NCBI GenBank assembly: GCA_902827205.1
Contig: LR792634.1
Coordinates: 806,001-870,000, forward strand
Direction: 5' to 3'
Source of the DNA: Methanocaldococcus lauensis
Lineage (GTDB): Archaea; AGJL01; Methanococci; Methanococcales; Methanocaldococcaceae
Length of the DNA stretch: 64,000 nt
Part shown: piece by piece, positions 1 to 64,000 of the stretch
How positions within the stretch are numbered: the stretch's first letter is position 1
Layout: every line of letters starts with the position of its first letter
Notes under the pieces: model-generated
The model's input: the letters and a program-made list of their open reading frames with translations, nothing else
Database searches by the model: none
Told to the model about the DNA's origin: nothing
Made by a program: the position numbers and the translations under genes

Positions 1-1689
1 TACAAAATATTATCAGATAAATATTTACAACAAAAAAATAATGATGTAATTCCAAGGTATTATATTGAAGGTGATCCAATACTATCTATTTTAAAAATTA
101 CTGTAGAAAACAAATATAATAAAGATATTTTAGCAAGATTGTTCATAAATTATGGCAATAAAATTGTAAAAAATATAAAGCTTAATAAAACCAAAGATAA
201 TATTCTATATATTCCAATATATACAACTAAAGGGACAAAAAATATAGAAGTAAAGATATATCCTATAGATGCTGATAAACTTATTTTTGAGAAAAATTAT
301 TCTGTTAATATAAATCCAATACCTGTAGCTCCTGTAATTATTGAAAACGTTATTTTACCTAAAGATGACAATATAAATACTGATACAAATATTGGAGGAG
401 ACGTTTTAGTAGGAAAAAAATACAATATAACAATAATACTAAAAAATATCTATAATAAAACATTATATGGTAAAATTACTATAGATGATAATTTTCCTAA
501 AGGTGTAGCAAATTATACTAAAACAATAAACTTTAGCATATATCCTCATACAACTAAAAAAATAAATGTTCCAATAATATTTTATAGGGAAATTAATGGG
601 GATTTAAAGATTACTGTTTCTGTTGATGGGGGATCTAAGGATTCCACATCTTTGGCACACTTTTGTGCAGTGCTACCAATAGATGTAATTAGAGTATATT
701 ATAACAACACTTTACTATTGGGAAAAATAAATACAATAAACAAAAATGGAGGAATTTACATAAATAAACCTATTGCAGGCTTTAACAACACATGTGTAGT
801 TGAACTTAGAAATAAATTAAATAAAGATATTGTATGCGATGTTTGGGTAGAAGTTATTGATGAAAATGGAACTATTAAAGCAAAAAGTAATTGCAAAACA
901 GTTACTTTAAAAAAATTATCTACTACTGAAATATCATTTCCAATATTTTTTGATGAGGGATTTGAAGGATATACTATAGCGCATATTATTCCAAAATCCT
1001 TAGAAAATGTTGATATTACATATACTGAAGGTTATGGAATACATCCTGTTCTAATATCAAACTACTATGAAATTGGGAGATATTCAGCTATTGATCTCTT
1101 AGGTAATAAAGTAGCAACAGGGACACATGTAGTTACAGAAGTTATTTCTCCAGTGAATATTGAAAATATATCGTATAATGATAGTATATTGATTGCAAAA
1201 ATTAGAAATGACAAGTTTCCAGTAAATTTAACAATACAGTATTGGGCAGTTATTGAAAATAATTCAAAAATATATTATAAAAGTCCAACCTATCAGGAAG
1301 AAATCTATCCAAAATCTGAAAAGAGTTTGAAAATACCTATAGATACTAAAACTCTAAAATTTGGAAGATACAATGTAACATTATACATAAAAATTGATGA
1401 CTTTGCATTATACAATAATAAAAAAGTTCCAATAATTTTACAAAAATCAGTATCTCTTACAAATAATAAAAATATACTTAACGGACATCATAATAACCTT
1501 ACAGAACAATATAATATCACATCTAAAAATAAATCAGATATTATAAATACAAAAGGAAATTCTACCGAAATTTCAAGAAAAAATGCTATAAATAGGACTA
1601 AAAAAACCTCAGAACATAAAAACATATTAAGTAACTTTTCTGAGTTTTTAGAGGGAATAGTTTCTACAATTATTGGAATTTTTAGATAA
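1..1689 (+). CDS. Large surface-type repeat protein, 5' end outside the window (partial)
   Basis: The reading frame is open from the first base, so the visible 562 codons are the C-terminal part of a longer protein; the internal ATG at 139 is not a start. The visible part is rich in beta-branched residues, Asn and Lys and carries many N-x-S/T sequons. It reads like tandem Ig-like or CARDB-like beta-sandwich domains; for example, the phrase 'VGKKYNITIILKNIYNKTL' is typical of such domains. A low-complexity Asn/Lys/Ser stretch follows, then a short hydrophobic C-terminal segment ending GIVSTIIGIFR that could touch the membrane. An exported, glycosylated cell-envelope protein is inferred from composition only. 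I do not recognise the family. Confidence 0.6.
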   Translation, partial: YKILSDKYLQQKNNDVIPRYYIEGDPILSILKITVENKYNKDILARLFINYGNKIVKNIKLNKTKDNILYIPIYTTKGTKNIEVKIYPIDADKLIFEKNYSVNINPIPVAPVIIENVILPKDDNINTDTNIGGDVLVGKKYNITIILKNIYNKTLYGKITIDDNFPKGVANYTKTINFSIYPHTTKKINVPIIFYREINGDLKITVSVDGGSKDSTSLAHFCAVLPIDVIRVYYNNTLLLGKINTINKNGGIYINKPIAGFNNTCVVELRNKLNKDIVCDVWVEVIDENGTIKAKSNCKTVTLKKLSTTEISFPIFFDEGFEGYTIAHIIPKSLENVDITYTEGYGIHPVLISNYYEIGRYSAIDLLGNKVATGTHVVTEVISPVNIENISYNDSILIAKIRNDKFPVNLTIQYWAVIENNSKIYYKSPTYQEEIYPKSEKSLKIPIDTKTLKFGRYNVTLYIKIDDFALYNNKKVPIILQKSVSLTNNKNILNGHHNNLTEQYNITSKNKSDIINTKGNSTEISRKNAINRTKKTSEHKNILSNFSEFLEGIVSTIIGIFR

Positions 1690-1745
1690 TTAATAAAATA
1701 AAAAATAATTAAATAAAAATTAATTTTGTGGGGAGGGGTAATATT

Positions 1746-2081
1746 ATGTGCTTAGTATTTATCGATCCAATGATCATTAGATCACTTAATAAAAGTAAAT
1801 TAAGAAAAAAAATATTATATCTTCTATATAAAATATATCCTAATGGCATTTACTTATCAGAAATTTCAAGAAGAGTAAGATCTGACCCCAGTAATGTTCT
1901 TGGATGTTTAAAAGGTTTAAATGGAAGGTATAATGGTAATTTTTCCCTAATTGAATTAGGATTGGTAGAATGCATTGAAGTGGGGGGAATGAAATTATAT
2001 AAGCTAACAGATTATGGAAAAAAAATTGTTGATATATTAATGGATCAAGATAGTGATTTTATAGATACTTTAAGGTGGTAG
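1746..2081 (+). CDS. Winged-helix DNA-binding protein, 111 aa
   Basis: Start chosen at ATG 1746 because GGGGAGGGG lies 7 nt upstream; an upstream GTG at 1728 has no such site. Residues about 15-60 form a helix-turn-helix (LYKIYPNGIYLSEISRRVRSDPSNVLGCLKGL). The C-terminal half ends in a wing-like 'GMKLYKLTDYGKKIVDIL', as in archaeal winged-helix regulators that sense gene-dosage or stress. It ends 3 nt before the methyltransferase start, so the two are almost certainly cotranscribed and it may regulate that operon. The target is unknown. Confidence 0.7.
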   Translation: MCLVFIDPMIIRSLNKSKLRKKILYLLYKIYPNGIYLSEISRRVRSDPSNVLGCLKGLNGRYNGNFSLIELGLVECIEVGGMKLYKLTDYGKKIVDILMDQDSDFIDTLRW

Positions 2082-2084
2082 TGT

Positions 2085-3185
2085 ATGAGATTTGAGTCTT
2101 TGAATATCGAAGAGATTGTTGAAGGAAGGTTTAACATAGATAAAGATACAAAAAAAGTAGATGAAATTATTTGTGAAGTTATAAATAATATAGTACCATC
2201 TGAAATTAAACTAAAAAAGAAAATTGAAATGATAGATAGCACCATAGAATACTTAGGTTATGAATTACTTACTACCTTTATAAAGCAGGGAGTAGAATTT
2301 GGAATCTTTTCAATTATCTCAAAATATTCTCCAAAAATTGATGATATTCCTTCGTTAGTTAAATATCCAAATACTCAGTTTGTTATTGACTACATAAAAA
2401 CATCATTAAACATTGGAATTTTAAAGTATGATAACAATAAAATTAAAATAAACGAAGATTATGAAGTAAATATAAAAATGCCAAAGTTTAACAAAATTAT
2501 TAGTGATTACATAATGAAATATAACTTTATAACTTATATATCAAGGTATGCTTTAATTAGCTATACCCACCCAAAGATCTCTATAAATTTCAAAAAAGAT
2601 CCTGACATATGGGATATGATATTAAGCAGTCCATATTATTCATTGTTTAGAGAAATTGCAAATGAGTATTTAAAAATTGAAGTGGATGACTATATACTAG
2701 ATGTAGGGTGTGGTTCAAGATCTCCAAAGTACTTTATAGATATTATTTATCCTAAGGGATTCTATATGGGTGTGGATATATCAAAAGGTTTATTACAAAT
2801 TGCAGAATGTAGGGTAAAAAAATTATATTATGACTGTTACGATTTTAAAAATATAGATTTTACTAAAATAATTCCTAAAGAGAAATATGATTATGTTATA
2901 TGCACACATACTTTAAAATATGCTTCATTGTTAAAACAATTTTTATTAAATATGATGAATTCTATTCATAGGGGTGGAAAAATATTTATTTCAGAAGATT
3001 TTATTCCGAAAAACAGTAAAGAAAACTGTACTTATAAAGAGATATTTGAATTTTATAATAGATTAAATTGTAGATTTAGAAGATATTATTCAGAAGAAGA
3101 TATCACTAATGTTCTTAATTTATTAGGATTTGATTTTAAAATTAAAAGATTAGGTAATGGAATTTTAGTCATTGAAAAGATATAA
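2085..3185 (+). CDS. SAM-dependent methyltransferase with an N-terminal extra domain, 366 aa
   Basis: The C-terminal half is a class I Rossmann methyltransferase: motif I is ILDVGCGSRSP (about residue 205) and the acidic strand-2 motif is MGVDISKG. Later come CYDFKNIDF and a VICTHTLKY motif IV region. The first about 190 residues look like a helical or winged-helix domain of the type found in O-methyltransferases. The substrate cannot be read from the sequence. It is tightly coupled (3 nt) to the upstream winged-helix gene, which suggests a small regulated unit. The start at ATG 2085 has an upstream GGTGGT. Confidence 0.7.
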   Translation: MRFESLNIEEIVEGRFNIDKDTKKVDEIICEVINNIVPSEIKLKKKIEMIDSTIEYLGYELLTTFIKQGVEFGIFSIISKYSPKIDDIPSLVKYPNTQFVIDYIKTSLNIGILKYDNNKIKINEDYEVNIKMPKFNKIISDYIMKYNFITYISRYALISYTHPKISINFKKDPDIWDMILSSPYYSLFREIANEYLKIEVDDYILDVGCGSRSPKYFIDIIYPKGFYMGVDISKGLLQIAECRVKKLYYDCYDFKNIDFTKIIPKEKYDYVICTHTLKYASLLKQFLLNMMNSIHRGGKIFISEDFIPKNSKENCTYKEIFEFYNRLNCRFRRYYSEEDITNVLNLLGFDFKIKRLGNGILVIEKI

Positions 3186-3256
3186 TAAAGATTATTATAT
3201 ATTTTAAATTTATATAAAATTAATACTTAAATGATAATGCTTAAAGTGGTAATATT

Positions 3257-3991
3257 ATGAAAGCTAAGGAAATTATAGAATTTATTGAAAGCTTTGCACC
3301 AAAGGAGTTGGCAATTGAAGGAGACAATGTAGGATTACAAGTTGGAGACAACTTAGATAAAGAAGTAAAAAAAATGGGCATAGCCTTAGATCCTTCACTG
3401 TCAGTTATTAAAAAAGCTGAAAAAGAAAAAGTAGATTTTTTATTTACTCATCATCCATTATTAAAAGACCCAATAAGAAATTTTACAGGCATTATTTACA
3501 AAAAACTAAAAATATTAATGGAAAATGACATTATTTTATACTCTGCCCATACAAACTTAGATATCTGCAAAAATGGGTTAAATGATGCTTTAGCTGAAGT
3601 TTATAATTTGGAGAATGTTGAGCCTTTATATGATAATGGACTAGGGAGAGTTGGACTATTTAGAGGAACATTTGAAGAATTTTTGGATATAACTAAAAAA
3701 TATATCTACAAAAATCCTATTGTTGTTAAGAGTAAAGAAGTAGGGGATAACTTTAAATTAGCAGTTTTATCAGGATATGGTTTATCTCAATCCTCTATAA
3801 AATATGTTTCTGAAAAGGCAGATGTATATCTTTCTGGAGATTTAACTCACCATTCAAAAATTTTATCTAAAGAACTTGGTTTAGTTGTTGTTGATGCTAC
3901 GCACTACTCAACAGAAGTTTATGGATTAAAGAAATTTATGAAATATTTATCTTTAAATTTAGATGTAGAAATAGTCAGTTTAGATTTTTAA
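3257..3991 (+). CDS. NIF3/DUF34 family dinuclear metal protein, 244 aa
   Basis: The sequence is a full-length NIF3 protein. It has FTHHPLLKDP (about residues 68-77), SAHTNLDICKNGLNDALA (about 97-114) and C-terminal GDLTHHS and VVDATHYSTE metal-ligand segments, the usual two-metal signature. The length matches the archaeal family and resembles MJ0927 as I recall it. NIF3 proteins are often annotated as GTP cyclohydrolase I type 2, but that activity is not established for most members. The gene is monocistronic here, followed by a non-coding stretch with hairpins. Confidence 0.85.
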   Translation: MKAKEIIEFIESFAPKELAIEGDNVGLQVGDNLDKEVKKMGIALDPSLSVIKKAEKEKVDFLFTHHPLLKDPIRNFTGIIYKKLKILMENDIILYSAHTNLDICKNGLNDALAEVYNLENVEPLYDNGLGRVGLFRGTFEEFLDITKKYIYKNPIVVKSKEVGDNFKLAVLSGYGLSQSSIKYVSEKADVYLSGDLTHHSKILSKELGLVVVDATHYSTEVYGLKKFMKYLSLNLDVEIVSLDF

Positions 3992-4037
3992 ATGTATTAA
4001 TATGTTCTAAAACTATCTACCATTTAAATTAATATTA

Positions 4038-4057
4038 CGGAAGGAAGTTTCCTTCTG
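4038..4057. terminator. Hairpin downstream of the NIF3 gene
   Basis: GAAGGA (4040-4045) pairs with TCCTTC (4050-4055) around a 4-nt loop, extended by C-G and G-U pairs. TTTT follows shortly after. The position 47 nt past the NIF3 stop suggests a role in 3' end formation. The same bases also spell GGAA-N6-TTCC, the NrpR operator form, discussed separately. Confidence 0.3.
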
Positions 4058-4091
4058 GTTTTATGGTATTATACACTAAACCCATATAAAA

Positions 4092-4159
4092 AAATAACCT
4101 ATTGAAAATAGACATCGGGATAAAAATTTCTCAGAAATTCAAAGTTTAATAGGCTATTT
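4092..4159. repeat. 68-bp inverted-repeat element in the NIF3-HTH intergenic region
   Basis: AAATAACCTATT (4092-4103) and AATAGGCTATTT (4148-4159) are inverted copies with one mismatch. Inside is a smaller hairpin, AATTTC-TCA-GAAATT. The element lies in a 293-bp gene-free stretch. It could be a transcript-level structure, a small non-autonomous element, or part of the control region of the next operon. Confidence 0.4.
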
Positions 4160-4284
4160 ACAAAATCTTATTAAAAAGTAATTATTAACTAAAGTTTTAT
4201 ATATTATTTCAACATTTAATTTTATATTATTATTATATAATTTTTACATATTTTTGTAGTATGATAAACTTTAAGTGTGATACT

Positions 4285-4605
4285 ATGCCAATATTTCAAG
4301 TTCTTGGTAAAAAGGGAACAATAGAAATATTATATAAAATTAAAGATGGGGTTAATTCTTTTACTAACATAAAGGAAGCTATGGATAGGGATGGCTGTAG
4401 TGTTAGTACAAGAACTCTTGCTGAAAGATTAAGTGAATTAGAGAACGAAAATTTAATACAAAAAATCGGAAATAAATATTATCTGACTAAAAAAGGAGAA
4501 GAATCTTTAGAAATTATTGAGAATATTTTAAAATGGGAAGCCAAGTGGGAAGAAGCAAAAATCCCAAAAATTATAATTGGAATGCTTGGAGATAAAGAAA
4601 GATAA
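4285..4605 (+). CDS. HxlR-like winged-helix regulator, 106 aa
   Basis: The ATG at 4285 is preferred because GTGAT sits just upstream; an in-frame ATG at 4261 would add eight residues. The protein is a single winged-helix domain: 'FQVLGKKGTIEILYKIKDG' is helix 1, 'VSTRTLAERLSELENENLIQ' is the recognition region, and 'KIGNKYYLTKKGEES' is the wing, matching the HxlR/PadR-like layout. It ends with a basic helix. It lies 14 nt upstream of a MinD-like ATPase gene, so the two form an operon. Its ligand and target are unknown. Confidence 0.7.
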   Translation: MPIFQVLGKKGTIEILYKIKDGVNSFTNIKEAMDRDGCSVSTRTLAERLSELENENLIQKIGNKYYLTKKGEESLEIIENILKWEAKWEEAKIPKIIIGMLGDKER

Positions 4606-4619
4606 TGGGTGAATAATGT

Positions 4620-5390
4620 ATGAAAATAGTTACATTTTCTGTTGCAAAGGGTGGTGTAGGAAAAACAATCATTACAGCAAATGTTGCAGCAGCATTGGCA
4701 ATAAAAAATAAGAAAGTTTTGCTTATTGATGGAGATATAGGATCAAAATCCTTATCTCATCTTTTAAATATAAAATCAGACGTATTTTTGTTGGATGTAA
4801 TAGAAAGTGGAGGTTCAATAAAAGATGCCATAGTTAAAACATTAATTGAAAATCTTGAATTATTGTCAATTGGTAAGTCACTTACTGATTACTTAAAATT
4901 TGACATAGATGTGCTAAAAAAATTTGATGAGTTAAAAGATTACGACTATATATTTATAGATGCCCCAACAACATCAAGTGGTATTGAAACATACTTAGCG
5001 TTAGGGTTTTCTAACTACTTTGTTCCAATTTTGGATTATACTGCATTTGGTCCAAGTTTGCAGGGGGCTATTAATACCATAGTAATTGGAAAAAATTATT
5101 TAGAAAGTGAGCCAGTAGGATTTATAATAAACAAAGCTGATGAGTTGCCAGAAACAGTTGTTAACGATGTTAAGAAAATATTAGGTTTGGAGTGTATCTC
5201 TATCATTCACAAAAGTTCTGTAGTAGAACAATCCTACGCAAAAAAAGAAATTGTCTATTTAAAACATTCAGATAAAAAATTCAACTCTGAAATTAATAAA
5301 ATCGTTAATGTATTGGAAAAACTAAAAGAAGCAAAGAAAAGAAACATTCCTAAGGTTCTTGAAAAAATAAAAGAAAGCACTTTGTTATAA
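4620..5390 (+). CDS. MinD/ParA-type P-loop ATPase, 256 aa
   Basis: The protein starts MKIVTFSVAKGGVGKT, a deviant Walker A motif (KGGVGKT, residues 10-16) with the signature lysine. Switch II is 'DYIFIDAPTTSSG' and a Walker A' region reads LLIDGDIGSKSL. It lacks the ferredoxin insert of the two-[4Fe-4S] archaeal MinD relatives. A long C-terminal helix (ENVLEKLKEAKKRN) could be a membrane- or partner-binding tail. It is cotranscribed with the preceding winged-helix gene, which suggests a regulator-ATPase pair rather than classical cell-division MinD. Its stop codon abuts the stop of the convergent membrane-protein gene. Confidence 0.8.
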   Translation: MKIVTFSVAKGGVGKTIITANVAAALAIKNKKVLLIDGDIGSKSLSHLLNIKSDVFLLDVIESGGSIKDAIVKTLIENLELLSIGKSLTDYLKFDIDVLKKFDELKDYDYIFIDAPTTSSGIETYLALGFSNYFVPILDYTAFGPSLQGAINTIVIGKNYLESEPVGFIINKADELPETVVNDVKKILGLECISIIHKSSVVEQSYAKKEIVYLKHSDKKFNSEINKIVNVLEKLKEAKKRNIPKVLEKIKESTLL

Positions 5391-6281
5391 TTAATCTTTT
5401 TTACTTTTTTTGTTATTTTTTAATACCATAATATCTACAATATTCATTAAAATTTCTTTTTGCTCTTCTTCAGAGGGTATTTTTAAATTATACTTTTTTA
5501 GTAATTTCTCATCTACATTAAATTTACAACCTAATTTTACTTCTTCGTCAATGTATTTTCTTAATAATTCTTCTTTTAATTTTGTAGCATTTTTTAAGAA
5601 ACATTTACTAATTTCTAATACAAGAATTACAAATATAGCTCCCACGATTGTCATAACTATTCTTTCTTTTATATATTCGGGAATAGATATAATGTAATCC
5701 TCTGCATTTAGATGTAAATACAGTATTCCCAAAATAGAACCATAAAGATGATCAACCATAACTGATGTAAATGATAATATTAAAGCTCCAATTAGGGTTT
5801 TTTTAAAATCTTTGTTGAATAATAATTTGCTTATTTTATCTCTACAAATAACAACAAGAAGTAAAGCAAAAATTGTTAAAATAGGATGATAAAATGCAAC
5901 TCTACCAACATTTGTTGAATAAAATATTAATAACCCCACAATAAATATTAATATAGAATACTTCCATTTACCTTCTGATAGTGCTCCTGCTGATATTGTT
6001 GCTAGTACTGGAGGCATTATTGAATATAATCCAAAATAAAACGCTTTTGGTTTTATAAAAAAGTAAATTAATGTAGAAACTCCTATCGCAAGAGCTCCAT
6101 ATATAGGACCTAACACAAGACCACATAATGCGGAAATACTTGGATATGCATTTATTTTGTGCGGAACTCCTACCATTTCAAATCTGAGAAATGGAATAAA
6201 TATAAATATAAATGTAACTATGCCACTAAAAAGCAATAATAAGGTTTTTTTATCTTTTCTAATGTATTTAAATAAGTTCAT
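5391..6281 (-). CDS. Polytopic membrane protein, ECF S-component-like, 296 aa
   Basis: About six or seven hydrophobic segments cover residues 12-220. A cytoplasmic charged tail of about 75 residues ends in KNNKKSKKD. The stretch 'INAYPSISALCGLVLGPIYGALAIGVSTLIYFF' resembles the substrate-binding S components of energy-coupling-factor transporters (small-residue helix pairs, 'GPIYGA'). No ATPase or T component is adjacent, so it would need a shared ECF module. The substrate is unknown. It converges with the MinD-like gene with no spacer. Confidence 0.5.
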   Translation of the reverse strand: MNLFKYIRKDKKTLLLLFSGIVTFIFIFIPFLRFEMVGVPHKINAYPSISALCGLVLGPIYGALAIGVSTLIYFFIKPKAFYFGLYSIMPPVLATISAGALSEGKWKYSILIFIVGLLIFYSTNVGRVAFYHPILTIFALLLVVICRDKISKLLFNKDFKKTLIGALILSFTSVMVDHLYGSILGILYLHLNAEDYIISIPEYIKERIVMTIVGAIFVILVLEISKCFLKNATKLKEELLRKYIDEEVKLGCKFNVDEKLLKKYNLKIPSEEEQKEILMNIVDIMVLKNNKKSKKD

Positions 6282-6411
6282 ATTACCACATAATGCATAT
6301 TATTATTAAAATCATTTAATATAGCTATTAGATAAATTATAGAAAAACTTCAATATTCTTATTAGACCTAAACACAATATATTAAAGACTTTCGCATATA
6401 TAAACAATAAG

Positions 6412-6440
6412 GAAATGGGATGCCTTTAGGCATCTTATTT
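6412..6440. promoter_or_regulatory. Hairpin between divergent membrane-protein and CBS genes
   Basis: GATGCC (6419-6424), loop TTTA and GGCATC (6429-6434) form a perfect 6-bp stem. It is extended by GAAAT/ATTTTC pairing with small bulges. It lies 70 nt before the CBS gene start, in a 228-bp divergent intergenic region. The stem core is like that of the larger hairpin at 60547-60572. Confidence 0.35.
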
Positions 6441-6509
6441 TCAATATTATTTATTATATAATAATAGATACTAAAAATTAATCCAATAAAATTTCAATAG
6501 GTGTTATAA

Positions 6510-6935
6510 ATGGTTTATGCCCTAAAAGATATAAAAGTAAAGGATATAATGACAAAAAATGTTATAACAGCAAAAAAAGATGAAGGTGTTATAGAGGCAT
6601 TTGAAAAAATGTTAAAATATAAAATTAGCTCCTTGCCTGTAGTTAATGACGAAAATAAAGTTATAGGAATCGTTACAACAACTGACATTGGATACAATTT
6701 AATAAGGGATAGATACACATTAGAAACTAAAATTGAGGATGTAATGACTAAAGATGTGATTACCATAGATAAAGATGCAAGCATATTAGAGGCTATTAAA
6801 AAAATGGATATTACTGGAAAGACAGAAATTATTAATCAACTACCCGTTGTTGATGATAATAACAAGTTAGTTGGAATAATTTCAGATGGAGACATAATTA
6901 GGGCAATATCAAGATATATTATTAGAGATAAATAA
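6510..6935 (+). CDS. Tandem CBS-domain protein, 141 aa
   Basis: Two CBS motifs fill the protein. The first reads '[18 protein letters not shown]...[21 protein letters not shown]' (residues about 9-60). The second reads '[15 protein letters not shown]...[21 protein letters not shown]' (about 75-135). Stand-alone CBS pairs bind adenine nucleotides or SAM and act as energy or metabolite sensors. It lies 16 nt upstream of the methanogenesis marker 11 gene, so the two are probably cotranscribed. No enzymatic domain is present. Confidence 0.85.
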
Positions 6936-6951
6936 ATATTTAGGTGATTTT

Positions 6952-7878
6952 ATGCACCATAATGATATTCATTATAAAAAAGTTATAGCTATGGTTGATG
7001 ATGCTCTAAATTTTGTTGAAATTGTTGAGGAACATCCTTGTCCTAATGGCAGTGAGTGGGTTATATATCAATATAAGAGAACTTCACCATTAATATTATC
7101 AGCGTGGAGAGATGGAAATAAACATCATTTTGTAACTAAAATTGGTAAAGAAAAATTAAATTTAGTTCCTTCATTATCTGCCGCTGGAATTGAGGAAGTT
7201 TATATTGAAAATGATAAAGTTCATATCGTCTATGCTGGATTAGCTGGAGGAGGAGTAGGGACTGAATTAAGAAAAGGGGCTGAAAATGTCATTGAAGTAA
7301 ATATCTTAGAGAAGGGTGGAGGTTCAAAAATAGGAAGGGCTGAAGTGGTAACTCCAAAAATGGAGAAGGTTATTATTGGTATAGATGATACAGACACAAA
7401 AGAGAAAGGAGCCACTTGGGTTTTGGCTCACGAAATTGGTTTAGAAGTAGAGAAACATAAGTTAGGTTATTACTTAGACCATACAATTGTCCAACTATAT
7501 CCGGGAAATCCTAACAAAACTCAAAATTGCGTTTCAATTGCTTTAAGTTTTGCTGTTTATCTAGAATACAAATATAAAATTGATAAATTTGTTAAAAAAT
7601 TGTTAAAAGAGAGAAGTTTATCAGATAATACTGCAATGGCTGTATATTATGGACTATTTCCATCAAAAAGTATGAAATTATTTACTATGAAGGCAAAAAA
7701 GAAAATGGTTACATTAGAAGAAGCAAAATCTATCGCCTTAAGAAACAATATAAAAATAATTCCAGTTACTGGTGAAGGAGGAATTATTGGAGCTGTGGCA
7801 GCGTTAGGTTTGGCTGAACATCACGACTTAGCTCCTAAATTATGCGAAGATATTGAAATGAAGAAAACTATAATATAA
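6952..7878 (+). CDS. Methanogenesis marker protein 11, 308 aa
   Basis: The sequence matches my recollection of methanogenesis marker 11, a family of unknown function found in essentially all methanogens. An N-terminal domain (about 1-120) precedes a domain with IGIDDTDTKEKGATW (about residues 143-157). That Asp-Asp-x-Asp motif resembles the DUF1743/TiaS-type ATP-binding fold. The C-terminus has a glycine-rich TGEGGIIGAVAALGLAEHHDL segment. It starts at ATG 6952 with GGTGA upstream and follows the CBS gene. Confidence 0.75.
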   Translation: MHHNDIHYKKVIAMVDDALNFVEIVEEHPCPNGSEWVIYQYKRTSPLILSAWRDGNKHHFVTKIGKEKLNLVPSLSAAGIEEVYIENDKVHIVYAGLAGGGVGTELRKGAENVIEVNILEKGGGSKIGRAEVVTPKMEKVIIGIDDTDTKEKGATWVLAHEIGLEVEKHKLGYYLDHTIVQLYPGNPNKTQNCVSIALSFAVYLEYKYKIDKFVKKLLKERSLSDNTAMAVYYGLFPSKSMKLFTMKAKKKMVTLEEAKSIALRNNIKIIPVTGEGGIIGAVAALGLAEHHDLAPKLCEDIEMKKTII

Positions 7879-8061
7879 GTAAGATTAATTTTAATTTTTT
7901 ATAAATTCTCATTACATCTGAATTTATTATACATAACACCTTAATGATTATTTTAATAATTAAATAATTATTAGAAATTCTAATTGGAAGTATTTTATAG
8001 TTTTTTAAAGTTATTGATTATTACCCTATTCATTAAGAATATTATATTAATGGTGATAATT

Positions 8062-9117
8062 ATGGATAAAAAGAATGAAAAAAATAAAATAAAACTAACT
8101 GAATTGGTTAAATTACACGGATGAGCATGCAAACTGCCCAGCACCGAGTTAGAGTATTTAGTAAAAGACATAGTTATAGATGAAGATTTAAAAGATAAAA
8201 ATATTATAGTAGGATTGGGAGATGACGCATCAATAATTAAAAGAAATGGTTTAGTTATAGCAAAAACAGTTGATGTCTTTACCCCAATAGTTGATGATCC
8301 ATATATACAGGGAAAGATAGCTGCTTGCAACTCAACAAGCGATATATATGCTATGGGGCTTTTAGACATTATAGGAGTTTTGGCAATAGTAGGAATTCCA
8401 GAAAAATTGCCAATACCAATAGTTAGAGAAATGTTAAAGGGCTTCCAAGATTTTTGTAGAGAGAATAAAACTTCAATAGTTGGAGGGCATACAATACTAA
8501 ATCCATGGCCCTTAATTGGAGGAGCAGTTACTGGTGTTGGTAGAGAGGAGGAAGTATTAACAAAAGGAGGAGCAAAAGAGGGAGATGTTTTAATACTAAC
8601 AAAACCCTTGGGAACTCAAACAGCGATGGCTCTAAATAGAATTCCAGAAGAGTTTGAAAATCTATTAAATATAACTACTGAGGAAAAAAATTATATTGTT
8701 AATAGAGCAATAGAGATAATGACAACATCAAACAGATATGGATTGTTAGCTTTAAGAAAAGCAGAAGAAAGAGTTGGAGATAAAATAGGTAATGCATTAA
8801 CAGACATTACAGGATTTGGAATATTGGGACATTCAAATGAAATGGCTAAAAATAGCAATGTTTTAATTGAAATTATTACTTTACCATGCATAAGAAAAAC
8901 ACCTGAATTAAGTAAGATGTTTGGTCACGCATTATTGGAAGGTTATGGAGCAGAAACTGCTGGAGGTTTATTAATATCAGCAAAAAAAGAATATAAAGAT
9001 GACTTAATTGATGAATTGGAAAAATATAAATGTTATTCATTTGAAGTTGGTAGAGTGTTAAAGAGAGGAGAAGGTAAGGCAGTTTTATCAAAGGATGTTA
9101 AAGTTATTGAAGTATAA
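8062..9117 (+). CDS. selD: Selenide, water dikinase (selenophosphate synthase), selenoprotein with in-frame UGA
   Basis: SelD makes selenophosphate from selenide and ATP, the selenium donor for selenocysteine. A plain ORF call begins at 8215, but the true frame begins at ATG 8062 (GGTGAT upstream). It reads through TGA at 8122-8124 as residue 21 in HG-U-ACKLPSTELEY, which aligns with the catalytic Cys/Sec and conserved Lys of SelD. The protein is then 351 aa, the normal family length. GLGDDASI, DVFTPIVDDPY and TDITGFGILGHSNEMA are family motifs. A consensus archaeal SECIS follows the stop codon. M. jannaschii SelD is a known selenoprotein with this arrangement. A long exact complementarity links the UGA region to the stop codon. 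Confidence 0.96.
8132..8151 (+). promoter_or_regulatory. Upstream arm of a 20-bp long-range complementarity in selD
   Basis: AACTGCCCAGCACCGAGTTA begins 7 nt after the selenocysteine UGA and is the exact reverse complement of 9115-9134. It encodes part of KLPSTEL using CTG CCC AGC ACC GAG, G+C-rich codons unlike the surrounding A/T-ending codons. This suggests selection on the RNA rather than only on the protein. Confidence 0.8.
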
Positions 9118-9134
9118 CTCGGTGCTGGGCAGTT
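9115..9134 (+). promoter_or_regulatory. Downstream arm of the selD long-range complementarity, overlapping the stop codon
   Basis: TAACTCGGTGCTGGGCAGTT starts with the selD stop codon TAA and ends one base before the outer stem of the SECIS. All 20 bases pair with 8132-8151, with Watson-Crick pairs only. In the mRNA the two arms are separated by 963 nt. Confidence 0.8.
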
Positions 9135-9201
9135 ATTTAAAAATGTCTTTGGTCGATGTGCCGAACCCTTCCTTAGGGAGGCACATCGAAAATCTTTAAA
9201 T
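9135..9201 (+). promoter_or_regulatory. Archaeal SECIS element in the selD 3' UTR
   Basis: The stem CGATGTGCC (9154-9162) pairs with GGCACATCG (9180-9188). An internal loop of GAA (9163-9165) faces a single A (9179). The upper stem CCCT (9166-9169)/AGGG (9175-9178) is closed by a 5-nt loop. This GAA/A architecture is the archaeal SECIS consensus. An A/T-rich outer stem, 9135-9141 with 9195-9201, extends it. It directs selenocysteine insertion at the UGA in the same mRNA. Confidence 0.95.
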
Positions 9202-9244
9202 AAAAATTTTTTCTTTTAATTTCATAAAGATATAAGGTGAAAAT

Positions 9245-9970
9245 ATGGAGATAAACTTAAATGAAATATTAAAAAAAGAGCCAATGTACAGTGGGAAGGC
9301 AAAGTCAATATATGAAATAGATGAGGATAAAGTGTTAATTGAATTTAGGGATGACATTACAGCAGGAAATGGGGCTAAACATGATGTAAAAGAAGGGAAG
9401 GGGCATTTAAATGCTTTAATTTCATCAAAGTTATTTGAAATTTTAAATGAAAATGGAGTGGAAACACATTATATTAAATATATAGAACCAAGATATATGG
9501 TGGCTAAGAAGGTAGAGATAATTCCAATAGAGGTTATAGTTAGGAATATAGCGGCAGGAAGTTTATGTAGGAGATATCCTTTTGAGGAAGGGCAAGAATT
9601 GCCTTTCCCAATTGTTCAGTTTGACTACAAAAATGACAAATATGGAGACCCTATGCTAAATGATGATATTGCAGTTGCATTAGGATTAGCAACGAGAGAG
9701 GAACTTAATAAGATGAGAGAAATAGCGTTAAAGGTTAATGATGTGTTAAAAAAATTCTTTAATGAAAGAGGAATTATATTAGTTGATTTTAAAATAGAGA
9801 TAGGAAGAACAAAGGATAGTAAATTAGTAGTTGCTGACGAAATTAGCCCAGATACTATGAGATTGTGGGATAAAAAGACAAGAGATGTCTTAGATAAAGA
9901 TGTATTTAGAAAAGATTTAGGGGATGTTATTGCTAAGTATAAAATAGTTGCTGAAAAGATATTACAATAA
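9245..9970 (+). CDS. purC: Phosphoribosylaminoimidazole-succinocarboxamide synthase (SAICAR synthetase)
   Basis: PurC joins aspartate to CAIR in purine synthesis. The sequence has MYSGKAKSIYEID and FRDDITAGNGAKHD near the N-terminus, the ATP-binding VIPIEVIVRNIAAGS-like segment (residues about 96-108), and DFKIEIGR...VADEISPDTMRLWD. All are hallmarks, and 241 aa is the usual length. It precedes purS by 23 nt, forming a small purine operon. The promoter must lie just past the selD SECIS. Confidence 0.95.
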   Translation: MEINLNEILKKEPMYSGKAKSIYEIDEDKVLIEFRDDITAGNGAKHDVKEGKGHLNALISSKLFEILNENGVETHYIKYIEPRYMVAKKVEIIPIEVIVRNIAAGSLCRRYPFEEGQELPFPIVQFDYKNDKYGDPMLNDDIAVALGLATREELNKMREIALKVNDVLKKFFNERGIILVDFKIEIGRTKDSKLVVADEISPDTMRLWDKKTRDVLDKDVFRKDLGDVIAKYKIVAEKILQ

Positions 9971-9993
9971 ATAAAATATGAGAGGGAACTTTT

Positions 9994-10242
9994 ATGTATA
10001 AAGCCACAGTTACAATAAAATTAAAAAAAGGTGTTTTAAACCCAGAAGGAATGACTATAAAGAGAGCTTTAAACTTTTTAGGATATGATAAGGTCAAGGA
10101 AGTTCAAACATACAAAATGATAGATATTGTTATTGATGAAGAAGATGAGGAAAAAGTTAAAGAAAAAGTCGAGGAAATGTGTAAAAAATTATTGGCAAAT
10201 CCTGTTATTCACGACTATGAAATAGATGTTAAAAAACTATAA
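9994..10242 (+). CDS. purS: Phosphoribosylformylglycinamidine synthase, small subunit PurS
   Basis: This is an 82-aa protein of the PurS fold: MYKATVTIKLKKGVLNPEGMTIKRALNFLGYDKVKEVQTYKMIDI, followed by an acidic helix EEDEEKVKEKVEEMCKKLLANPVIHDYEI. PurS bridges PurL and PurQ in the FGAM synthase complex. It is cotranscribed with purC; purL and purQ are not in the window. Confidence 0.93.
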   Translation: MYKATVTIKLKKGVLNPEGMTIKRALNFLGYDKVKEVQTYKMIDIVIDEEDEEKVKEKVEEMCKKLLANPVIHDYEIDVKKL

Positions 10243-10310
10243 AATTCTAAATTTTTAATCTTATTTTTTAATTCTAAGTTAATTTTAATTTTTTTACTTA
10301 GGTGATGCTC

Positions 10311-10841
10311 GTGGATAAAAAATTAAAGTTAATAAAGTTACTCAAAGATGTAGGATGTGTAAAATTTGGAGAATTTATTTTATCCTCTGGTAAAAAAAGT
10401 AATTACTACATTGACATAAAAAAGGCTACAACAAACCCAGAGATTTTAAAGTTAATAGGAGAAATTATTGCTGAAAATATTAAAGATGAAAATGTAAAAG
10501 TTGCTGGTATTGAGTTGGGTTCTGTTCCAATAGCCACGGCAGTTTCTATTTTAGGGCAAAAACCACTATTAATTATTAGAAAAAAACCAAAAGATTACGG
10601 AACTAAAAATAAAATAGAGGGAGAATTAAAAGAAGGGGATAATGTTATAGTAGTTGAGGATGTAACAACTACTGGAAACAGTGTTTTAAAAGCAGTTGAA
10701 GAAATTAGAAAATATGGAGGTATTGTTAAAAAAGTTTTTGTTGTTGTAGATAGATTAGAGGGGGCTAAAGAAAATTTACAAAAAGCGAATGTTGAACTAA
10801 TCCCTTTAGTTACTGTAAAAGAGTTACAAGCCTCCCAATAA
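10311..10841 (+). CDS. pyrE: Orotate phosphoribosyltransferase
   Basis: The start is taken as GTG 10311, 4-5 nt after GGTGAT. PyrE converts orotate and PRPP to OMP. The PRPP-binding motif is VIVVEDVTTTGNSVLKAVEE, and FGEFILSSGKKSNYYID plus KPLLIIRKKPKDYGT are family motifs. About 176 aa is normal for the archaeal enzyme. Its 3' end overlaps the convergent DUF530-like gene by 18 bp. It may be expressed with purC-purS, although a 68-nt A/T-rich gap separates them. Confidence 0.93.
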   Translation: MDKKLKLIKLLKDVGCVKFGEFILSSGKKSNYYIDIKKATTNPEILKLIGEIIAENIKDENVKVAGIELGSVPIATAVSILGQKPLLIIRKKPKDYGTKNKIEGELKEGDNVIVVEDVTTTGNSVLKAVEEIRKYGGIVKKVFVVVDRLEGAKENLQKANVELIPLVTVKELQASQ

Positions 10842-12284
10842 ACTTAAAAACTTTTTAGTTTTCTCTTTTTTGACTTTACCAAACTTTTCTAATTTTTTTA
10901 TATCCACATTTTTACTGATTAATATTTCTTTTAATGGCTCAATTAAGGCAATTTTTTTGAGTAAATCTTCAATCTCCTTTTTATCAAAGTTAAATCTCTC
11001 CACAATATCCCAATCGTGAATTAAATATAAGGCAACTCCACCAACATTTTTTAAAGGAATCTGATATTTTGGTAATTCCTCTTCCAATTTAAATTTTAAA
11101 TCTAAGACATTTACACAATCAACACCTTCAACTTTCATCCAAGTTAAAAATCCTTTCTGTGGAGTTATCATAATGGATGGGAATAAATTACTTCTCGATC
11201 TTTCATCAGGAGTTTTATATAAGTAAAATTTAAAAACATCCTCTGAAAATCTTTTTATTAATATATCAAAAGATATTTTCTTAGATAATTCATTTTTAAG
11301 TTTAATTGCTTCTTTTAATGAGTCTATTGGCTCTCCATTTTTGTATAATCCTTCTTTTTCAAGTATTTCTTTAAGTTCAAGTTCTTTTAACTTTTTTTCC
11401 TCTACGCATCTTATGTCAAGAATTCCACCACTTACATCCTCTTCCGCTTTAAATGTTGAAATTAATTCTAAATATTTTTTGAGATATTTCTTATCCTCTT
11501 CGCTAAGTAATCTATTAAGTTTTTCCTCAATGGTTTTTTCAATCTCATCTTTATATGTATTTAAATATCCAATAGCCAAAACTCTTCTTACATATTGATC
11601 GTCAATAATTTTATTTTTTGAATAATTTCTCTTAATTGAAGTAATTATAACATTTCCATATTTTTCTTTAATGAACTTCTCATAATTTTTGTCTTCAACT
11701 TTTATTCTTTTAAATTCTCTTTTACCTTTGTCAATTACTATAAAAGAGACTGTATAAGATGTTAAAATACCCCTACCTTTCGGCTCTAATATATCTAAAA
11801 ACTCTTTGTAAGTATTTATTAAATAAGGAGGGAATTCAGACATTATTTTTTTATAAGACCCATCTAATGGTAGACTCGGGGGTAGATCAATGTTACCAAT
11901 ATCTTCACTTAAATGACCTAATGCAATTTTATGTGCAACTAATGCATGTTTAACTCTCTCTAAAATTCCTTTTTTTTCACTGGCAATTCTTCTTAGATAT
12001 GAACTATAATTTGCTATTTCCTGTAACCCTTCACTATCATAACTACCTCTTAATTTTCCAACATTTTTATATGGATAATCAAATTCTAAAAATTCCATCT
12101 TTGATTTTAAATTCTGTAAAGTTTTTAAATTCTCTTCTAATGTAGATATTATATTATTTAATTCAATTTCATCAATATTTTTGTTTTTTATCTTAATGAC
12201 TACTTCTTTTAATTTGTTATTAAGTTCACTTAAAGAGTCCAAAAATTCATTAGCACTTTTTATTAAGTTACTGGCGTTATCCAT
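10824..12284 (-). CDS. DUF530-like conserved archaeal protein, 486 aa
   Basis: This protein is known mainly from methanococci and relatives; I tentatively place it in DUF530, and its function is unknown. The first 130 residues are strongly helical with heptad-like Leu/Ile/Lys patterns (coiled coil). A mixed domain follows with SYTVSFIVIDKGKREFKRIKVED and 'LFPSIMITPQKGFLTWMKVEGVDCVNVLDLK'. The ATG at 12284 overlaps the end of the cca gene by 8 bp, so it is translationally coupled to the CCA-adding enzyme. That context suggests an RNA-related role, but this is inference. Confidence 0.55.
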   Translation of the reverse strand: MDNASNLIKSANEFLDSLSELNNKLKEVVIKIKNKNIDEIELNNIISTLEENLKTLQNLKSKMEFLEFDYPYKNVGKLRGSYDSEGLQEIANYSSYLRRIASEKKGILERVKHALVAHKIALGHLSEDIGNIDLPPSLPLDGSYKKIMSEFPPYLINTYKEFLDILEPKGRGILTSYTVSFIVIDKGKREFKRIKVEDKNYEKFIKEKYGNVIITSIKRNYSKNKIIDDQYVRRVLAIGYLNTYKDEIEKTIEEKLNRLLSEEDKKYLKKYLELISTFKAEEDVSGGILDIRCVEEKKLKELELKEILEKEGLYKNGEPIDSLKEAIKLKNELSKKISFDILIKRFSEDVFKFYLYKTPDERSRSNLFPSIMITPQKGFLTWMKVEGVDCVNVLDLKFKLEEELPKYQIPLKNVGGVALYLIHDWDIVERFNFDKKEIEDLLKKIALIEPLKEILISKNVDIKKLEKFGKVKKEKTKKFLSLLGGL

Positions 12285-13617
12285 AATTGCTCAACTCTTC
12301 AATTTCTCCCTTCTTAGGATCCACATACTTTGGAATAGATATGTTCTGTAAATTTCCATTAACAATATCTTTAAATAAATCAATAATATGGCAATACTTT
12401 CTCTCGGTGTATGCAAATAATTTACAATCCTTAATAAATACTTTTTCATACTTTTTTAAAAACTTTTCAACTCTCTCCTTTTTAAATATTTCTGGCCCTT
12501 CCCTCAATGCAACCTTTGGTAATTTATATACTAAAAATTCCCAATATAGATAGCAATAATTATCATCTGCAAAGCACTTACTTTCCAAAATTACGAACTC
12601 ATTTTTAGCAATAATTTTATTTATACTTTTTTGAAGTTTTTCCATCTGTGGATATATTATATCATCAACAACATCTTTTCTTGGAATTTTTAATACCAAT
12701 CTATATCCATGCTCTCTATCTTCTAAAATTTTATTTATTTTTTCTTTATAATCCTTAAAGAACTCAATAGATGGATTTTTTAAAAATCTTTGAGAATAAA
12801 ATATAAATTTACAGTAATTTTCCTTGCTTAATGGTGAAGCAACATTTCTATTTAAATCTACTGGGTCATAAACTACAAGGGAATCATCAAACTTTTTTAA
12901 ATTTTTTATATCAACATTCTCATAAAGTTTAAAAATATCCTCTAAGATTATAATTTTTTTTAATTTCCAATTTTGGACATCCTTTAATAAATTTATAAAT
13001 GAACCATAGTGTAAAATTAATAATTCACATAGATAACCAGAAAATCCTTTTGTCTTAACATCAGAGCCATATAAACCTAAACTTTTTAAAAATGCCTTTA
13101 ATAATCTAACTTCATCGCATAATTTTTCATTTAATCTATCTTTTAAGAATTTGTGATGTAATGGGGTTCTATCAACAGCAGAAATTATCTTCTCTCCAAA
13201 GTTTATTTTATAGCATGGGACGATATCGACATCATATCTATCAACTTTACCTTTAACATAAGGGTGAGAGGCATAGTTTATTTCATAAAAACCATTTAAT
13301 TTCTCTATAACTTTTACTCCTATATCTAAGCCTATAGATTCCAATTCATCTTCAGACACTGATTTATCAAATAGTATAAAAATATCAATATCATAATCGT
13401 CTTTTAAATTCGTATTCCTTGCTGAAGAGCCAACTAATAAAACATCTAAAACTGGATAGTTATTTTCTTTAGCTATATTCCATATTTCCTTAATAATTGT
13501 ATTAGCCATTTTTTGTAGTTTATCCATCTCTTCCTTAGATGGCTTTATATTTTTTAAAACTTCTTTTAAAATGTTTTCTATATCTTTATCTTTCAATTTG
13601 TTATCTTCTATTTCCAT
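12277..13617 (-). CDS. cca: CCA-adding enzyme (class I archaeal tRNA nucleotidyltransferase)
   Basis: The enzyme adds or repairs the 3' CCA of tRNAs. The nucleotidyltransferase motif VLLVGSSARNTNLKDDYDIDIFILFD (about residues 50-75) carries the G-S and DxD residues. ASHPYVKGKVDRYDVDIVPCYKI supplies the third Asp. The 446-aa length fits archaeal Cca. The start is moved to ATG 13617, which has GTGATT upstream; the longer ORF begins at 13635. The tRNA-Ala in this window lacks an encoded CCA, in keeping with the need for this enzyme. It lies in an operon with asnB and a GlcNAc-P transferase. Confidence 0.93.
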   Translation of the reverse strand: MEIEDNKLKDKDIENILKEVLKNIKPSKEEMDKLQKMANTIIKEIWNIAKENNYPVLDVLLVGSSARNTNLKDDYDIDIFILFDKSVSEDELESIGLDIGVKVIEKLNGFYEINYASHPYVKGKVDRYDVDIVPCYKINFGEKIISAVDRTPLHHKFLKDRLNEKLCDEVRLLKAFLKSLGLYGSDVKTKGFSGYLCELLILHYGSFINLLKDVQNWKLKKIIILEDIFKLYENVDIKNLKKFDDSLVVYDPVDLNRNVASPLSKENYCKFIFYSQRFLKNPSIEFFKDYKEKINKILEDREHGYRLVLKIPRKDVVDDIIYPQMEKLQKSINKIIAKNEFVILESKCFADDNYCYLYWEFLVYKLPKVALREGPEIFKKERVEKFLKKYEKVFIKDCKLFAYTERKYCHIIDLFKDIVNGNLQNISIPKYVDPKKGEIEELSNYG

Positions 13618-13642
13618 ACTAATCACTATTTTCATTATGGAT

Positions 13643-14530
13643 TTAAATATATAAAGATGTAATTATCCCCAAAATTCCAAAAAATATTCCTATAATCCAC
13701 AATATTAAAACTAATTGATACTCTTTCATTGGCTTATATTTTAAAATTAATCTTGGTAGTGATAAATAACCTCCTAAATAATATAGTTTTCCATCCTCTT
13801 TTAGAGTTGTTGGTTTATGCTCATCTCTACTCATAACTCCAGCACTAATATATTTTAAAGAGGCATCTATGATATAGGGTAAGGTTATAATTAAAAATGG
13901 AATATATTCCTTATATAAAACTGCTAAAACTGATAAAAATGCTCCTATTGGTAAGGTTCCTACATCTCCAGGAAATGTTTTTGCTGGATATTTATTAAAA
14001 ATTAACAGTCCAAAGTATGAAGAGGCAAAGATTAAAGATAGTATAGAGCCAGTTATATGATTGTTTAAAAATAAAATTATACTCATTGAAATTGTTACTA
14101 TTACTCCTATCCCTATTTCTAATCCATTAAATCCAGCCAGCATATTTGTTAAATTTGAATATATGGTAATTCCTATGGCAATTAAAAAAATTCCGAATAA
14201 ATCAATATACGAATATTTGTAAAATAATGTTCCAATGATTAAGCCAGAAATAAATAATAATATCAATTTTTCTTTTGGAGAAAGTTTGGCTATATCATCA
14301 ATCACTCCTATTATTCCAGAGGCAATTATTGGTAAAGTAAAAATTGCATTTATAAATGATATAAATAAAACATTAGAAAATAATGGGGCTAAACCTCCCA
14401 TTTCTGGGACTTTTACTTTTTTACTTTTGTGTAAATCATAGCCAAATTTATAATTAATCATCTTTTTCATTAAGAAATAACATAATACAACTGAAAATAA
14501 AAATGATAATATAATTAAAATAACAACCAT
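13643..14530 (-). CDS. aglH: MraY/WecA-type glycosyltransferase family 4, probable UDP-GlcNAc:dolichyl-phosphate GlcNAc-1-P transferase
   Basis: The protein has about ten membrane helices over 295 residues. It carries the family's catalytic segments: HKSKKVKVPEMGG near residue 38, GVIDDIAKLSPKEK (DD motif), NLTNMLAGFNGLEIG, FPGDVGTLPIGA and SRDEHKPTTL. In methanococci this enzyme primes N-glycan assembly for S-layer and archaellin glycosylation. The gene symbol follows that assignment and is inferred by similarity to the M. jannaschii homologue I recall. It sits between asnB and cca on the minus strand with short gaps. Confidence 0.8.
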   Translation of the reverse strand: MVVILIILSFLFSVVLCYFLMKKMINYKFGYDLHKSKKVKVPEMGGLAPLFSNVLFISFINAIFTLPIIASGIIGVIDDIAKLSPKEKLILLFISGLIIGTLFYKYSYIDLFGIFLIAIGITIYSNLTNMLAGFNGLEIGIGVIVTISMSIILFLNNHITGSILSLIFASSYFGLLIFNKYPAKTFPGDVGTLPIGAFLSVLAVLYKEYIPFLIITLPYIIDASLKYISAGVMSRDEHKPTTLKEDGKLYYLGGYLSLPRLILKYKPMKEYQLVLILWIIGIFFGILGIITSLYI

Positions 14531-14552
14531 TATATCCCTCAGAAAACTTTAA

Positions 14553-16103
14553 TTAAATGTTTTTAATAAAATCTTCAATAACTCTGTTCTTTAATAACTT
14601 TAAAAATTCATTAATTTTTTTCTTTGAGAAGCCATATTTTTTAGCCACCTTATATATTATTTTTTCTCCACCACTACCATATTGAGCCGCTTTTTTTGGT
14701 CTATATGCTATATAATCTGGAAGATATTTAGAGGCGACATCTCTTAGAATTCTTTTTCTAAGGTCTGAAATTAAATAATTTGTAGGTAGAGATAATGTCA
14801 CTTTAACAACATCTTCATCTAAAAATGGAACTCTCAACTCTACACCATTAGCCATTGTGCAATGGTCATCTCTCTCTAAATTTACCTTGTATATATTGGT
14901 AAGATCATTTATTAACATTTTTTTAAATTCTTCCTCTCCTTTTTCTTTATAAACTCTTTCGTGTCTTGCATAGCCACCAAATAGTTCATCAGCCCCTTGT
15001 CCAGATAGAACAACTTTTAAGCCATCTTTATTAGCAAGTTCAGAGGCAACATAAATTGGAATTCCCACACCTATTTTCATTAAATCAACTTCGTCAATCG
15101 CTCTACATACTTTAAAAACATATTCCTCATATTCATTTTCAGAGATTATCTTCTTTCTTAGAGGTAAATTTAACTCTTTACTTAATTTTTCAGCATAAAT
15201 TATATCTTCACTATTTTCTGTTCCTACAGCATATAAAATAACTTCTTTACAATATAAAGATGCTAATTTTGCAATTAAAGAACTATCAACTCCTCCAGAG
15301 CATATAACTCCCACTCTATATAGGTCTCTAACTCTCTTTAAGACAGCATTTTTTAATGCCTTTTCTAAGTATTTTTTTGCCTCTTCATAACATAAATTTG
15401 TTTTATAATTATTATTTAGATTTTTAAAGTCATCTTTGAAATTTTCTATAATCTCTATTCTGTGGTTATCTAAGTAATAGATTAGTTGAGAGTTTGGTAT
15501 CAATGTCTTAATTTTGCTATTTAATACATCTAAATCTTTCTTGCAGTTATCGATACTTATCAACAAATGCCATAATGCTTTTCTTTCAGAAGCAAATGCA
15601 AAATATTTTTTAGTATCAACATAAAATAATGGCTTAACTCCAAAAGGATCTCTCGCCAACAATAGAATATTTTTTAATTTATCATAAATTGCATATGCAT
15701 AATCTCCATCCAATTCCTCCAATTTATCTTCTTCATATAGATGAACTATAACCTCATTATCCGTATCTGTTTTAAACTCATGGTTTTCCTTTAAATATTC
15801 CATTAATTCAATATAGTTATAAATTTCTCCATTACAGACTAACAATATATTTTCATCTTCATTAGGAATTGGCTGGTTTCCATATTTTCCTACTATTGCC
15901 AATCTGTTATGCCCTATACTTATGTTTTTAATCTCTACATTTAAATTTTCAACATCCTTAAAATCTTTAAAGTAAATAATGTTATCATCAATTAACATTC
16001 CAGAACTGTCTTTTCCTCTATGTTTCAAAATCTTCATCATATCTATTGCATATTTTACAGGGATTGGTTGTTCTTTAATAATTATCCCACTTATCGAGCA
16101 CAT
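14553..16103 (-). CDS. asnB: Glutamine-hydrolysing asparagine synthetase
   Basis: The start is placed at ATG 16103 with GTGAGGG upstream, so the protein begins MCSISGI and exposes the catalytic Cys2 of the glutaminase domain. That domain also has GHNRLAIVG and NGEIYNY. The synthetase domain carries the PP-loop CSGGVDSSLIAKL (about residue 270), SGQGADELFGGYARHER and ELRVPFLDEDVV. The 516-aa length is typical. It heads the minus-strand operon asnB-aglH-cca-DUF530. Its upstream region is shared with the CRISPR leader. Confidence 0.93.
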   Translation of the reverse strand: MCSISGIIIKEQPIPVKYAIDMMKILKHRGKDSSGMLIDDNIIYFKDFKDVENLNVEIKNISIGHNRLAIVGKYGNQPIPNEDENILLVCNGEIYNYIELMEYLKENHEFKTDTDNEVIVHLYEEDKLEELDGDYAYAIYDKLKNILLLARDPFGVKPLFYVDTKKYFAFASERKALWHLLISIDNCKKDLDVLNSKIKTLIPNSQLIYYLDNHRIEIIENFKDDFKNLNNNYKTNLCYEEAKKYLEKALKNAVLKRVRDLYRVGVICSGGVDSSLIAKLASLYCKEVILYAVGTENSEDIIYAEKLSKELNLPLRKKIISENEYEEYVFKVCRAIDEVDLMKIGVGIPIYVASELANKDGLKVVLSGQGADELFGGYARHERVYKEKGEEEFKKMLINDLTNIYKVNLERDDHCTMANGVELRVPFLDEDVVKVTLSLPTNYLISDLRKRILRDVASKYLPDYIAYRPKKAAQYGSGGEKIIYKVAKKYGFSKKKINEFLKLLKNRVIEDFIKNI

Positions 16104-16433
16104 ATCCCTCACATTTAAAATTAAAAAGTTATTTGTAGTTAAGAGTATATACAGGGGTTAGGATATTTAAATTTTATGCTTTTAATATAACATCCCTTGC
16201 TAAAAATTGTTATTTTTTGATTTAGAGGATTTTAATTTAATATTTTTAAATTTTAAAAGATTTTATTAAATTTCGGAGGGTCGTCTATTTTGATTAATTT
16301 GAATAATTAAGTTTATTAAATTATTGAGATTTTTAGGAGATTTTGATAGTTTATTTTTATCTTCAATTTTCCCCGATAAAAAGGTTGATATTAAAAATTT
16401 AAAGGATTTTTAAGCAAATAAATAAAAATAGAA

Positions 16434-16447
16434 AAGTTTATATATAA
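16434..16447 (+). promoter_or_regulatory. Probable pre-crRNA promoter TATA box
   Basis: AAGTTTATATATAA is a near-consensus archaeal BRE/TATA element. A start site about 25 nt downstream would fall near 16460-16470, about 90 nt before the first repeat. It is read in the same direction as the repeats. Confidence 0.5.
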
Positions 16448-16491
16448 GTTCGGAGGTATATAAATAACAAGGGTTACTAACCCTCCGAACT
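16447..16491. repeat. Nested inverted repeats in the CRISPR leader
   Basis: AGTTCGGAGG (16447-16456) and CCTCCGAACT (16482-16491) are perfect 10-bp inverted copies. Overlapping the right arm is a second palindrome, AGGGTTA-C-TAACCCT (16470-16484). The two cannot form together. They sit around the expected pre-crRNA start, so a protein operator or alternative RNA folds are both possible. Confidence 0.6.
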
Positions 16492-16556
16492 ATAACCCCC
16501 TAACAAAGAAGCATAATAAAGTAATTTTAAAAGTTTATTTCTTCAAATTATGCCCT

Positions 16557-18550
16557 GTCTAAAATCAGACCCCTAAGGGGATGGAAATTCTCTTCTGGTC
16601 CTTTCCCAAGCCTGTTATAACAAAGTCTAAAATCAGACCCCTAAGGGGATGGAAATCTTATTGTGTATAAAGTCCCTGTTGAGTTAAGTAAGCAAGTCTA
16701 AAATCAGACCCCTAAGGGGATGGAAATGAATTATACAACTCAGGCAAGAAGCATATTAATGGTTTGTCTAAAATCAGACCCCTAAGGGGATGGAAATCGT
16801 ATTTGAAAATCTCGAAGCAATCAGTCGAATTGGGAGTCTAAAATCAGACCCCTAAGGGGATGGAAATATATTTCATATCGTTTAATTTCAAATGAGTGCG
16901 ACGGTCTAAAATCAGACCCCTAAGGGGATGGAAATTAGTTCCCACCTCACCAGTTTATTTTATTTTTTTGTCTAAAATCAGACCCCTAAGGGGATGGAAA
17001 TAAACTTCCGCCACTACTCTCAACAGGAGTTCCACTTTCGTCTAAAATCAGACCCCTAAGGGGATGGAAATTAAAAAGTTAATTATGACACCTTCGTATT
17101 TTATCTCTCCTCGTCTAAAATCAGACCCCTAAGGGGATGGAAATCTTGTTCTTTATTGTTAATTGCCTGTGCTACTGTATTTTGTCTAAAATCAGACCCC
17201 TAAGGGGATGGAAATCATAACAGTGTAAAAGAATTTTTAAAAATGACTAAAGTCTAAAATCAGACCCCTAAGGGGATGGAAATTTTCCAATTCCTTTTTT
17301 TGTTTCAATTGGTTATATTCCGTCTAAAATCAGACCCCTAAGGAGATGGAAATTTATTTTCGAAGACTTGTATTATCCACCCTTCGTCGTCTTCTCCAAC
17401 ATATGGTCTAAAATCAGACCCCTAAGGAGATGGAAATCTCCTCAGCCCGCCCGCCCTCAAAGGAGTCTAAAATCAGACCCCTAAGGAGATGGAAATTTAT
17501 GTTGAGTTTATTTTTAAGTTCATATATGGATATATCGTCTAGTCTAAAATCAGACCCCTAAGGGGATGGAAATCAATTCAATTATTAGCTGGTATAAATC
17601 TTCTCCGTCTAAAATCAGACCCCTAAGGGGATGGAAATTATAACACTTCATCAATAATGTCGTGTAAATGCTTTAATTCCAGTCTAAAATCAGACCCCTA
17701 AGGGGATGGAAATGATTTACAAGGCTTTCGCAGGTCTGTGCAACGGCCAGGTCTAAAATCAGACCCCTAAGGGGATGGAAATCCCTTTTTGAGACATTAG
17801 ATAGTTATGAAAAATTCTCGTCTAAAATCAGACCCCTAAGGGGATGGAAATTCTTCTGAAAAAAAGATAAATTTATGCGTTTGCAGTTTATTAAGTCTAA
17901 AATCAGACCCCTAAGGGGATGGAAATCTGGCTAAGACTGTTAGCTATCCTTTCTTAAAAGCAACTGAGTCTAAAATCAGACCCCTAAGGGGATGGAAATT
18001 ATCTGTGCGCAAGCTCTAATACAGGCGCCTATTCCAGTCTAAAATCAGACCCCTAAGGGGATGGAAATGCAGATAGTAGAAGAAAATTATATGAGATAGC
18101 AAAGTCTAAAATCAGACCCCTAAGGGGATGGAAATGCAGATAGTAGAAGAAAATTATATGAGATAGCAAAGTCTAAAATCAGACCCCTAAGGGGATGGAA
18201 ATCTGGCTAAGACTGTTAGCTATCCTTTCTTAAAAGCAACTGAGTCTAAAATCAGACCCCTAAGGGGATGGAAATTATCTGTGCGCAAGCTCTAATACAG
18301 GCGCCTATTCCAGTCTAAAATCAGACCCCTAAGGGGATGGAAATGCAGATAGTAGAAGAAAATTATATGAGATAGCAAAGTCTAAAATCAGACCCCTAAG
18401 GGGATGGAAATTTAATGTGCAATAAGTATTATCTATATCGTTCTGTTTTGTCTAAAATCAGACCCCTAAGGGGATGGAAAATTTTTTAAATTCTTCTTTA
18501 AATGGTATCATTTATATCAGTCTAAAATCAGACCCCAATGGGGAAGTAAT
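16557..18550 (+). CRISPR. CRISPR array, 29 repeats of 32 nt and 28 spacers
   Basis: The repeat begins GTCTAAAATCAG, has a CCCCTAAGGGG palindrome in the middle and ends GGATGGAAAT, the GAAA(T/C)-type 3' end of archaeal type I/III arrays. Repeats start at 16557, 16625, 16696, 16766, 16836 and so on to 18450. A degenerate last copy at 18520 has a changed 3' half, which marks the trailer end. Spacers are mostly 33-45 nt; two outliers are 52 nt (17354-17405) and 27 nt (17438-17464). Repeats at 17322, 17406 and 17465 share a G-to-A change (AAGGAGATGG). Spacers near the trailer are duplicated in the order A-B-C-C-A-B-C. No cas genes are in the window, so it depends on a distant cas locus. Confidence 0.98.
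17927..18379 (+). repeat. Segmental duplication of three spacers inside the CRISPR array
   Basis: Spacer A (41 nt) is at 17927-17967 and 18203-18243. Spacer B (37 nt) is at 18000-18036 and 18276-18312. Spacer C (35 nt) is at 18069-18103, 18136-18170 and 18345-18379. Copies are identical, so the duplication is recent and probably arose by recombination between repeats. Confidence 0.95.
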
Positions 18551-18553
18551 ATT

Positions 18554-18614
18554 AAATTAAGAGGCATTATCGAGCAAAGCGAGATAATGCATCGGGGATT
18601 TGTTCTCTTAATTT
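18554..18614. repeat. Two-tier inverted repeat just past the CRISPR trailer
   Basis: The outer arms are AAATTAAGAG (18554-18563) and CTCTTAATTT (18605-18614). The inner arms are GCATTATC (18564-18571) and GATAATGC (18583-18590). Continuing inward, CGAGC faces GCGAG with a tandem G-A/G-A mismatch. It could end the pre-crRNA transcript. Nothing else is visible between here and the EndoQ gene except A/T-rich DNA. Confidence 0.5.
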
Positions 18615-18729
18615 TATTTTAGTATCATAAAAATCCATAGATTTCTACATTTACATATATTTTAAAAGTAATAACTACTCTCGGTAAATTCTAAAATTTT
18701 TGTTACAAAATAATAAAAAATTTTTAACT

Positions 18730-19908
18730 CTATTTTAGCCATCTATCTAATGTTATCTCCTCCTTATACCAATTAATTTTTTGTGGTTTGAATGATATTT
18801 TACCATATTCTCCACCGCCACCTGGATAGATATATATTCTTCCCTCTCTAAACCTCTTTATAGTTTCAGCCACTTTTGGGTTAATTTTAGATAATTCCTC
18901 AATGTCTGCATTTATCAATACTTCTATCTCATTACCATATTTTTTAATAAATTCTTCCCATAAACTTTGAACAGTTTTTGTAAATATTCCTTTGTTGAGA
19001 GTCAAACTTATAATCTCTGCCAATGGAATTATTCTATAATATGGAGGTCTAAATTTAGGATGTTCTATTTTTCCATCACTTAACTCTTCAACTCTACTTA
19101 AAACTCCTTTCTTTATACTTCCACCACATCTTGGACATTTCCAATGGTATTTTTTAGCATCCTCCAACTTAAACCTTGTATGGCATTTAGAACAGGCAGT
19201 TAAATGGTACTTTCCTAATTTTGGGTCTAATCCATAATTGGCAATTATTTTATTATGCTTTATTGCTTTTTTTATTTCTTCAAAGTTATCTTCAACTCCA
19301 CCTATATAATCAACCTCTATTTGATTAAATTCTCTACCCAATCTGTGTGGATGATAGGAATGAGCATCTGAATTTGATAAAAATGGCAAATCTCTAAGTT
19401 CAGGAACCATATCTGCCATATCAGTATCTGCCGATAAACCGAGTTCAACAAAATCTGGTTTTTTTTCATAACACTCATATATTGAATTAAATGACTTATA
19501 AACTGATGTCCACGGCGTAAAAGAATGTGCAGGCCCTATTAGCCCACCAATTTCTTTAACAATCTCTAATAATTCTTTTCCACCAATATTTACTTTAGGT
19601 CTTCCTTCTGTGTCAATATTCTTAGAGAATTTTTTTAAACTTTCTCTAAGTTCTTCTGCCTTACTTATTGAAGGTAGTAAAATGAGATGATGAACTCTAT
19701 CTATATCTTCAATTTCAGTTGTTAAAATTAGTTCTCTGTCTTTATACTCTTTTATCTCCTTTAAATATTCTGGATGTGTGCAATCACCAGTTCCAATAAT
19801 GTTTAATCCTTTCAACTTTCCATACTTTAATATATTCTCTATATTCATATCTTTTGATGTTCCTCCAGAAAATCTTGAATGTATGTGTAAATCCACATTA
19901 GCAATCAT
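18730..19908 (-). CDS. Endonuclease Q-like PHP-family nuclease, 392 aa
   Basis: The PHP metal motif NVDLHIHSRFSGGTSKDM is at residues 4-21. Further ligand segments are GTGDCTHPEYL, LTTEIED, HHLILLP, GPAHSFTPW and SNSDAHSYHPHRLGREF. A zinc ribbon, CSKC...CPRCGG, lies near residue 240-262. This is the layout of EndoQ, which nicks DNA 5' of deaminated bases (uracil, hypoxanthine) in Thermococcales and some methanogens. The family (formerly TIGR00375) was first named only as conserved hypothetical. It is divergently transcribed from pus10. I am confident of the family and moderately so of the activity in this organism. Confidence 0.8.
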   Translation of the reverse strand: MIANVDLHIHSRFSGGTSKDMNIENILKYGKLKGLNIIGTGDCTHPEYLKEIKEYKDRELILTTEIEDIDRVHHLILLPSISKAEELRESLKKFSKNIDTEGRPKVNIGGKELLEIVKEIGGLIGPAHSFTPWTSVYKSFNSIYECYEKKPDFVELGLSADTDMADMVPELRDLPFLSNSDAHSYHPHRLGREFNQIEVDYIGGVEDNFEEIKKAIKHNKIIANYGLDPKLGKYHLTACSKCHTRFKLEDAKKYHWKCPRCGGSIKKGVLSRVEELSDGKIEHPKFRPPYYRIIPLAEIISLTLNKGIFTKTVQSLWEEFIKKYGNEIEVLINADIEELSKINPKVAETIKRFREGRIYIYPGGGGEYGKISFKPQKINWYKEEITLDRWLK

Positions 19909-19997
19909 ATTATCACCATTAAATAATATAATTTAAATTTTTATAAAATTAGAATTTAATAAATCAACACAACTATAAAACTACATAGGGCGAGATT

Positions 19998-21347
19998 ATG
20001 GAAATTATAAATTATGAAATATTAAAAAAGTATCCACTCTGTGATAGATGTTTTGGAAGATTATATGCTAAGTTGTTACATGCAACAAACATTGAGAGAG
20101 GTAGAGCTTTAAAATTATACAAGGCCTTAGAACTTGAAGCAAAAATAAAAAAATGCAAAGAGGAAGGAATTGACTATAAAGAAGAGTTAGAATTATTAAA
20201 AGTTTTAGTAAGAAGTGGTTTTAATAAAATAAGGTTGAAAGAAGTTTTAGATGAAAATATAGAAAAGGAAAACTGCCCTTGGTGTTGGAATATATTTGAT
20301 AAACAAAAAATTGATAGGTTATTAAATAAAACTATTGAACTTTTGAAAGATTATGATTTTGATACTTTTTTAATTGGAACTCATATACCAAATGAAATTA
20401 AAGAACTTGAAAAAGAGATTGAAACAGAGTTTATGGAAAGTATAAAACAAGAATTTGGTAGGGAGTTTGGTAAATTATTGGCAGTTAAATTAAACAAAAT
20501 GCCAAATAAGGAGTATCCAGACATAGTTGTTCATATAAATCCATACACTGAAGAGATTTATTTACAGGTTAATCCATTATTTATAAAAGGTAGATACAGA
20601 AAATTAGTTAGAGGGATTCCACAAACAAGATGGCCGTGTAGAAAGTGTAGAGGAAGAGGTTGCGAAGTTTGTAATTACACAGGGAAGAAATATCCAATAT
20701 CTGTGGAGGAAATCGTTGCAAAACTATTCTTAGAGGCAACAAAAGGAACTGATGCAAAATTTCATGGCGCAGGGAGAGAAGATATAGATGTTAGAATGCT
20801 TGGAGATGGGCGACCTTTTGTCTTAGAAATTAAAGAACCAAAAATAAGAAAAATTGATTTAAATAAACTTGCTGAAGAGGTTAATAAAGATGGTAGAGTG
20901 GAGATTTTAAATTTAGAATTTGGTAAAAGAGAGGATAAAGTTTTAATAAAAAATACTGCTCATAAAAAGACATATAGAGCATTCGTTGAATGTTCTGAAA
21001 AAATAAATGAAGAAGAATTAAAACTCCTTGAAAAAGAACTTGAAAATAGAACCATATATCAAAAAACTCCAAAGAGAGTATTGCATAGAAGGGCTGATTT
21101 GGTAAGAATCCGTAAGGTATATAAAGTTAAAGTTAATAAAGTAGATGATAATCATTTTGAGATGATTATATATTGCGATGGTGGATTATATATTAAGGAA
21201 TTAATTAGTGGAGATGATGGAAGAACTAATCCATCAGTTTCATCTATATTAAATAAACAATGTATTTGTAAAGAATTAGATGTTTTAAAAGTGCATGATG
21301 ATGAAGTAAATAATATAGAGGGTGGAAACAATGGTAGAAATGAGTGA
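19998..21347 (+). CDS. pus10: tRNA pseudouridine synthase Pus10
   Basis: Pus10 makes pseudouridine 54 (and 55) in archaeal tRNAs. The N-terminus has a zinc-binding pattern, CDRCFGR (residues about 14-20) and CPWCW (about 93-97). A second cysteine-rich patch is [17 protein letters not shown]. The catalytic region reads [26 protein letters not shown], containing the conserved Asp. The C-terminal [25 protein letters not shown] is the family's last motif. The 449-aa length is typical. It overlaps rpl21e by 17 nt and begins a pus10-rpl21e-rpoF-DUF655 cluster seen in other methanococci. Confidence 0.93.
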
Positions 21348-21627
21348 AGGATTTAGAAGAAAAACAAGAAAGAAGTTATCAAAACATCCAAGAGAAAGAG
21401 GTTTATATCCAATAACAAGAGCTTTAAAGGAGTATAAAGAAGGAGATTATGTCCATATTGTTATAGATCCATCAGTCCATAAAGGAATGCCTCACCCAAG
21501 ATTTCACGGAAGAACTGGAATTGTCGTTGGAAAACAAGGTAGAGCGTTTATTGTAAAAGTTAGAGATGGAGGAAAATACAAACATATAATTGCCTATCCA
21601 CAGCACTTAAGACCAGCAACTGCATAA
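21331..21627 (+). CDS. rpl21e: Large ribosomal subunit protein eL21 (L21e)
   Basis: The ATG at 21331 follows GAGGGTGG; an ATG at 21322 is too close to that site. The basic sequence [18 protein letters not shown] leads into a KOW-like fold ending [39 protein letters not shown], diagnostic of L21e. The start lies inside the end of pus10, so translation is coupled. Confidence 0.95.
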
Positions 21628-21769
21628 ATTTTAAAAATTTTTATTATTAATGTAATTTTATTTTTACTCTAATACAACTAATTCCCTAATACTTATTTTT
21701 GTTGTATAGATTTTAATTTTAGTTAGATAATGTTTTTATTAAATGATTTCTTAGAAAAAGAGGGAGAGA

Positions 21770-22093
21770 ATGATTGGTAAAAAAATTTTAAGAGAGAGAT
21801 ATGTAACAATCTCTGAGGCATTAGAAATTATGAATGAAAGGGCAAAAATTGGAGAACTATCTTATGAACAAGGATGTGCATTAGATTATTTACAAAAATT
21901 TACTAAGTTAGATAAAGAGACCGCAAAAAAATTAGTTGAAGAATTAAAATCATTAGGAGTAGATGAAAAGACAGCAGTTAAAATAGCAGATATTTTACCT
22001 GAAGATATAGATGATTTGAAGGCAATATACTACAAAAGAGACCTTCCAGAAAATGCTGAGGAAATTCTAAAAACTGTTAAAAAATACCTTTAA
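21770..22093 (+). CDS. rpoF: DNA-directed RNA polymerase subunit Rpo4 (RpoF)
   Basis: This 107-aa protein matches archaeal RpoF, the partner of RpoE in the polymerase stalk. The N-terminus MIGKKILRERYVTISEALEIM is followed by two helical HRDC-like segments (DYLQKFTKLDKETAKKLVEELKSLGVDEKTAVKIADILPEDIDDLKAIY). The start has GGGAGAGA directly upstream. It follows rpl21e after a 142-bp A/T-rich gap. Confidence 0.9.
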   Translation: MIGKKILRERYVTISEALEIMNERAKIGELSYEQGCALDYLQKFTKLDKETAKKLVEELKSLGVDEKTAVKIADILPEDIDDLKAIYYKRDLPENAEEILKTVKKYL

Positions 22094-22144
22094 TTTTTTT
22101 ATTGCAAATTTTAATTCATAGATTTAAATAAAGGGTGAAATTTT

Positions 22145-22786
22145 ATGGTTAGAGGACAATATAAAAAAGAAATGAGATTTCCTAAAAAAAACAAGCCACA
22201 AAAATTTGAAAACTATGCATGGGTTTTAGATTATCTACCTTATGGTTATCCAGATAAACCTGACGAGCCTATTGTTCAAGGACTTGGCGAGTATCAATTT
22301 TTATTAATGGAGATGATTCCAAAGCCTGATGTTGATATTCAATTGGGTGAAAGAGTCTATATTGGTAGAGGAAAAAGAGACAAAATAGACCATGTAAGAA
22401 GAATGATAAAATATGATCATTTAACACCAACTGCTAAGGCAGAACTATTATATGTTATTATGGAAGCTGTAAAGATGCAGGAACCAAGATTTATAAGATT
22501 TTTAAATGAATGCCCGCCAATTACTACAAAATTACATACATTGGAGTTATTACCTGAAATTAAGACAAAATACATGTGGAAAATAATTGAAGAGAGAGAA
22601 GCAAAAAAATTTGAAAGTTTTGAAGATTTTAAGGAAAGAGTGGGTAAAGACCCTATAAGAATTATAGCTAAAAGAATAGAAAAAGAACTGTCAGATGATA
22701 AAAAAGATAAATATTACTTATTTGTAAAGTGGAAAAAGGGAATAATATTGGATGAAAAAAATATGGCATATTATTTAAAAGAATGA
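22145..22786 (+). CDS. DUF655 helix-hairpin-helix protein, 213 aa
   Basis: The sequence matches the archaeal DUF655 family usually found beside rpoF and rpl21e. MVRGQYKKEMRFPKKNKPQKFENYAWVLDYLPYGYPDKP opens the protein, VDIQLGERVYIGRGKRDKIDHVRRMIKYDHLT forms the OB-like region, and FESFEDFKERVGKDPIRIIAKRIEKEL is the helix-hairpin-helix. A nucleic-acid-binding role in translation or RNA processing is inferred from the fold and conserved neighbourhood. Confidence 0.75.
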   Translation: MVRGQYKKEMRFPKKNKPQKFENYAWVLDYLPYGYPDKPDEPIVQGLGEYQFLLMEMIPKPDVDIQLGERVYIGRGKRDKIDHVRRMIKYDHLTPTAKAELLYVIMEAVKMQEPRFIRFLNECPPITTKLHTLELLPEIKTKYMWKIIEEREAKKFESFEDFKERVGKDPIRIIAKRIEKELSDDKKDKYYLFVKWKKGIILDEKNMAYYLKE

Positions 22787-22787
22787 T

Positions 22788-23291
22788 GTCTCCCAGCCTA
22801 AAGTGGAGGTTTTTTAGAAGAGCGAAGAAATAATCCTCACTTCCCATGGGTTGCCAAACCCACTATTCCTATCCATCTAAGGATTCGAGACTACGCTGAG
22901 ATACATTCAATAATTTTGATGAGGAATAAGTTAAATGGTTTAAGATAATCCATTGTTCGTTAGTTAATTTTCTCGTTAAAACTCTCGTTACTCCCAACTT
23001 AGACACCTTTCTGGCTGTCTATAGAGGGTAGAATTTCTTTGGTGGAGATTTACTCCATAATAATATTATATAGGACTATATCCATAAAATAAGTCCCTAT
23101 CCGCCTCCCCTATCTCCTTGCTTCGCATGGAGATTAATGAAATCTGAAAGTTTTCATCTGAATTCATTAAAGCAGAGTTCCTTAGCATCAATTTATAGTA
23201 AAATAATATATTATATGTTTATTGGTGGTTTACATTCCTTTTTCCTATTTGCTTCATTCTAAAACAGTCTAATTTTACACCTATGGGAGAC
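22788..23291. mobile_element. Gene-free structured element with 8-bp terminal inverted repeats (possible IS remnant or structured RNA)
   Basis: This 504-bp stretch opens with GTCTCCCA (22788-22795) and closes with TGGGAGAC (23284-23291), exact inverted copies, right after the DUF655 stop. Inside are several hairpins: GGGTTTGCC-type pairing at about 22848-22862, AAGTGGAGG with CCTCACTT, ATCTCC/GGAGAT near 23110-23133, and ATAGGACT with AGTCCCTAT. The left end, read on the minus strand, resembles the right-end hairpins of IS200/IS605 elements, and base composition is higher in G+C than nearby spacers. I see no long ORF. A decayed transposon, a non-autonomous derivative and a non-coding RNA all remain possible. 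Confidence 0.4.
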
Positions 23292-23399
23292 TCTACCTCT
23301 ATGGTTATTTAACCAAAGAGAAAATAAAAACTAAAAAATATTAATGGAATATACTAATTGAAGAATTCTCTATGGAATAAAACAATTGTTGGTGAAAAA

Positions 23400-24752
23400 A
23401 TGGCTGTTCATCCAATTGATTATAGATATGGTACTCCAGAAATGAGAAGAGTTTGGGAAGAAGAAAATAAATTAGAAAAAATGTTAAAGGTTGAGGCAGC
23501 ATTAGCAAAGGCTCAAGCAGAACTTGGTTTAATTCCAAAAGAAGCGGCAGAGGAAATAAATAGAAAGGCTTCTACAAAATATGTAAAGTTAGAAAGAGTT
23601 AAAGAAATTGAAAAAGAAACAAAGCACGATGTTGTAGCGATGATTAGAGCATTGGCTGAGGTTTGTGAAGGTAATGCTGGGGAATATATACACTTTGGAG
23701 CTACATCAAATGATATTGTAGATACTGCCAATTCTTTACTAATAAAAGAGTCTATAGAAATTATAGAAAAAAAATTAAAGGAGTTAAGAGATATTTTACT
23801 AAATAAGGCAGAAGAGCATAAATATACAGTCTGCGTTGGTAGAACTCATGGACAACATGCTATACCAACAACTTATGGAATGAGATTTGCTTTATGGGCT
23901 GCTGAGATTGACAGACACTTAGAGAGGTTAAATGAGGCTAAGAAAAGAATATGCGTTTCTATGATTACTGGAGCTGTTGGAACAATGGCAGCTATGGGAG
24001 AAAAAGGTTTAGAAGTCCATAAGAGAGTTGCAGAAATTTTAGGATTAACTCCTGTATTAATTTCAAATCAGGTTATACAGAGAGATAGACATGCTGAATT
24101 TGTATTTTTATTAGCTTTAATTGCTCAGACTTTAAATAAAATTGGAGTTACAGTTAGAAACATGCAAAGGACAGAGATAGGAGAATTAGAGGAAGAGTTC
24201 GATCCTACAAAGCAGACAGGTTCATCAACAATGCCACATAAAAGAAATCCAATAACTTTTGAACAAATTTGTGGTTTATCAAGGGTTATAAAATCCTTAT
24301 GTATTGCAGAAATGGACAATATTCCTTTATGGGAAGAGAGAGATTTAACAAATTCATCAGCAGAGAGATGCATATTTGCAGAGGTTTGTGTTTTGACAGA
24401 TCATATTTTAACATTGGCAATTAAAGGAATTAAAAAACTAAAAGTTAATATTAAAAATGTTGAGAAAAACTTGGAATTAACAAAAGGGCTAATAATGGCT
24501 GAAAGAATAATGATTGAGTTAGCTAAGAGGGGAATGGGAAGGCAGACAGCTCATGAAGTCGTTAGAAGATGTGCGATGAAGGCGTATGAAGAAGATAGAC
24601 ATTTAAAAGATGTTTTATTGGAAGATGATGAAGTTATGAAGTATTTAGCAAAAGAAGAAATAGAAAAATTGATGGATCCAAAAACATATATTGGATTAGC
24701 TCCAGAAATTGTAGATAATGTTATAAAAACTTTAAGAAATAAAGAATATTAA
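23400..24752 (+). CDS. purB: Adenylosuccinate lyase
   Basis: The start is ATG 23400, preceded by TTGGTGAA; a TTG at 23358 would add 14 unconserved residues. PurB cleaves SAICAR and adenylosuccinate. Family motifs include MAVHPIDYRYGTPEMRRVW, EKETKHDVVAMIRAL, HFGATSNDIVDTANSL, GRTHGQHAIPTTYG and the signature loop GSSTMPHKRNPITFEQI. The 450-aa length is standard. It is transcribed alone, downstream of the structured element. Confidence 0.95.
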   Translation: MAVHPIDYRYGTPEMRRVWEEENKLEKMLKVEAALAKAQAELGLIPKEAAEEINRKASTKYVKLERVKEIEKETKHDVVAMIRALAEVCEGNAGEYIHFGATSNDIVDTANSLLIKESIEIIEKKLKELRDILLNKAEEHKYTVCVGRTHGQHAIPTTYGMRFALWAAEIDRHLERLNEAKKRICVSMITGAVGTMAAMGEKGLEVHKRVAEILGLTPVLISNQVIQRDRHAEFVFLLALIAQTLNKIGVTVRNMQRTEIGELEEEFDPTKQTGSSTMPHKRNPITFEQICGLSRVIKSLCIAEMDNIPLWEERDLTNSSAERCIFAEVCVLTDHILTLAIKGIKKLKVNIKNVEKNLELTKGLIMAERIMIELAKRGMGRQTAHEVVRRCAMKAYEEDRHLKDVLLEDDEVMKYLAKEEIEKLMDPKTYIGLAPEIVDNVIKTLRNKEY

Positions 24753-24812
24753 ATAAATTTTTTCATTATTTTATTTTCAATCTATTTTTTTTACATTTTA
24801 ATGGTGGTTATT

Positions 24813-25454
24813 GTGGATTTTATGGGGGCAATATCAAAAGATGGCTTAAACATTGCTAACAAATCAAGAGAAATCGTTAGAAAAAAAATAAAAGAAGTTT
24901 TAGGAGATAAAATAAACCAATTTAATGAGAAAGAATTAGGAATTATTGAAAGAGTAGTTCATGCTACTGCTGACCCAGAATACGCAAAACTTTTAGTTTT
25001 TAAAAATAATCCAATAGAGAGTGGAATTAAAGCAATAAAAAATAAAACACCAATAGTTACTGATGTGAATATGATTAAAGTTGGAATAAGGTATGATAAT
25101 GTTTATTGCTATATAGATCATCCAAAAGTTTATGATGTTGCTAAAAAAGAAGGAATTACAAGGGCTATGGTATCAATGAAGTTTGCCAAAGATTTAATAG
25201 ATGGAGGAATTGTTGTTATAGGAAATTCTCCAACAGCTCTATTTGAAGTAATAAGATTAATTAAAGAGGAAAATATAAAGCCAAAATTAGTTATTGGCGT
25301 TCCTGTTGGCTTTGTCCAAGCGTCAGAATCCAAGGAAAATCTTAGAAAGATAGATATTCCAAATATAACAACTATAGGCCCAAAAGGAGGAACTCCTGTG
25401 GCAGTTTCTATAATTAATGGAATAATTGCATATGCAAAAGATGAGAGGGCTTAA
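24813..25454 (+). CDS. cbiC: Cobalt-precorrin-8 methylmutase
   Basis: CbiC moves a methyl group from C-11 to C-12 in anaerobic cobamide synthesis. The start is likely GTG 24813, 5 nt after TGGTGG; the upstream ATG 24801 overlaps that site. The sequence contains ISKDGLNIANKSREIVRK, ERVVHATADPEYAKLL with the catalytic His, KTPIVTDVNMIKVGI, and VIGNSPTALFEV...GVPVGFVQASESKE, all typical. Methanogens need cobamides for methyltransferases and for the corrinoid ACDS subunits. thiI follows after 14 nt. Confidence 0.92.
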   Translation: MDFMGAISKDGLNIANKSREIVRKKIKEVLGDKINQFNEKELGIIERVVHATADPEYAKLLVFKNNPIESGIKAIKNKTPIVTDVNMIKVGIRYDNVYCYIDHPKVYDVAKKEGITRAMVSMKFAKDLIDGGIVVIGNSPTALFEVIRLIKEENIKPKLVIGVPVGFVQASESKENLRKIDIPNITTIGPKGGTPVAVSIINGIIAYAKDERA

Positions 25455-25468
25455 TTTTAGGTGAAATT

Positions 25469-26590
25469 ATGGAAATCTTAGTTAGATATGGGGAGATTGG
25501 ATTAAAATCTGAAGTTATAAGAAAAAATTTGATAGAAATTTTAAGAAAAAACATTATAAAATTATTTAGAAAGTATGAAATTGATGTGGATGTTAAAATA
25601 CTGCATTGGAGGTTGTTAGTTAAAGTAAATACAAAAGGTAAGGAGGAATTAGCAATAAAATTATTAAAAAAAATTCCGGGCATTGTTTCATATAGCCCTG
25701 TTTATGTGTGTCCTTTAGACATTAACGAAATTGTTAATTATGCAGTTCAAATAATAAGGAAGAAATTAAAAGAGATTAATAAAGAAAAAATAACCTTTGC
25801 TGTTAAAACTAAGAGAAGTAACAAAAGTTTTCCATACACATCTCCAGAAATTAATAGAATAGTTGGAGAGGCAATAGTTGAAAAACTTGGATTGGATGTA
25901 GATTTGAGTAATCCAGACATTGTTTTAGGAATTGAGATTTTAAAAGATAACGCCTATTTATTTACAGAAAAGTATGAAGGAATTGGAGGATTGCCAGTAG
26001 GTAGTCAAGGAAAAGTTTTATGTTTAATCTCTGATGGTATAGACAGTCCAGTAGCGGCATTTATGATGATTAGAAGAGGTTGTAATGTAGTATTATTACA
26101 CTTGAAAATGAATGAAGAATCTTTAAACAAAGTTAGAAAAATTGTTGAAGTTTTAAGTGATTACGACACTCAATTAGAATTTGTTGTCTATGACTACAAA
26201 AAAGACATTGAAGATATAGTAGAAAAGTTAAAGAGCATTAAAAAAGAAAACTATACATGTATATTTTGTAAAAGAAAGATGCTAAAAATTGCAGAAAAGT
26301 ATGCTAAATACCTAAATTGCGATGCTATAGTTACTGGAGATAATTTAGGACAAGTAGCTTCACAAACATTAAAAAACCTTAAAGTTATTGATGATGTAAT
26401 AAATTATTTAACTTTGAGACCTTTAATTGGTTTTGATAAAGATGATATTGTAAAAATTGCCAAAGATATTGGAACTTATGAAATATCAACTGAAAAAGAA
26501 ATAAAATGTCCTTATCTCCCAAAGCATCCAAAAACTATTGCTAAAATAGAAGAAATTAAAAAAATTAAAGAGAATGTTAAACTTATATAA
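25469..26590 (+). CDS. thiI: tRNA 4-thiouridine synthetase ThiI
   Basis: The N-terminal ferredoxin-like and THUMP domains cover about residues 1-165. The PP-loop is CLISDGIDSPVAAFMMIRRG (about residue 190). A CIFCKRKML motif sits near residue 266. The C-terminal rhodanese domain of bacterial ThiI is absent, as expected for archaea, where sulfide can be the donor. It closely follows cbiC and probably shares its transcript. The 373-aa length is typical of methanococci. Confidence 0.92.
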   Translation: MEILVRYGEIGLKSEVIRKNLIEILRKNIIKLFRKYEIDVDVKILHWRLLVKVNTKGKEELAIKLLKKIPGIVSYSPVYVCPLDINEIVNYAVQIIRKKLKEINKEKITFAVKTKRSNKSFPYTSPEINRIVGEAIVEKLGLDVDLSNPDIVLGIEILKDNAYLFTEKYEGIGGLPVGSQGKVLCLISDGIDSPVAAFMMIRRGCNVVLLHLKMNEESLNKVRKIVEVLSDYDTQLEFVVYDYKKDIEDIVEKLKSIKKENYTCIFCKRKMLKIAEKYAKYLNCDAIVTGDNLGQVASQTLKNLKVIDDVINYLTLRPLIGFDKDDIVKIAKDIGTYEISTEKEIKCPYLPKHPKTIAKIEEIKKIKENVKLI

Positions 26591-26689
26591 ACATATCTAA
26601 ATTCTTAAAGAATTAGATTATTTAAATAATTTGTAAAATCTCTAAAGGAGTGTTATGATGTCATCCCTCTTCATATAACCGCCATAAAC

Positions 26690-26704
26690 CGAAAATTTTA
26701 AATA
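26690..26704 (+). promoter_or_regulatory. Histone gene promoter (BRE/TATA)
   Basis: CGAAAA followed by TTTTAAATA is a good archaeal BRE plus TATA box. It lies 45 nt upstream of the histone ATG, with a purine-pyrimidine start (TGCAAA) close to the expected distance. Confidence 0.55.
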
Positions 26705-26748
26705 CTGCAAATTTAATAAAAACTCTTATAAAATTTTGAGGTGATATA

Positions 26749-26952
26749 ATGGGAGAGTTACCAGTAGCACCATTTGAAAGAATATTGAAGAAGGCAGGAG
26801 CAGAGAGAGTAAGTAGAGCTGCTGCAGAATACTTGGCAGAGGCTGTTGAAGAAATTGCTTTAGAAATCGCAAGAGAGGCAGTTGATTTAGCTAAGCATGC
26901 TAAGAGAAAAACCGTTAAAGTCGAAGATATTAAATTGGCATTAAAAAAATAA
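26749..26952 (+). CDS. Archaeal histone, 67 aa
   Basis: This is a single histone fold with no tail: [64 protein letters not shown]. It keeps the conserved N-terminal P-x-x-P-F, the RVS L1-loop motif and the R-K-T-V-K L2-loop motif that contact DNA. It forms dimers that wrap DNA and stack into longer fibres. It has its own promoter and is flanked by non-coding spacers. Confidence 0.97.
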
Positions 26953-27083
26953 GAAAATAATTTTTGTTTTTTAATATTTTATTTCTTTTTAATTTTTTCT
27001 TATTATTTATTATGTTTTTGCTATATTTTTATGCTCCATTATATTTGTATATTTGCATAATTTATTAGTAGTATGGTGAAACT

Positions 27084-27575
27084 ATGCATAAAAGAATTGA
27101 AAATATAAAATATGCTGTAGTTACAGTAAGTGATAGTAGATATAATAATTTAATTATGGGCAAAGATGTAAGTGATGTATCTGGAAATTTATTAAAAAAA
27201 GAGTTAAACGCTGAAATATACACTATAATCCCAGACAATAAAAATATGATTAAGGGAATAATTGAACATATTACTGAATCGTTTGATGTAGATTGTATCG
27301 TTTTAACTGGTGGAACAGGAATAGCGAAGAGAGATGTTACTGTTGATGCTCTAAAAGAAATTATAGAAAAAGAAATTGATGGCTTTAAAATTTTATTTCA
27401 AAAGTTAAGTTATGAAGAAGTAGGATTTTCATCTATGCTATCAAGGGCGATGGCTGGAATTTATAAAGGAAAAATTATATATGCACTTCCTGGTTCAGTA
27501 AATGCCTGTAAAACTGCATTAAAAATAATAAAAGAAGAAACTGGGCATATATTGGGACATTTACGCGAGGGATAA
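27084..27575 (+). CDS. moaB: MoaB/MogA-family molybdopterin biosynthesis protein
   Basis: This family adenylylates molybdopterin before metal insertion. Motifs are [11 protein letters not shown] at residues 13-23, [21 protein letters not shown] (about 72-93) and [27 protein letters not shown] (about 115-141). Methanogens use the cofactor for formylmethanofuran dehydrogenase (Mo or W). It is followed by dtdA after 2 nt and then larB, forming one operon. Confidence 0.88.
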
Positions 27576-27577
27576 TT

Positions 27578-28348
27578 ATGAAATTTTTATTAATATCTTC
27601 AAATAAAGATTTGGCAAGTAAAAACATAGCCAGTCATTTAAAAGAGTATTTTGATATCTTTGAAACTGATAAGGAATTGTTAGAATTAAAAAGTTCAGAT
27701 TTGGAAGAAGCAGATTACTATATATTTTTATCAAAGCATAGAAGTAAAGCAAATCAGCCATCTTTAACAGTCCATACTCCAGGAAATTTAACTAAGGATA
27801 ACTCTTTTGGTGGAAATCCTAAAGAAGTTTGTCCATGTGATGCTATTTTAAACACTCTTCTATTGAAAAATATTTACAAAAACTACAATATATATTATGA
27901 AAATAATAAAATCTCTAAATTTGATGTCTCTTTTGAAGTAGTCCATCACTCACCAACTGATTTAAATGCCCCAACAGTATTTGTTGAAATAGGTAGTAGT
28001 GAAAAAGAATGGGTTTTAAAGGAGGCTGGAGAAATTATAGCCAAGTCAATTTTAGAAACTATAGAAGCTATAAAAAACAAAGATTATGAAGATAGATTAA
28101 AAGTTATAGGATTTGGTGGAGGACATTATGCTCCTAAATTTACAAAACTTGCCTTAGAGTATGATAAATATTACTTCGGCTACTTGATTCCAAAGTATGT
28201 ATCAGTTTCCGAAGATGTCTTAAATCAACTTATTAATAAAATGGAAGTAGATAAAGTTCTTATAGATTGGAAAGGTTGTAGAGGAGAGGATAAAAAAAGA
28301 TATATGGAATTCTTTAAAAATAAAGGAATAGATGTTGAAAGAGTTTAA
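27578..28348 (+). CDS. dtdA: D-aminoacyl-tRNA deacylase (archaeal DtdA type)
   Basis: The enzyme removes D-amino acids mistakenly loaded on tRNA. The fold is unrelated to bacterial Dtd and resembles purine nucleoside phosphorylase. Motifs visible are [51 protein letters not shown] and [17 protein letters not shown], with conserved His residues. The 256-aa length is typical. It lies in the moaB-dtdA-larB cluster. Confidence 0.88.
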
Positions 28349-28364
28349 TTTTGAGGGGTTTAAC

Positions 28365-29150
28365 ATGGGTTTAAATTTAAGACAGCTACTTTTAGATTTT
28401 AAAAATGGTAAAATAAGTTTGGAAGAAATTGAAAAACAAATAAAACTTAACTATTTTGAAGAAATTGAAAACTCATTAAAGTTAGATATTAATAGGAAGT
28501 TTAGGACAGGAGTCCCAGAGGTTGTTTATGGAAAAGGTAAAGAAATTAATGAAATAATAGAGGCAATATTAAAACTTGCTGAAAAAAATGGGATTGCATT
28601 AGCAACAAAAATAGATAATATAGAAAAACTTAGTGACGAAATTAGGAAATATGATTTAAAAAACTATCACATAAAGATTAATAAAAAGGCTAAAACATTA
28701 ATAATAAAAGATAAAAACTATACTATAAAAAAAATAGGTAAAGTAGGAATAATTACTGCGGGGACTTCAGATATTCCAATAGCTGAAGAGGCTAAAGAAA
28801 CCTTAGAAGTAATGGGAGTTGAGGTAATAATATCTTATGATGTAGGCATTGCTGGAATTCATAGATTATTCCCAACATTAAAAAGAATGATTACTGAAAA
28901 TGTTTGCTGTATTATAGTTGTTGCTGGAATGGAAGGGGCTCTTCCCTCTATAGTATCTTCTTTAGTAGATATTCCAGTTATTGGAGTTCCTACATCAACA
29001 TCTTATGGAATAAAAATTACTCCTCTATTAACTATGCTTCATACGTGCTCTCCGGGGCTAGCTGTTGTTAATATAGACAATGGTTTTGGAGCAGGAGTTT
29101 TTGCAGGTTTAATTGCTAAAATTATTTATGAAAAATCCTCAAAATGTTAA
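28365..29150 (+). CDS. larB: LarB-type nicotinate adenine dinucleotide carboxylase/hydrolase
   Basis: LarB carboxylates and hydrolyses nicotinic acid adenine dinucleotide in nickel-pincer nucleotide synthesis. The start is ATG 28365 with GAGGGG upstream. A helical N-terminus (LRQLLLDFKNGKISLEEIEKQI) precedes FRTGVPEVVYGKGK and the PurE-like core. The core reads KIGIITAGTSDIPIAEEAKETLEVMGVEV, CIIVVAGMEGALPSIVSSLVDIPVIGVPTSTSYG and CSPGLAVVNIDNGFGAG. Older annotation calls it a PurE-related AIR carboxylase. larC and larE are not in the window, so the product's use here is unclear. Confidence 0.85.
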   Translation: MGLNLRQLLLDFKNGKISLEEIEKQIKLNYFEEIENSLKLDINRKFRTGVPEVVYGKGKEINEIIEAILKLAEKNGIALATKIDNIEKLSDEIRKYDLKNYHIKINKKAKTLIIKDKNYTIKKIGKVGIITAGTSDIPIAEEAKETLEVMGVEVIISYDVGIAGIHRLFPTLKRMITENVCCIIVVAGMEGALPSIVSSLVDIPVIGVPTSTSYGIKITPLLTMLHTCSPGLAVVNIDNGFGAGVFAGLIAKIIYEKSSKC

Positions 29151-29264
29151 ATTATATTTCTTATTATTTTACTGTGATTAAAAGTTTTAGGAAAGGAGTT
29201 AGGAAGACATAAATATATAATTATATAATATAAATATTAATAAAAATTTAAGTTGAGGGAAATT

Positions 29265-30440
29265 ATGATAAAAATAGTAGAAGGTGAATATATAAAAACA
29301 CTAACTGATGGAAATTTAGAAGATCTTGTAAAAGAGTTGGATAGAGGATATATTCTTGTTATGGTAAAAGAAAATAATAAGTTACATGAAGGTTACATTT
29401 TTGTAGAAGACGGAGAAATAATTGGGTATTACTATACTGATAATCTTATGGAGGAAATCGTTGGAAAACCTGATAAGGTTTTAGAACTTTTAAATAAAGA
29501 AAATAAAGTTATCGAATTATATAGATATGATAAAGAAAAGTTAAATTTAATGAAGTGGTTATGTCCAGAAATATTTATAAAGAAAAGTGAAGTATCTAAA
29601 AAAGAAATTGATATTAGTAAAAAAGAAAAAAACAACGAAAAAATAAAAGAAAACTATTTACAAATAAAATTAACTATACCTCTTGACAATATTATTTCTG
29701 CAAATATTAAAGATTTTGAGGCTTATTTAGAGGATGGAAAATATACATTAATCAATATTTATAGAAAAGTTAATGACTTCTATGAAATTGGATATATAGT
29801 ATATTATGGACATACGCCAATTGCCGCCGCTTATGAATGTAAATATGGGGTTTTATTAGGAAAAGATGCTTATGAAAAAATAGAATCTCTATTAAATGAT
29901 GAGAACTCAGTTATTGATGTATATGAATTCGATGAAAAGAAATTAAATGTTCTATTGGATGGATATCCAGAAATAAAAATTGAAAATGAATCAAAAGAGA
30001 TGGTTATTGAAGAAAACTTATATAAAAAAGATGAAACCCCTGTATTAATGAGCTATGAAGATGATGTAGAACTTTCAAGAGAAGAGTTATTAAAAAAGTT
30101 GGGCATAACAGAACCTGATGATAGTTGGGTAGAGAATTTAATTGAAGATTTAGTTAAACCAACTGATGAAGAATTGAAAGATCTAAAAAATCAATTAGAA
30201 AAAGAAATTATTGAAAGAATTAAAAATATTGATGGTGTTGATGATATTGAACTTAATCTGAATCTCAAATGGGAGAATGGAAGATATTTCATATATGGTG
30301 ATGTTAATATAAAAAGAAAGAGAATTTTGGGACTTATTAAAAAGGATGTGGATTCATCAATAGTTAAATATGAGATTGATAAAATTATTAAAAAACATCT
30401 ATCAAAATATACATCAAGAATCTCATTAAATATTGAATAA
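29265..30440 (+). CDS. DUF2226 protein, 391 aa
   Basis: The start is ATG 29265 after TTGAGGGA. The protein carries two related halves of about 110 residues. Each has the pattern '...GYI(L/V)...[23 protein letters not shown]' or '[41 protein letters not shown]', followed by a '(V/D)[11 protein letters not shown]' helix, consistent with DUF2226. The C-terminal 110 residues are acidic and helical with a short beta region ([28 protein letters not shown]). It has no membrane segment. It precedes the roadblock-like gene by 24 nt. Function is unknown. Confidence 0.65.
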
Positions 30441-30464
30441 TATAAATATAATGAGGTTTAGAAT

Positions 30465-31028
30465 ATGGATGCTGTAGCAATATTTTTAATTCTATTTATT
30501 ATAGGTGTAGGTATAGGGATAGGGCTTTATATACATAAAGAACGTGAAAAAAGAAGAACCTATAAAATTATTGAAACGGAAATCATTGAGAATCTTAAAG
30601 AGTTAAAAACATATATGGAATCAGAAGATAGGGAATTTTCTAAGGAGTTTGATTTAGTTGAGATTGCTCTTTCTTATGATTTAGGAGATATTATTGTTGT
30701 AAATGATGAAGGATTAATTATTGCCTCTACTATAAAAGATGCTGAAGATATTGGAGCAATAAATTTTAGTATATTTAAATATATTAAAAAATTTTATAAG
30801 GATGTTAAAAAGATTATAATACAAAGAAAAGATAATTATATTTATGTATATCCAATAAAATTGTGTGGAGAACATTTATTTATTATTGTTGAGTCAAAGA
30901 TTATGCTTGATAGTATTGAAGAAAAAGATATTATAAAAAAGACATGTAATATTGTTAAAAAGTACTTTGCAGATTACGAATCTATTGAAATAGAGCCCTC
31001 TAAAGAAGGATTTTTATTACCTAAATAA
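30465..31028 (+). CDS. Membrane-anchored roadblock/LC7-like protein, 187 aa
   Basis: One N-terminal membrane helix (AIFLILFIIGVGIGIGLYI) is followed by a basic stop-transfer region and a helix. The soluble part then resembles a roadblock/LC7 domain: GDIIVVNDEGLIIASTIKDAEDIGA, KKIIIQRKDNYIYVYPIKLCGEHLFIIVESK. In prokaryotes such domains regulate small GTPases or signalling ATPases. It probably forms an operon with the DUF2226 gene and converges on the beta-CASP gene. Confidence 0.55.
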   Translation: MDAVAIFLILFIIGVGIGIGLYIHKEREKRRTYKIIETEIIENLKELKTYMESEDREFSKEFDLVEIALSYDLGDIIVVNDEGLIIASTIKDAEDIGAINFSIFKYIKKFYKDVKKIIIQRKDNYIYVYPIKLCGEHLFIIVESKIMLDSIEEKDIIKKTCNIVKKYFADYESIEIEPSKEGFLLPK

Positions 31029-31045
31029 AATATTTTTAATTTTAA

Positions 31046-32314
31046 TTAAATTGGAAGTATTGTCCCTTTGACAGGGACATATGTAGGAATCTTTAAAGTT
31101 TTCCAAATAGTCATGGCAAACGATAATGACTGATACCTTTCTCCATGCATAACTATAGCCTTTTCTGGCTTAGGAATCTTTTTTATGTATCTTACTAATG
31201 AGTTGTAGTCACCATGGGCAGAGAATTCTATTTTAACTACATTCCCTCTTACAGGGATTTTATTTTTAAATGGCTGAATTTCTTTAACGCCTTCTTCTAA
31301 AGCTCTACCTAATGTCCCTTCAGCCTGATAGCCAGTCAATATAATCTTATTCTTTGTATCTTTTAATAATTTTAAATATTTTAATACTGGCCCTCCCTGA
31401 ACCATTCCTGATGTAGAAACAATTATGCATGGCTCATTTTTATTAAATACTAATTTTTCATCTGCTTTTTTTACATCTCCAAATGGGTTAATTCCAGATT
31501 CAATCATATTTTTTACTTTTGGATTTAACCAATTTACATAGCTTAAATAAACAGCTGTCGCATGAATTAAAGAACCATCTGTATATATAGGAACATTTTT
31601 TAACTTTCCGCTTCTCATATAGTTATTTATAATTAAAAGTATCTCTTGAGCCCTTCCAATGGCAAACACTGGAATAATAACTTTTCCACCATTTTCTACA
31701 GTTTCAGATATTTCTTCAATTAACTGTTTTTCCAAAGTTTTTCTTGAAGGCTTTATATCCAATGGAGAGCCATAAGTTGACTCTATAATTAAAACATCTA
31801 TCTCATCAATGTCAGTATCTGCTGGAAGTAATGTTCTTGAAGGACCCTCATTAATATCTCCAGTATATAGAATTTTTTTTCCCTCAACCTCTAAGTATAT
31901 TGACGCACTACCTAATATATGTCCTGCATTGTAAAATTTAAATTTTATATTTTCACTTATCTTTTTTTCTTCATAATAGTTTAATGTCTCAATACTTTCC
32001 ATAGCATACTGAATATCTTCCTCTTTAAATGATTTAGTTAAATTTAATGTATCTTTCCAGGTAAGATACATTAAATCTGCCGTTGGATGTGTGCAATAAA
32101 TTTTTTTAAATTTGTAAAAAGGAATAGATCCACAGTGGTCAAGATGCGCATGAGAAACTATAACTGCATCTATATTTTTGTCATCTATTTGTGGAATGCT
32201 GTTATTATCTGGAGACATTCCGCAATCTAACAATATTTTTCTTTCTTGTGTTTCTATCTCTACACAACTCATTCCTATCTGTTGGCAACCTCCATGAAAC
32301 TTTAATAAAACCAT
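31046..32314 (-). CDS. Beta-CASP metallo-beta-lactamase ribonuclease, aCPSF2-like
   Basis: The start is set at ATG 32314 after GGTGAAT; the longer ORF begins at 32323. The active-site motif VIVSHAHLDHCGSIPF (HxHxDH) is near residue 55. GHILGSASIYLEV, YTGDINEGPSRTLLPADT and the beta-CASP motifs ESTYGSPL and GMVQGGPVLKYLKLL follow, with a final MHGERY. The N-terminal KH domains of aCPSF1 are missing, so this is the shorter aCPSF2-type enzyme. It would act in RNA 3' end processing or decay. At 422 aa it is complete. Confidence 0.85.
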   Translation of the reverse strand: MVLLKFHGGCQQIGMSCVEIETQERKILLDCGMSPDNNSIPQIDDKNIDAVIVSHAHLDHCGSIPFYKFKKIYCTHPTADLMYLTWKDTLNLTKSFKEEDIQYAMESIETLNYYEEKKISENIKFKFYNAGHILGSASIYLEVEGKKILYTGDINEGPSRTLLPADTDIDEIDVLIIESTYGSPLDIKPSRKTLEKQLIEEISETVENGGKVIIPVFAIGRAQEILLIINNYMRSGKLKNVPIYTDGSLIHATAVYLSYVNWLNPKVKNMIESGINPFGDVKKADEKLVFNKNEPCIIVSTSGMVQGGPVLKYLKLLKDTKNKIILTGYQAEGTLGRALEEGVKEIQPFKNKIPVRGNVVKIEFSAHGDYNSLVRYIKKIPKPEKAIVMHGERYQSLSFAMTIWKTLKIPTYVPVKGTILPI

Positions 32315-32520
32315 ATTCACCATCCCAAAAATTATATATAACTAATTTAAGTAATTTTAAATTACCCCAATAACTGTAAAAAGAAAAGGATTAAAATAGT
32401 CCTACATCCTAATCACTAAGATAAATAAAACAGGAACTAATCTATTAATCTTAAATCTATTTTAGAATATTTAAATTTTACTGTTATTAATCGTAAATAA
32501 AAATCATCTTGGTGAATATA

Positions 32521-33027
32521 ATGGAACATAGGCATGTTATTTCCGCATTAGTTTTAAATAAGCCAGGAGTATTACAAAGAATTTCAGGCTTATTTACAAG
32601 GAGAGGGTTTAATATTTCAAGTATAACCGTTGGAACTACCGAAAATCCACAGATTTCAAGAGTAACCATTGTAGTAAATGGAGATGATAAAATATTAGAG
32701 CAGGTTGTTAAACAACTTAACAAGTTAATTGATGTTATTAAGGTTAGTGAGTTGGAAGAGAAAAAATCTGTTCAGAGAGAGTTATGTCTAATAAAAATAT
32801 ATGCACCAACAGAAAGTGCTAAATCCCAAATTATTCAATATACAAGTATATTTAGAGGAAATGTTGTTGATTTAAGTCCAGAGTCAATGATTGTTGAGAT
32901 AACCGGTAGTGAAGATAAAATAAATGCATTTATTGAATTAGTTAGACCATTAGGTATTAAAGAAATGGCAAGAACTGGTTTAACAGCATTGGCAAGAGGC
33001 CCTAAAGTCTTAAAACCTAAAAGTTAA
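32521..33027 (+). CDS. ilvN: Acetolactate synthase, small (regulatory) subunit
   Basis: The start is ATG 32521 with GGTGAAT upstream. The N-terminal ACT domain, [34 protein letters not shown], binds feedback amino acids. The second half, [48 protein letters not shown], is the usual C-terminal domain. The 168-aa length is normal. The catalytic subunit gene is not in this window. Confidence 0.94.
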
Positions 33028-33098
33028 TTAATTAAGTTAGATTTAATTTAAATTACAACTTAAACATAAAATATTTAATTATTTCGTTTGGTGAAAAA

Positions 33099-34511
33099 AT
33101 GGATGATGATGTAAAAATGAAATGTGGGTTAGAAATACACGTTCAAATTGATACAAAGTCAAAGTTATTTTGTAACTGTTCAACAAATTATTTAGATGCT
33201 GAGCCAAACACTAACATTTGTCCAGTTTGTGTTGGATTGCCTGGGGCTAAACCACTACCTCCAAACAAAAGGGCAATTGAAATTGCCATAATGGTTGCAA
33301 AGATGCTTGGATGTGAGATAGTAACTAATAAAGATATCTACTTCCAGAGAAAGCATTATGACTATCCTGACTTACCTTCTGGGTATCAGAGAACATCTAC
33401 CCCTATAGGGGTAAATGGAGAATTTATGGGTATTAGAATATCTGAGGTTCATTTAGAAGAGGATCCAGGGCAGTATAATCCAAGTTTTGGAATTGTTGAT
33501 TATAATAGAAGTGGGACTCCTTTAATAGAAATAGTTACAGAGCCAGATATAAAGAGTCCAGAAGTGGCAAGAGAGTTTTTAAAGCAATTAATGACTTTGT
33601 TTAGATACCTTGGATGTTTAAGAGGAGAAGGGACAATGAGGGCTGATGTTAATATATCAATTGAATACATGGGCGTTCAAGGAAATAGAGTTGAAGTTAA
33701 AAACATTAACTCAATTAAAGGAGTATATAAGGTTTTAAAATATGAAATAATTAGACAAAAAAATATTATTAAGAGAGGAGGAGTTGTTAAAAGAGAGACA
33801 AGAGCATTCTTAGAAAGTCAAATGATTACAAAGGCAATGAGAAGTAAAGAAACTGCTGAAGATTATAGATATATCCCAGATCCTGATATTCAGCCAATAG
33901 TTATTTCTGAAGAATGGGTTAAGAAGATAGAAGAAGAGATGCCAGAGACTCCTTTGGCTAAGAGAAAGAGGTTTGTTGAGGAGTATGGTATTGATGATGA
34001 AGATGCTAAAGTTTTAGTTTCAGATTTAGATATGGCTGAAATGTTTGAAAAGGTCGTTAAATCCTTAGGAGTTAGTAAAGAAAATGTTGATTTAGCAGTT
34101 ACCTGGATTAGAAATGAGTTGAAAAGAAGTTTGCAGTATCACAAAGTAGATTTATACGAAAGTGGAGTTAAGGCAGAGCATATAGTTGAGTTAATAAAGT
34201 TAATAAAAGATGGAACAATTTCACAAAAAATTGGTAAAGAGATTGTTGATTTATTGGTTATAAATAGAGGTAAAAAGACACCTAAAGAAATTGTTGAAGA
34301 ACTTGGATTAACTGTAATTAAAGATGAAGATGCCTTAATTAAAGCAGTTGAAGAAGCAATTAACAATAATCCTCAGGCGGTTAATGACTACTTAAGTGGT
34401 AAAAAAGAGGCCTTAAATTTCTTAATGGGGCAGGTTATGAGATTAACAAGAGGTAGAGCAGATCCAAAAAAAGTTATTGAGTTATTAAAAGAAAGGTTAG
34501 ATAACAAATAA
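33099..34511 (+). CDS. gatB: Asp-tRNA(Asn)/Glu-tRNA(Gln) amidotransferase subunit B
   Basis: GatB supplies the kinase and tRNA-binding part of the amidotransferase that makes Asn-tRNA and possibly Gln-tRNA by transamidation. MKCGLEIHVQIDTKSKLFCNCS, GLPGAKPLPPNKRAIE, FQRKHYDYPDLPSGYQRTSTPIG and DYNRSGTPLIEIVTEPDI match the family closely. The helical and tail YqeY-like domains follow (DLLVINRGKKTPKEIVEELGL, NPQAVNDYLSGKKEALNFLMGQVMRLTRGRADP). The 470-aa length is typical. Confidence 0.95.
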   Translation: MDDDVKMKCGLEIHVQIDTKSKLFCNCSTNYLDAEPNTNICPVCVGLPGAKPLPPNKRAIEIAIMVAKMLGCEIVTNKDIYFQRKHYDYPDLPSGYQRTSTPIGVNGEFMGIRISEVHLEEDPGQYNPSFGIVDYNRSGTPLIEIVTEPDIKSPEVAREFLKQLMTLFRYLGCLRGEGTMRADVNISIEYMGVQGNRVEVKNINSIKGVYKVLKYEIIRQKNIIKRGGVVKRETRAFLESQMITKAMRSKETAEDYRYIPDPDIQPIVISEEWVKKIEEEMPETPLAKRKRFVEEYGIDDEDAKVLVSDLDMAEMFEKVVKSLGVSKENVDLAVTWIRNELKRSLQYHKVDLYESGVKAEHIVELIKLIKDGTISQKIGKEIVDLLVINRGKKTPKEIVEELGLTVIKDEDALIKAVEEAINNNPQAVNDYLSGKKEALNFLMGQVMRLTRGRADPKKVIELLKERLDNK

Positions 34512-34632
34512 GATATTACTTAAGATTTTATAGATTCATATATTATGTGGTTTTTTATTTTTCATAGATTTTTTAATTTTTATATTTTTATGATATTTTT
34601 ATTTTAGATACTTGGATTAGTATGGTGATATA

Positions 34633-36252
34633 ATGGCAGATCTTGATAGAAAACTAATTGAAATTTTAGATATTTTGTCTAAATCAAAAGAGCCTGTAGG
34701 AGCTAAAATTATAGCCAAAGAACTTAATAAAAGAGGATATAAAATAGGGGAGAGGGCTGTTAGGTATCATTTAAAATTATTAGATAGTATGAAATTAACA
34801 AAAAAAGTTGGCTATGCTGGTAGAGTTATAACAGAGAAAGGATTAGAAGAATTGGAAAAGGCAAATATACTTTATAGATTGGGTAGTATTTACTCAAATA
34901 TATTAGAAAAGATGATCTCTGCAAATTATAGATTTGGATATGTTGTAGTGAATAGATTCCATGTATATGCTGATTTTAATGATGTTTTGAATATAATAAA
35001 AAGTGTTTATGAATCTGGACTATCTGTTGGGGATAGAGTAGGTATTATGGATAGAGAGAAATATGCTGAAATTACTACTCTATGTTCTTTAAATTTTGAT
35101 AATATACTATTACAAAATGGAATATTTCCACTTCACGAGTGTGGTGGAATTGTTAAGTATGAGGATGGAAAGCCAGTAGAATTTAAAGAGGTTATAAAAT
35201 ATGTTTCCACATCAGTAGATCCTTTAAGTGTTTTTATTGAAACGAAAAAAACAGATGTTATGGGTATTATAGAAAATGGAGAAGGTTATCTACCAGCAAA
35301 TTTTAGAGTATTTGGAGTTGAATTCTTAGAGAGATTTAAAAGTATCTTAGAAAAGGATGAGTTAAAGTGTGTAATTAGTTATGGAACTGACAATGTTTTA
35401 GGATTAGATGTTGGAGATGATAAGGTTGGAGTTGCCTTAATTGGTGGTTTAACTCCAATAGCTCCTTTTGTTGAAAATAACTACTATGTAGAGATATATC
35501 CAATGTCGTCAACTGTTAGGTTAGAATCTCTCCACAAATTTAAGAAGATCCCAAGAGAGATAGTAAATAAAAAGTCTAATGTTAGAATAAAGACAGTAGT
35601 TTCTAAAATGTTCAATGCAATGGCTAAGGTTTCTTATGATGTAGATGAGAAAGATGGAGATGTTATAGTTAATACATCATATATTGATAAAAAGTATCTT
35701 GATGAAGCGTTAGATTTATTAAAGGAGGGTTATAAAAAGGGCTTGGGAATCTCTGACAGATTGGGAATAGTTGAAGAAAAAGATAAAGTAAAGATTCAAA
35801 CGATATGTGCAGTAACTTTAGATGGTATATTTTTAAGATATTCAATTCCTGTAATTCCAAGATATGGAGGAATTTTAGAGATTGTTGAAGATAAAAAGAG
35901 ATTTATTGATATAATTGGGTATGATGGTTCATCATTAGATCCACATGAAGTTTTCTTTAACAGAGTTGATTGTGAAACCACATTTTTAGCAGGTTTTAGA
36001 GAAGTTCATAGAGTAGCGAGAGATAAATTAGAGATTGTCTTAGATAAATTAAAATGGAATGGTATAGATACAATAGGAGATCCTAATAACGAACTCTATG
36101 GAATCAATGTAAATAAAGATATGTGTGGTATAGTAACAATTGGAGGAATAAATCCATTAGTTTTATTGAAAGAGAATGAAATACCTATGACTTTAAAAGC
36201 TATGGATGAAGTTGTTAGATATTCTCAACTCATAAGTTATAAGGATTTATAA
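34633..36252 (+). CDS. nrpR: Nitrogen regulation repressor NrpR
   Basis: A winged-helix domain (residues about 8-75, [42 protein letters not shown]) is followed by two copies of the NrpR (DUF128) domain. The first contains [34 protein letters not shown]; the second contains [36 protein letters not shown]. NrpR represses nitrogen assimilation genes by binding GGAA-N6-TTCC and is released by 2-oxoglutarate. At 539 aa it is the full two-domain form. It ends overlapping the convergent SelA-like gene by 16 bp. Confidence 0.93.
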
Positions 36253-37370
36253 AAAGAAGATTTTATTGAATCCACTATTGCGTTTATTATATATTCGTCA
36301 CTGACTCTATCAGCATCTTTTGATGTTAAATCAATCCTTATACTCTTACTTGCTCCTGGCATTCCTGCTACGGTAATGGTTATAATTCTATACTTCTCCA
36401 ATAAGTTAAATCCAATTTCCACAAGTTTTTTAATATTTATATTATCATCTTTATGCACTCTTTTTATTACAAATCCTGTTGGAGTTTTTTCGCATATAAT
36501 TTCAATATTTTTGTTAATTTTTTTAAGTTCTTCATTTAATGCTAAAATTTTAGATAAATCAAATTTCTTACTTCTCTCAAATGCTTTTTTTAATCTTTCT
36601 AAATTAAAGCTTTTTAAAGCCCTATATATCCCTGCCATTAGTGGGGGTTGAGCTTCTAAGCCAAATTTTGTTCCTTCAATATATATCTTATCTACTAAAT
36701 CTTTTCTCCCTGCCAATAATCCTCCTCTTGGACCCTCCATAAGTTTATCCGTGCTTGTAACAACTAAATCTACACCCAATTTTAATGCAGGAGGTTGATT
36801 ATATAGTAATCTAACTCTTGCTCCTGAAGCATCATCAACAAACACTATTGCCCCTTTATCTTTAGAAATATTAACAACTTTTTTAAAATCTTCAATATTT
36901 ATAACTTTTAAATCCATAGTAGAGCCAGTAATAACAACTAAGCAATCTTTGTCTATTTTATTTATAATATCATCAACATTAGATGATTCACAATACTCAG
37001 CATTAATAATCTTACAGCTTCTTTCTATTGAGGGATGTCCGGGAAGTTCTGGCAGATAATGAACAACTTTTTTAGGCTTTAATGCTAATATTGTTGCTAA
37101 AATTGCAGAAGATGTTCTATTAAAAGCAACACATTTATCCTCTTTTTTATCTCCACCTAAGTGTTGTAATCCATATTTATTAACTTTTTCAGAGAAATAA
37201 GAAGAACCAATATAAGTATTTAACAAGTTTATATCTTCTTTCTCTATTAAAAAACCACCAGACAACCCACTTAAATCATATAACGCCTCCCTACCTTCCT
37301 TTTTTAAGATATCTAAAATAATTTTTCTTGCTTTTTCTATTCTTGAAAGTTCTTCAAAATCTGTAAGCAT
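36237..37370 (-). CDS. SelA-like PLP-dependent protein (MJ0158-type)
   Basis: This is a fold-type I aminotransferase. The PLP lysine lies in [28 protein letters not shown], and [11 protein letters not shown] supplies the cofactor-binding Asp. It belongs to the group annotated as archaeal SelA, but M. jannaschii MJ0158 was reported not to make selenocysteine. Archaea use PSTK and SepSecS instead. Its true substrate is therefore unknown. It lies upstream of a DUF2098-like gene and is convergent with nrpR. Confidence 0.8.
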
Positions 37371-37413
37371 TTTAACTCACCATAAAAAATAATAAAAAGT
37401 CAGTTTTATGTTT

Positions 37414-37719
37414 TTATCCTGCACCACATGCATCTCCAAAATCCATATCACTTAATTTTTCAGTTTCTAATTCTTCTTTTTCAATTTCTTTCACAACATC
37501 TTCAATATCTTCTTTTCTTTCAGTAATTTTATATTTTTCAATAACTCTTAATAAATGAGGTCTATACATTAAGTTATTATCTAACAAAACCCAAATATTT
37601 CCTTCTTTATCTTTTCTTATATCTACAACTCTTCCTTTAGTTCCTGTATTTACATATACGACATAATCTCCAACCTTAATATTTATATTATCTTTACTAA
37701 TTGCCTCAATTTCTGACAT
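37414..37719 (-). CDS. DUF2098-like small protein, 101 aa
   Basis: The start at ATG 37719 (MSEIEAISKDNINIK) follows TTGGTGGTGAT. The core, GDYVVYVNTGTKGRVVDIRKDKEGNIWVLLDNNLMYRPHLLRVIE, is an SH3/Tudor-like beta-barrel reminiscent of DUF2098. The tail is acidic and ends in DFGDACGAG. It is probably cotranscribed with the SelA-like gene 43 nt downstream. Function is unknown. Confidence 0.6.
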   Translation of the reverse strand: MSEIEAISKDNINIKVGDYVVYVNTGTKGRVVDIRKDKEGNIWVLLDNNLMYRPHLLRVIEKYKITERKEDIEDVVKEIEKEELETEKLSDMDFGDACGAG

Positions 37720-37801
37720 ATTTATCACCACCAATTTTGTTATTGTATATTTAGTTATCTATAATATAGTCTTTTTCCCTAATTGTTTTGAACCTAAAAA
37801 C

Positions 37802-37831
37802 GATACATATGACGATGTTATGGTATTAGGT
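37802..37831 (+). promoter_or_regulatory. Candidate rRNA operon promoter
   Basis: ATACATAT (37803-37810) with an A-rich BRE-like CTAAAAACG before it lies about 21 nt from TGCGA (37831). That spacing fits the TATA plus TGC start pattern of methanococcal stable-RNA genes. Another A/T-rich candidate is CTATAATATAG at 37759-37769. Confidence 0.4.
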
Positions 37832-37871
37832 GCGATAGGAGATGCGTCCCCGATCTGGGAGGGTCGGGGCT

Positions 37872-39499
<1,628 letters not shown>

Positions 39500-39511
39500 A
39501 TAAGAATAAGT

Positions 39512-39584
39512 GGGCCCGTAGCTCAGCTGGGAGAGCGCCGGCCTTGCAAGCCGGAGGCCGTGGGTTCAAATCCCACCGGGTCCA
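39512..39584 (+). tRNA. tRNA-Ala(TGC)
   Basis: The acceptor stem GGGCCCG pairs with CGGGTCC (one G-U), the D arm reads GCTCAGCTGGGAGAGC, and the anticodon loop is CTTGCAA (anticodon TGC). The T arm is GTGGG-TTCAAAT-CCCAC and the discriminator is A. No CCA is encoded. It sits in the 16S-23S spacer, the usual place for tRNA-Ala in archaea. Confidence 0.97.
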
Positions 39585-39650
39585 CTTTTTTTATGTGCAG
39601 CCTGCAACCTTAAAAGGTTGTAGGTGAAGGGCCCGAAAAACATGAGGGCC

Positions 39651-42727
<3,077 letters not shown>

Positions 42728-42758
42728 GGCCTAAAAAAAGGCACTATTTATTGAGGGA

Positions 42759-42875
42759 GGTACGGCGGTCATAGCGGGGGGGATACACCCGAACCCATAC
42801 CGAACTCGGAAGTTAAGCCCCCCAGCGATGTCCCGAGTACTGCCATCTGGCGGGAAAGGGGCGACGCCGCCGGCC
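42759..42875 (+). rRNA. rrf: 5S ribosomal RNA
   Basis: Conserved CCCGAACCCATACCGAACTCGGAAGTTAAG and the terminal helix GGCGG/CCGCC identify it. It lies 32 nt after the 23S processing stem and is followed by T-rich DNA. The exact 5' and 3' ends are estimated. Confidence 0.93.
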
Positions 42876-42900
42876 TCTTTTTATTATACTACCTTTTATT
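42876..42900 (+). terminator. T-rich terminator of the rRNA operon
   Basis: CTCTTTTTATTATACTACCTTTTA directly follows 5S. Oligo-T tracts are the usual archaeal termination signal. The convergent cdhC gene ends at 42954. Confidence 0.5.
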
Positions 42901-42953
42901 GGTTAATTTGAATTAATAAATATAAAAATTAAAAATAAAAAGAAAAAGAGTGT

Positions 42954-44369
42954 TTATTTATTTTTTTTGTTTTCAAGATTTTCTTTAGTAATAACAATTT
43001 TCTCTGCCTTAATCACAGCATTATATAACACTATCTTAATTCCTGGTGGAAGTCCTGCAAAAGTTCCTGGCAAAGTCATTGTTGGAATTTCTATACCCTC
43101 AACATCTCTATGCTCTTCTTCAATTTCTGTAGATTCAACAGCTTCTTTTTCTTCTATAGTTTCACTTCCAACGTCTATTCTTTTTATGCATGGATGACCT
43201 TTCTCTTTTAGGAAATTAATCAACTCATCAGTATTAGAGATGTCCTCTTCTGTGGCTATTTTATCATACAAATCTTTTGGTATAGCATCTTTTACTCTTT
43301 CCTTTAACTCTTTTGGTAACCACACTATTCTCTCCCACCCTCCATCTCCTTGCAAAAACTTTGGAGACATCATGTAGGCAATAGAAACCCCTAAAAATCC
43401 AGGAACCTGTTTACCTCCACTACATTGCCCTGCAAGAGATGAGAATGGAATTCCCACTGGGGTTTCTCCTTTGAATCCCCTATGGACTACTCCAAATCCA
43501 TCAACTTCTGGAATGTAGAATACAACAGCTTCAAAACAACCACAGGATGTGCAAGGATTGACTAAGGCACTATGTAGTGATACTTCCTCAATAGCTCCTT
43601 GTGATTTCTCCTTAACAACTTCATTAACTCCTGAATAAATCCCCAATTTCTCATCTATTAACTCTCCCTTAGGAACTTCAAATATTGGTCCGTTAGGATC
43701 TATCTTCGCCGCTGCCCTTGCGTCTAAATAATTAATTCCTCCACATAAAGCAGGCCTATCAGGGGTTATAATACAAACATGAGTTGGAGCGAAACTCTGA
43801 CACATTACACAGCCATAAAATACATCTACATCCTCATCCCTTATAGATTTTGTTTTCTCATCTCTTTTTTTATAAATTTCTCTGGCTTTTTCTAACTCCT
43901 CCTTAACTTTCTCGGCATCAGTTATTAATATTACATCACATTTTTCTATAAATGGAAACTCTGCCTTAAACAATCTTTGAATGACATTTCCAATGTGCTT
44001 TAATCTCAACCCTTTATTAAATGAATTTTTATTTATTCTAATCCAAATTTGATCTCTTTGATTTAAGTGCATAACTCCCTCTATGTAGTTTATAAATTCA
44101 TGAACCCTCCTTTCTAAAACCCCCTCTAAATCCTCTTCTAAATTACTTCCACTAACTTTAACAATTATTGCAAATGGATATCTTCCTTTCTCTTCCATCT
44201 CATCCAAATCTTTTCCTATAACATCTACTTTATCTTCTGCATTTTCTACAACTTTAACCAATTCAAAACCATAACTCTTAGGCCCTGCTAACTCAACATA
44301 CATATCTGGGCCTCTAACTCTTTCCCCTTCATTCATCGGTCCTACAGATACTGGAATATCATCAAACAT
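42954..44369 (-). CDS. cdhC: Acetyl-CoA decarbonylase/synthase complex, beta subunit
   Basis: CdhC carries the A cluster where CO, methyl and CoA become acetyl-CoA, needed for autotrophic carbon fixation. The start is ATG 44369 (MFDDIPVSVGP) after GGTGAAA. A-cluster cysteine segments are visible: YGCVMCQSFAPTHVCIITPDRPALCGG and VNPCTSCGCFEAVVFY. The 471-aa length matches the short archaeal form lacking the N-terminal CODH-binding domain of the bacterial enzyme. The tail after IEIPTMTLPGTFAGLPPGIKI is charged. It is the last gene of the operon. Confidence 0.95.
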   Translation of the reverse strand: MFDDIPVSVGPMNEGERVRGPDMYVELAGPKSYGFELVKVVENAEDKVDVIGKDLDEMEEKGRYPFAIIVKVSGSNLEEDLEGVLERRVHEFINYIEGVMHLNQRDQIWIRINKNSFNKGLRLKHIGNVIQRLFKAEFPFIEKCDVILITDAEKVKEELEKAREIYKKRDEKTKSIRDEDVDVFYGCVMCQSFAPTHVCIITPDRPALCGGINYLDARAAAKIDPNGPIFEVPKGELIDEKLGIYSGVNEVVKEKSQGAIEEVSLHSALVNPCTSCGCFEAVVFYIPEVDGFGVVHRGFKGETPVGIPFSSLAGQCSGGKQVPGFLGVSIAYMMSPKFLQGDGGWERIVWLPKELKERVKDAIPKDLYDKIATEEDISNTDELINFLKEKGHPCIKRIDVGSETIEEKEAVESTEIEEEHRDVEGIEIPTMTLPGTFAGLPPGIKIVLYNAVIKAEKIVITKENLENKKNK

Positions 44370-44389
44370 AATTTCACCCATTTTATTTT

Positions 44390-44845
44390 TTAAATCTCAT
44401 TTTCTTCTTTTTTTCTTAAAACTTCAAATATTTTTTTTCTTTTTTCATCTTTTAACATGTCAAGTGTTTCGTCTGATACTAACATTAAAGCGTTATCTTT
44501 ACAAACCTCTATACAGGCAGGAGTTATCCTATCAACATCTAAACAAAGTGTGCATTTGTGAGCCACCTTATTTTTTATAAATATTGCTCCAATAGGACAT
44601 GCAATTGCACACATTCCACAGGCTATACATTTTTCTTTATTTACTATTGGAATATTTTCTTTAAGATAAATAGCATCTACTGGACAAATTTCCATACATG
44701 GAGCTTTTTCGCACTGCATACAGAATAAAGGGACTCCATTAACCTTTCTTATCCTACTTTCTCCATGAATTTCTTTACATTTATTAATACAATCATAACA
44801 TTTTGTGCATTTTTCAGGATTTAAAACAATTATTTTGGGATTCAT
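44390..44845 (-). CDS. Ferredoxin-type iron-sulfur protein of the ACDS operon, 151 aa
   Basis: Four cysteine clusters can be read: CTKCYDCINKC, CMQCEKAPCMEICPV, CIACGMCAIACPI and CTLCLDVDRITPACIEVC. The spacing resembles HycB/CooF-type electron-transfer subunits with up to four [4Fe-4S] clusters. Located between cdhB and cdhC with 1-20 nt gaps, it is the likely electron carrier or assembly partner for CO dehydrogenase. In M. jannaschii the same position holds a ferredoxin. Confidence 0.88.
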   Translation of the reverse strand: MNPKIIVLNPEKCTKCYDCINKCKEIHGESRIRKVNGVPLFCMQCEKAPCMEICPVDAIYLKENIPIVNKEKCIACGMCAIACPIGAIFIKNKVAHKCTLCLDVDRITPACIEVCKDNALMLVSDETLDMLKDEKRKKIFEVLRKKEENEI

Positions 44846-44846
44846 C

Positions 44847-45287
44847 TTATCCCTCTAACAGTTTTTTCAAATAATCTATATATTCATCATTACTAAGATT
44901 TGGAAAGGAATACAAAGTATTTGGTTGATAATATTTGTCTATGGAAACTGTTACTACATTTGAAAACTGTTTTAAGTGTGTAACTGCTTGAGCCAAATAG
45001 TAGTAAGTTATCCCAGTAAATAATGCCAAGTCATAATTGCTATTTGCTAAAAATTTCATTATAGCCATTAAATTCATCTCTTCAGGAGTTTTAATTACTT
45101 TTAAATTATATTTCTCAATAAATTTATCAATAAGTTCCATCTCATCTTTGTTGAGATTTTCTCCTAAGATTAGAATAGGTTGCTTAGCCCTCTTAATCAT
45201 CATTTTTACAAGAGTTGGAGTAGTTATCTCAGCATGAGCCACATTACTTCCAGCAGTTGGAATGTAAGGAACAAACCTTTCATCCAT
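44847..45287 (-). CDS. cdhB: Acetyl-CoA decarbonylase/synthase complex, epsilon subunit
   Basis: This 146-aa protein matches CdhB: TTPTLVKMMIKRAKQPILILGENLNKDEMELIDKFIEKYNL, LALFTGITYYYLAQAVTHLKQFS and VVTVSIDKYYQPNTLYSFPNL. It binds the alpha subunit to form the CO dehydrogenase component. It is followed by the ferredoxin after 1 nt, so translation is coupled. Confidence 0.92.
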   Translation of the reverse strand: MDERFVPYIPTAGSNVAHAEITTPTLVKMMIKRAKQPILILGENLNKDEMELIDKFIEKYNLKVIKTPEEMNLMAIMKFLANSNYDLALFTGITYYYLAQAVTHLKQFSNVVTVSIDKYYQPNTLYSFPNLSNDEYIDYLKKLLEG

Positions 45288-45347
45288 TATCTCACCAATA
45301 GAAAAAATTTATTTTTATTATATTTTTATTAAAAATTATTAAAAAAT

Positions 45348-47663
45348 TTAAAGTATCGTTGGGTTTTTAGGATATTTCTCAAATGGTTTCCATCCTTTTT
45401 CTTCTAAATAATTCATTATTTTGTCTTTCATCATAAATGGAATGTCTTTTTCAGTTCTGACAAATTTCTCTAAGTCAGGAGGCATTCTTCCAAAGTATTT
45501 CTCGTAGAGATCTACATAATGATAAATCTTATTAGCCCTACCTTTTGGAGTATCATTAGGTCTCATACACAACTTTGGAATCATACAGATACATTCTTTG
45601 TAATTTTCAGCAGTTACAATTAAATGCTCTGGAACTGGATCTATTTCCATGATTTCTCCAGTGTTTTTATCTTTAACTTTAAACTTCTCTCCATTACTTA
45701 AATATAGCCTTCTATATTTAGCCCCATGTGGTCCTACAATTACAGGAATTCCCCATCTATTAACTCCAGTAGCTATTGCCGCAGCCTTTTGACTCATAGC
45801 CCCCCATGCAACTCCAACAGCTCCAACCTTGTTTAATATATAGTCGGCAACCTCAGCATAGTTTCCTCTTAATGGAACCTTAGCAAAGATGTTGGCTATT
45901 TTTATAGCCGCTCCAGTAATGTGACAGTTTGATAGACAGGAACCACAATTTACTAATCCCCCAGCCCTAAACTCTCCTGGATATTTTTCATATAATGTCT
46001 TTCCATCCTTATCTTTCCACATTCCTATAGCCATTGCCGCACATCCTGTTGCTACGACAATATATTTTCTCTCCAAGAATTCCTTAGCCATTAAAGCAAC
46101 TTCCTCCTCTCCATTTGGATGATTTGAACAGCCAACAAATGCTACAACTCCAGGAATATCTCCAAATACAATTGGAGCTCCAACACTTCTAATTTCTACA
46201 TCTTTAATTGGTCCTCTACCCGCTCTCGTTTTGAATTTTAAATCTTTGTAATAAGCCTCTCCAACCTTTGTAGTCATACTAACTATTGGTAAGTTTCTTG
46301 GACAGATTGTTTCACATCTACCACAACCATAACATTTTTTATATAAATCAATAAATCCTTCAAAATTCCCTTGTTTTGCTAAAATCATAGATTCTTTAAC
46401 TTTAAATGCATTAGGACAGTTTCTATTACACCAACCACACTCAGTGCATTGTTTTGCCAAATCTATAACTTCATTTAGGTCTGGCAATGATTTCTTATCT
46501 TTTCTTTCTTTAGCGACTATTTTAGCCACTTCAACAGCAACTTTACCAACTTTTTCTTCATCCAATATTAAACCAGCTCTATTTCTTAACAAATAACTAA
46601 TAATTTCGTCTTCACTTAAATGAGATATATCCTCTAAACCTAAGCACATTTTTTCGTTTGTTGCTATTAGCACTGCCCCAGTTTTTAAAACCTCCTCTAA
46701 TATATCTGTTCTAATACACTGTTCATCTATTACAATAACATCTGCAACTCCACATCTTACAAACATTAATTGCCTTGATAATGGCCCTACAATCTTTGGC
46801 TTGTTAGAAACTCTTGTTATATCTATGGCTGTACAGCAAATTCCACAAACTTCTATTTCGTCCTCTAAATTATTCTCTTCTAAATATTCTAATATGTAAC
46901 TTCCAGGGACTACATTATGTCCAATACATAAAATCACTGGCTTACTTTTATCAATACATCCAAAACCTAACTCAACTAAAGGAGCATCTCCATCTCCTTT
47001 TGGCATGTTATATGCTACTATTTGAGCAATATCTCCTGCCTCTCTTGCTAAGTCATCGATCATTCCTGCATGTAACGCTTTACTTTCAAAATCTAAATAA
47101 TCTCCTTCCTGTCCAGTATGTGCCGCTGATAAGAGGTGAGTTATTTGCTCTTCACAATAATCTAAAATTTTTTCTAAATCTCCTAAGGTCTTTGGTTTGA
47201 TTCCAGTAACTGTTCTTGCTATTGGGGCCTCAACTTCTATTTCATTACCTAAGTTTATTGGATAATCTCTTCCTAATGTTTCAATTAGATGATGAACTAA
47301 ATGCCTACTATGTCCTGTATGACACGCTGCTCCAATACAACAAGCTATTAAAACAATCCTTCCCTGTTGAGCCTTTATATTTAAACCACAAGCTCCCTTT
47401 TTTCCTTTACTTAAATCACACTTTCCAAAGGTACAGAGACAACATAAGTCACAAATTGGCATATAAAATGGAGGATATCTCTCCAATAATTTAAAATCCC
47501 AATGTCTTAATGTAGGAATTTTTGGCATTGGTGTAGGTCCCATTGGCTCCCAATCATCATCTTCCTCAATATTTTCCCCAAATTTTATAGTTCCAGAGAT
47601 TTTAACATTTTTTAACTTTAATAATTGGGATGTCATTGATTTTATATCCCCTTCAAATCTCAC
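45348..47663 (-). CDS. cdhA: Acetyl-CoA decarbonylase/synthase complex, alpha subunit (CO dehydrogenase)
   Basis: The start is placed at GTG 47663 because GGTGAT lies 3-4 nt before it; the longest ORF would begin at 47696 without a good site. The protein has [22 protein letters not shown] (B/D-cluster region, residues about 70-92) and two ferredoxin motifs, [15 protein letters not shown] and [17 protein letters not shown]-cluster segments include [10 protein letters not shown]-type, VATGCAAMA and [15 protein letters not shown]. The 771-aa length fits. It heads the operon cdhA-cdhB-ferredoxin-cdhC; gamma and delta subunits are elsewhere. Confidence 0.94.
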
Positions 47664-47740
47664 AATATCACCATAACCCATACTCAAATTTATCATTATT
47701 AATCATTAACAATTTTGTTGGTATTTAATTTTATACGTTT

Positions 47741-47750
47741 CATATAAATA
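47741..47750 (-). promoter_or_regulatory. Candidate TATA box for the cdh operon
   Basis: On the minus strand TATTTATATG forms a TATA-like element about 80 nt before the proposed cdhA GTG. AAGG precedes it. No other good TATA box is seen in the spacer near the gene. Confidence 0.4.
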
Positions 47751-47900
47751 CCTTATTATGAAAAATTTTTATAAAGTATTACTCAACTGTTTTTTGAAAA
47801 ATTAAATAAATTAATTACGCATATTCGCAATTTAAATAATAAAATTTTACAAATTTTGTAATTATTAATTTATATATTTAAGTATATGATTAAAAATAAT

Positions 47901-48320
47901 TTAAAAAATAATTCTTAGAGACTGTTGTAGGGTTCGAAACATTTTCTTAATTTCTGTAACACTCCACAATATGCCATATTGGACTTGGATGTCATCAACT
48001 CTATATCTTTCTGGATTCATTGAGAGTATATCGTTGATCTCCGCCCATGTCGAGGTTTTTATTATCTTCCCACGGGTTAAATTAGATAATAACTATTAGG
48101 GACTCCATTTTTCTCCCACATCTGGGCATATAATTTTTATTTTTTATACATACTTATATCTAAATCTTTCGATAATGAAAATCTATTAATGTCTATATTT
48201 AGTTTCATCGATTGCATTTAGGTTTTTGTATTTCTTTCGAACTCGTTTAATATATCTTAATAGAAGTAATACATTGTAACCGATTTATAGCTTATATCCT
48301 CAAACAGCTTCTTTACTTAA
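47901..48320 (-). pseudogene. Decayed coding DNA, possibly a transposase remnant
   Basis: This part of a 683-bp gene-free region still reads as protein pieces on the minus strand, broken by frameshifts and stops. Near 48200-48235 one frame gives RKKYKNLNAIDETKY, which resembles the first-Asp motif of archaeal IS6-like DDE transposases. Near 47901-48080 another frame gives TWAEINDILSMNPERYRVDDIQ and then ILWSVTEIKKMF, ending at TAA. The rest of the region (47697-47900) is A/T-rich with the cdh promoter. The family assignment is tentative. Confidence 0.4.
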
Positions 48321-48346
48321 TTATTTAATACCCAACTAAAAAATAT

Positions 48347-50320
48347 TTATTTTGATAATAGTTCAACAACTCTCTTTTCAATCTCATCAACTGGCTTATT
48401 TAATATGTTTGCCAATGCCTCTGCAAATATTCTTGCATACTTCATAACATACTTTCTCTTTTTCTCTTCTTCAGCCTCTCTTCTAATTCTTGATAAATAT
48501 TTCTCTAATTCTCTACCACAAATCATCAATGCATGTCTAATTTCATTATAAATCTCTTCATTTTCATTTTCACTACAAGCAACTGCCTGCTTTCCTGCAG
48601 ATGTGTAAGGGATAAATGTAGATATTAAATTAACAAACACTGTTATTGGAGCATCTTCTCCCCTTAAACCATATCTTCTCCAATTTATGCTTTTTACTGC
48701 CTTAGTTAAACCGCATGCAGAAGCATCATACAGCAAAGGAACATGATTGGCAAACCTCATAATTTCCATTCTTCTACCTTCATCACTCTGCCTTCCTGCA
48801 TTACCTCCATAAGCTATTGCTACTTCAACAGCAAAGGGTATTCCTCCTCTATATGTTTTTGGATTTCTTGTAATTGCCTTAACGAAATCTGGATTTAAAA
48901 ATTCTTTTAATGACTTTTCAATATTTTCAGCCCCTATTGGTCTTAATCCAGTTGTAGGAGGAGCTATAAACTCCATACTTTGTAGGCAATCGACAATCAT
49001 CTCCGCTTCATCCCAAGTCAATTCCTTAGGATTTTTATTTAGAATATTTTTAACATCCTTTTCTAATTTTTTTAACTCTTCATCAGAAATTAATCCTTTC
49101 TTTTTTATAGTAGCAATAAACTCCTCTGGTGGCTTTACAATATTTTTAATTTTTTTATTTAATTCTTCAACTACTGAGGTAGATAAATAATTCTTTTCAG
49201 CCCATTCCATGAAGTTTTCTGGTATCTTTTTAAAGTGATTTTTTATTTTATTAAGTTCCTCTTTATTTAACTTACTGAACAGATATTCCATAGTTATATA
49301 CTTTAAAGCATATCTCTTCAACTCATCCAAACTTTCTGGAAGATTTGCAATTAACATCTTTACAGTATCTATTTCTTCATTACTTAAATAATCTTTAAAT
49401 TTGGTTAAATATTTATCAATATCTATATTTAAATAGCATTGTATAATCATACTCCAAAATACACTATCTTTAAATTTCTTTAATATTAAATCTCTCAATA
49501 AATATTTTTCAAGTTCTTTAATTCTTTTTGTTGTAACTCTTGAAAGTTCAGAAACGAGCATTGAAGAAACTTTTTTTGATTTTGTTTTTCTTGCAATATA
49601 GAGTAGTTCATCAGTAGTTAATCCATAAGGGTGGGGTTTCATCTCTTCTGGTTTTTTTGGTAGTTCTTTAACAACTCTATCAAATACAACTTCTCCATAA
49701 GGATCTTTTAATATAATCTTAGCGTGAGGCGTTGCTAAACTAATCCTTCTCAAATACTCAAATGGACCAAATTCTCCTCTATTATAACTAACTTCTTTAA
49801 ACTCTCCTTCTACTCTTGTTCCTCTCAACTTTCCTTTTCTAACTTTTTTTGATACAATTTCTCCTTCATTTTTTTCAACATTCATTTTTACTAAAACCTC
49901 ATAAATTTTACCATCTCCAGTAGATGTTATAATTTTTAAAGGCTTTCCAGTAGTTATTTGTGAAAATAATAAAACACCTGCTGCTCCAATTCCTTGTTGT
50001 CCTCTTGATTGAATAAATCTATGCATTTTAGAACCAGCCAACATTTTCCCAAATACCTTTGGAATAAACTCTAAGGGAATTCCTGGTCCATTATCTTCAA
50101 CCGCCACTTTGTAATGATCAGCCCCTAACTTCTCAATCTCAACTTTTATATCTGGTAAAATTCCTGCCTCTTCACAAGCATCTAAACTGTTAGTAACTAG
50201 CTCATGAACTACAGTAGTTAAACTTCTAACTTTTCCACTATATCCCAGCATGTGCTTATTTTTTCTAAAAAATTCAGCAACAGAATGCTCTTTAAATTCT
50301 TTAAATAAATCTTTGCTCAT
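48347..50320 (-). CDS. top6B: Type II DNA topoisomerase VI, subunit B
   Basis: The GHKL ATPase domain shows [15 protein letters not shown] (N box), VEDNGPGIP and the ATP-lid motif [17 protein letters not shown]. The transducer domain, with a [14 protein letters not shown] segment and the switch lysine region, follows. The N-terminus has [15 protein letters not shown] (strap). The 657-aa length is standard. The start is ATG 50320 with GGTGAG upstream. Top6A is not next to it, unlike many archaea where the two genes are adjacent. Confidence 0.95.
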
Positions 50321-50408
50321 ACATCTCACCACGATACTCTTTCATACTCATAAATAGAAATTTCAAAAATAGATACATTTAATTAAAAAAAGTAAAAGTT
50401 AGTAATAC

Positions 50409-51533
50409 TTATTTTTTTCTGTTAGTTTGAATAATCATCCTATCAGTGCAAGTAAAGCAAGGGTCACAACTTGCTATAATTAATTCAGCGTCCGAAACAT
50501 GATGTCCTGGAAGAATTGCCTCCATACATGCCAAGTTAGTTAATGTTGGAGTTCTAACCTTTGCCTGCCTAACCCTCCCATTTTCATCTAAACCATAAGA
50601 GTAATAAACCTGCCCTCTTTGAGCTTCATTATATACATTTATTGGTTTAAATTCTTTTAATTCATAGTTTGGATTATATATCTTTTTATCTAAGTTTGGC
50701 AACTCTTTCAATCCTTGCTTAATAATCTTAATACTTTCAAAACATTCGTAAAATCTAACTGCCAATCTACTGAAAACATCTCCATCATCAAATATAACTT
50801 CCTCAAATTCAAAATTATCATACACTGGCACTATTCCCTTTTTTCTCATATCACAAGATAGTCCTGAACCTCTTGCTGTTGGTCCAGTTGCATGCAATTT
50901 TTTAGCAGTTTTTTTATCTAAGACACCAACATCTTTAATTCTTGCCATAATCATTGGGTCATTTATAGTTCTATTTAATAATTTATTTAAATTTTCTTCA
51001 AATTTTTCTAATCTTTCCAATATTGATGGGATTTTGCTATCATTTATGTTACATCTCGGTCTAATTCCTCCAATTATTGGGCAAGAATTTTGAACTCTTC
51101 CACCAGTAATTTCTCTCAAAATTTGCATTATTGGCTCTCTAATCATAAATGCCCTAAAAGCCATAGTTTCAAAGCCAATAACTTCAAAGGCGTGACCAAA
51201 TAATAACATATGAGAGTGTAATCTTTCAAATTCTTCAACTATTGCCCTTATATACTCAGCCCTCTCTGGAACCTCTATATCACAACCTTTTTCAGTAGTC
51301 ATTACATTAGTCCATACGTGAATGTGAGAACAAATTCCACAAATTTTCTCTGACAAGATACTAATTTTTTCTGGTGGTAGCCCTTCCATAATGAGTTCTA
51401 TTCCTCTATAATTAACGCCAATTACTAATTCAGCTTCCTTTATAATCTCATCTTCAATAAATAATCTTAATCTATGAGGTTCAAGCATTGTAGGATGAAC
51501 TGGACCTATGGCAATCTCTCCTTCACACTTCAT
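50409..51533 (-). CDS. ehbN: Membrane-bound [NiFe] hydrogenase large subunit, EhbN-like
   Basis: The start is ATG 51533 with AGGTG upstream. The Ni-Fe ligands are present: [14 protein letters not shown] (about residue 66) and the C-terminal [14 protein letters not shown]. The chain ends soon after, so no long maturation peptide is present, as in energy-converting hydrogenases. EhbN belongs to the ferredoxin-reducing Ehb complex that feeds anabolic CO2 fixation, including ACDS. In methanococci ehbN is known to lie apart from the main ehb cluster, which fits the lack of neighbours here. An EhaO identity is the alternative but less likely. Confidence 0.75.
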
Positions 51534-51670
51534 AAAAAACACCTAATTTTAAATATAATCTATAATCTAACAGAATTAACTATAAAATTTATCATAATTA
51601 ATAATGATAATTTACTTTATATAGTTTTGTTTTAATAGGACATTTACAGAATTTTTAATTGGTGATAGTT

Positions 51671-52948
51671 ATGACTCAAATGGACGATGCAAAAAAGGGA
51701 ATTATCACTGAGGAGATGAAAATTGTATCTGAAAAAGAAAAAATTGATGTTGAAAAACTTAGAAACCTTATAGCCAAAGGTTACGTTGTTATTCCAAAAA
51801 ATGTTAATAGAAATACTGAGCCAGTAGGTATTGGTAAATATTTGAGAACTAAAGTGAATGCAAACATTGGAACATCCCCAGATTTCGTAGATATTGACTT
51901 AGAGATAAAAAAGGCAAAAGTTGCTGAAAAATATGGGGCAGATACTATAATGGATTTAAGTACTGGAGGAGATTTAGAAAAAATTAGAAAGGCTATTATG
52001 AACGCTGTTAATTTGCCAATAGGAACAGTTCCAATTTATGAGGCTGGAAAAATAGCGAGAGAAAAGTATGGAAGAGTTGTAGATATGAATGAAGATTTGA
52101 TATTCAATGTTATTGAAAAACAGGCAAAGGAAGGCGTAGATTTTATGACACTACATTGTGGAATAACTAAACAATCCGTTGAAAGATTAAAAAAAAGTGG
52201 TAGAGTTTTGGGAGTAGTTAGTAGAGGAGGAGCGTTTTTAACAGCCTATATTTTATATCACAACGAAGAAAATCCTTTATACAAAAACTTTGATTATCTC
52301 TTAGAGATTTTAAAAGAGTATGATGTAACCATAAGTTTGGGAGATGGAATGAGACCGGGATGTTTATTAGACAATACAGACAGGGCTCAAATTGAAGAAC
52401 TTATAATATTAGGAGAATTAGTAGAAAGATGTAGAGAAAAAGGAGTTCAATGTATGGTTGAAGGGCCAGGACATATTCCTTTAAACTATATTGAAACTAA
52501 CATTAAATTACAAAAGAGTTTATGCAAAAATGCTCCATTCTATGTTTTGGGTCCAGTAGTTACAGATATAGCCCCTGGATATGACCACATAACAGCCGCA
52601 ATTGGAGGAGCGTTAGCAGGCTACTATGGGGCTGATTTCCTTTGCTATGTAACTCCAAGCGAGCATTTAAGATTACCAACAGTAGAGGATGTTAAAGAGG
52701 GAGTTATAGCCACTAAAATAGCGGCTCAGGCGGCAGATATTGCCAAAGGTAATAAATTGGCGTGGGAAAAAGAGAAAGAGATGGCTTACGCAAGGAAAAA
52801 CCACGATTGGGAGAAACAATATAAGTTGGCAATAGATAAAGAAAAAGCAAAAAAAATGAGAGAAGAGATTCCTTCAAAAGAAAAAAGAGCGTGCTCAATT
52901 TGTGGTGACTATTGTGCCTTATTGATGGTCGAGAAATTTTTAAGGTGA
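51671..52948 (+). CDS. thiC: Phosphomethylpyrimidine synthase (HMP-P synthase)
   Basis: The start is ATG 51671 after GGTGATAG. ThiC is a radical-SAM enzyme turning AIR into hydroxymethylpyrimidine phosphate for thiamin. It carries GADTIMDLSTGGDLEKIR, FMTLHCGITKQ, SRGGAFLTAYI and GDGMRPGCLLDNTDRAQ. The C-terminal iron-sulfur motif CSICGDYCALLMVEKF has the CxxC-x4-C pattern. The 425-aa archaeal length is normal. No TPP riboswitch fold was seen upstream. It ends 5 nt before the cysteine desulfidase gene. Confidence 0.95.
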   Translation: MTQMDDAKKGIITEEMKIVSEKEKIDVEKLRNLIAKGYVVIPKNVNRNTEPVGIGKYLRTKVNANIGTSPDFVDIDLEIKKAKVAEKYGADTIMDLSTGGDLEKIRKAIMNAVNLPIGTVPIYEAGKIAREKYGRVVDMNEDLIFNVIEKQAKEGVDFMTLHCGITKQSVERLKKSGRVLGVVSRGGAFLTAYILYHNEENPLYKNFDYLLEILKEYDVTISLGDGMRPGCLLDNTDRAQIEELIILGELVERCREKGVQCMVEGPGHIPLNYIETNIKLQKSLCKNAPFYVLGPVVTDIAPGYDHITAAIGGALAGYYGADFLCYVTPSEHLRLPTVEDVKEGVIATKIAAQAADIAKGNKLAWEKEKEMAYARKNHDWEKQYKLAIDKEKAKKMREEIPSKEKRACSICGDYCALLMVEKFLR

Positions 52949-52953
52949 ATTTT

Positions 52954-54126
52954 ATGGAAAAAAATGAATTAATTACTGAAATTTTAAAGAAAGAGATTGT
53001 TAAGGCATTAGGTTGCACTGAGGTGGGATTAATTGGCTATACAGTTGCTAAGGCTAAGCCAGATGATGCATATTCAATAAAAGAGATCAAAATAATTTTA
53101 GATAAAGGAACTTTTAAAAATGCATATTCAGTAGGAGTTCCAAATACTGGAAAATTTGGGATACTTCCAGCTGTTGTTGGTGGTTTGTTGGGAAATAAAG
53201 AAAATGGTTTAGAAATATTTAAAGATATAAAATATGATGAAGAATTAGAAGAATTTATAAAAGATAAATTGAAAATTGAAGTTATAGATTCTGAAGTTTA
53301 TTGTAAAGTATATATTGAGGCGGATAAAACTTATGAGAGTGAAACTAAGGGTAGTCATTCTGGAAAAGTCATAGATGAAACTTTGAAAGAGGCTTATAAA
53401 AATCTAACTCTCAAAGACTTTATAGATTATTTAGATGACATTCCAAAAGATGTAATTAATTTGATAAAAGAAACAATAAATATAAATAATAATCTCTCAA
53501 TTCCAGAAGTCTCAGAAGATTTTATAAATTTAAATATAAATGATGATGTTTTAAATAATATGGTAAAAAAAACAGTTTCAGGTGTTTATAATAGAATGAT
53601 TGGTGTTAATAAGCCAGCGATGGCTATTGCTGGCAGTGGAAATATGGGTTTAGTATCTACTTTACCAATAATTGCTTACGATGAAATTAATGATAAAGAT
53701 GAAGAAAAACTAATTAAATCAATTACTTTATCTTCTTTAACTACTATATATTCAACCTACTATTCCTCTTATATTTCATCAATGTGTGGATGTGTAAATA
53801 GAGGTGGCATAGGGGCGGTTTCTGGTTTGTCATATTATATTCATTACAATGAGGAAAATATCATTAACTATATAGAAGAGAGTATTAAGAGTTTTACAGC
53901 AAATTTAACTGGAATTATTTGCGATGGAGGTAAAATAGGCTGTGCTTTAAAAATAGTATCAGGAGTGTTTGGAATCTATTTATCTCTATTTTCAAAGGTT
54001 CCATACAACAATGGAATTGTTGGAAAAAACTTTGAGGAATGCATTAAAAACATTGGAAAAATTGGAAAATCTATGAAGTTAGTAGATGATGCAATAATAG
54101 AGATATTAAAAAGTAAGGAATTATAA
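52954..54126 (+). CDS. L-cysteine desulfidase (MJ1025-type)
   Basis: The start is ATG 52954 with AAGGTGAA. This family splits L-cysteine to sulfide, ammonia and pyruvate using a [4Fe-4S] cluster; the M. jannaschii homologue was characterised. The sequence shows KALGCTEVGLIGYTVAKAKP, MAIAGSGNMGLVSTLPIIAYDEI, SSMCGCVNRGGIGAVSGLSYYI and GIICDGGKIGCALKIVSG, with conserved cysteines likely to hold the cluster. The 390-aa length fits. Cotranscription with thiC hints at a link to sulfur supply, but that is inference. Confidence 0.85.
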   Translation: MEKNELITEILKKEIVKALGCTEVGLIGYTVAKAKPDDAYSIKEIKIILDKGTFKNAYSVGVPNTGKFGILPAVVGGLLGNKENGLEIFKDIKYDEELEEFIKDKLKIEVIDSEVYCKVYIEADKTYESETKGSHSGKVIDETLKEAYKNLTLKDFIDYLDDIPKDVINLIKETININNNLSIPEVSEDFINLNINDDVLNNMVKKTVSGVYNRMIGVNKPAMAIAGSGNMGLVSTLPIIAYDEINDKDEEKLIKSITLSSLTTIYSTYYSSYISSMCGCVNRGGIGAVSGLSYYIHYNEENIINYIEESIKSFTANLTGIICDGGKIGCALKIVSGVFGIYLSLFSKVPYNNGIVGKNFEECIKNIGKIGKSMKLVDDAIIEILKSKEL

Positions 54127-54136
54127 ATTAGATGTT

Positions 54137-55333
54137 TTATTTGTTCAATATAATTTTTATAACTTTTTTTAAAGTTAAATTTTCCTCATATAACAATACT
54201 CCAATTTTAAACAGTTTTATTGACAAAACGAAAGATAATACAATACTAACAACCATAATTAATGTTGATATTATTATTTCAGTTAAAGGTAGTTGAGTTA
54301 CACTTTCTCTTAAAACTACTGTATATGGTAATGTAAAGGGTATATATGATAAAATTTTAGCGATGTAGTGATTTGGATTAACCATTATAGTGTTCATAAA
54401 CATTATTGGTATAATTTGAACAATTATTATTGGAGATATTAGTTGAGAGGCATCCTTAGGATGAGAGAATAATGAGACAATTCCGCACAACAAAGAGGAA
54501 TAGAACAAATATCCAAGTATAAAGTAAATTAATGCAAATAATACTAAGTATAATGAAACTTTAACTGCATATATTATAATTACAGGTAAAGCAAATATAA
54601 GCCAAATACCTATTTGAATTAAACCTACTATAGATATTCCTAATATTTTTCCAAACATTAAATTTTCTGATGATGCATAACACAGTAGAATTTCCATAAT
54701 TCTATTTTGTTTCTCTTCAATAATTGAGGAGACAATAATTCCAGATAATGATGTAATAGCCATATAAAGCAAAAATACAAAGCCCATTGGCAATAGTTGA
54801 GATAAAAATGATTCTTTTTCAACTCCTTTCTTAGAAACAAAATAGATCTTTGCATTTATAGGATTTACAACCCTATTGTAAGTTAAATTATCTACTTTCC
54901 CTTTTAGTAAGTTCTTAATTATAATATTAGATAATGTATCGGTTATTAAAGGATTTGGCGATTTTGTTGCCGAGTAAATAATTATATTCCCTGTTTTTAA
55001 ATAATCTTTGGGAATAACAATTAAAGCATCTATTTTTTTATTTAAAATCTCCTCTTTTCCCTTTTCTATATTTTGGTATTTTATAAAGTATATTGTTATA
55101 GTTTTATTACCGATATTGTTTTTTACCACTTTATTTGGAATTTCTAAGCCAAAATTATCTATATAACCCACTTTAAGTTCTTTAATGTCAAACATCATTA
55201 AACTACCCATTACAGCCAAAGATATCATAATTATGGGAACTATTACAGTAGATATTAAGAACTGTTTTCTTTTTACATTACTAAAAATCTCTCTCTTTCC
55301 AATTGTAAATATTTTTTTAATGTCTATTTTCAT
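54137..55333 (-). CDS. ABC-2 type exporter permease, NatB-like
   Basis: One N-terminal membrane helix, a large extracellular domain (about residues 45-170) and five or six C-terminal helices give the ABC-2 NatB layout. The motif SIIEEKQNRIMEILLCYASSENLMFGKILG (about residue 205) is the family's coupling region. It lies 14 nt downstream of the ATPase gene, forming a two-gene exporter. A sodium or drug efflux role is possible but unproven. Confidence 0.85.
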   Translation of the reverse strand: MKIDIKKIFTIGKREIFSNVKRKQFLISTVIVPIIMISLAVMGSLMMFDIKELKVGYIDNFGLEIPNKVVKNNIGNKTITIYFIKYQNIEKGKEEILNKKIDALIVIPKDYLKTGNIIIYSATKSPNPLITDTLSNIIIKNLLKGKVDNLTYNRVVNPINAKIYFVSKKGVEKESFLSQLLPMGFVFLLYMAITSLSGIIVSSIIEEKQNRIMEILLCYASSENLMFGKILGISIVGLIQIGIWLIFALPVIIIYAVKVSLYLVLFALIYFILGYLFYSSLLCGIVSLFSHPKDASQLISPIIIVQIIPIMFMNTIMVNPNHYIAKILSYIPFTLPYTVVLRESVTQLPLTEIIISTLIMVVSIVLSFVLSIKLFKIGVLLYEENLTLKKVIKIILNK

Positions 55334-55347
55334 ATTTCCACCTTTAA

Positions 55348-56133
55348 TTATTCAAAAAATAACTCCTCTAATGAGTATCTAACTTCAAATTTAATGACAT
55401 TTTCAGCACTTTCCTTTAAAATTTTTATTGCCTCATTGTATGGAATTTCTTTTTTTATCAATCTTCCATTTTCTAAATATTCGATGTATGCCATTTTTCT
55501 ACAAATATTTTCAATTCTTCCATAATGAACTACTTTTCCATTTTTTATTATTAAAACTCTATCACACAATCTCTCAATTTTTTCCAACTGATGCGTTGAT
55601 AAAAGTATAGTTTTACCTTCGTTTTTTAATTCATACAATATATTTTTTAATAATTTAGTGTTAAAAACATCTAAACCAGAAAATGGCTCATCTAAAATAA
55701 TAATATCTGGATTGTGCATAACTGACACAATAAATTGAACTTTTTGCTGATTCCCCTTAGATAACTCTTTAATTTTTGAAAATTTGTAATTGTAAATATT
55801 TAATTTATTTAACCAATAGTTAATACTTTTATTAATTTCTTCTTTTTTCATTCCCGCCAATTCTCCAAAAAATTTTAACACATTTACAACTTTTTCATCT
55901 CTATAAAGCCCTCTTTCTTCTGGTAAATAACCAATTTTTCCATTAATTTCAACATATCCTTCATAATCTTCAATAATCCCCGCCAATACCCTCAAAGTAG
56001 TTGTTTTTCCCGCCCCATTATGTCCCAATATTCCAAAAATTTCTCCTTCATAAACCTCAAAAGAAATATTATTAAGAACTTTTTTATTACCAAAATATTT
56101 AGACAAGTTTTTCACAACTACTCTTGGTTTCAT
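55348..56133 (-). CDS. ABC exporter ATP-binding protein, NatA-like
   Basis: The protein has Walker A GHNGAGKTTTLR (residues 36-47), Q-loop region GYLPEERGLYRDEKV, signature LSKGNQQKVQFI, Walker B DIIILDEPFSGLD and the switch His in LLSTHQLEKIERLCDR. The YLPEERGL motif is typical of the NatA-like subgroup. At 261 aa it lacks any membrane part and pairs with the following permease gene. Confidence 0.9.
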   Translation of the reverse strand: MKPRVVVKNLSKYFGNKKVLNNISFEVYEGEIFGILGHNGAGKTTTLRVLAGIIEDYEGYVEINGKIGYLPEERGLYRDEKVVNVLKFFGELAGMKKEEINKSINYWLNKLNIYNYKFSKIKELSKGNQQKVQFIVSVMHNPDIIILDEPFSGLDVFNTKLLKNILYELKNEGKTILLSTHQLEKIERLCDRVLIIKNGKVVHYGRIENICRKMAYIEYLENGRLIKKEIPYNEAIKILKESAENVIKFEVRYSLEELFFE

Positions 56134-56256
56134 ATTTTCACTTTATTTAATTTTAATTATCTATCTTTGTTTTAACTATTCAACATTAGGTATTTATTTA
56201 AGTTTTTATCTAAAATTAATTAAAAAGATAAAATTAAAACTTAAAAATGTGATAAG

Positions 56257-57879
56257 ATGCTTGAACCGATTGCCTACGATATTGGAAGATTATGCAAAGA
56301 AAAAGATAAAGAATTGACTCCAAATTTAATAAACATTGACATTGAAGTTAATGGTATTAAGATGCCATTTGATGTTCATAGAGAACTAACAACTCTATTT
56401 AAAAAATTTTTTACTGGAACTGTTGAATATAAGGGAGAGATAATTAAGTATCAAATATTAAATTTTGGTAAGCATATTGATTTAATTGAACTGGAAGATG
56501 TAGATTTATACATAATAGGTGATGGTAGAAGATTGATAGAAAGAAAAGAACTACAAATAATTCCAAAGATTAGAGAAAAAATATCTCCAAATTCAGCAAT
56601 TTACTTTCCAGCAGTGTTTCCTTGGGAAATTCCACTTTTGGTTTATATGGGTGTTGATTACTTCGATGATTCATTGGCAAAGTTATATGCTTCATTAGGA
56701 TACAAATTTACAAAAAATAGAGTTTTAAAACTAAATAATTATAATTTTGATGAGTTATTAAATTACAATAGAGAAGTTTATAGAGAGATATTGGAAGAAG
56801 TTAGATTAGGTATAAAAAATGGATTTTTAAGAAATATTGTAGAGGAAACATCTATATCTTATCCATATCTATGGGCAAATTATAGAAGGTATAAGCCAGA
56901 TTTAAGAAATATTCCCTTATCAAAAGAGAATAAAATTATAGTTACCGCAAATATAGATATTCCAGAAGTTCAAAAATATTTAGATAGGTTGGATAGATAT
57001 GAGCCTTATTCTAATATAGTGGTTTTACTTCCTTGCTCATCAAAAAAGCCATATTCTATATCTCAATCACATCAAAAGTTCATAAATGCAATAAAATCTG
57101 CAAAGGTTGTTGTTGAAGAGGTTATACTTACATCTCCTTACGGTTTAGTTCCGAGACCTTTGGAGGGAGTAGTAAATTACGACATTCCAGTAACTGGAAA
57201 TTGGAGTTTTGAAGAAATAGAATTAATAAATAAATGTCTAAAAAACTTTTTAAAGAAAGTTAAGAATAAATTCAAAGATTTTATTGTTATTGCTCATCTA
57301 CCAAAAAATTACCTTGAAATTTTAGATTTAGATAATATAATTGTTACTTCAAAGGATAATCCTACATCAAAAGATTCTTTAGAGAATTTAACAAATACAT
57401 TAAAAGAATATAAGTATTTAACAGAAAACCTAAATATTAATAAAAAAGAGCAGAAAATTCATAACATTCAGCAACTTGCAAAGTTTCAGTTTGGTATAAA
57501 TTTCATTCCTAATGAAATATTTATAAATCACAGAAAGCAAATATTTATAAATGAAAATATGAATAATGATAAAAATATACAGATCGCCTCTATAAATCCT
57601 AAGAATGGATTACTTGTATTAACATTGAAAGGAGGAGAGTTATTATGGAATGTTGGAAAGAGAAATATTAACTATGTGGAAGTAAATTATAATATTAAAA
57701 AAGGTTCTCTTTTCCCTCCAGGATTCATTGATTGCAATGAAAATATATCCTACAACGATGAAGTAGTCTTAATAAAGGATGAAGAATTTTTAGGCGTTGG
57801 AAGATCTTTAATGAGTGGATTTGAGATGAAAAAGGCAAGGCATGGAGCATTAGTAAATATAAGAAATGTTAAAAGGTGA
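56257..57879 (+). CDS. arcS: Archaeosine synthase ArcS (TgtA2)
   Basis: ArcS converts preQ0 at tRNA position 15 to archaeosine. The N-terminal half is TGT-like but lacks the catalytic aspartates. The ArcS signature PCSSKKPYSISQSHQKF lies near residue 262. A C-terminal PUA domain reads NGLLVLTLKGGELLWNVG...KKGSLFPPGFIDCNENISYNDEVVLIKDEEFLGVGRSLMSGFEMKKARHGALVNIRNV. The 540-aa length is typical. A coiled-coil protein gene follows immediately. The TGT gene that loads preQ0 is elsewhere. Confidence 0.92.
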   Translation: MLEPIAYDIGRLCKEKDKELTPNLINIDIEVNGIKMPFDVHRELTTLFKKFFTGTVEYKGEIIKYQILNFGKHIDLIELEDVDLYIIGDGRRLIERKELQIIPKIREKISPNSAIYFPAVFPWEIPLLVYMGVDYFDDSLAKLYASLGYKFTKNRVLKLNNYNFDELLNYNREVYREILEEVRLGIKNGFLRNIVEETSISYPYLWANYRRYKPDLRNIPLSKENKIIVTANIDIPEVQKYLDRLDRYEPYSNIVVLLPCSSKKPYSISQSHQKFINAIKSAKVVVEEVILTSPYGLVPRPLEGVVNYDIPVTGNWSFEEIELINKCLKNFLKKVKNKFKDFIVIAHLPKNYLEILDLDNIIVTSKDNPTSKDSLENLTNTLKEYKYLTENLNINKKEQKIHNIQQLAKFQFGINFIPNEIFINHRKQIFINENMNNDKNIQIASINPKNGLLVLTLKGGELLWNVGKRNINYVEVNYNIKKGSLFPPGFIDCNENISYNDEVVLIKDEEFLGVGRSLMSGFEMKKARHGALVNIRNVKR

Positions 57880-57884
57880 AAAAT

Positions 57885-58394
57885 TTGGACAATGTTGAGA
57901 GAATTGTTAAATTGTTATTGATGGATAAAGATTTTAATGATAAAGAGAAATTGAGGGATTTATATAAAGAATACATAAAAACAAAGGATGAAATTAGTTA
58001 TTTAGAAAATATTCTTGAAGATTTTGAAACCTTGGATACAAATATAAATCATATTAAAAGATATTCTGAAATTGTAAAGTCATTATTACCTAAGTTGAGT
58101 AAATTTACTAATATTCCTATTTTTGTTGATATTGTTAAAATGTTGGAAACTGTTGATAATATTGATACAAAAGAACTTGAATCATTAAGATGGGAAATTA
58201 ATAAAGAGATAGAGGAGTTAAATGATAAATTGAAAACTATAAAAAATGAAATAATGGCTATAGTTGTTAATGAGTCATTATCAAAAATAGGATCTTCAAA
58301 CTTAGAAGAATTTTTAAAATACTTAGAAAATAACAAAGAAAATAAAAAACTTGAAATTGATGAATACAAAGAAGAGCCAAAAGTCGTTGATTAA
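57885..58394 (+). CDS. Coiled-coil protein of unknown function, 169 aa
   Basis: The proposed start is TTG 57885, 5-6 nt after AAGGTGA; GTG 57876, which overlaps the arcS stop, is the alternative. The sequence is almost wholly helical, with long charged heptad segments (YKEYIKTKDEISYLENILEDFETLD, LRWEINKEIEELNDKLKTIKNEIMAI). No catalytic motif or membrane segment is seen. It is coupled to arcS and converges on the HD gene with 4 bp overlap. Confidence 0.55.
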   Translation: MDNVERIVKLLLMDKDFNDKEKLRDLYKEYIKTKDEISYLENILEDFETLDTNINHIKRYSEIVKSLLPKLSKFTNIPIFVDIVKMLETVDNIDTKELESLRWEINKEIEELNDKLKTIKNEIMAIVVNESLSKIGSSNLEEFLKYLENNKENKKLEIDEYKEEPKVVD

Positions 58395-59158
58395 AAGTTA
58401 ATCTCTTCAAATACTGGTTTTTCCTTCTCTACTTTTGCATATACTGAGATGTAATCTTTTATACCACTCCACTTTATTTTTTCCCCTAAAATTTCTTGAA
58501 TTTGGAATATTCCTGCCTCATTTGATAAAATTACTTCAATTTTAACCGGTTTTTCCTTTCCTTCCTTTATTATAACTTTCTCTACAGATGCCGCTGAAAT
58601 TGAATGGATATCATAGCATTTTTTACATATTGGAATTCTTGATCTTCCTTTTGTCATATCCGTTCCATCAGCAACTGCAATAACTCCTGCTTCGATAGTT
58701 AAAGACATAATTCCCTCGCTGTGTGAATAAATAGCGTGTAATATTTCAGTAGTCATTTGATAAGCCTTTTCTTCATCGTAGTATTTTTTTAATATCTCTT
58801 CAATAATATTTATAGATAAATAGGCAGAGTGTAAATGATGTATATCTCTATGAACAGCATTTCCTATATCGTGTAAATACGCTCCCATAATTGTTATAAC
58901 CAAAGAATCTTCAAAACTTCCTTTACAATCCTTCATAAAACTTGGCTTTATCCCTTTTTTATATAATATTTTCAATATCTTTATTGCGTTATTAGTTACA
59001 ATTTTTGAATGTGTCTTTCCGTGATCGTTATATCCTAACCTACCCACAGCCATTATATTAGACATTTTTAAAAAAGTATTGACTTTTTTATTTTTAGATA
59101 ACTCGTTGTAAATTTTTTTTGGAATTCCAATTAATGATTTAATCTCTTCATAGCTCAT
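58391..59158 (-). CDS. HD-domain metal-dependent phosphohydrolase, 255 aa
   Basis: HD-fold ligands are visible: HGKTHSKIV (first His), MGAYLHDIGNAVHRDIHHLHSAYL (HD pair plus extra His residues) and HAIYSHSEG. A following ADGTDMTKGRSRIPICKKCYDIHSISAASVEKV segment supplies an Asp and a possible C-x-x-C metal site. Such archaeal HD proteins act on nucleotides or phosphodiesters; the substrate is not readable. It is monocistronic with its own 260-bp A/T-rich upstream region. Confidence 0.8.
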   Translation of the reverse strand: MSYEEIKSLIGIPKKIYNELSKNKKVNTFLKMSNIMAVGRLGYNDHGKTHSKIVTNNAIKILKILYKKGIKPSFMKDCKGSFEDSLVITIMGAYLHDIGNAVHRDIHHLHSAYLSINIIEEILKKYYDEEKAYQMTTEILHAIYSHSEGIMSLTIEAGVIAVADGTDMTKGRSRIPICKKCYDIHSISAASVEKVIIKEGKEKPVKIEVILSNEAGIFQIQEILGEKIKWSGIKDYISVYAKVEKEKPVFEEINF

Positions 59159-59418
59159 ATTTCTCCCCAGAATAATTTTACTATTTACATTTAAATATTT
59201 TAATTAATAGACAAAATTTAAAATTAAAGAAAATAAAAAAATAATAAATTATTAAACACTAATTCAATAATTATCTGATCAATTAATAAATTATTAGAAT
59301 TAACTTAGAGGTAATATAGAGTTAGCAATAATTTTAGTTATTATTTTACTCTTAGGTGACTACGTTTTATTATTTTCATCAAAAAATTAACTGTGTAAAT
59401 GTCTAAATTTTATAATAA

Positions 59419-60483
59419 TTATTTTCTATCCTTTAACTTAATCATCTCATCAAATAAGAACATTGTATCATGTGGTCCAGGTCTCGCCTCTGGGTGGAAT
59501 TGAACTGAAAATATTGGTAGATCATTATGCATAATTCCTTCAACTGTAATATCGTTTAAGTTTATAAAACTCACTTTGACATCGTCAGGCAAACTTTCCT
59601 CTCTAACGGCAAATCCGTGGTTTTGAGAAGTTATATAAACTTTATCTGTTTTTAGGTCTTTAACTGGCTGATTTCCACCCCTATGACCAAACTTCATTTT
59701 GTATGTTTCTCCTCCAAAAGCTAAGGCTAAAAGTTGATTTCCTAAACAAATTCCTGTTATTGGCACCACTCCAATTAAATTTTTAATGCATTTAATAACT
59801 TCTTTTAACCTTGCAGGGTCTCCAGGACCGTTAGAAATTAAAACAAAATCTGGTTTATATTCCAATATCTCGTCATATTTTGTATTGTATGGAACTTGAA
59901 CTACTTCGCAGTTTCTTTTAACCAAACTTCTTATTATATTTAACTTAACTCCACAGTCAATTAAAACACACCTTGCTTTTCTGTTGGTAGTTTTATGAAT
60001 TATCGTTTCTTTAGTGGAAACTAATGGAACTAAATCAATATCTGATATATCTTTATATTTTTTAACTTTATCTAATAAATCTTTAATTTCCTCATCACTT
60101 ATTTTTTCAGCAACTTTTAAACAACTTTTTACAACCCCTTTATCTCTAATGTTTCTTGTTAAGAATCTTGTATCAATATCCTGAATTCCAGGGACATCAT
60201 ACTCTTTTAAAAAGTCATCTAAGGCTTTATTAGTTACTTCTCTAACTACAAAGCCCTCTGCCTTTATTCCATCTGACTCAAACCATTCTTTTTTAACGCC
60301 ATAGTTTCCTTGTAGGGGATAGGTCATCATTACAATCTGTCCTTTGTATGAAGGATCAGTTAAAACTTCCACATAGCCAGTCATAACTGTTGTAAAAACT
60401 AACTCTCCAAAAACTTCTTTTTCTGCTCCAAAACCTTTTCCTTTAAAGACAATTCCATTCTCTAAAACTAATACTGCCTCCAT
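59419..60483 (-). CDS. carA: Carbamoyl-phosphate synthase, small (glutaminase) subunit
   Basis: The start is ATG 60483 ([24 protein letters not shown]) after TTGGTGAA. The class I amidotransferase triad is present: [31 protein letters not shown] with the nucleophile Cys, and [14 protein letters not shown] with His and Glu. The 354-aa length is typical. carB is not in the window. The 112-bp palindromic element begins about 20 bp upstream of its start codon. Confidence 0.95.
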
Positions 60484-60503
60484 AATTTTCACCAAAATAC
60501 CTA

Positions 60504-60615
60504 TATAGCTTTGTGCAAAATAAAATAAATTTTATAAGGAAAATTTGAATGCCTTCCAAAAGGAAGGCATTCATTAATGCCTTATTTATTATAACTACTT
60601 TTGCACAAAGCTATA
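60504..60615. mobile_element. 112-bp MITE-like palindromic element between carA and serA
   Basis: The ends are 17-bp perfect inverted repeats: TATAGCTTTGTGCAAAA (60504-60520) and TTTTGCACAAAGCTATA (60599-60615). The centre is an 11-bp hairpin, GAATGCCTTCC-AAAA-GGAAGGCATTC (60547-60572), and the bases between are partly complementary too. There is no ORF. It lies 20 bp from the carA start and 223 bp from serA, so as RNA it could also act in regulation. Confidence 0.65.
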
Positions 60616-60775
60616 AACTATACACATATATATAGGATTAGGATAAATCATCTATACAGATCTTATATTGCATTATTATAGTTTATTATATAGTTTTGTT
60701 TATGTTATAATGTAGTAATGAGATTCGAATACCTCTCATAAGAAAGGTCTAATTTCTTCATTATTAATTTAAAAG

Positions 60776-60784
60776 CTTATATAC
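60776..60784 (+). promoter_or_regulatory. Candidate serA promoter TATA box
   Basis: CTTATATAC with AAAAG just before it lies about 55 nt upstream of the serA ATG. This is the best TATA-like match in the spacer between the palindrome and serA. Confidence 0.4.
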
Positions 60785-60838
60785 ACTCTCTATAAATGAC
60801 ATTAACTACAAAAAACATCCTATGTTGGTGAATAGATT

Positions 60839-62413
60839 ATGGTTAAAATATTGGTTACAGATCCACTGCACGAAGAGGCTATAAAGATATTGGAAGAGAT
60901 TGGAGATGTTGAAATTGCAACAGGATTGTCTAAAGAGGAGTTATTAGAAAAAATTAGAGATGTTGATGTTTTAGTTGTAAGAAGTGGGACTAAGGTTACA
61001 AAAGATGTTATTGAAAAGGCTGAAAAATTGAAAGTTATAGGTAGAGCAGGGGTTGGAGTTGATAACATAGATGTAGATGCCGCTACTGAAAAGGGGATTA
61101 TTGTAGTTAATGCCCCAGACGCTTCATCAATCTCTGTTGCTGAACTTACTATGGGTTTAATGCTTGCCGCTGCAAGGAATATTCCACAAGCTACGGCATC
61201 TTTAAAAAGGGGAGAATGGGATAGAAAGAGGTTTAAGGGAATTGAGTTATATGGAAAAACTCTTGGAGTTATCGGTTTAGGTAGAATAGGACAACAAGTT
61301 GTTAAAAGGGCTAAGGCATTTGGAATGAATATTATAGGATATGATCCTTACATCCCAAAGGAAGTTGCTGAAAGATTAGGAGTTGAGTTGGTGGGTGATA
61401 TAAATGAATTATGTAGGAGATCTGATGTAATAACACTTCATGTTCCTTTAACGCCAAAAACTAGGCATATTATTGGTAAAGAACAAATTGCATTAATGAA
61501 AAAGAATGCAATAATTGTCAATTGTGCAAGAGGAGGATTAATAGATGAAAAAGCACTATATGAGGCTTTAAAAAATAAAAAAATTAGGGCAGCAGCATTA
61601 GATGTTTTTGAAGAAGAACCTCCAAAGAACAATCCTTTATTAACCTTAGATAATGTTATTGGGACTCCTCATCAAGGAGCTTCTACTGAAGAGGCACAAA
61701 AGGCGGCTGGAACAATAGTTGCTGAACAAATAAAGAAAATTTTAAGAGGAGAACTTGCTGAAAATGTTGTAAATATGCCAAATATACCTCAAGAAAAGTT
61801 AGGAAAATTAAAGCCATATATGTTATTGGCAGAGATTATGGGTAATATAGTTATGCAGGTATTGGATGGATCAGTTAATAGAGTGGAAATTACTTACTCA
61901 GGAGAATTATCAAAAGAAAAAACTGATTTAATAAAAAGAGCCTTTTTAAAAGGATTATTATCTCCAATATTACTGGCAGGAATTAACTTAGTCAATGCCC
62001 CTGTTATCGCTAAAAATAGAAACATCAATGTAGTTGAAAATACTACATCAGAAGAAAAATATGGAAATGCTATTAAGATAAATGCTGAAAGTAATAATAA
62101 AAAGTTTTCAATTGTTGGAAGTATAATAAACAATAAGCCAGTTATCTTAGAAGTAGATGGATATGAAGTTAATTTTATTCCAGAAGGTGTTTTAGCAATT
62201 ATTAAACACATAGATAGACCTGGCACAATTGGTAAAGTTTGTATAACTCTTGGAGATTATGGAATAAACATTGCAAGTATGCAGGTTGGTAGAAAAGAAC
62301 CTGGAGGAGAGAGTGTAATGTTGTTAAACTTAGATCACACAGTTCCTGATGAGGTTATAGAGAAAATAAAAGAAATCCCAAATATTAAGGATGTGGCAAT
62401 AGTTAATTTATAA
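60839..62413 (+). CDS. serA: D-3-phosphoglycerate dehydrogenase
   Basis: SerA oxidises 3-phosphoglycerate in serine synthesis. The D-isomer-specific dehydrogenase signatures are KVIGRAGVGVDNIDVDAA, GKTLGVIGLGRIGQQVVKRAKAFGMNIIGYDP and NCARGGLIDEKALYEAL...AALDVFEEEPP, with the catalytic His in GTPHQGASTEEAQ. An intervening domain (about 315-445) and a C-terminal ACT domain (IDRPGTIGKVCITLGDYGINIASMQVGR) complete the 524-aa form. The ATG follows TTGGTGAAT. Confidence 0.95.
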   Translation: MVKILVTDPLHEEAIKILEEIGDVEIATGLSKEELLEKIRDVDVLVVRSGTKVTKDVIEKAEKLKVIGRAGVGVDNIDVDAATEKGIIVVNAPDASSISVAELTMGLMLAAARNIPQATASLKRGEWDRKRFKGIELYGKTLGVIGLGRIGQQVVKRAKAFGMNIIGYDPYIPKEVAERLGVELVGDINELCRRSDVITLHVPLTPKTRHIIGKEQIALMKKNAIIVNCARGGLIDEKALYEALKNKKIRAAALDVFEEEPPKNNPLLTLDNVIGTPHQGASTEEAQKAAGTIVAEQIKKILRGELAENVVNMPNIPQEKLGKLKPYMLLAEIMGNIVMQVLDGSVNRVEITYSGELSKEKTDLIKRAFLKGLLSPILLAGINLVNAPVIAKNRNINVVENTTSEEKYGNAIKINAESNNKKFSIVGSIINNKPVILEVDGYEVNFIPEGVLAIIKHIDRPGTIGKVCITLGDYGINIASMQVGRKEPGGESVMLLNLDHTVPDEVIEKIKEIPNIKDVAIVNL

Positions 62414-62417
62414 AAAA

Positions 62418-63008
62418 TTAAACTTTAATTTCAAATTTTTTAATTTCGTCAATATGCATTCTTTCTTTTAAAAACTCTTTTGGTATTAAATATAAATATT
62501 TTGGCTCATAAGGTTCTCCTTTTAATCCTAAAATAACTGCATTAATATTTTCAGGATAATTTAGTTTTATAATTTCATTAATTGGATATGTTTTTTTAAA
62601 TATAGGATATACTTTGTATCCTTTAAAGTATATTCCATCCTCTTTTAACTCCGCCCCTACATTTTTCAGATAATATATAAAGGTTTTTGTAGTTTCATCT
62701 AAGTTATCTAAATTATTTAAGGAAATATTTTTTAGTTTATCTGAACTATCCTCTATCTCTATCCTCTTACCAAAGTTTATTTTTACATAGCCATTATTTG
62801 AAACATCTTCAATTTTTATCTTCTTTCTCTTAATTTTATACCATATTTTTTTGAAAAAACCTTTTACTTTGTATTTAAACAAAATATAGATTAAAAATAC
62901 CCCCAATATTACTAAAAATAAAGGTAGCATCAATATAGCTAATATTAATAGAATTAAAAATATTATAAAACCTTCTAAAATTCCCAATCTATAAACTTTA
63001 ATTTTCAT
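62418..63008 (-). CDS. Membrane-anchored protein of unknown function, 196 aa
   Basis: A hydrophobic N-terminal region forms one long or two short membrane helices ([36 protein letters not shown]). A basic stretch follows ([22 protein letters not shown]), then a soluble domain with [32 protein letters not shown] do not recognise the family. It overlaps the end of the PP-loop gene by 11 bp, so the two are translationally coupled. Confidence 0.55.
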
Positions 63009-63882
63009 ATAAATCCCTCAAAGATTTTTTAATTAATCTTACATATTCCTCCTTTTTTGGAACTACGATAATTTTTTTAGATGGGAGTTTTATTGACGCC
63101 CTAAAATTATATTTTTTTGCAACATCTGTAACTATTTTGTTGTATTTATATAGCTCATTAAATAAATCTTCACTTAATTTTACATCTTCATCAGCATACT
63201 GCAAACAACAACCCTCCCTCCAAAAACCAAACTTGTCTCCAACTTCATGTGCCTTTTCTATTTCAATATTGTAGTATTTCATCAAATTTAAAACATCCTC
63301 ATAAGATAATCTTATTAATGGTCTAAAAAATAAAATTTCCTTATCTTTACCTTTACTATACTTTTGAGGAACTGGTGTGAGTTCCATTTTGTTATAAACT
63401 ACTTTTCCATAAACTTCTCTCAAATAGTTCATTACTGCCCCAGAAACTTTTTCAAGAGCAGAGTCTCCTGTCATAATGATTCTAATTCCCCTCTCTTTTG
63501 CTATATCTACTGCCTTATCTTTCATTATATTTTTGCATATTCTACAGATACTACTTCCTTTAGCTCCTTTAATCCTTTTTAGCAATTCGTTAGTTATATC
63601 GTAATAAATGACTGGGATATTGTATCTTTGAGAGATTTTTTCAACCATTTTTTTTGAGACATCCCAACTCCATTTATGGTAAAAATGTATTAATGCATCT
63701 ATTTTTAGATTTAAATCTTTAGCTAAAGCTATTGCAGTTGAAGAATCCTTTCCACCACTTGCCATAACTACAATTTTTTCATTTAAGATATTCCTTTCTT
63801 TAAATTGCTCAATAATATCTTTTTTTAATTCATCCAAATTATTTAACTTTCTCTTATTTTTTGTCCATTCTGAAAACTCCAT
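62998..63882 (-). CDS. PP-loop ATPase, possible tRNA sulfurtransferase, 294 aa
   Basis: The PP-loop [18 protein letters not shown] is at about residues 38-55. [23 protein letters not shown] carries a CxxC pair, and [14 protein letters not shown] holds two further cysteines. This pattern is seen in TtcA/TtuA-like enzymes that thiolate tRNA using an iron-sulfur cluster. It also has [22 protein letters not shown], typical of N-type ATP pyrophosphatases. The exact substrate is uncertain. It lies 12 nt after an upstream partial gene and overlaps the membrane protein gene. Confidence 0.7.
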
Positions 63883-63894
63883 ATTTTCACTATT

Positions 63895-64000
63895 TTATAT
63901 CTTCCTATAAACATGAATATGCCTTATAAGTCCCTTATGAATGTATATCTTATAAAGACTTTCTAATTCCATATCATTAAGGTCTATTTTTTTAGGATAG
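63895..64000 (-). CDS. C-terminal end of a protein cut by the window edge (partial)
   Basis: On the minus strand the frame is open from the edge down to TAA at 63895-63897 and reads YPKKIDLNDMELESLYKIYI then HKGLIRHIHVYRKI. It ends 12 nt before the PP-loop gene start, which has a GTGAA site in that gap, so it is the preceding gene of the operon. The remaining piece is too short to assign. Confidence 0.55.
   Translation of the reverse strand, partial: YPKKIDLNDMELESLYKIYIHKGLIRHIHVYRKI

Follow-up and report, generated by a model that had tools for sequence, protein, structure and literature searches.

Conserved long-range complementarity suggests an RNA tether between the selenocysteine codon and the SECIS of selD and other Methanococcales genes

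Introduction

In Methanococcales, the SECIS of fdhA1 lies in the 5′-UTR, and its flanks are complementary to the open reading frame just past the selenocysteine (Sec) UGA codon (Peiter et al. 2025, PMC11881835). This complementarity is conserved in the order, is longer in thermophiles, and follows a trend with growth temperature (PMC11881835). The same paper describes the SECIS of sps (selD) as the strongest of those tested and, in the sections consulted, reports no pairing for it (PMC11881835). No SECIS-binding protein is known in archaea (PMC11881835, PMC8211752).

Three other systems are comparable in part. In the PRTE-DRTE interaction of Tombusviridae, a site past the recoded stop likewise pairs with a distant 3′ element; however, this system is viral, was shown by mutagenesis, serves readthrough rather than Sec insertion, and has neither a SECIS nor homology to the present case (PMC3234231). 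The SRE and HRE of eukaryotic SPS and selenoprotein genes are also RNA structures that adjoin the UGA and aid recoding, but they are local (PMC4561486). The bacterial SECIS likewise places its recoding signal immediately 3′ of the UGA. It is a local hairpin bound by SelB, whereas the archaeal SECIS is characterized by a GAA/A motif and a UTR location.

The selD gene of Methanocaldococcus lauensis resembles fdhA1 (PMC11881835) in that an arm near its SECIS pairs with the open reading frame shortly 3′ of the UGA (20 bp, UGA+7). Unlike fdhA1, where the SECIS is embedded between two half-arms (PMC11881835), selD, fwdB, and hdrA have one-sided arms located 5′ of the SECIS. The sequence-only reading was aware of no description of such an arrangement in archaea. 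This holds for selD, fwdB, and hdrA, which were not found described in the consulted parts of the literature, but not for fdhA1, which was published in 2025 (PMC11881835). A 2026 review and an Asgard survey, in their accessible parts and within the openly licensed literature searched, do not mention a tether.

Results

The selD locus and its two arms

The window is a 64 kb stretch (positions 806,001–870,000) of M. lauensis contig LR792634.1, from a genome of 1.48 Mb. Its features are listed in Table 1. Orthologs of selD are present in 33 of the 36 genomes of the order. The in-frame TGA was kept in 28 of 30 loci by exact match, and TGA was also read in L022 and L030.

Table 1. Positions of the selD elements in the window and of the cross-gene arm in other loci
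Feature	Position	Strand	Remarks
selD coding sequence (selenophosphate synthetase)	8062..9117	+	351 codons, translated with TGA=U
Selenocysteine UGA codon (HGUACKLP) of selD	8122..8124	+	
5′ arm of the putative selD tether	8132..8151	+	7 nt (8125-8131) past the UGA; exact complement of 9115-9134
UAA stop codon of selD	9115..9117	+	opens the 3′ arm
3′ arm of the putative selD tether	9115..9134	+	assigned by complementarity and covariation; contains the UAA stop in some species only
Archaeal SECIS element of selD	9153..9189	+	stem I, GAA/A internal loop, GC-clamped apical stem
Cross-gene arm, examples	L093:10776-10814; L090:10163-10203; L089 11520-11558 (reverse strand)		

A search of the window recovered the exact 20-nt complementarity noticed in the sequence-only reading, and the position of the first arm 7 nt after the UGA and the presence of the UAA stop in the second arm were both as described there. 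The 5′ arm reads AACTGCCCAGCACCGAGTTA, and the 3′ arm is its perfect 20-nt reverse complement. The two arms are the sole matches within the 64 kb, even when three mismatches are allowed. A chance origin had been judged unlikely, and this judgment is upheld by the absence of any match in 100 shuffles and by the conservation and covariation in relatives described below. Among the inverted repeats listed for the window with arms at most 3 kb apart, the selD pair alone is 100% complementary over at least 18 nt. The other GC-rich distant pair listed flanks the 16S rRNA gene (37871-37916 / 39455-39500; a 46-nt stem, 83% complementary). It is probably a pre-16S processing stem, and we take it as such and as an internal positive control for the inverted-repeat listing.

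The core 15-mer of the arms occurs in exactly two copies per genome in nine genomes, both in the selD arms alone. A dispersed repeat or an operator is ruled out by this genome-wide confinement. The 5′ arm is built of codons that are rare in the genome, namely CTG (1.3% of Leu), CCC (7.7%), AGC (4.6% of Ser), and ACC (8.5%). From the codon use of the window, the joint probability of the synonymous choices in CTG CCC AGC ACC GAG is 1.2e-6.

The SECIS of selD (TCGATGTGCCGAACCCTTCCTTAGGGAGGCACATCGA) matches the SECIS model and aligns with 21 other selD SECISs. Two stems, the GAA/A internal loop, the GC clamps, and a location in the UTR of a Sec gene were all found there. The second arm had been said to end at an outer stem of the SECIS (9135-9141/9195-9201). 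Position 9135 does adjoin the arm, but that stem is an A/U-only 7-bp match (ATTTAAA/TTTAAAT), and the recognizable SECIS begins after a gap of 18 nt. This gap is 14–95 nt in the relatives, a variation that speaks against the proposed end-to-end stacking of the helix on the SECIS.

Conservation and covariation of the selD helix

Complementarity of the same placement was found in 13 of 13 Methanocaldococcaceae loci and in 11 of 17 Methanococcaceae loci; no tether was found in selD of Methanococcus sensu stricto. The helix score was at least 30 in 24 of the 30 loci, with a median of 19 nt, a start at UGA+6..10, and a 3′ arm 14–95 nt before the SECIS. Fifteen loci (all 13 of the Methanocaldococcaceae and two of Methanotorris, genus g5) have a 17–27-nt helix starting at UGA+6..10, and their scores are 44–55 compared with about 18–20 for shuffles. 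Pairing is kept despite sequence change, as in CTGCCCAGCACCGAG/CTCGGTGCTGGGCAG, CTTCCCAGCACCGAAT/ATTCGGTGCTGGGAAG, CTCCCCAGTACTGAGC/GCTCAGTACTGGGGAG, and CTCCCCAGTGCTGAGC/GCTCAGCACTGGGGAG.

The compensatory changes anticipated across selD loci were found: 9 of 18 base pairs show two-sided changes (43 cells). The covariation score is 0.355, compared with 0.162 for shuffles (0/500 reached the observed value) and at most 0.094 when the arms are slid. Mapped onto a SelD tree from which the arm sequences were excluded, the 12 core columns require about 8 coincident two-sided changes. The pairing registers were picked for maximal pairing, which biases the paired percentages upward and affects the coincident changes less.

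The position of the 3′ arm relative to the stop codon varies. It starts 23 nt past the stop in the M. jannaschii-type locus L007; its start in L016-L024 and L029 is 49–57 nt before the stop, inside the coding region. In the latter loci the SECIS mostly follows the selD stop directly, and the same 5′ arm now pairs with the coding end; the relocated arm also shows matched changes (CTTCCCAACACC vs CTTCCCAACGCC). As read from these comparisons, the 3′ arm is relocated into the coding end of selD in some relatives, following the SECIS. The idea that the helix serves to hide the stop codon does not agree with these positions.

Asgard selD genes have at most 13–14 nt of complementarity (UGA+5 with stop-59), no more than elsewhere in the gene. 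The 13–14-nt match recurs at the same place in the Lokiarchaeota loci L048, L049, and L052, within background. Two further SelD homologs, L041 and L044, are of the Cys type (HGCSCKLP) and come from MAGs titled Nitrososphaerota archaeon.

fwdB, hdrA, fdhA, and genes with a near UGA

A search for partner arms in other archaeal selenoprotein genes had been proposed, and such arms were found in fwdB, hdrA, and fdhA. Most SECISs outside selD escaped a SECIS model trained on selD, so the comparison was made through homologous genes. Genomes G002, G003, G004, G013, and G035 are presumed to be M. fervens, M. infernus, M. jannaschii, M. vulcanius, and Methanotorris igneus, respectively. The design common to all four genes is one arm 6–50 nt past the Sec UGA and a partner beside the SECIS. 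In fwdB, 26 of 39 loci reached a score of at least 30; the helix has a median of 21 nt and begins at UGA+16..29, and its 3′ arm ends 7–22 nt before the SECIS. Of its 17 pairs, 6 covary, and none of 500 shuffles reached the observed score. The corresponding fraction for hdrA was 17 of 32 loci (median 25 nt, UGA+25..50, arm 16–20 nt before the SECIS), with different genera using different coding segments for the arms. Nested inner helices were also found in hdrA and fwdB, for example hdrA UGA+149..168 with stop+6..25, and hdrA of M. igneus has three nested helices.

In fdhA, which has a 5′-UTR SECIS, the complementarity was recovered independently in the present comparison. A 16–17-bp match joins the leader 3′ of the SECIS with UGA+25..42 in Methanocaldococcus and Methanotorris. 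The score was at least 30 in 16 of 23 loci, 8 of 17 pairs covary, and 0/500 shuffles reached the observed score. Since the 5′ flank of the SECIS (GGCACC) pairs too, the helix encloses the SECIS (PMC11881835). In selD, fwdB, and hdrA, the 3′ flank of the SECIS showed no significant pairing with the UGA-arm interval, and no signal of such two-sided embedding was found. In fdhA of G006 and G034 (L168, L173), about 800 nt separate the UGA from the SECIS and arm upstream of it, and the complementarity is retained. The distant SECIS and arm of these two loci apparently precede an extra gene.

The UGA-SECIS distance is about 1.0–1.6 kb in selD, fwdB, and hdrA and about 0.4–0.8 kb in fdhA. No clear tether was found in vhuD, vhuU, and fruA, whose UGA lies within about 390 nt of the SECIS (74 nt before it in vhuU and 390 nt in vhuD; the fruA UGA is 75 nt before the stop). 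The best match in vhuD and fruA scored 29 and is located past the SECIS, in M. vulcanius vhuD2.

Controls and folding

Ordinary genes were represented by 359 pseudo-sites in 26 ORFs. Their scores averaged 20.9 and reached 36.5, with 10 at 30 or more and none at 40 or more. Scores of 30–36 alone are therefore not decisive, and tether matches in this range rest on repeated position and covariation. Pairs of 5′ and 3′ sites from the same gene scored at least 40 in 49 of 94 cases, compared with 8 of 172 for mismatched genes of the same genome, and all eight of the latter are the hdrA arm to the fwdB SECIS described below. An unbiased self-complementarity scan of the hdrA-fwdB operons (~7 kb, six genomes) returned tether-type or nested helices alone. 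The proposed folding of the full selD mRNA gave a minimum-energy structure that includes the helix at 37, 65, and 85 °C with pair probabilities of 0.84–0.99, where the 85 °C fold uses extrapolated energy parameters.

Exceptions of the G.U (12) and A.C (14) types are about equally frequent when scored symmetrically, so the sequences do not establish selection on the sense RNA over the antisense strand. This equality would suit inverted repeats that act at the DNA level or bind a protein, and the coding location of both arms in L016-L024 and L029 would suit conserved coding sequence paired by chance. Such explanations are highly improbable: the selD motif was found nowhere else in nine genomes, the arm sequences diverge while complementarity persists, the different genes have distinct sequences and only the geometry in common, and ordinary genes give no score of 40 or more. 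Judged by these comparisons, the selD complementarity is neither a product of chance nor a peculiarity of selD.

A candidate cross-gene arm in hdrA and loci without their own SECIS

A second segment of hdrA, UGA+6..30, has a 22–24-nt complement in the fwdB 3′ UTR, which belongs to the same gene cluster and lies 7.2 kb further downstream. Its partner abuts or overlaps the fwdB arm and lies 26–29 nt before the fwdB SECIS. The cross-gene arm is present in eight Methanocaldococcus genomes, including M. vulcanius, whose hdrA is without a normal SECIS of its own, and G006, whose own hdrA arm is weak. The segment hardly varies, and covariation cannot be read there.

The hdrA and fwdB UGAs of G003, G008, and G012 are without their own SECIS and without a tether, and no arm to any operon SECIS was found for these genes in the M. 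infernus-like G003 and in G012. Among Methanocaldococcus hdrA and fwdB genes, an own SECIS and an own-3′UTR arm co-occur (16/1/0/8; Fisher 8e-6, a post hoc value from species that are not phylogenetically independent, where a simple finder and visual inspection decided on the absence of a SECIS).

The fwdB genes of G012, G003, and G008 (L119, L124, L134) keep the Sec UGA, with no SECIS within about 320 nt of the stop. Downstream of the hdrA stop in G013, G007, G012, G008, and G003 (L144, L146, L147, L150, L151), a short hairpin replaces the normal SECIS; it is preceded by AUGA and followed by GAU (k-turn-like), and has no GAA/A motif.

One fwdB-proximal SECIS has two distinct arms, one directed to fwdB and one to the hdrA UGA 7.2 kb upstream. 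This would be expected if the arms were an address that assigns each SECIS its UGA in polycistronic mRNAs and spares true UGA stops, instead of raising efficiency. We regard an address of this kind as very unlikely to be the whole function, as selD has the tether and the stretch around it yielded no second selenoprotein gene. A broader form of the tether reading is proposed tentatively, at somewhat below even odds: the tethers may constitute a general RNA addressing system in which covarying arms dock every distant SECIS at its UGA and the operon-terminal fwdB SECIS is docked at two UGAs, including that of hdrA about 7.2 kb upstream, and the operon mRNA of Methanocaldococcus may fold into a hub with several SECISs. 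The hdrA-fwdB contact could also form between molecules.

Discussion

We propose, with a probability of about 0.72, that the selD arms form an intramolecular RNA helix that docks the SECIS close in front of a ribosome at the UGA, and that this is a general device of Methanococcales for far UGAs. The sequence-only reading had supposed an mRNA loop that brings the SECIS beside the UGA, and a conserved and covarying long-range helix argues for it. A tether function in selD, fwdB, and hdrA is likewise suggested by sequence comparison. The tethers share with the tombusvirus interaction a distant pairing 3′ of the recoded stop that is supported by covariation.

If the helix forms in cells, as we infer, it would loop out nearly the whole coding region of selD and bring the 3′-UTR SECIS just downstream of the UGA. 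The arm 3′ of the UGA would lie outside, or at the leading edge of, the paused ribosome and could stay paired while the UGA is decoded. A ribosome with the UGA in its A site would then meet the SECIS, and any bound factor, ahead of it, which should favor Sec insertion over termination. The ribosome would subsequently melt the helix, which may reform behind it. In genes with a 3′-UTR SECIS, the SECIS and the UGA would exit the same end of the helix, while in fdhA the SECIS would be held within it; the shared outcome in all four genes would be a SECIS positioned some tens of nucleotides in front of the ribosome.

Reporter data on a heterologous fdhA1-type construct, the sole experiment found, bear on this model. 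Complementary flanks left the total activity unchanged, lowered the mRNA about three-fold, and raised the activity per mRNA two-fold, and the same reporter functions normally without pairing (PMC11881835). These data are suggestive of a tether that raises Sec insertion but are not proof of it. A 3′-UTR SECIS is active 520–679 nt away without a designed tether, so the tether is not strictly required (PMC9622424). The three-fold loss of mRNA at the same total activity (PMC11881835) could instead mean that the helix mainly governs mRNA stability or decay, through 3′-end protection or as a double-strand cleavage site, and not recoding. We consider this unlikely because it leaves three things unexplained: the constant place of the arm just past the UGA in all four genes, a partner that flanks the SECIS whichever UTR contains it, and the lack of the helix in near-UGA genes.

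A different role would be that of a roadblock beside the UGA that itself promotes readthrough, as in SRE or viral structures, with SECIS proximity being secondary. SRE structures beside the UGA of eukaryotic SPS genes provide a precedent (PMC4561486). The selD helix starts 6–10 nt past the UGA. A spacing of 6–10 nt is typical of recoding stimulators. The ribosome pausing envisaged in the sequence-only reading is possible for selD, but it fits poorly with hdrA (+25 to +50) and fwdB (+16 to +29). We hold the roadblock to be quite unlikely as the main role, since the fwdB, fdhA, and hdrA arms start 16–50 nt away, mostly beyond direct contact, and the partner lies next to the SECIS in every case, even though a hairpin formed locally would suffice. 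The UGA-proximal segment of selD does not have the local stem-loop of the SRE/HRE kind: its predicted partner, beside the SECIS, is 963 nt away and is the one that appears in the lowest-energy fold of the full mRNA. A feedback switch responding to SelD had also been imagined; fwdB, hdrA, and fdhA share the design yet make no selenophosphate, which counts against it. The docking of the SECIS ahead of the ribosome is the reading that we prefer.

Several features appear to be new: the presence of such complementarity in genes with a 3′-UTR SECIS, its covariation, an arm that moves together with the SECIS, helices nested inside one another, and an arm that joins two genes. If real, the arm from hdrA to the fwdB SECIS would be a very long functional contact within, or between, cellular mRNAs. 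The tether model yields defined single and compensatory mutants and may supply design rules for artificial archaeal selenoproteins. It predicts which genes need a tether (those with a far UGA) and which do not (those with a near UGA), and it would give a purely RNA-based answer to the question of how, in archaea, a UTR SECIS acts on a UGA as much as 1.6 kb distant.
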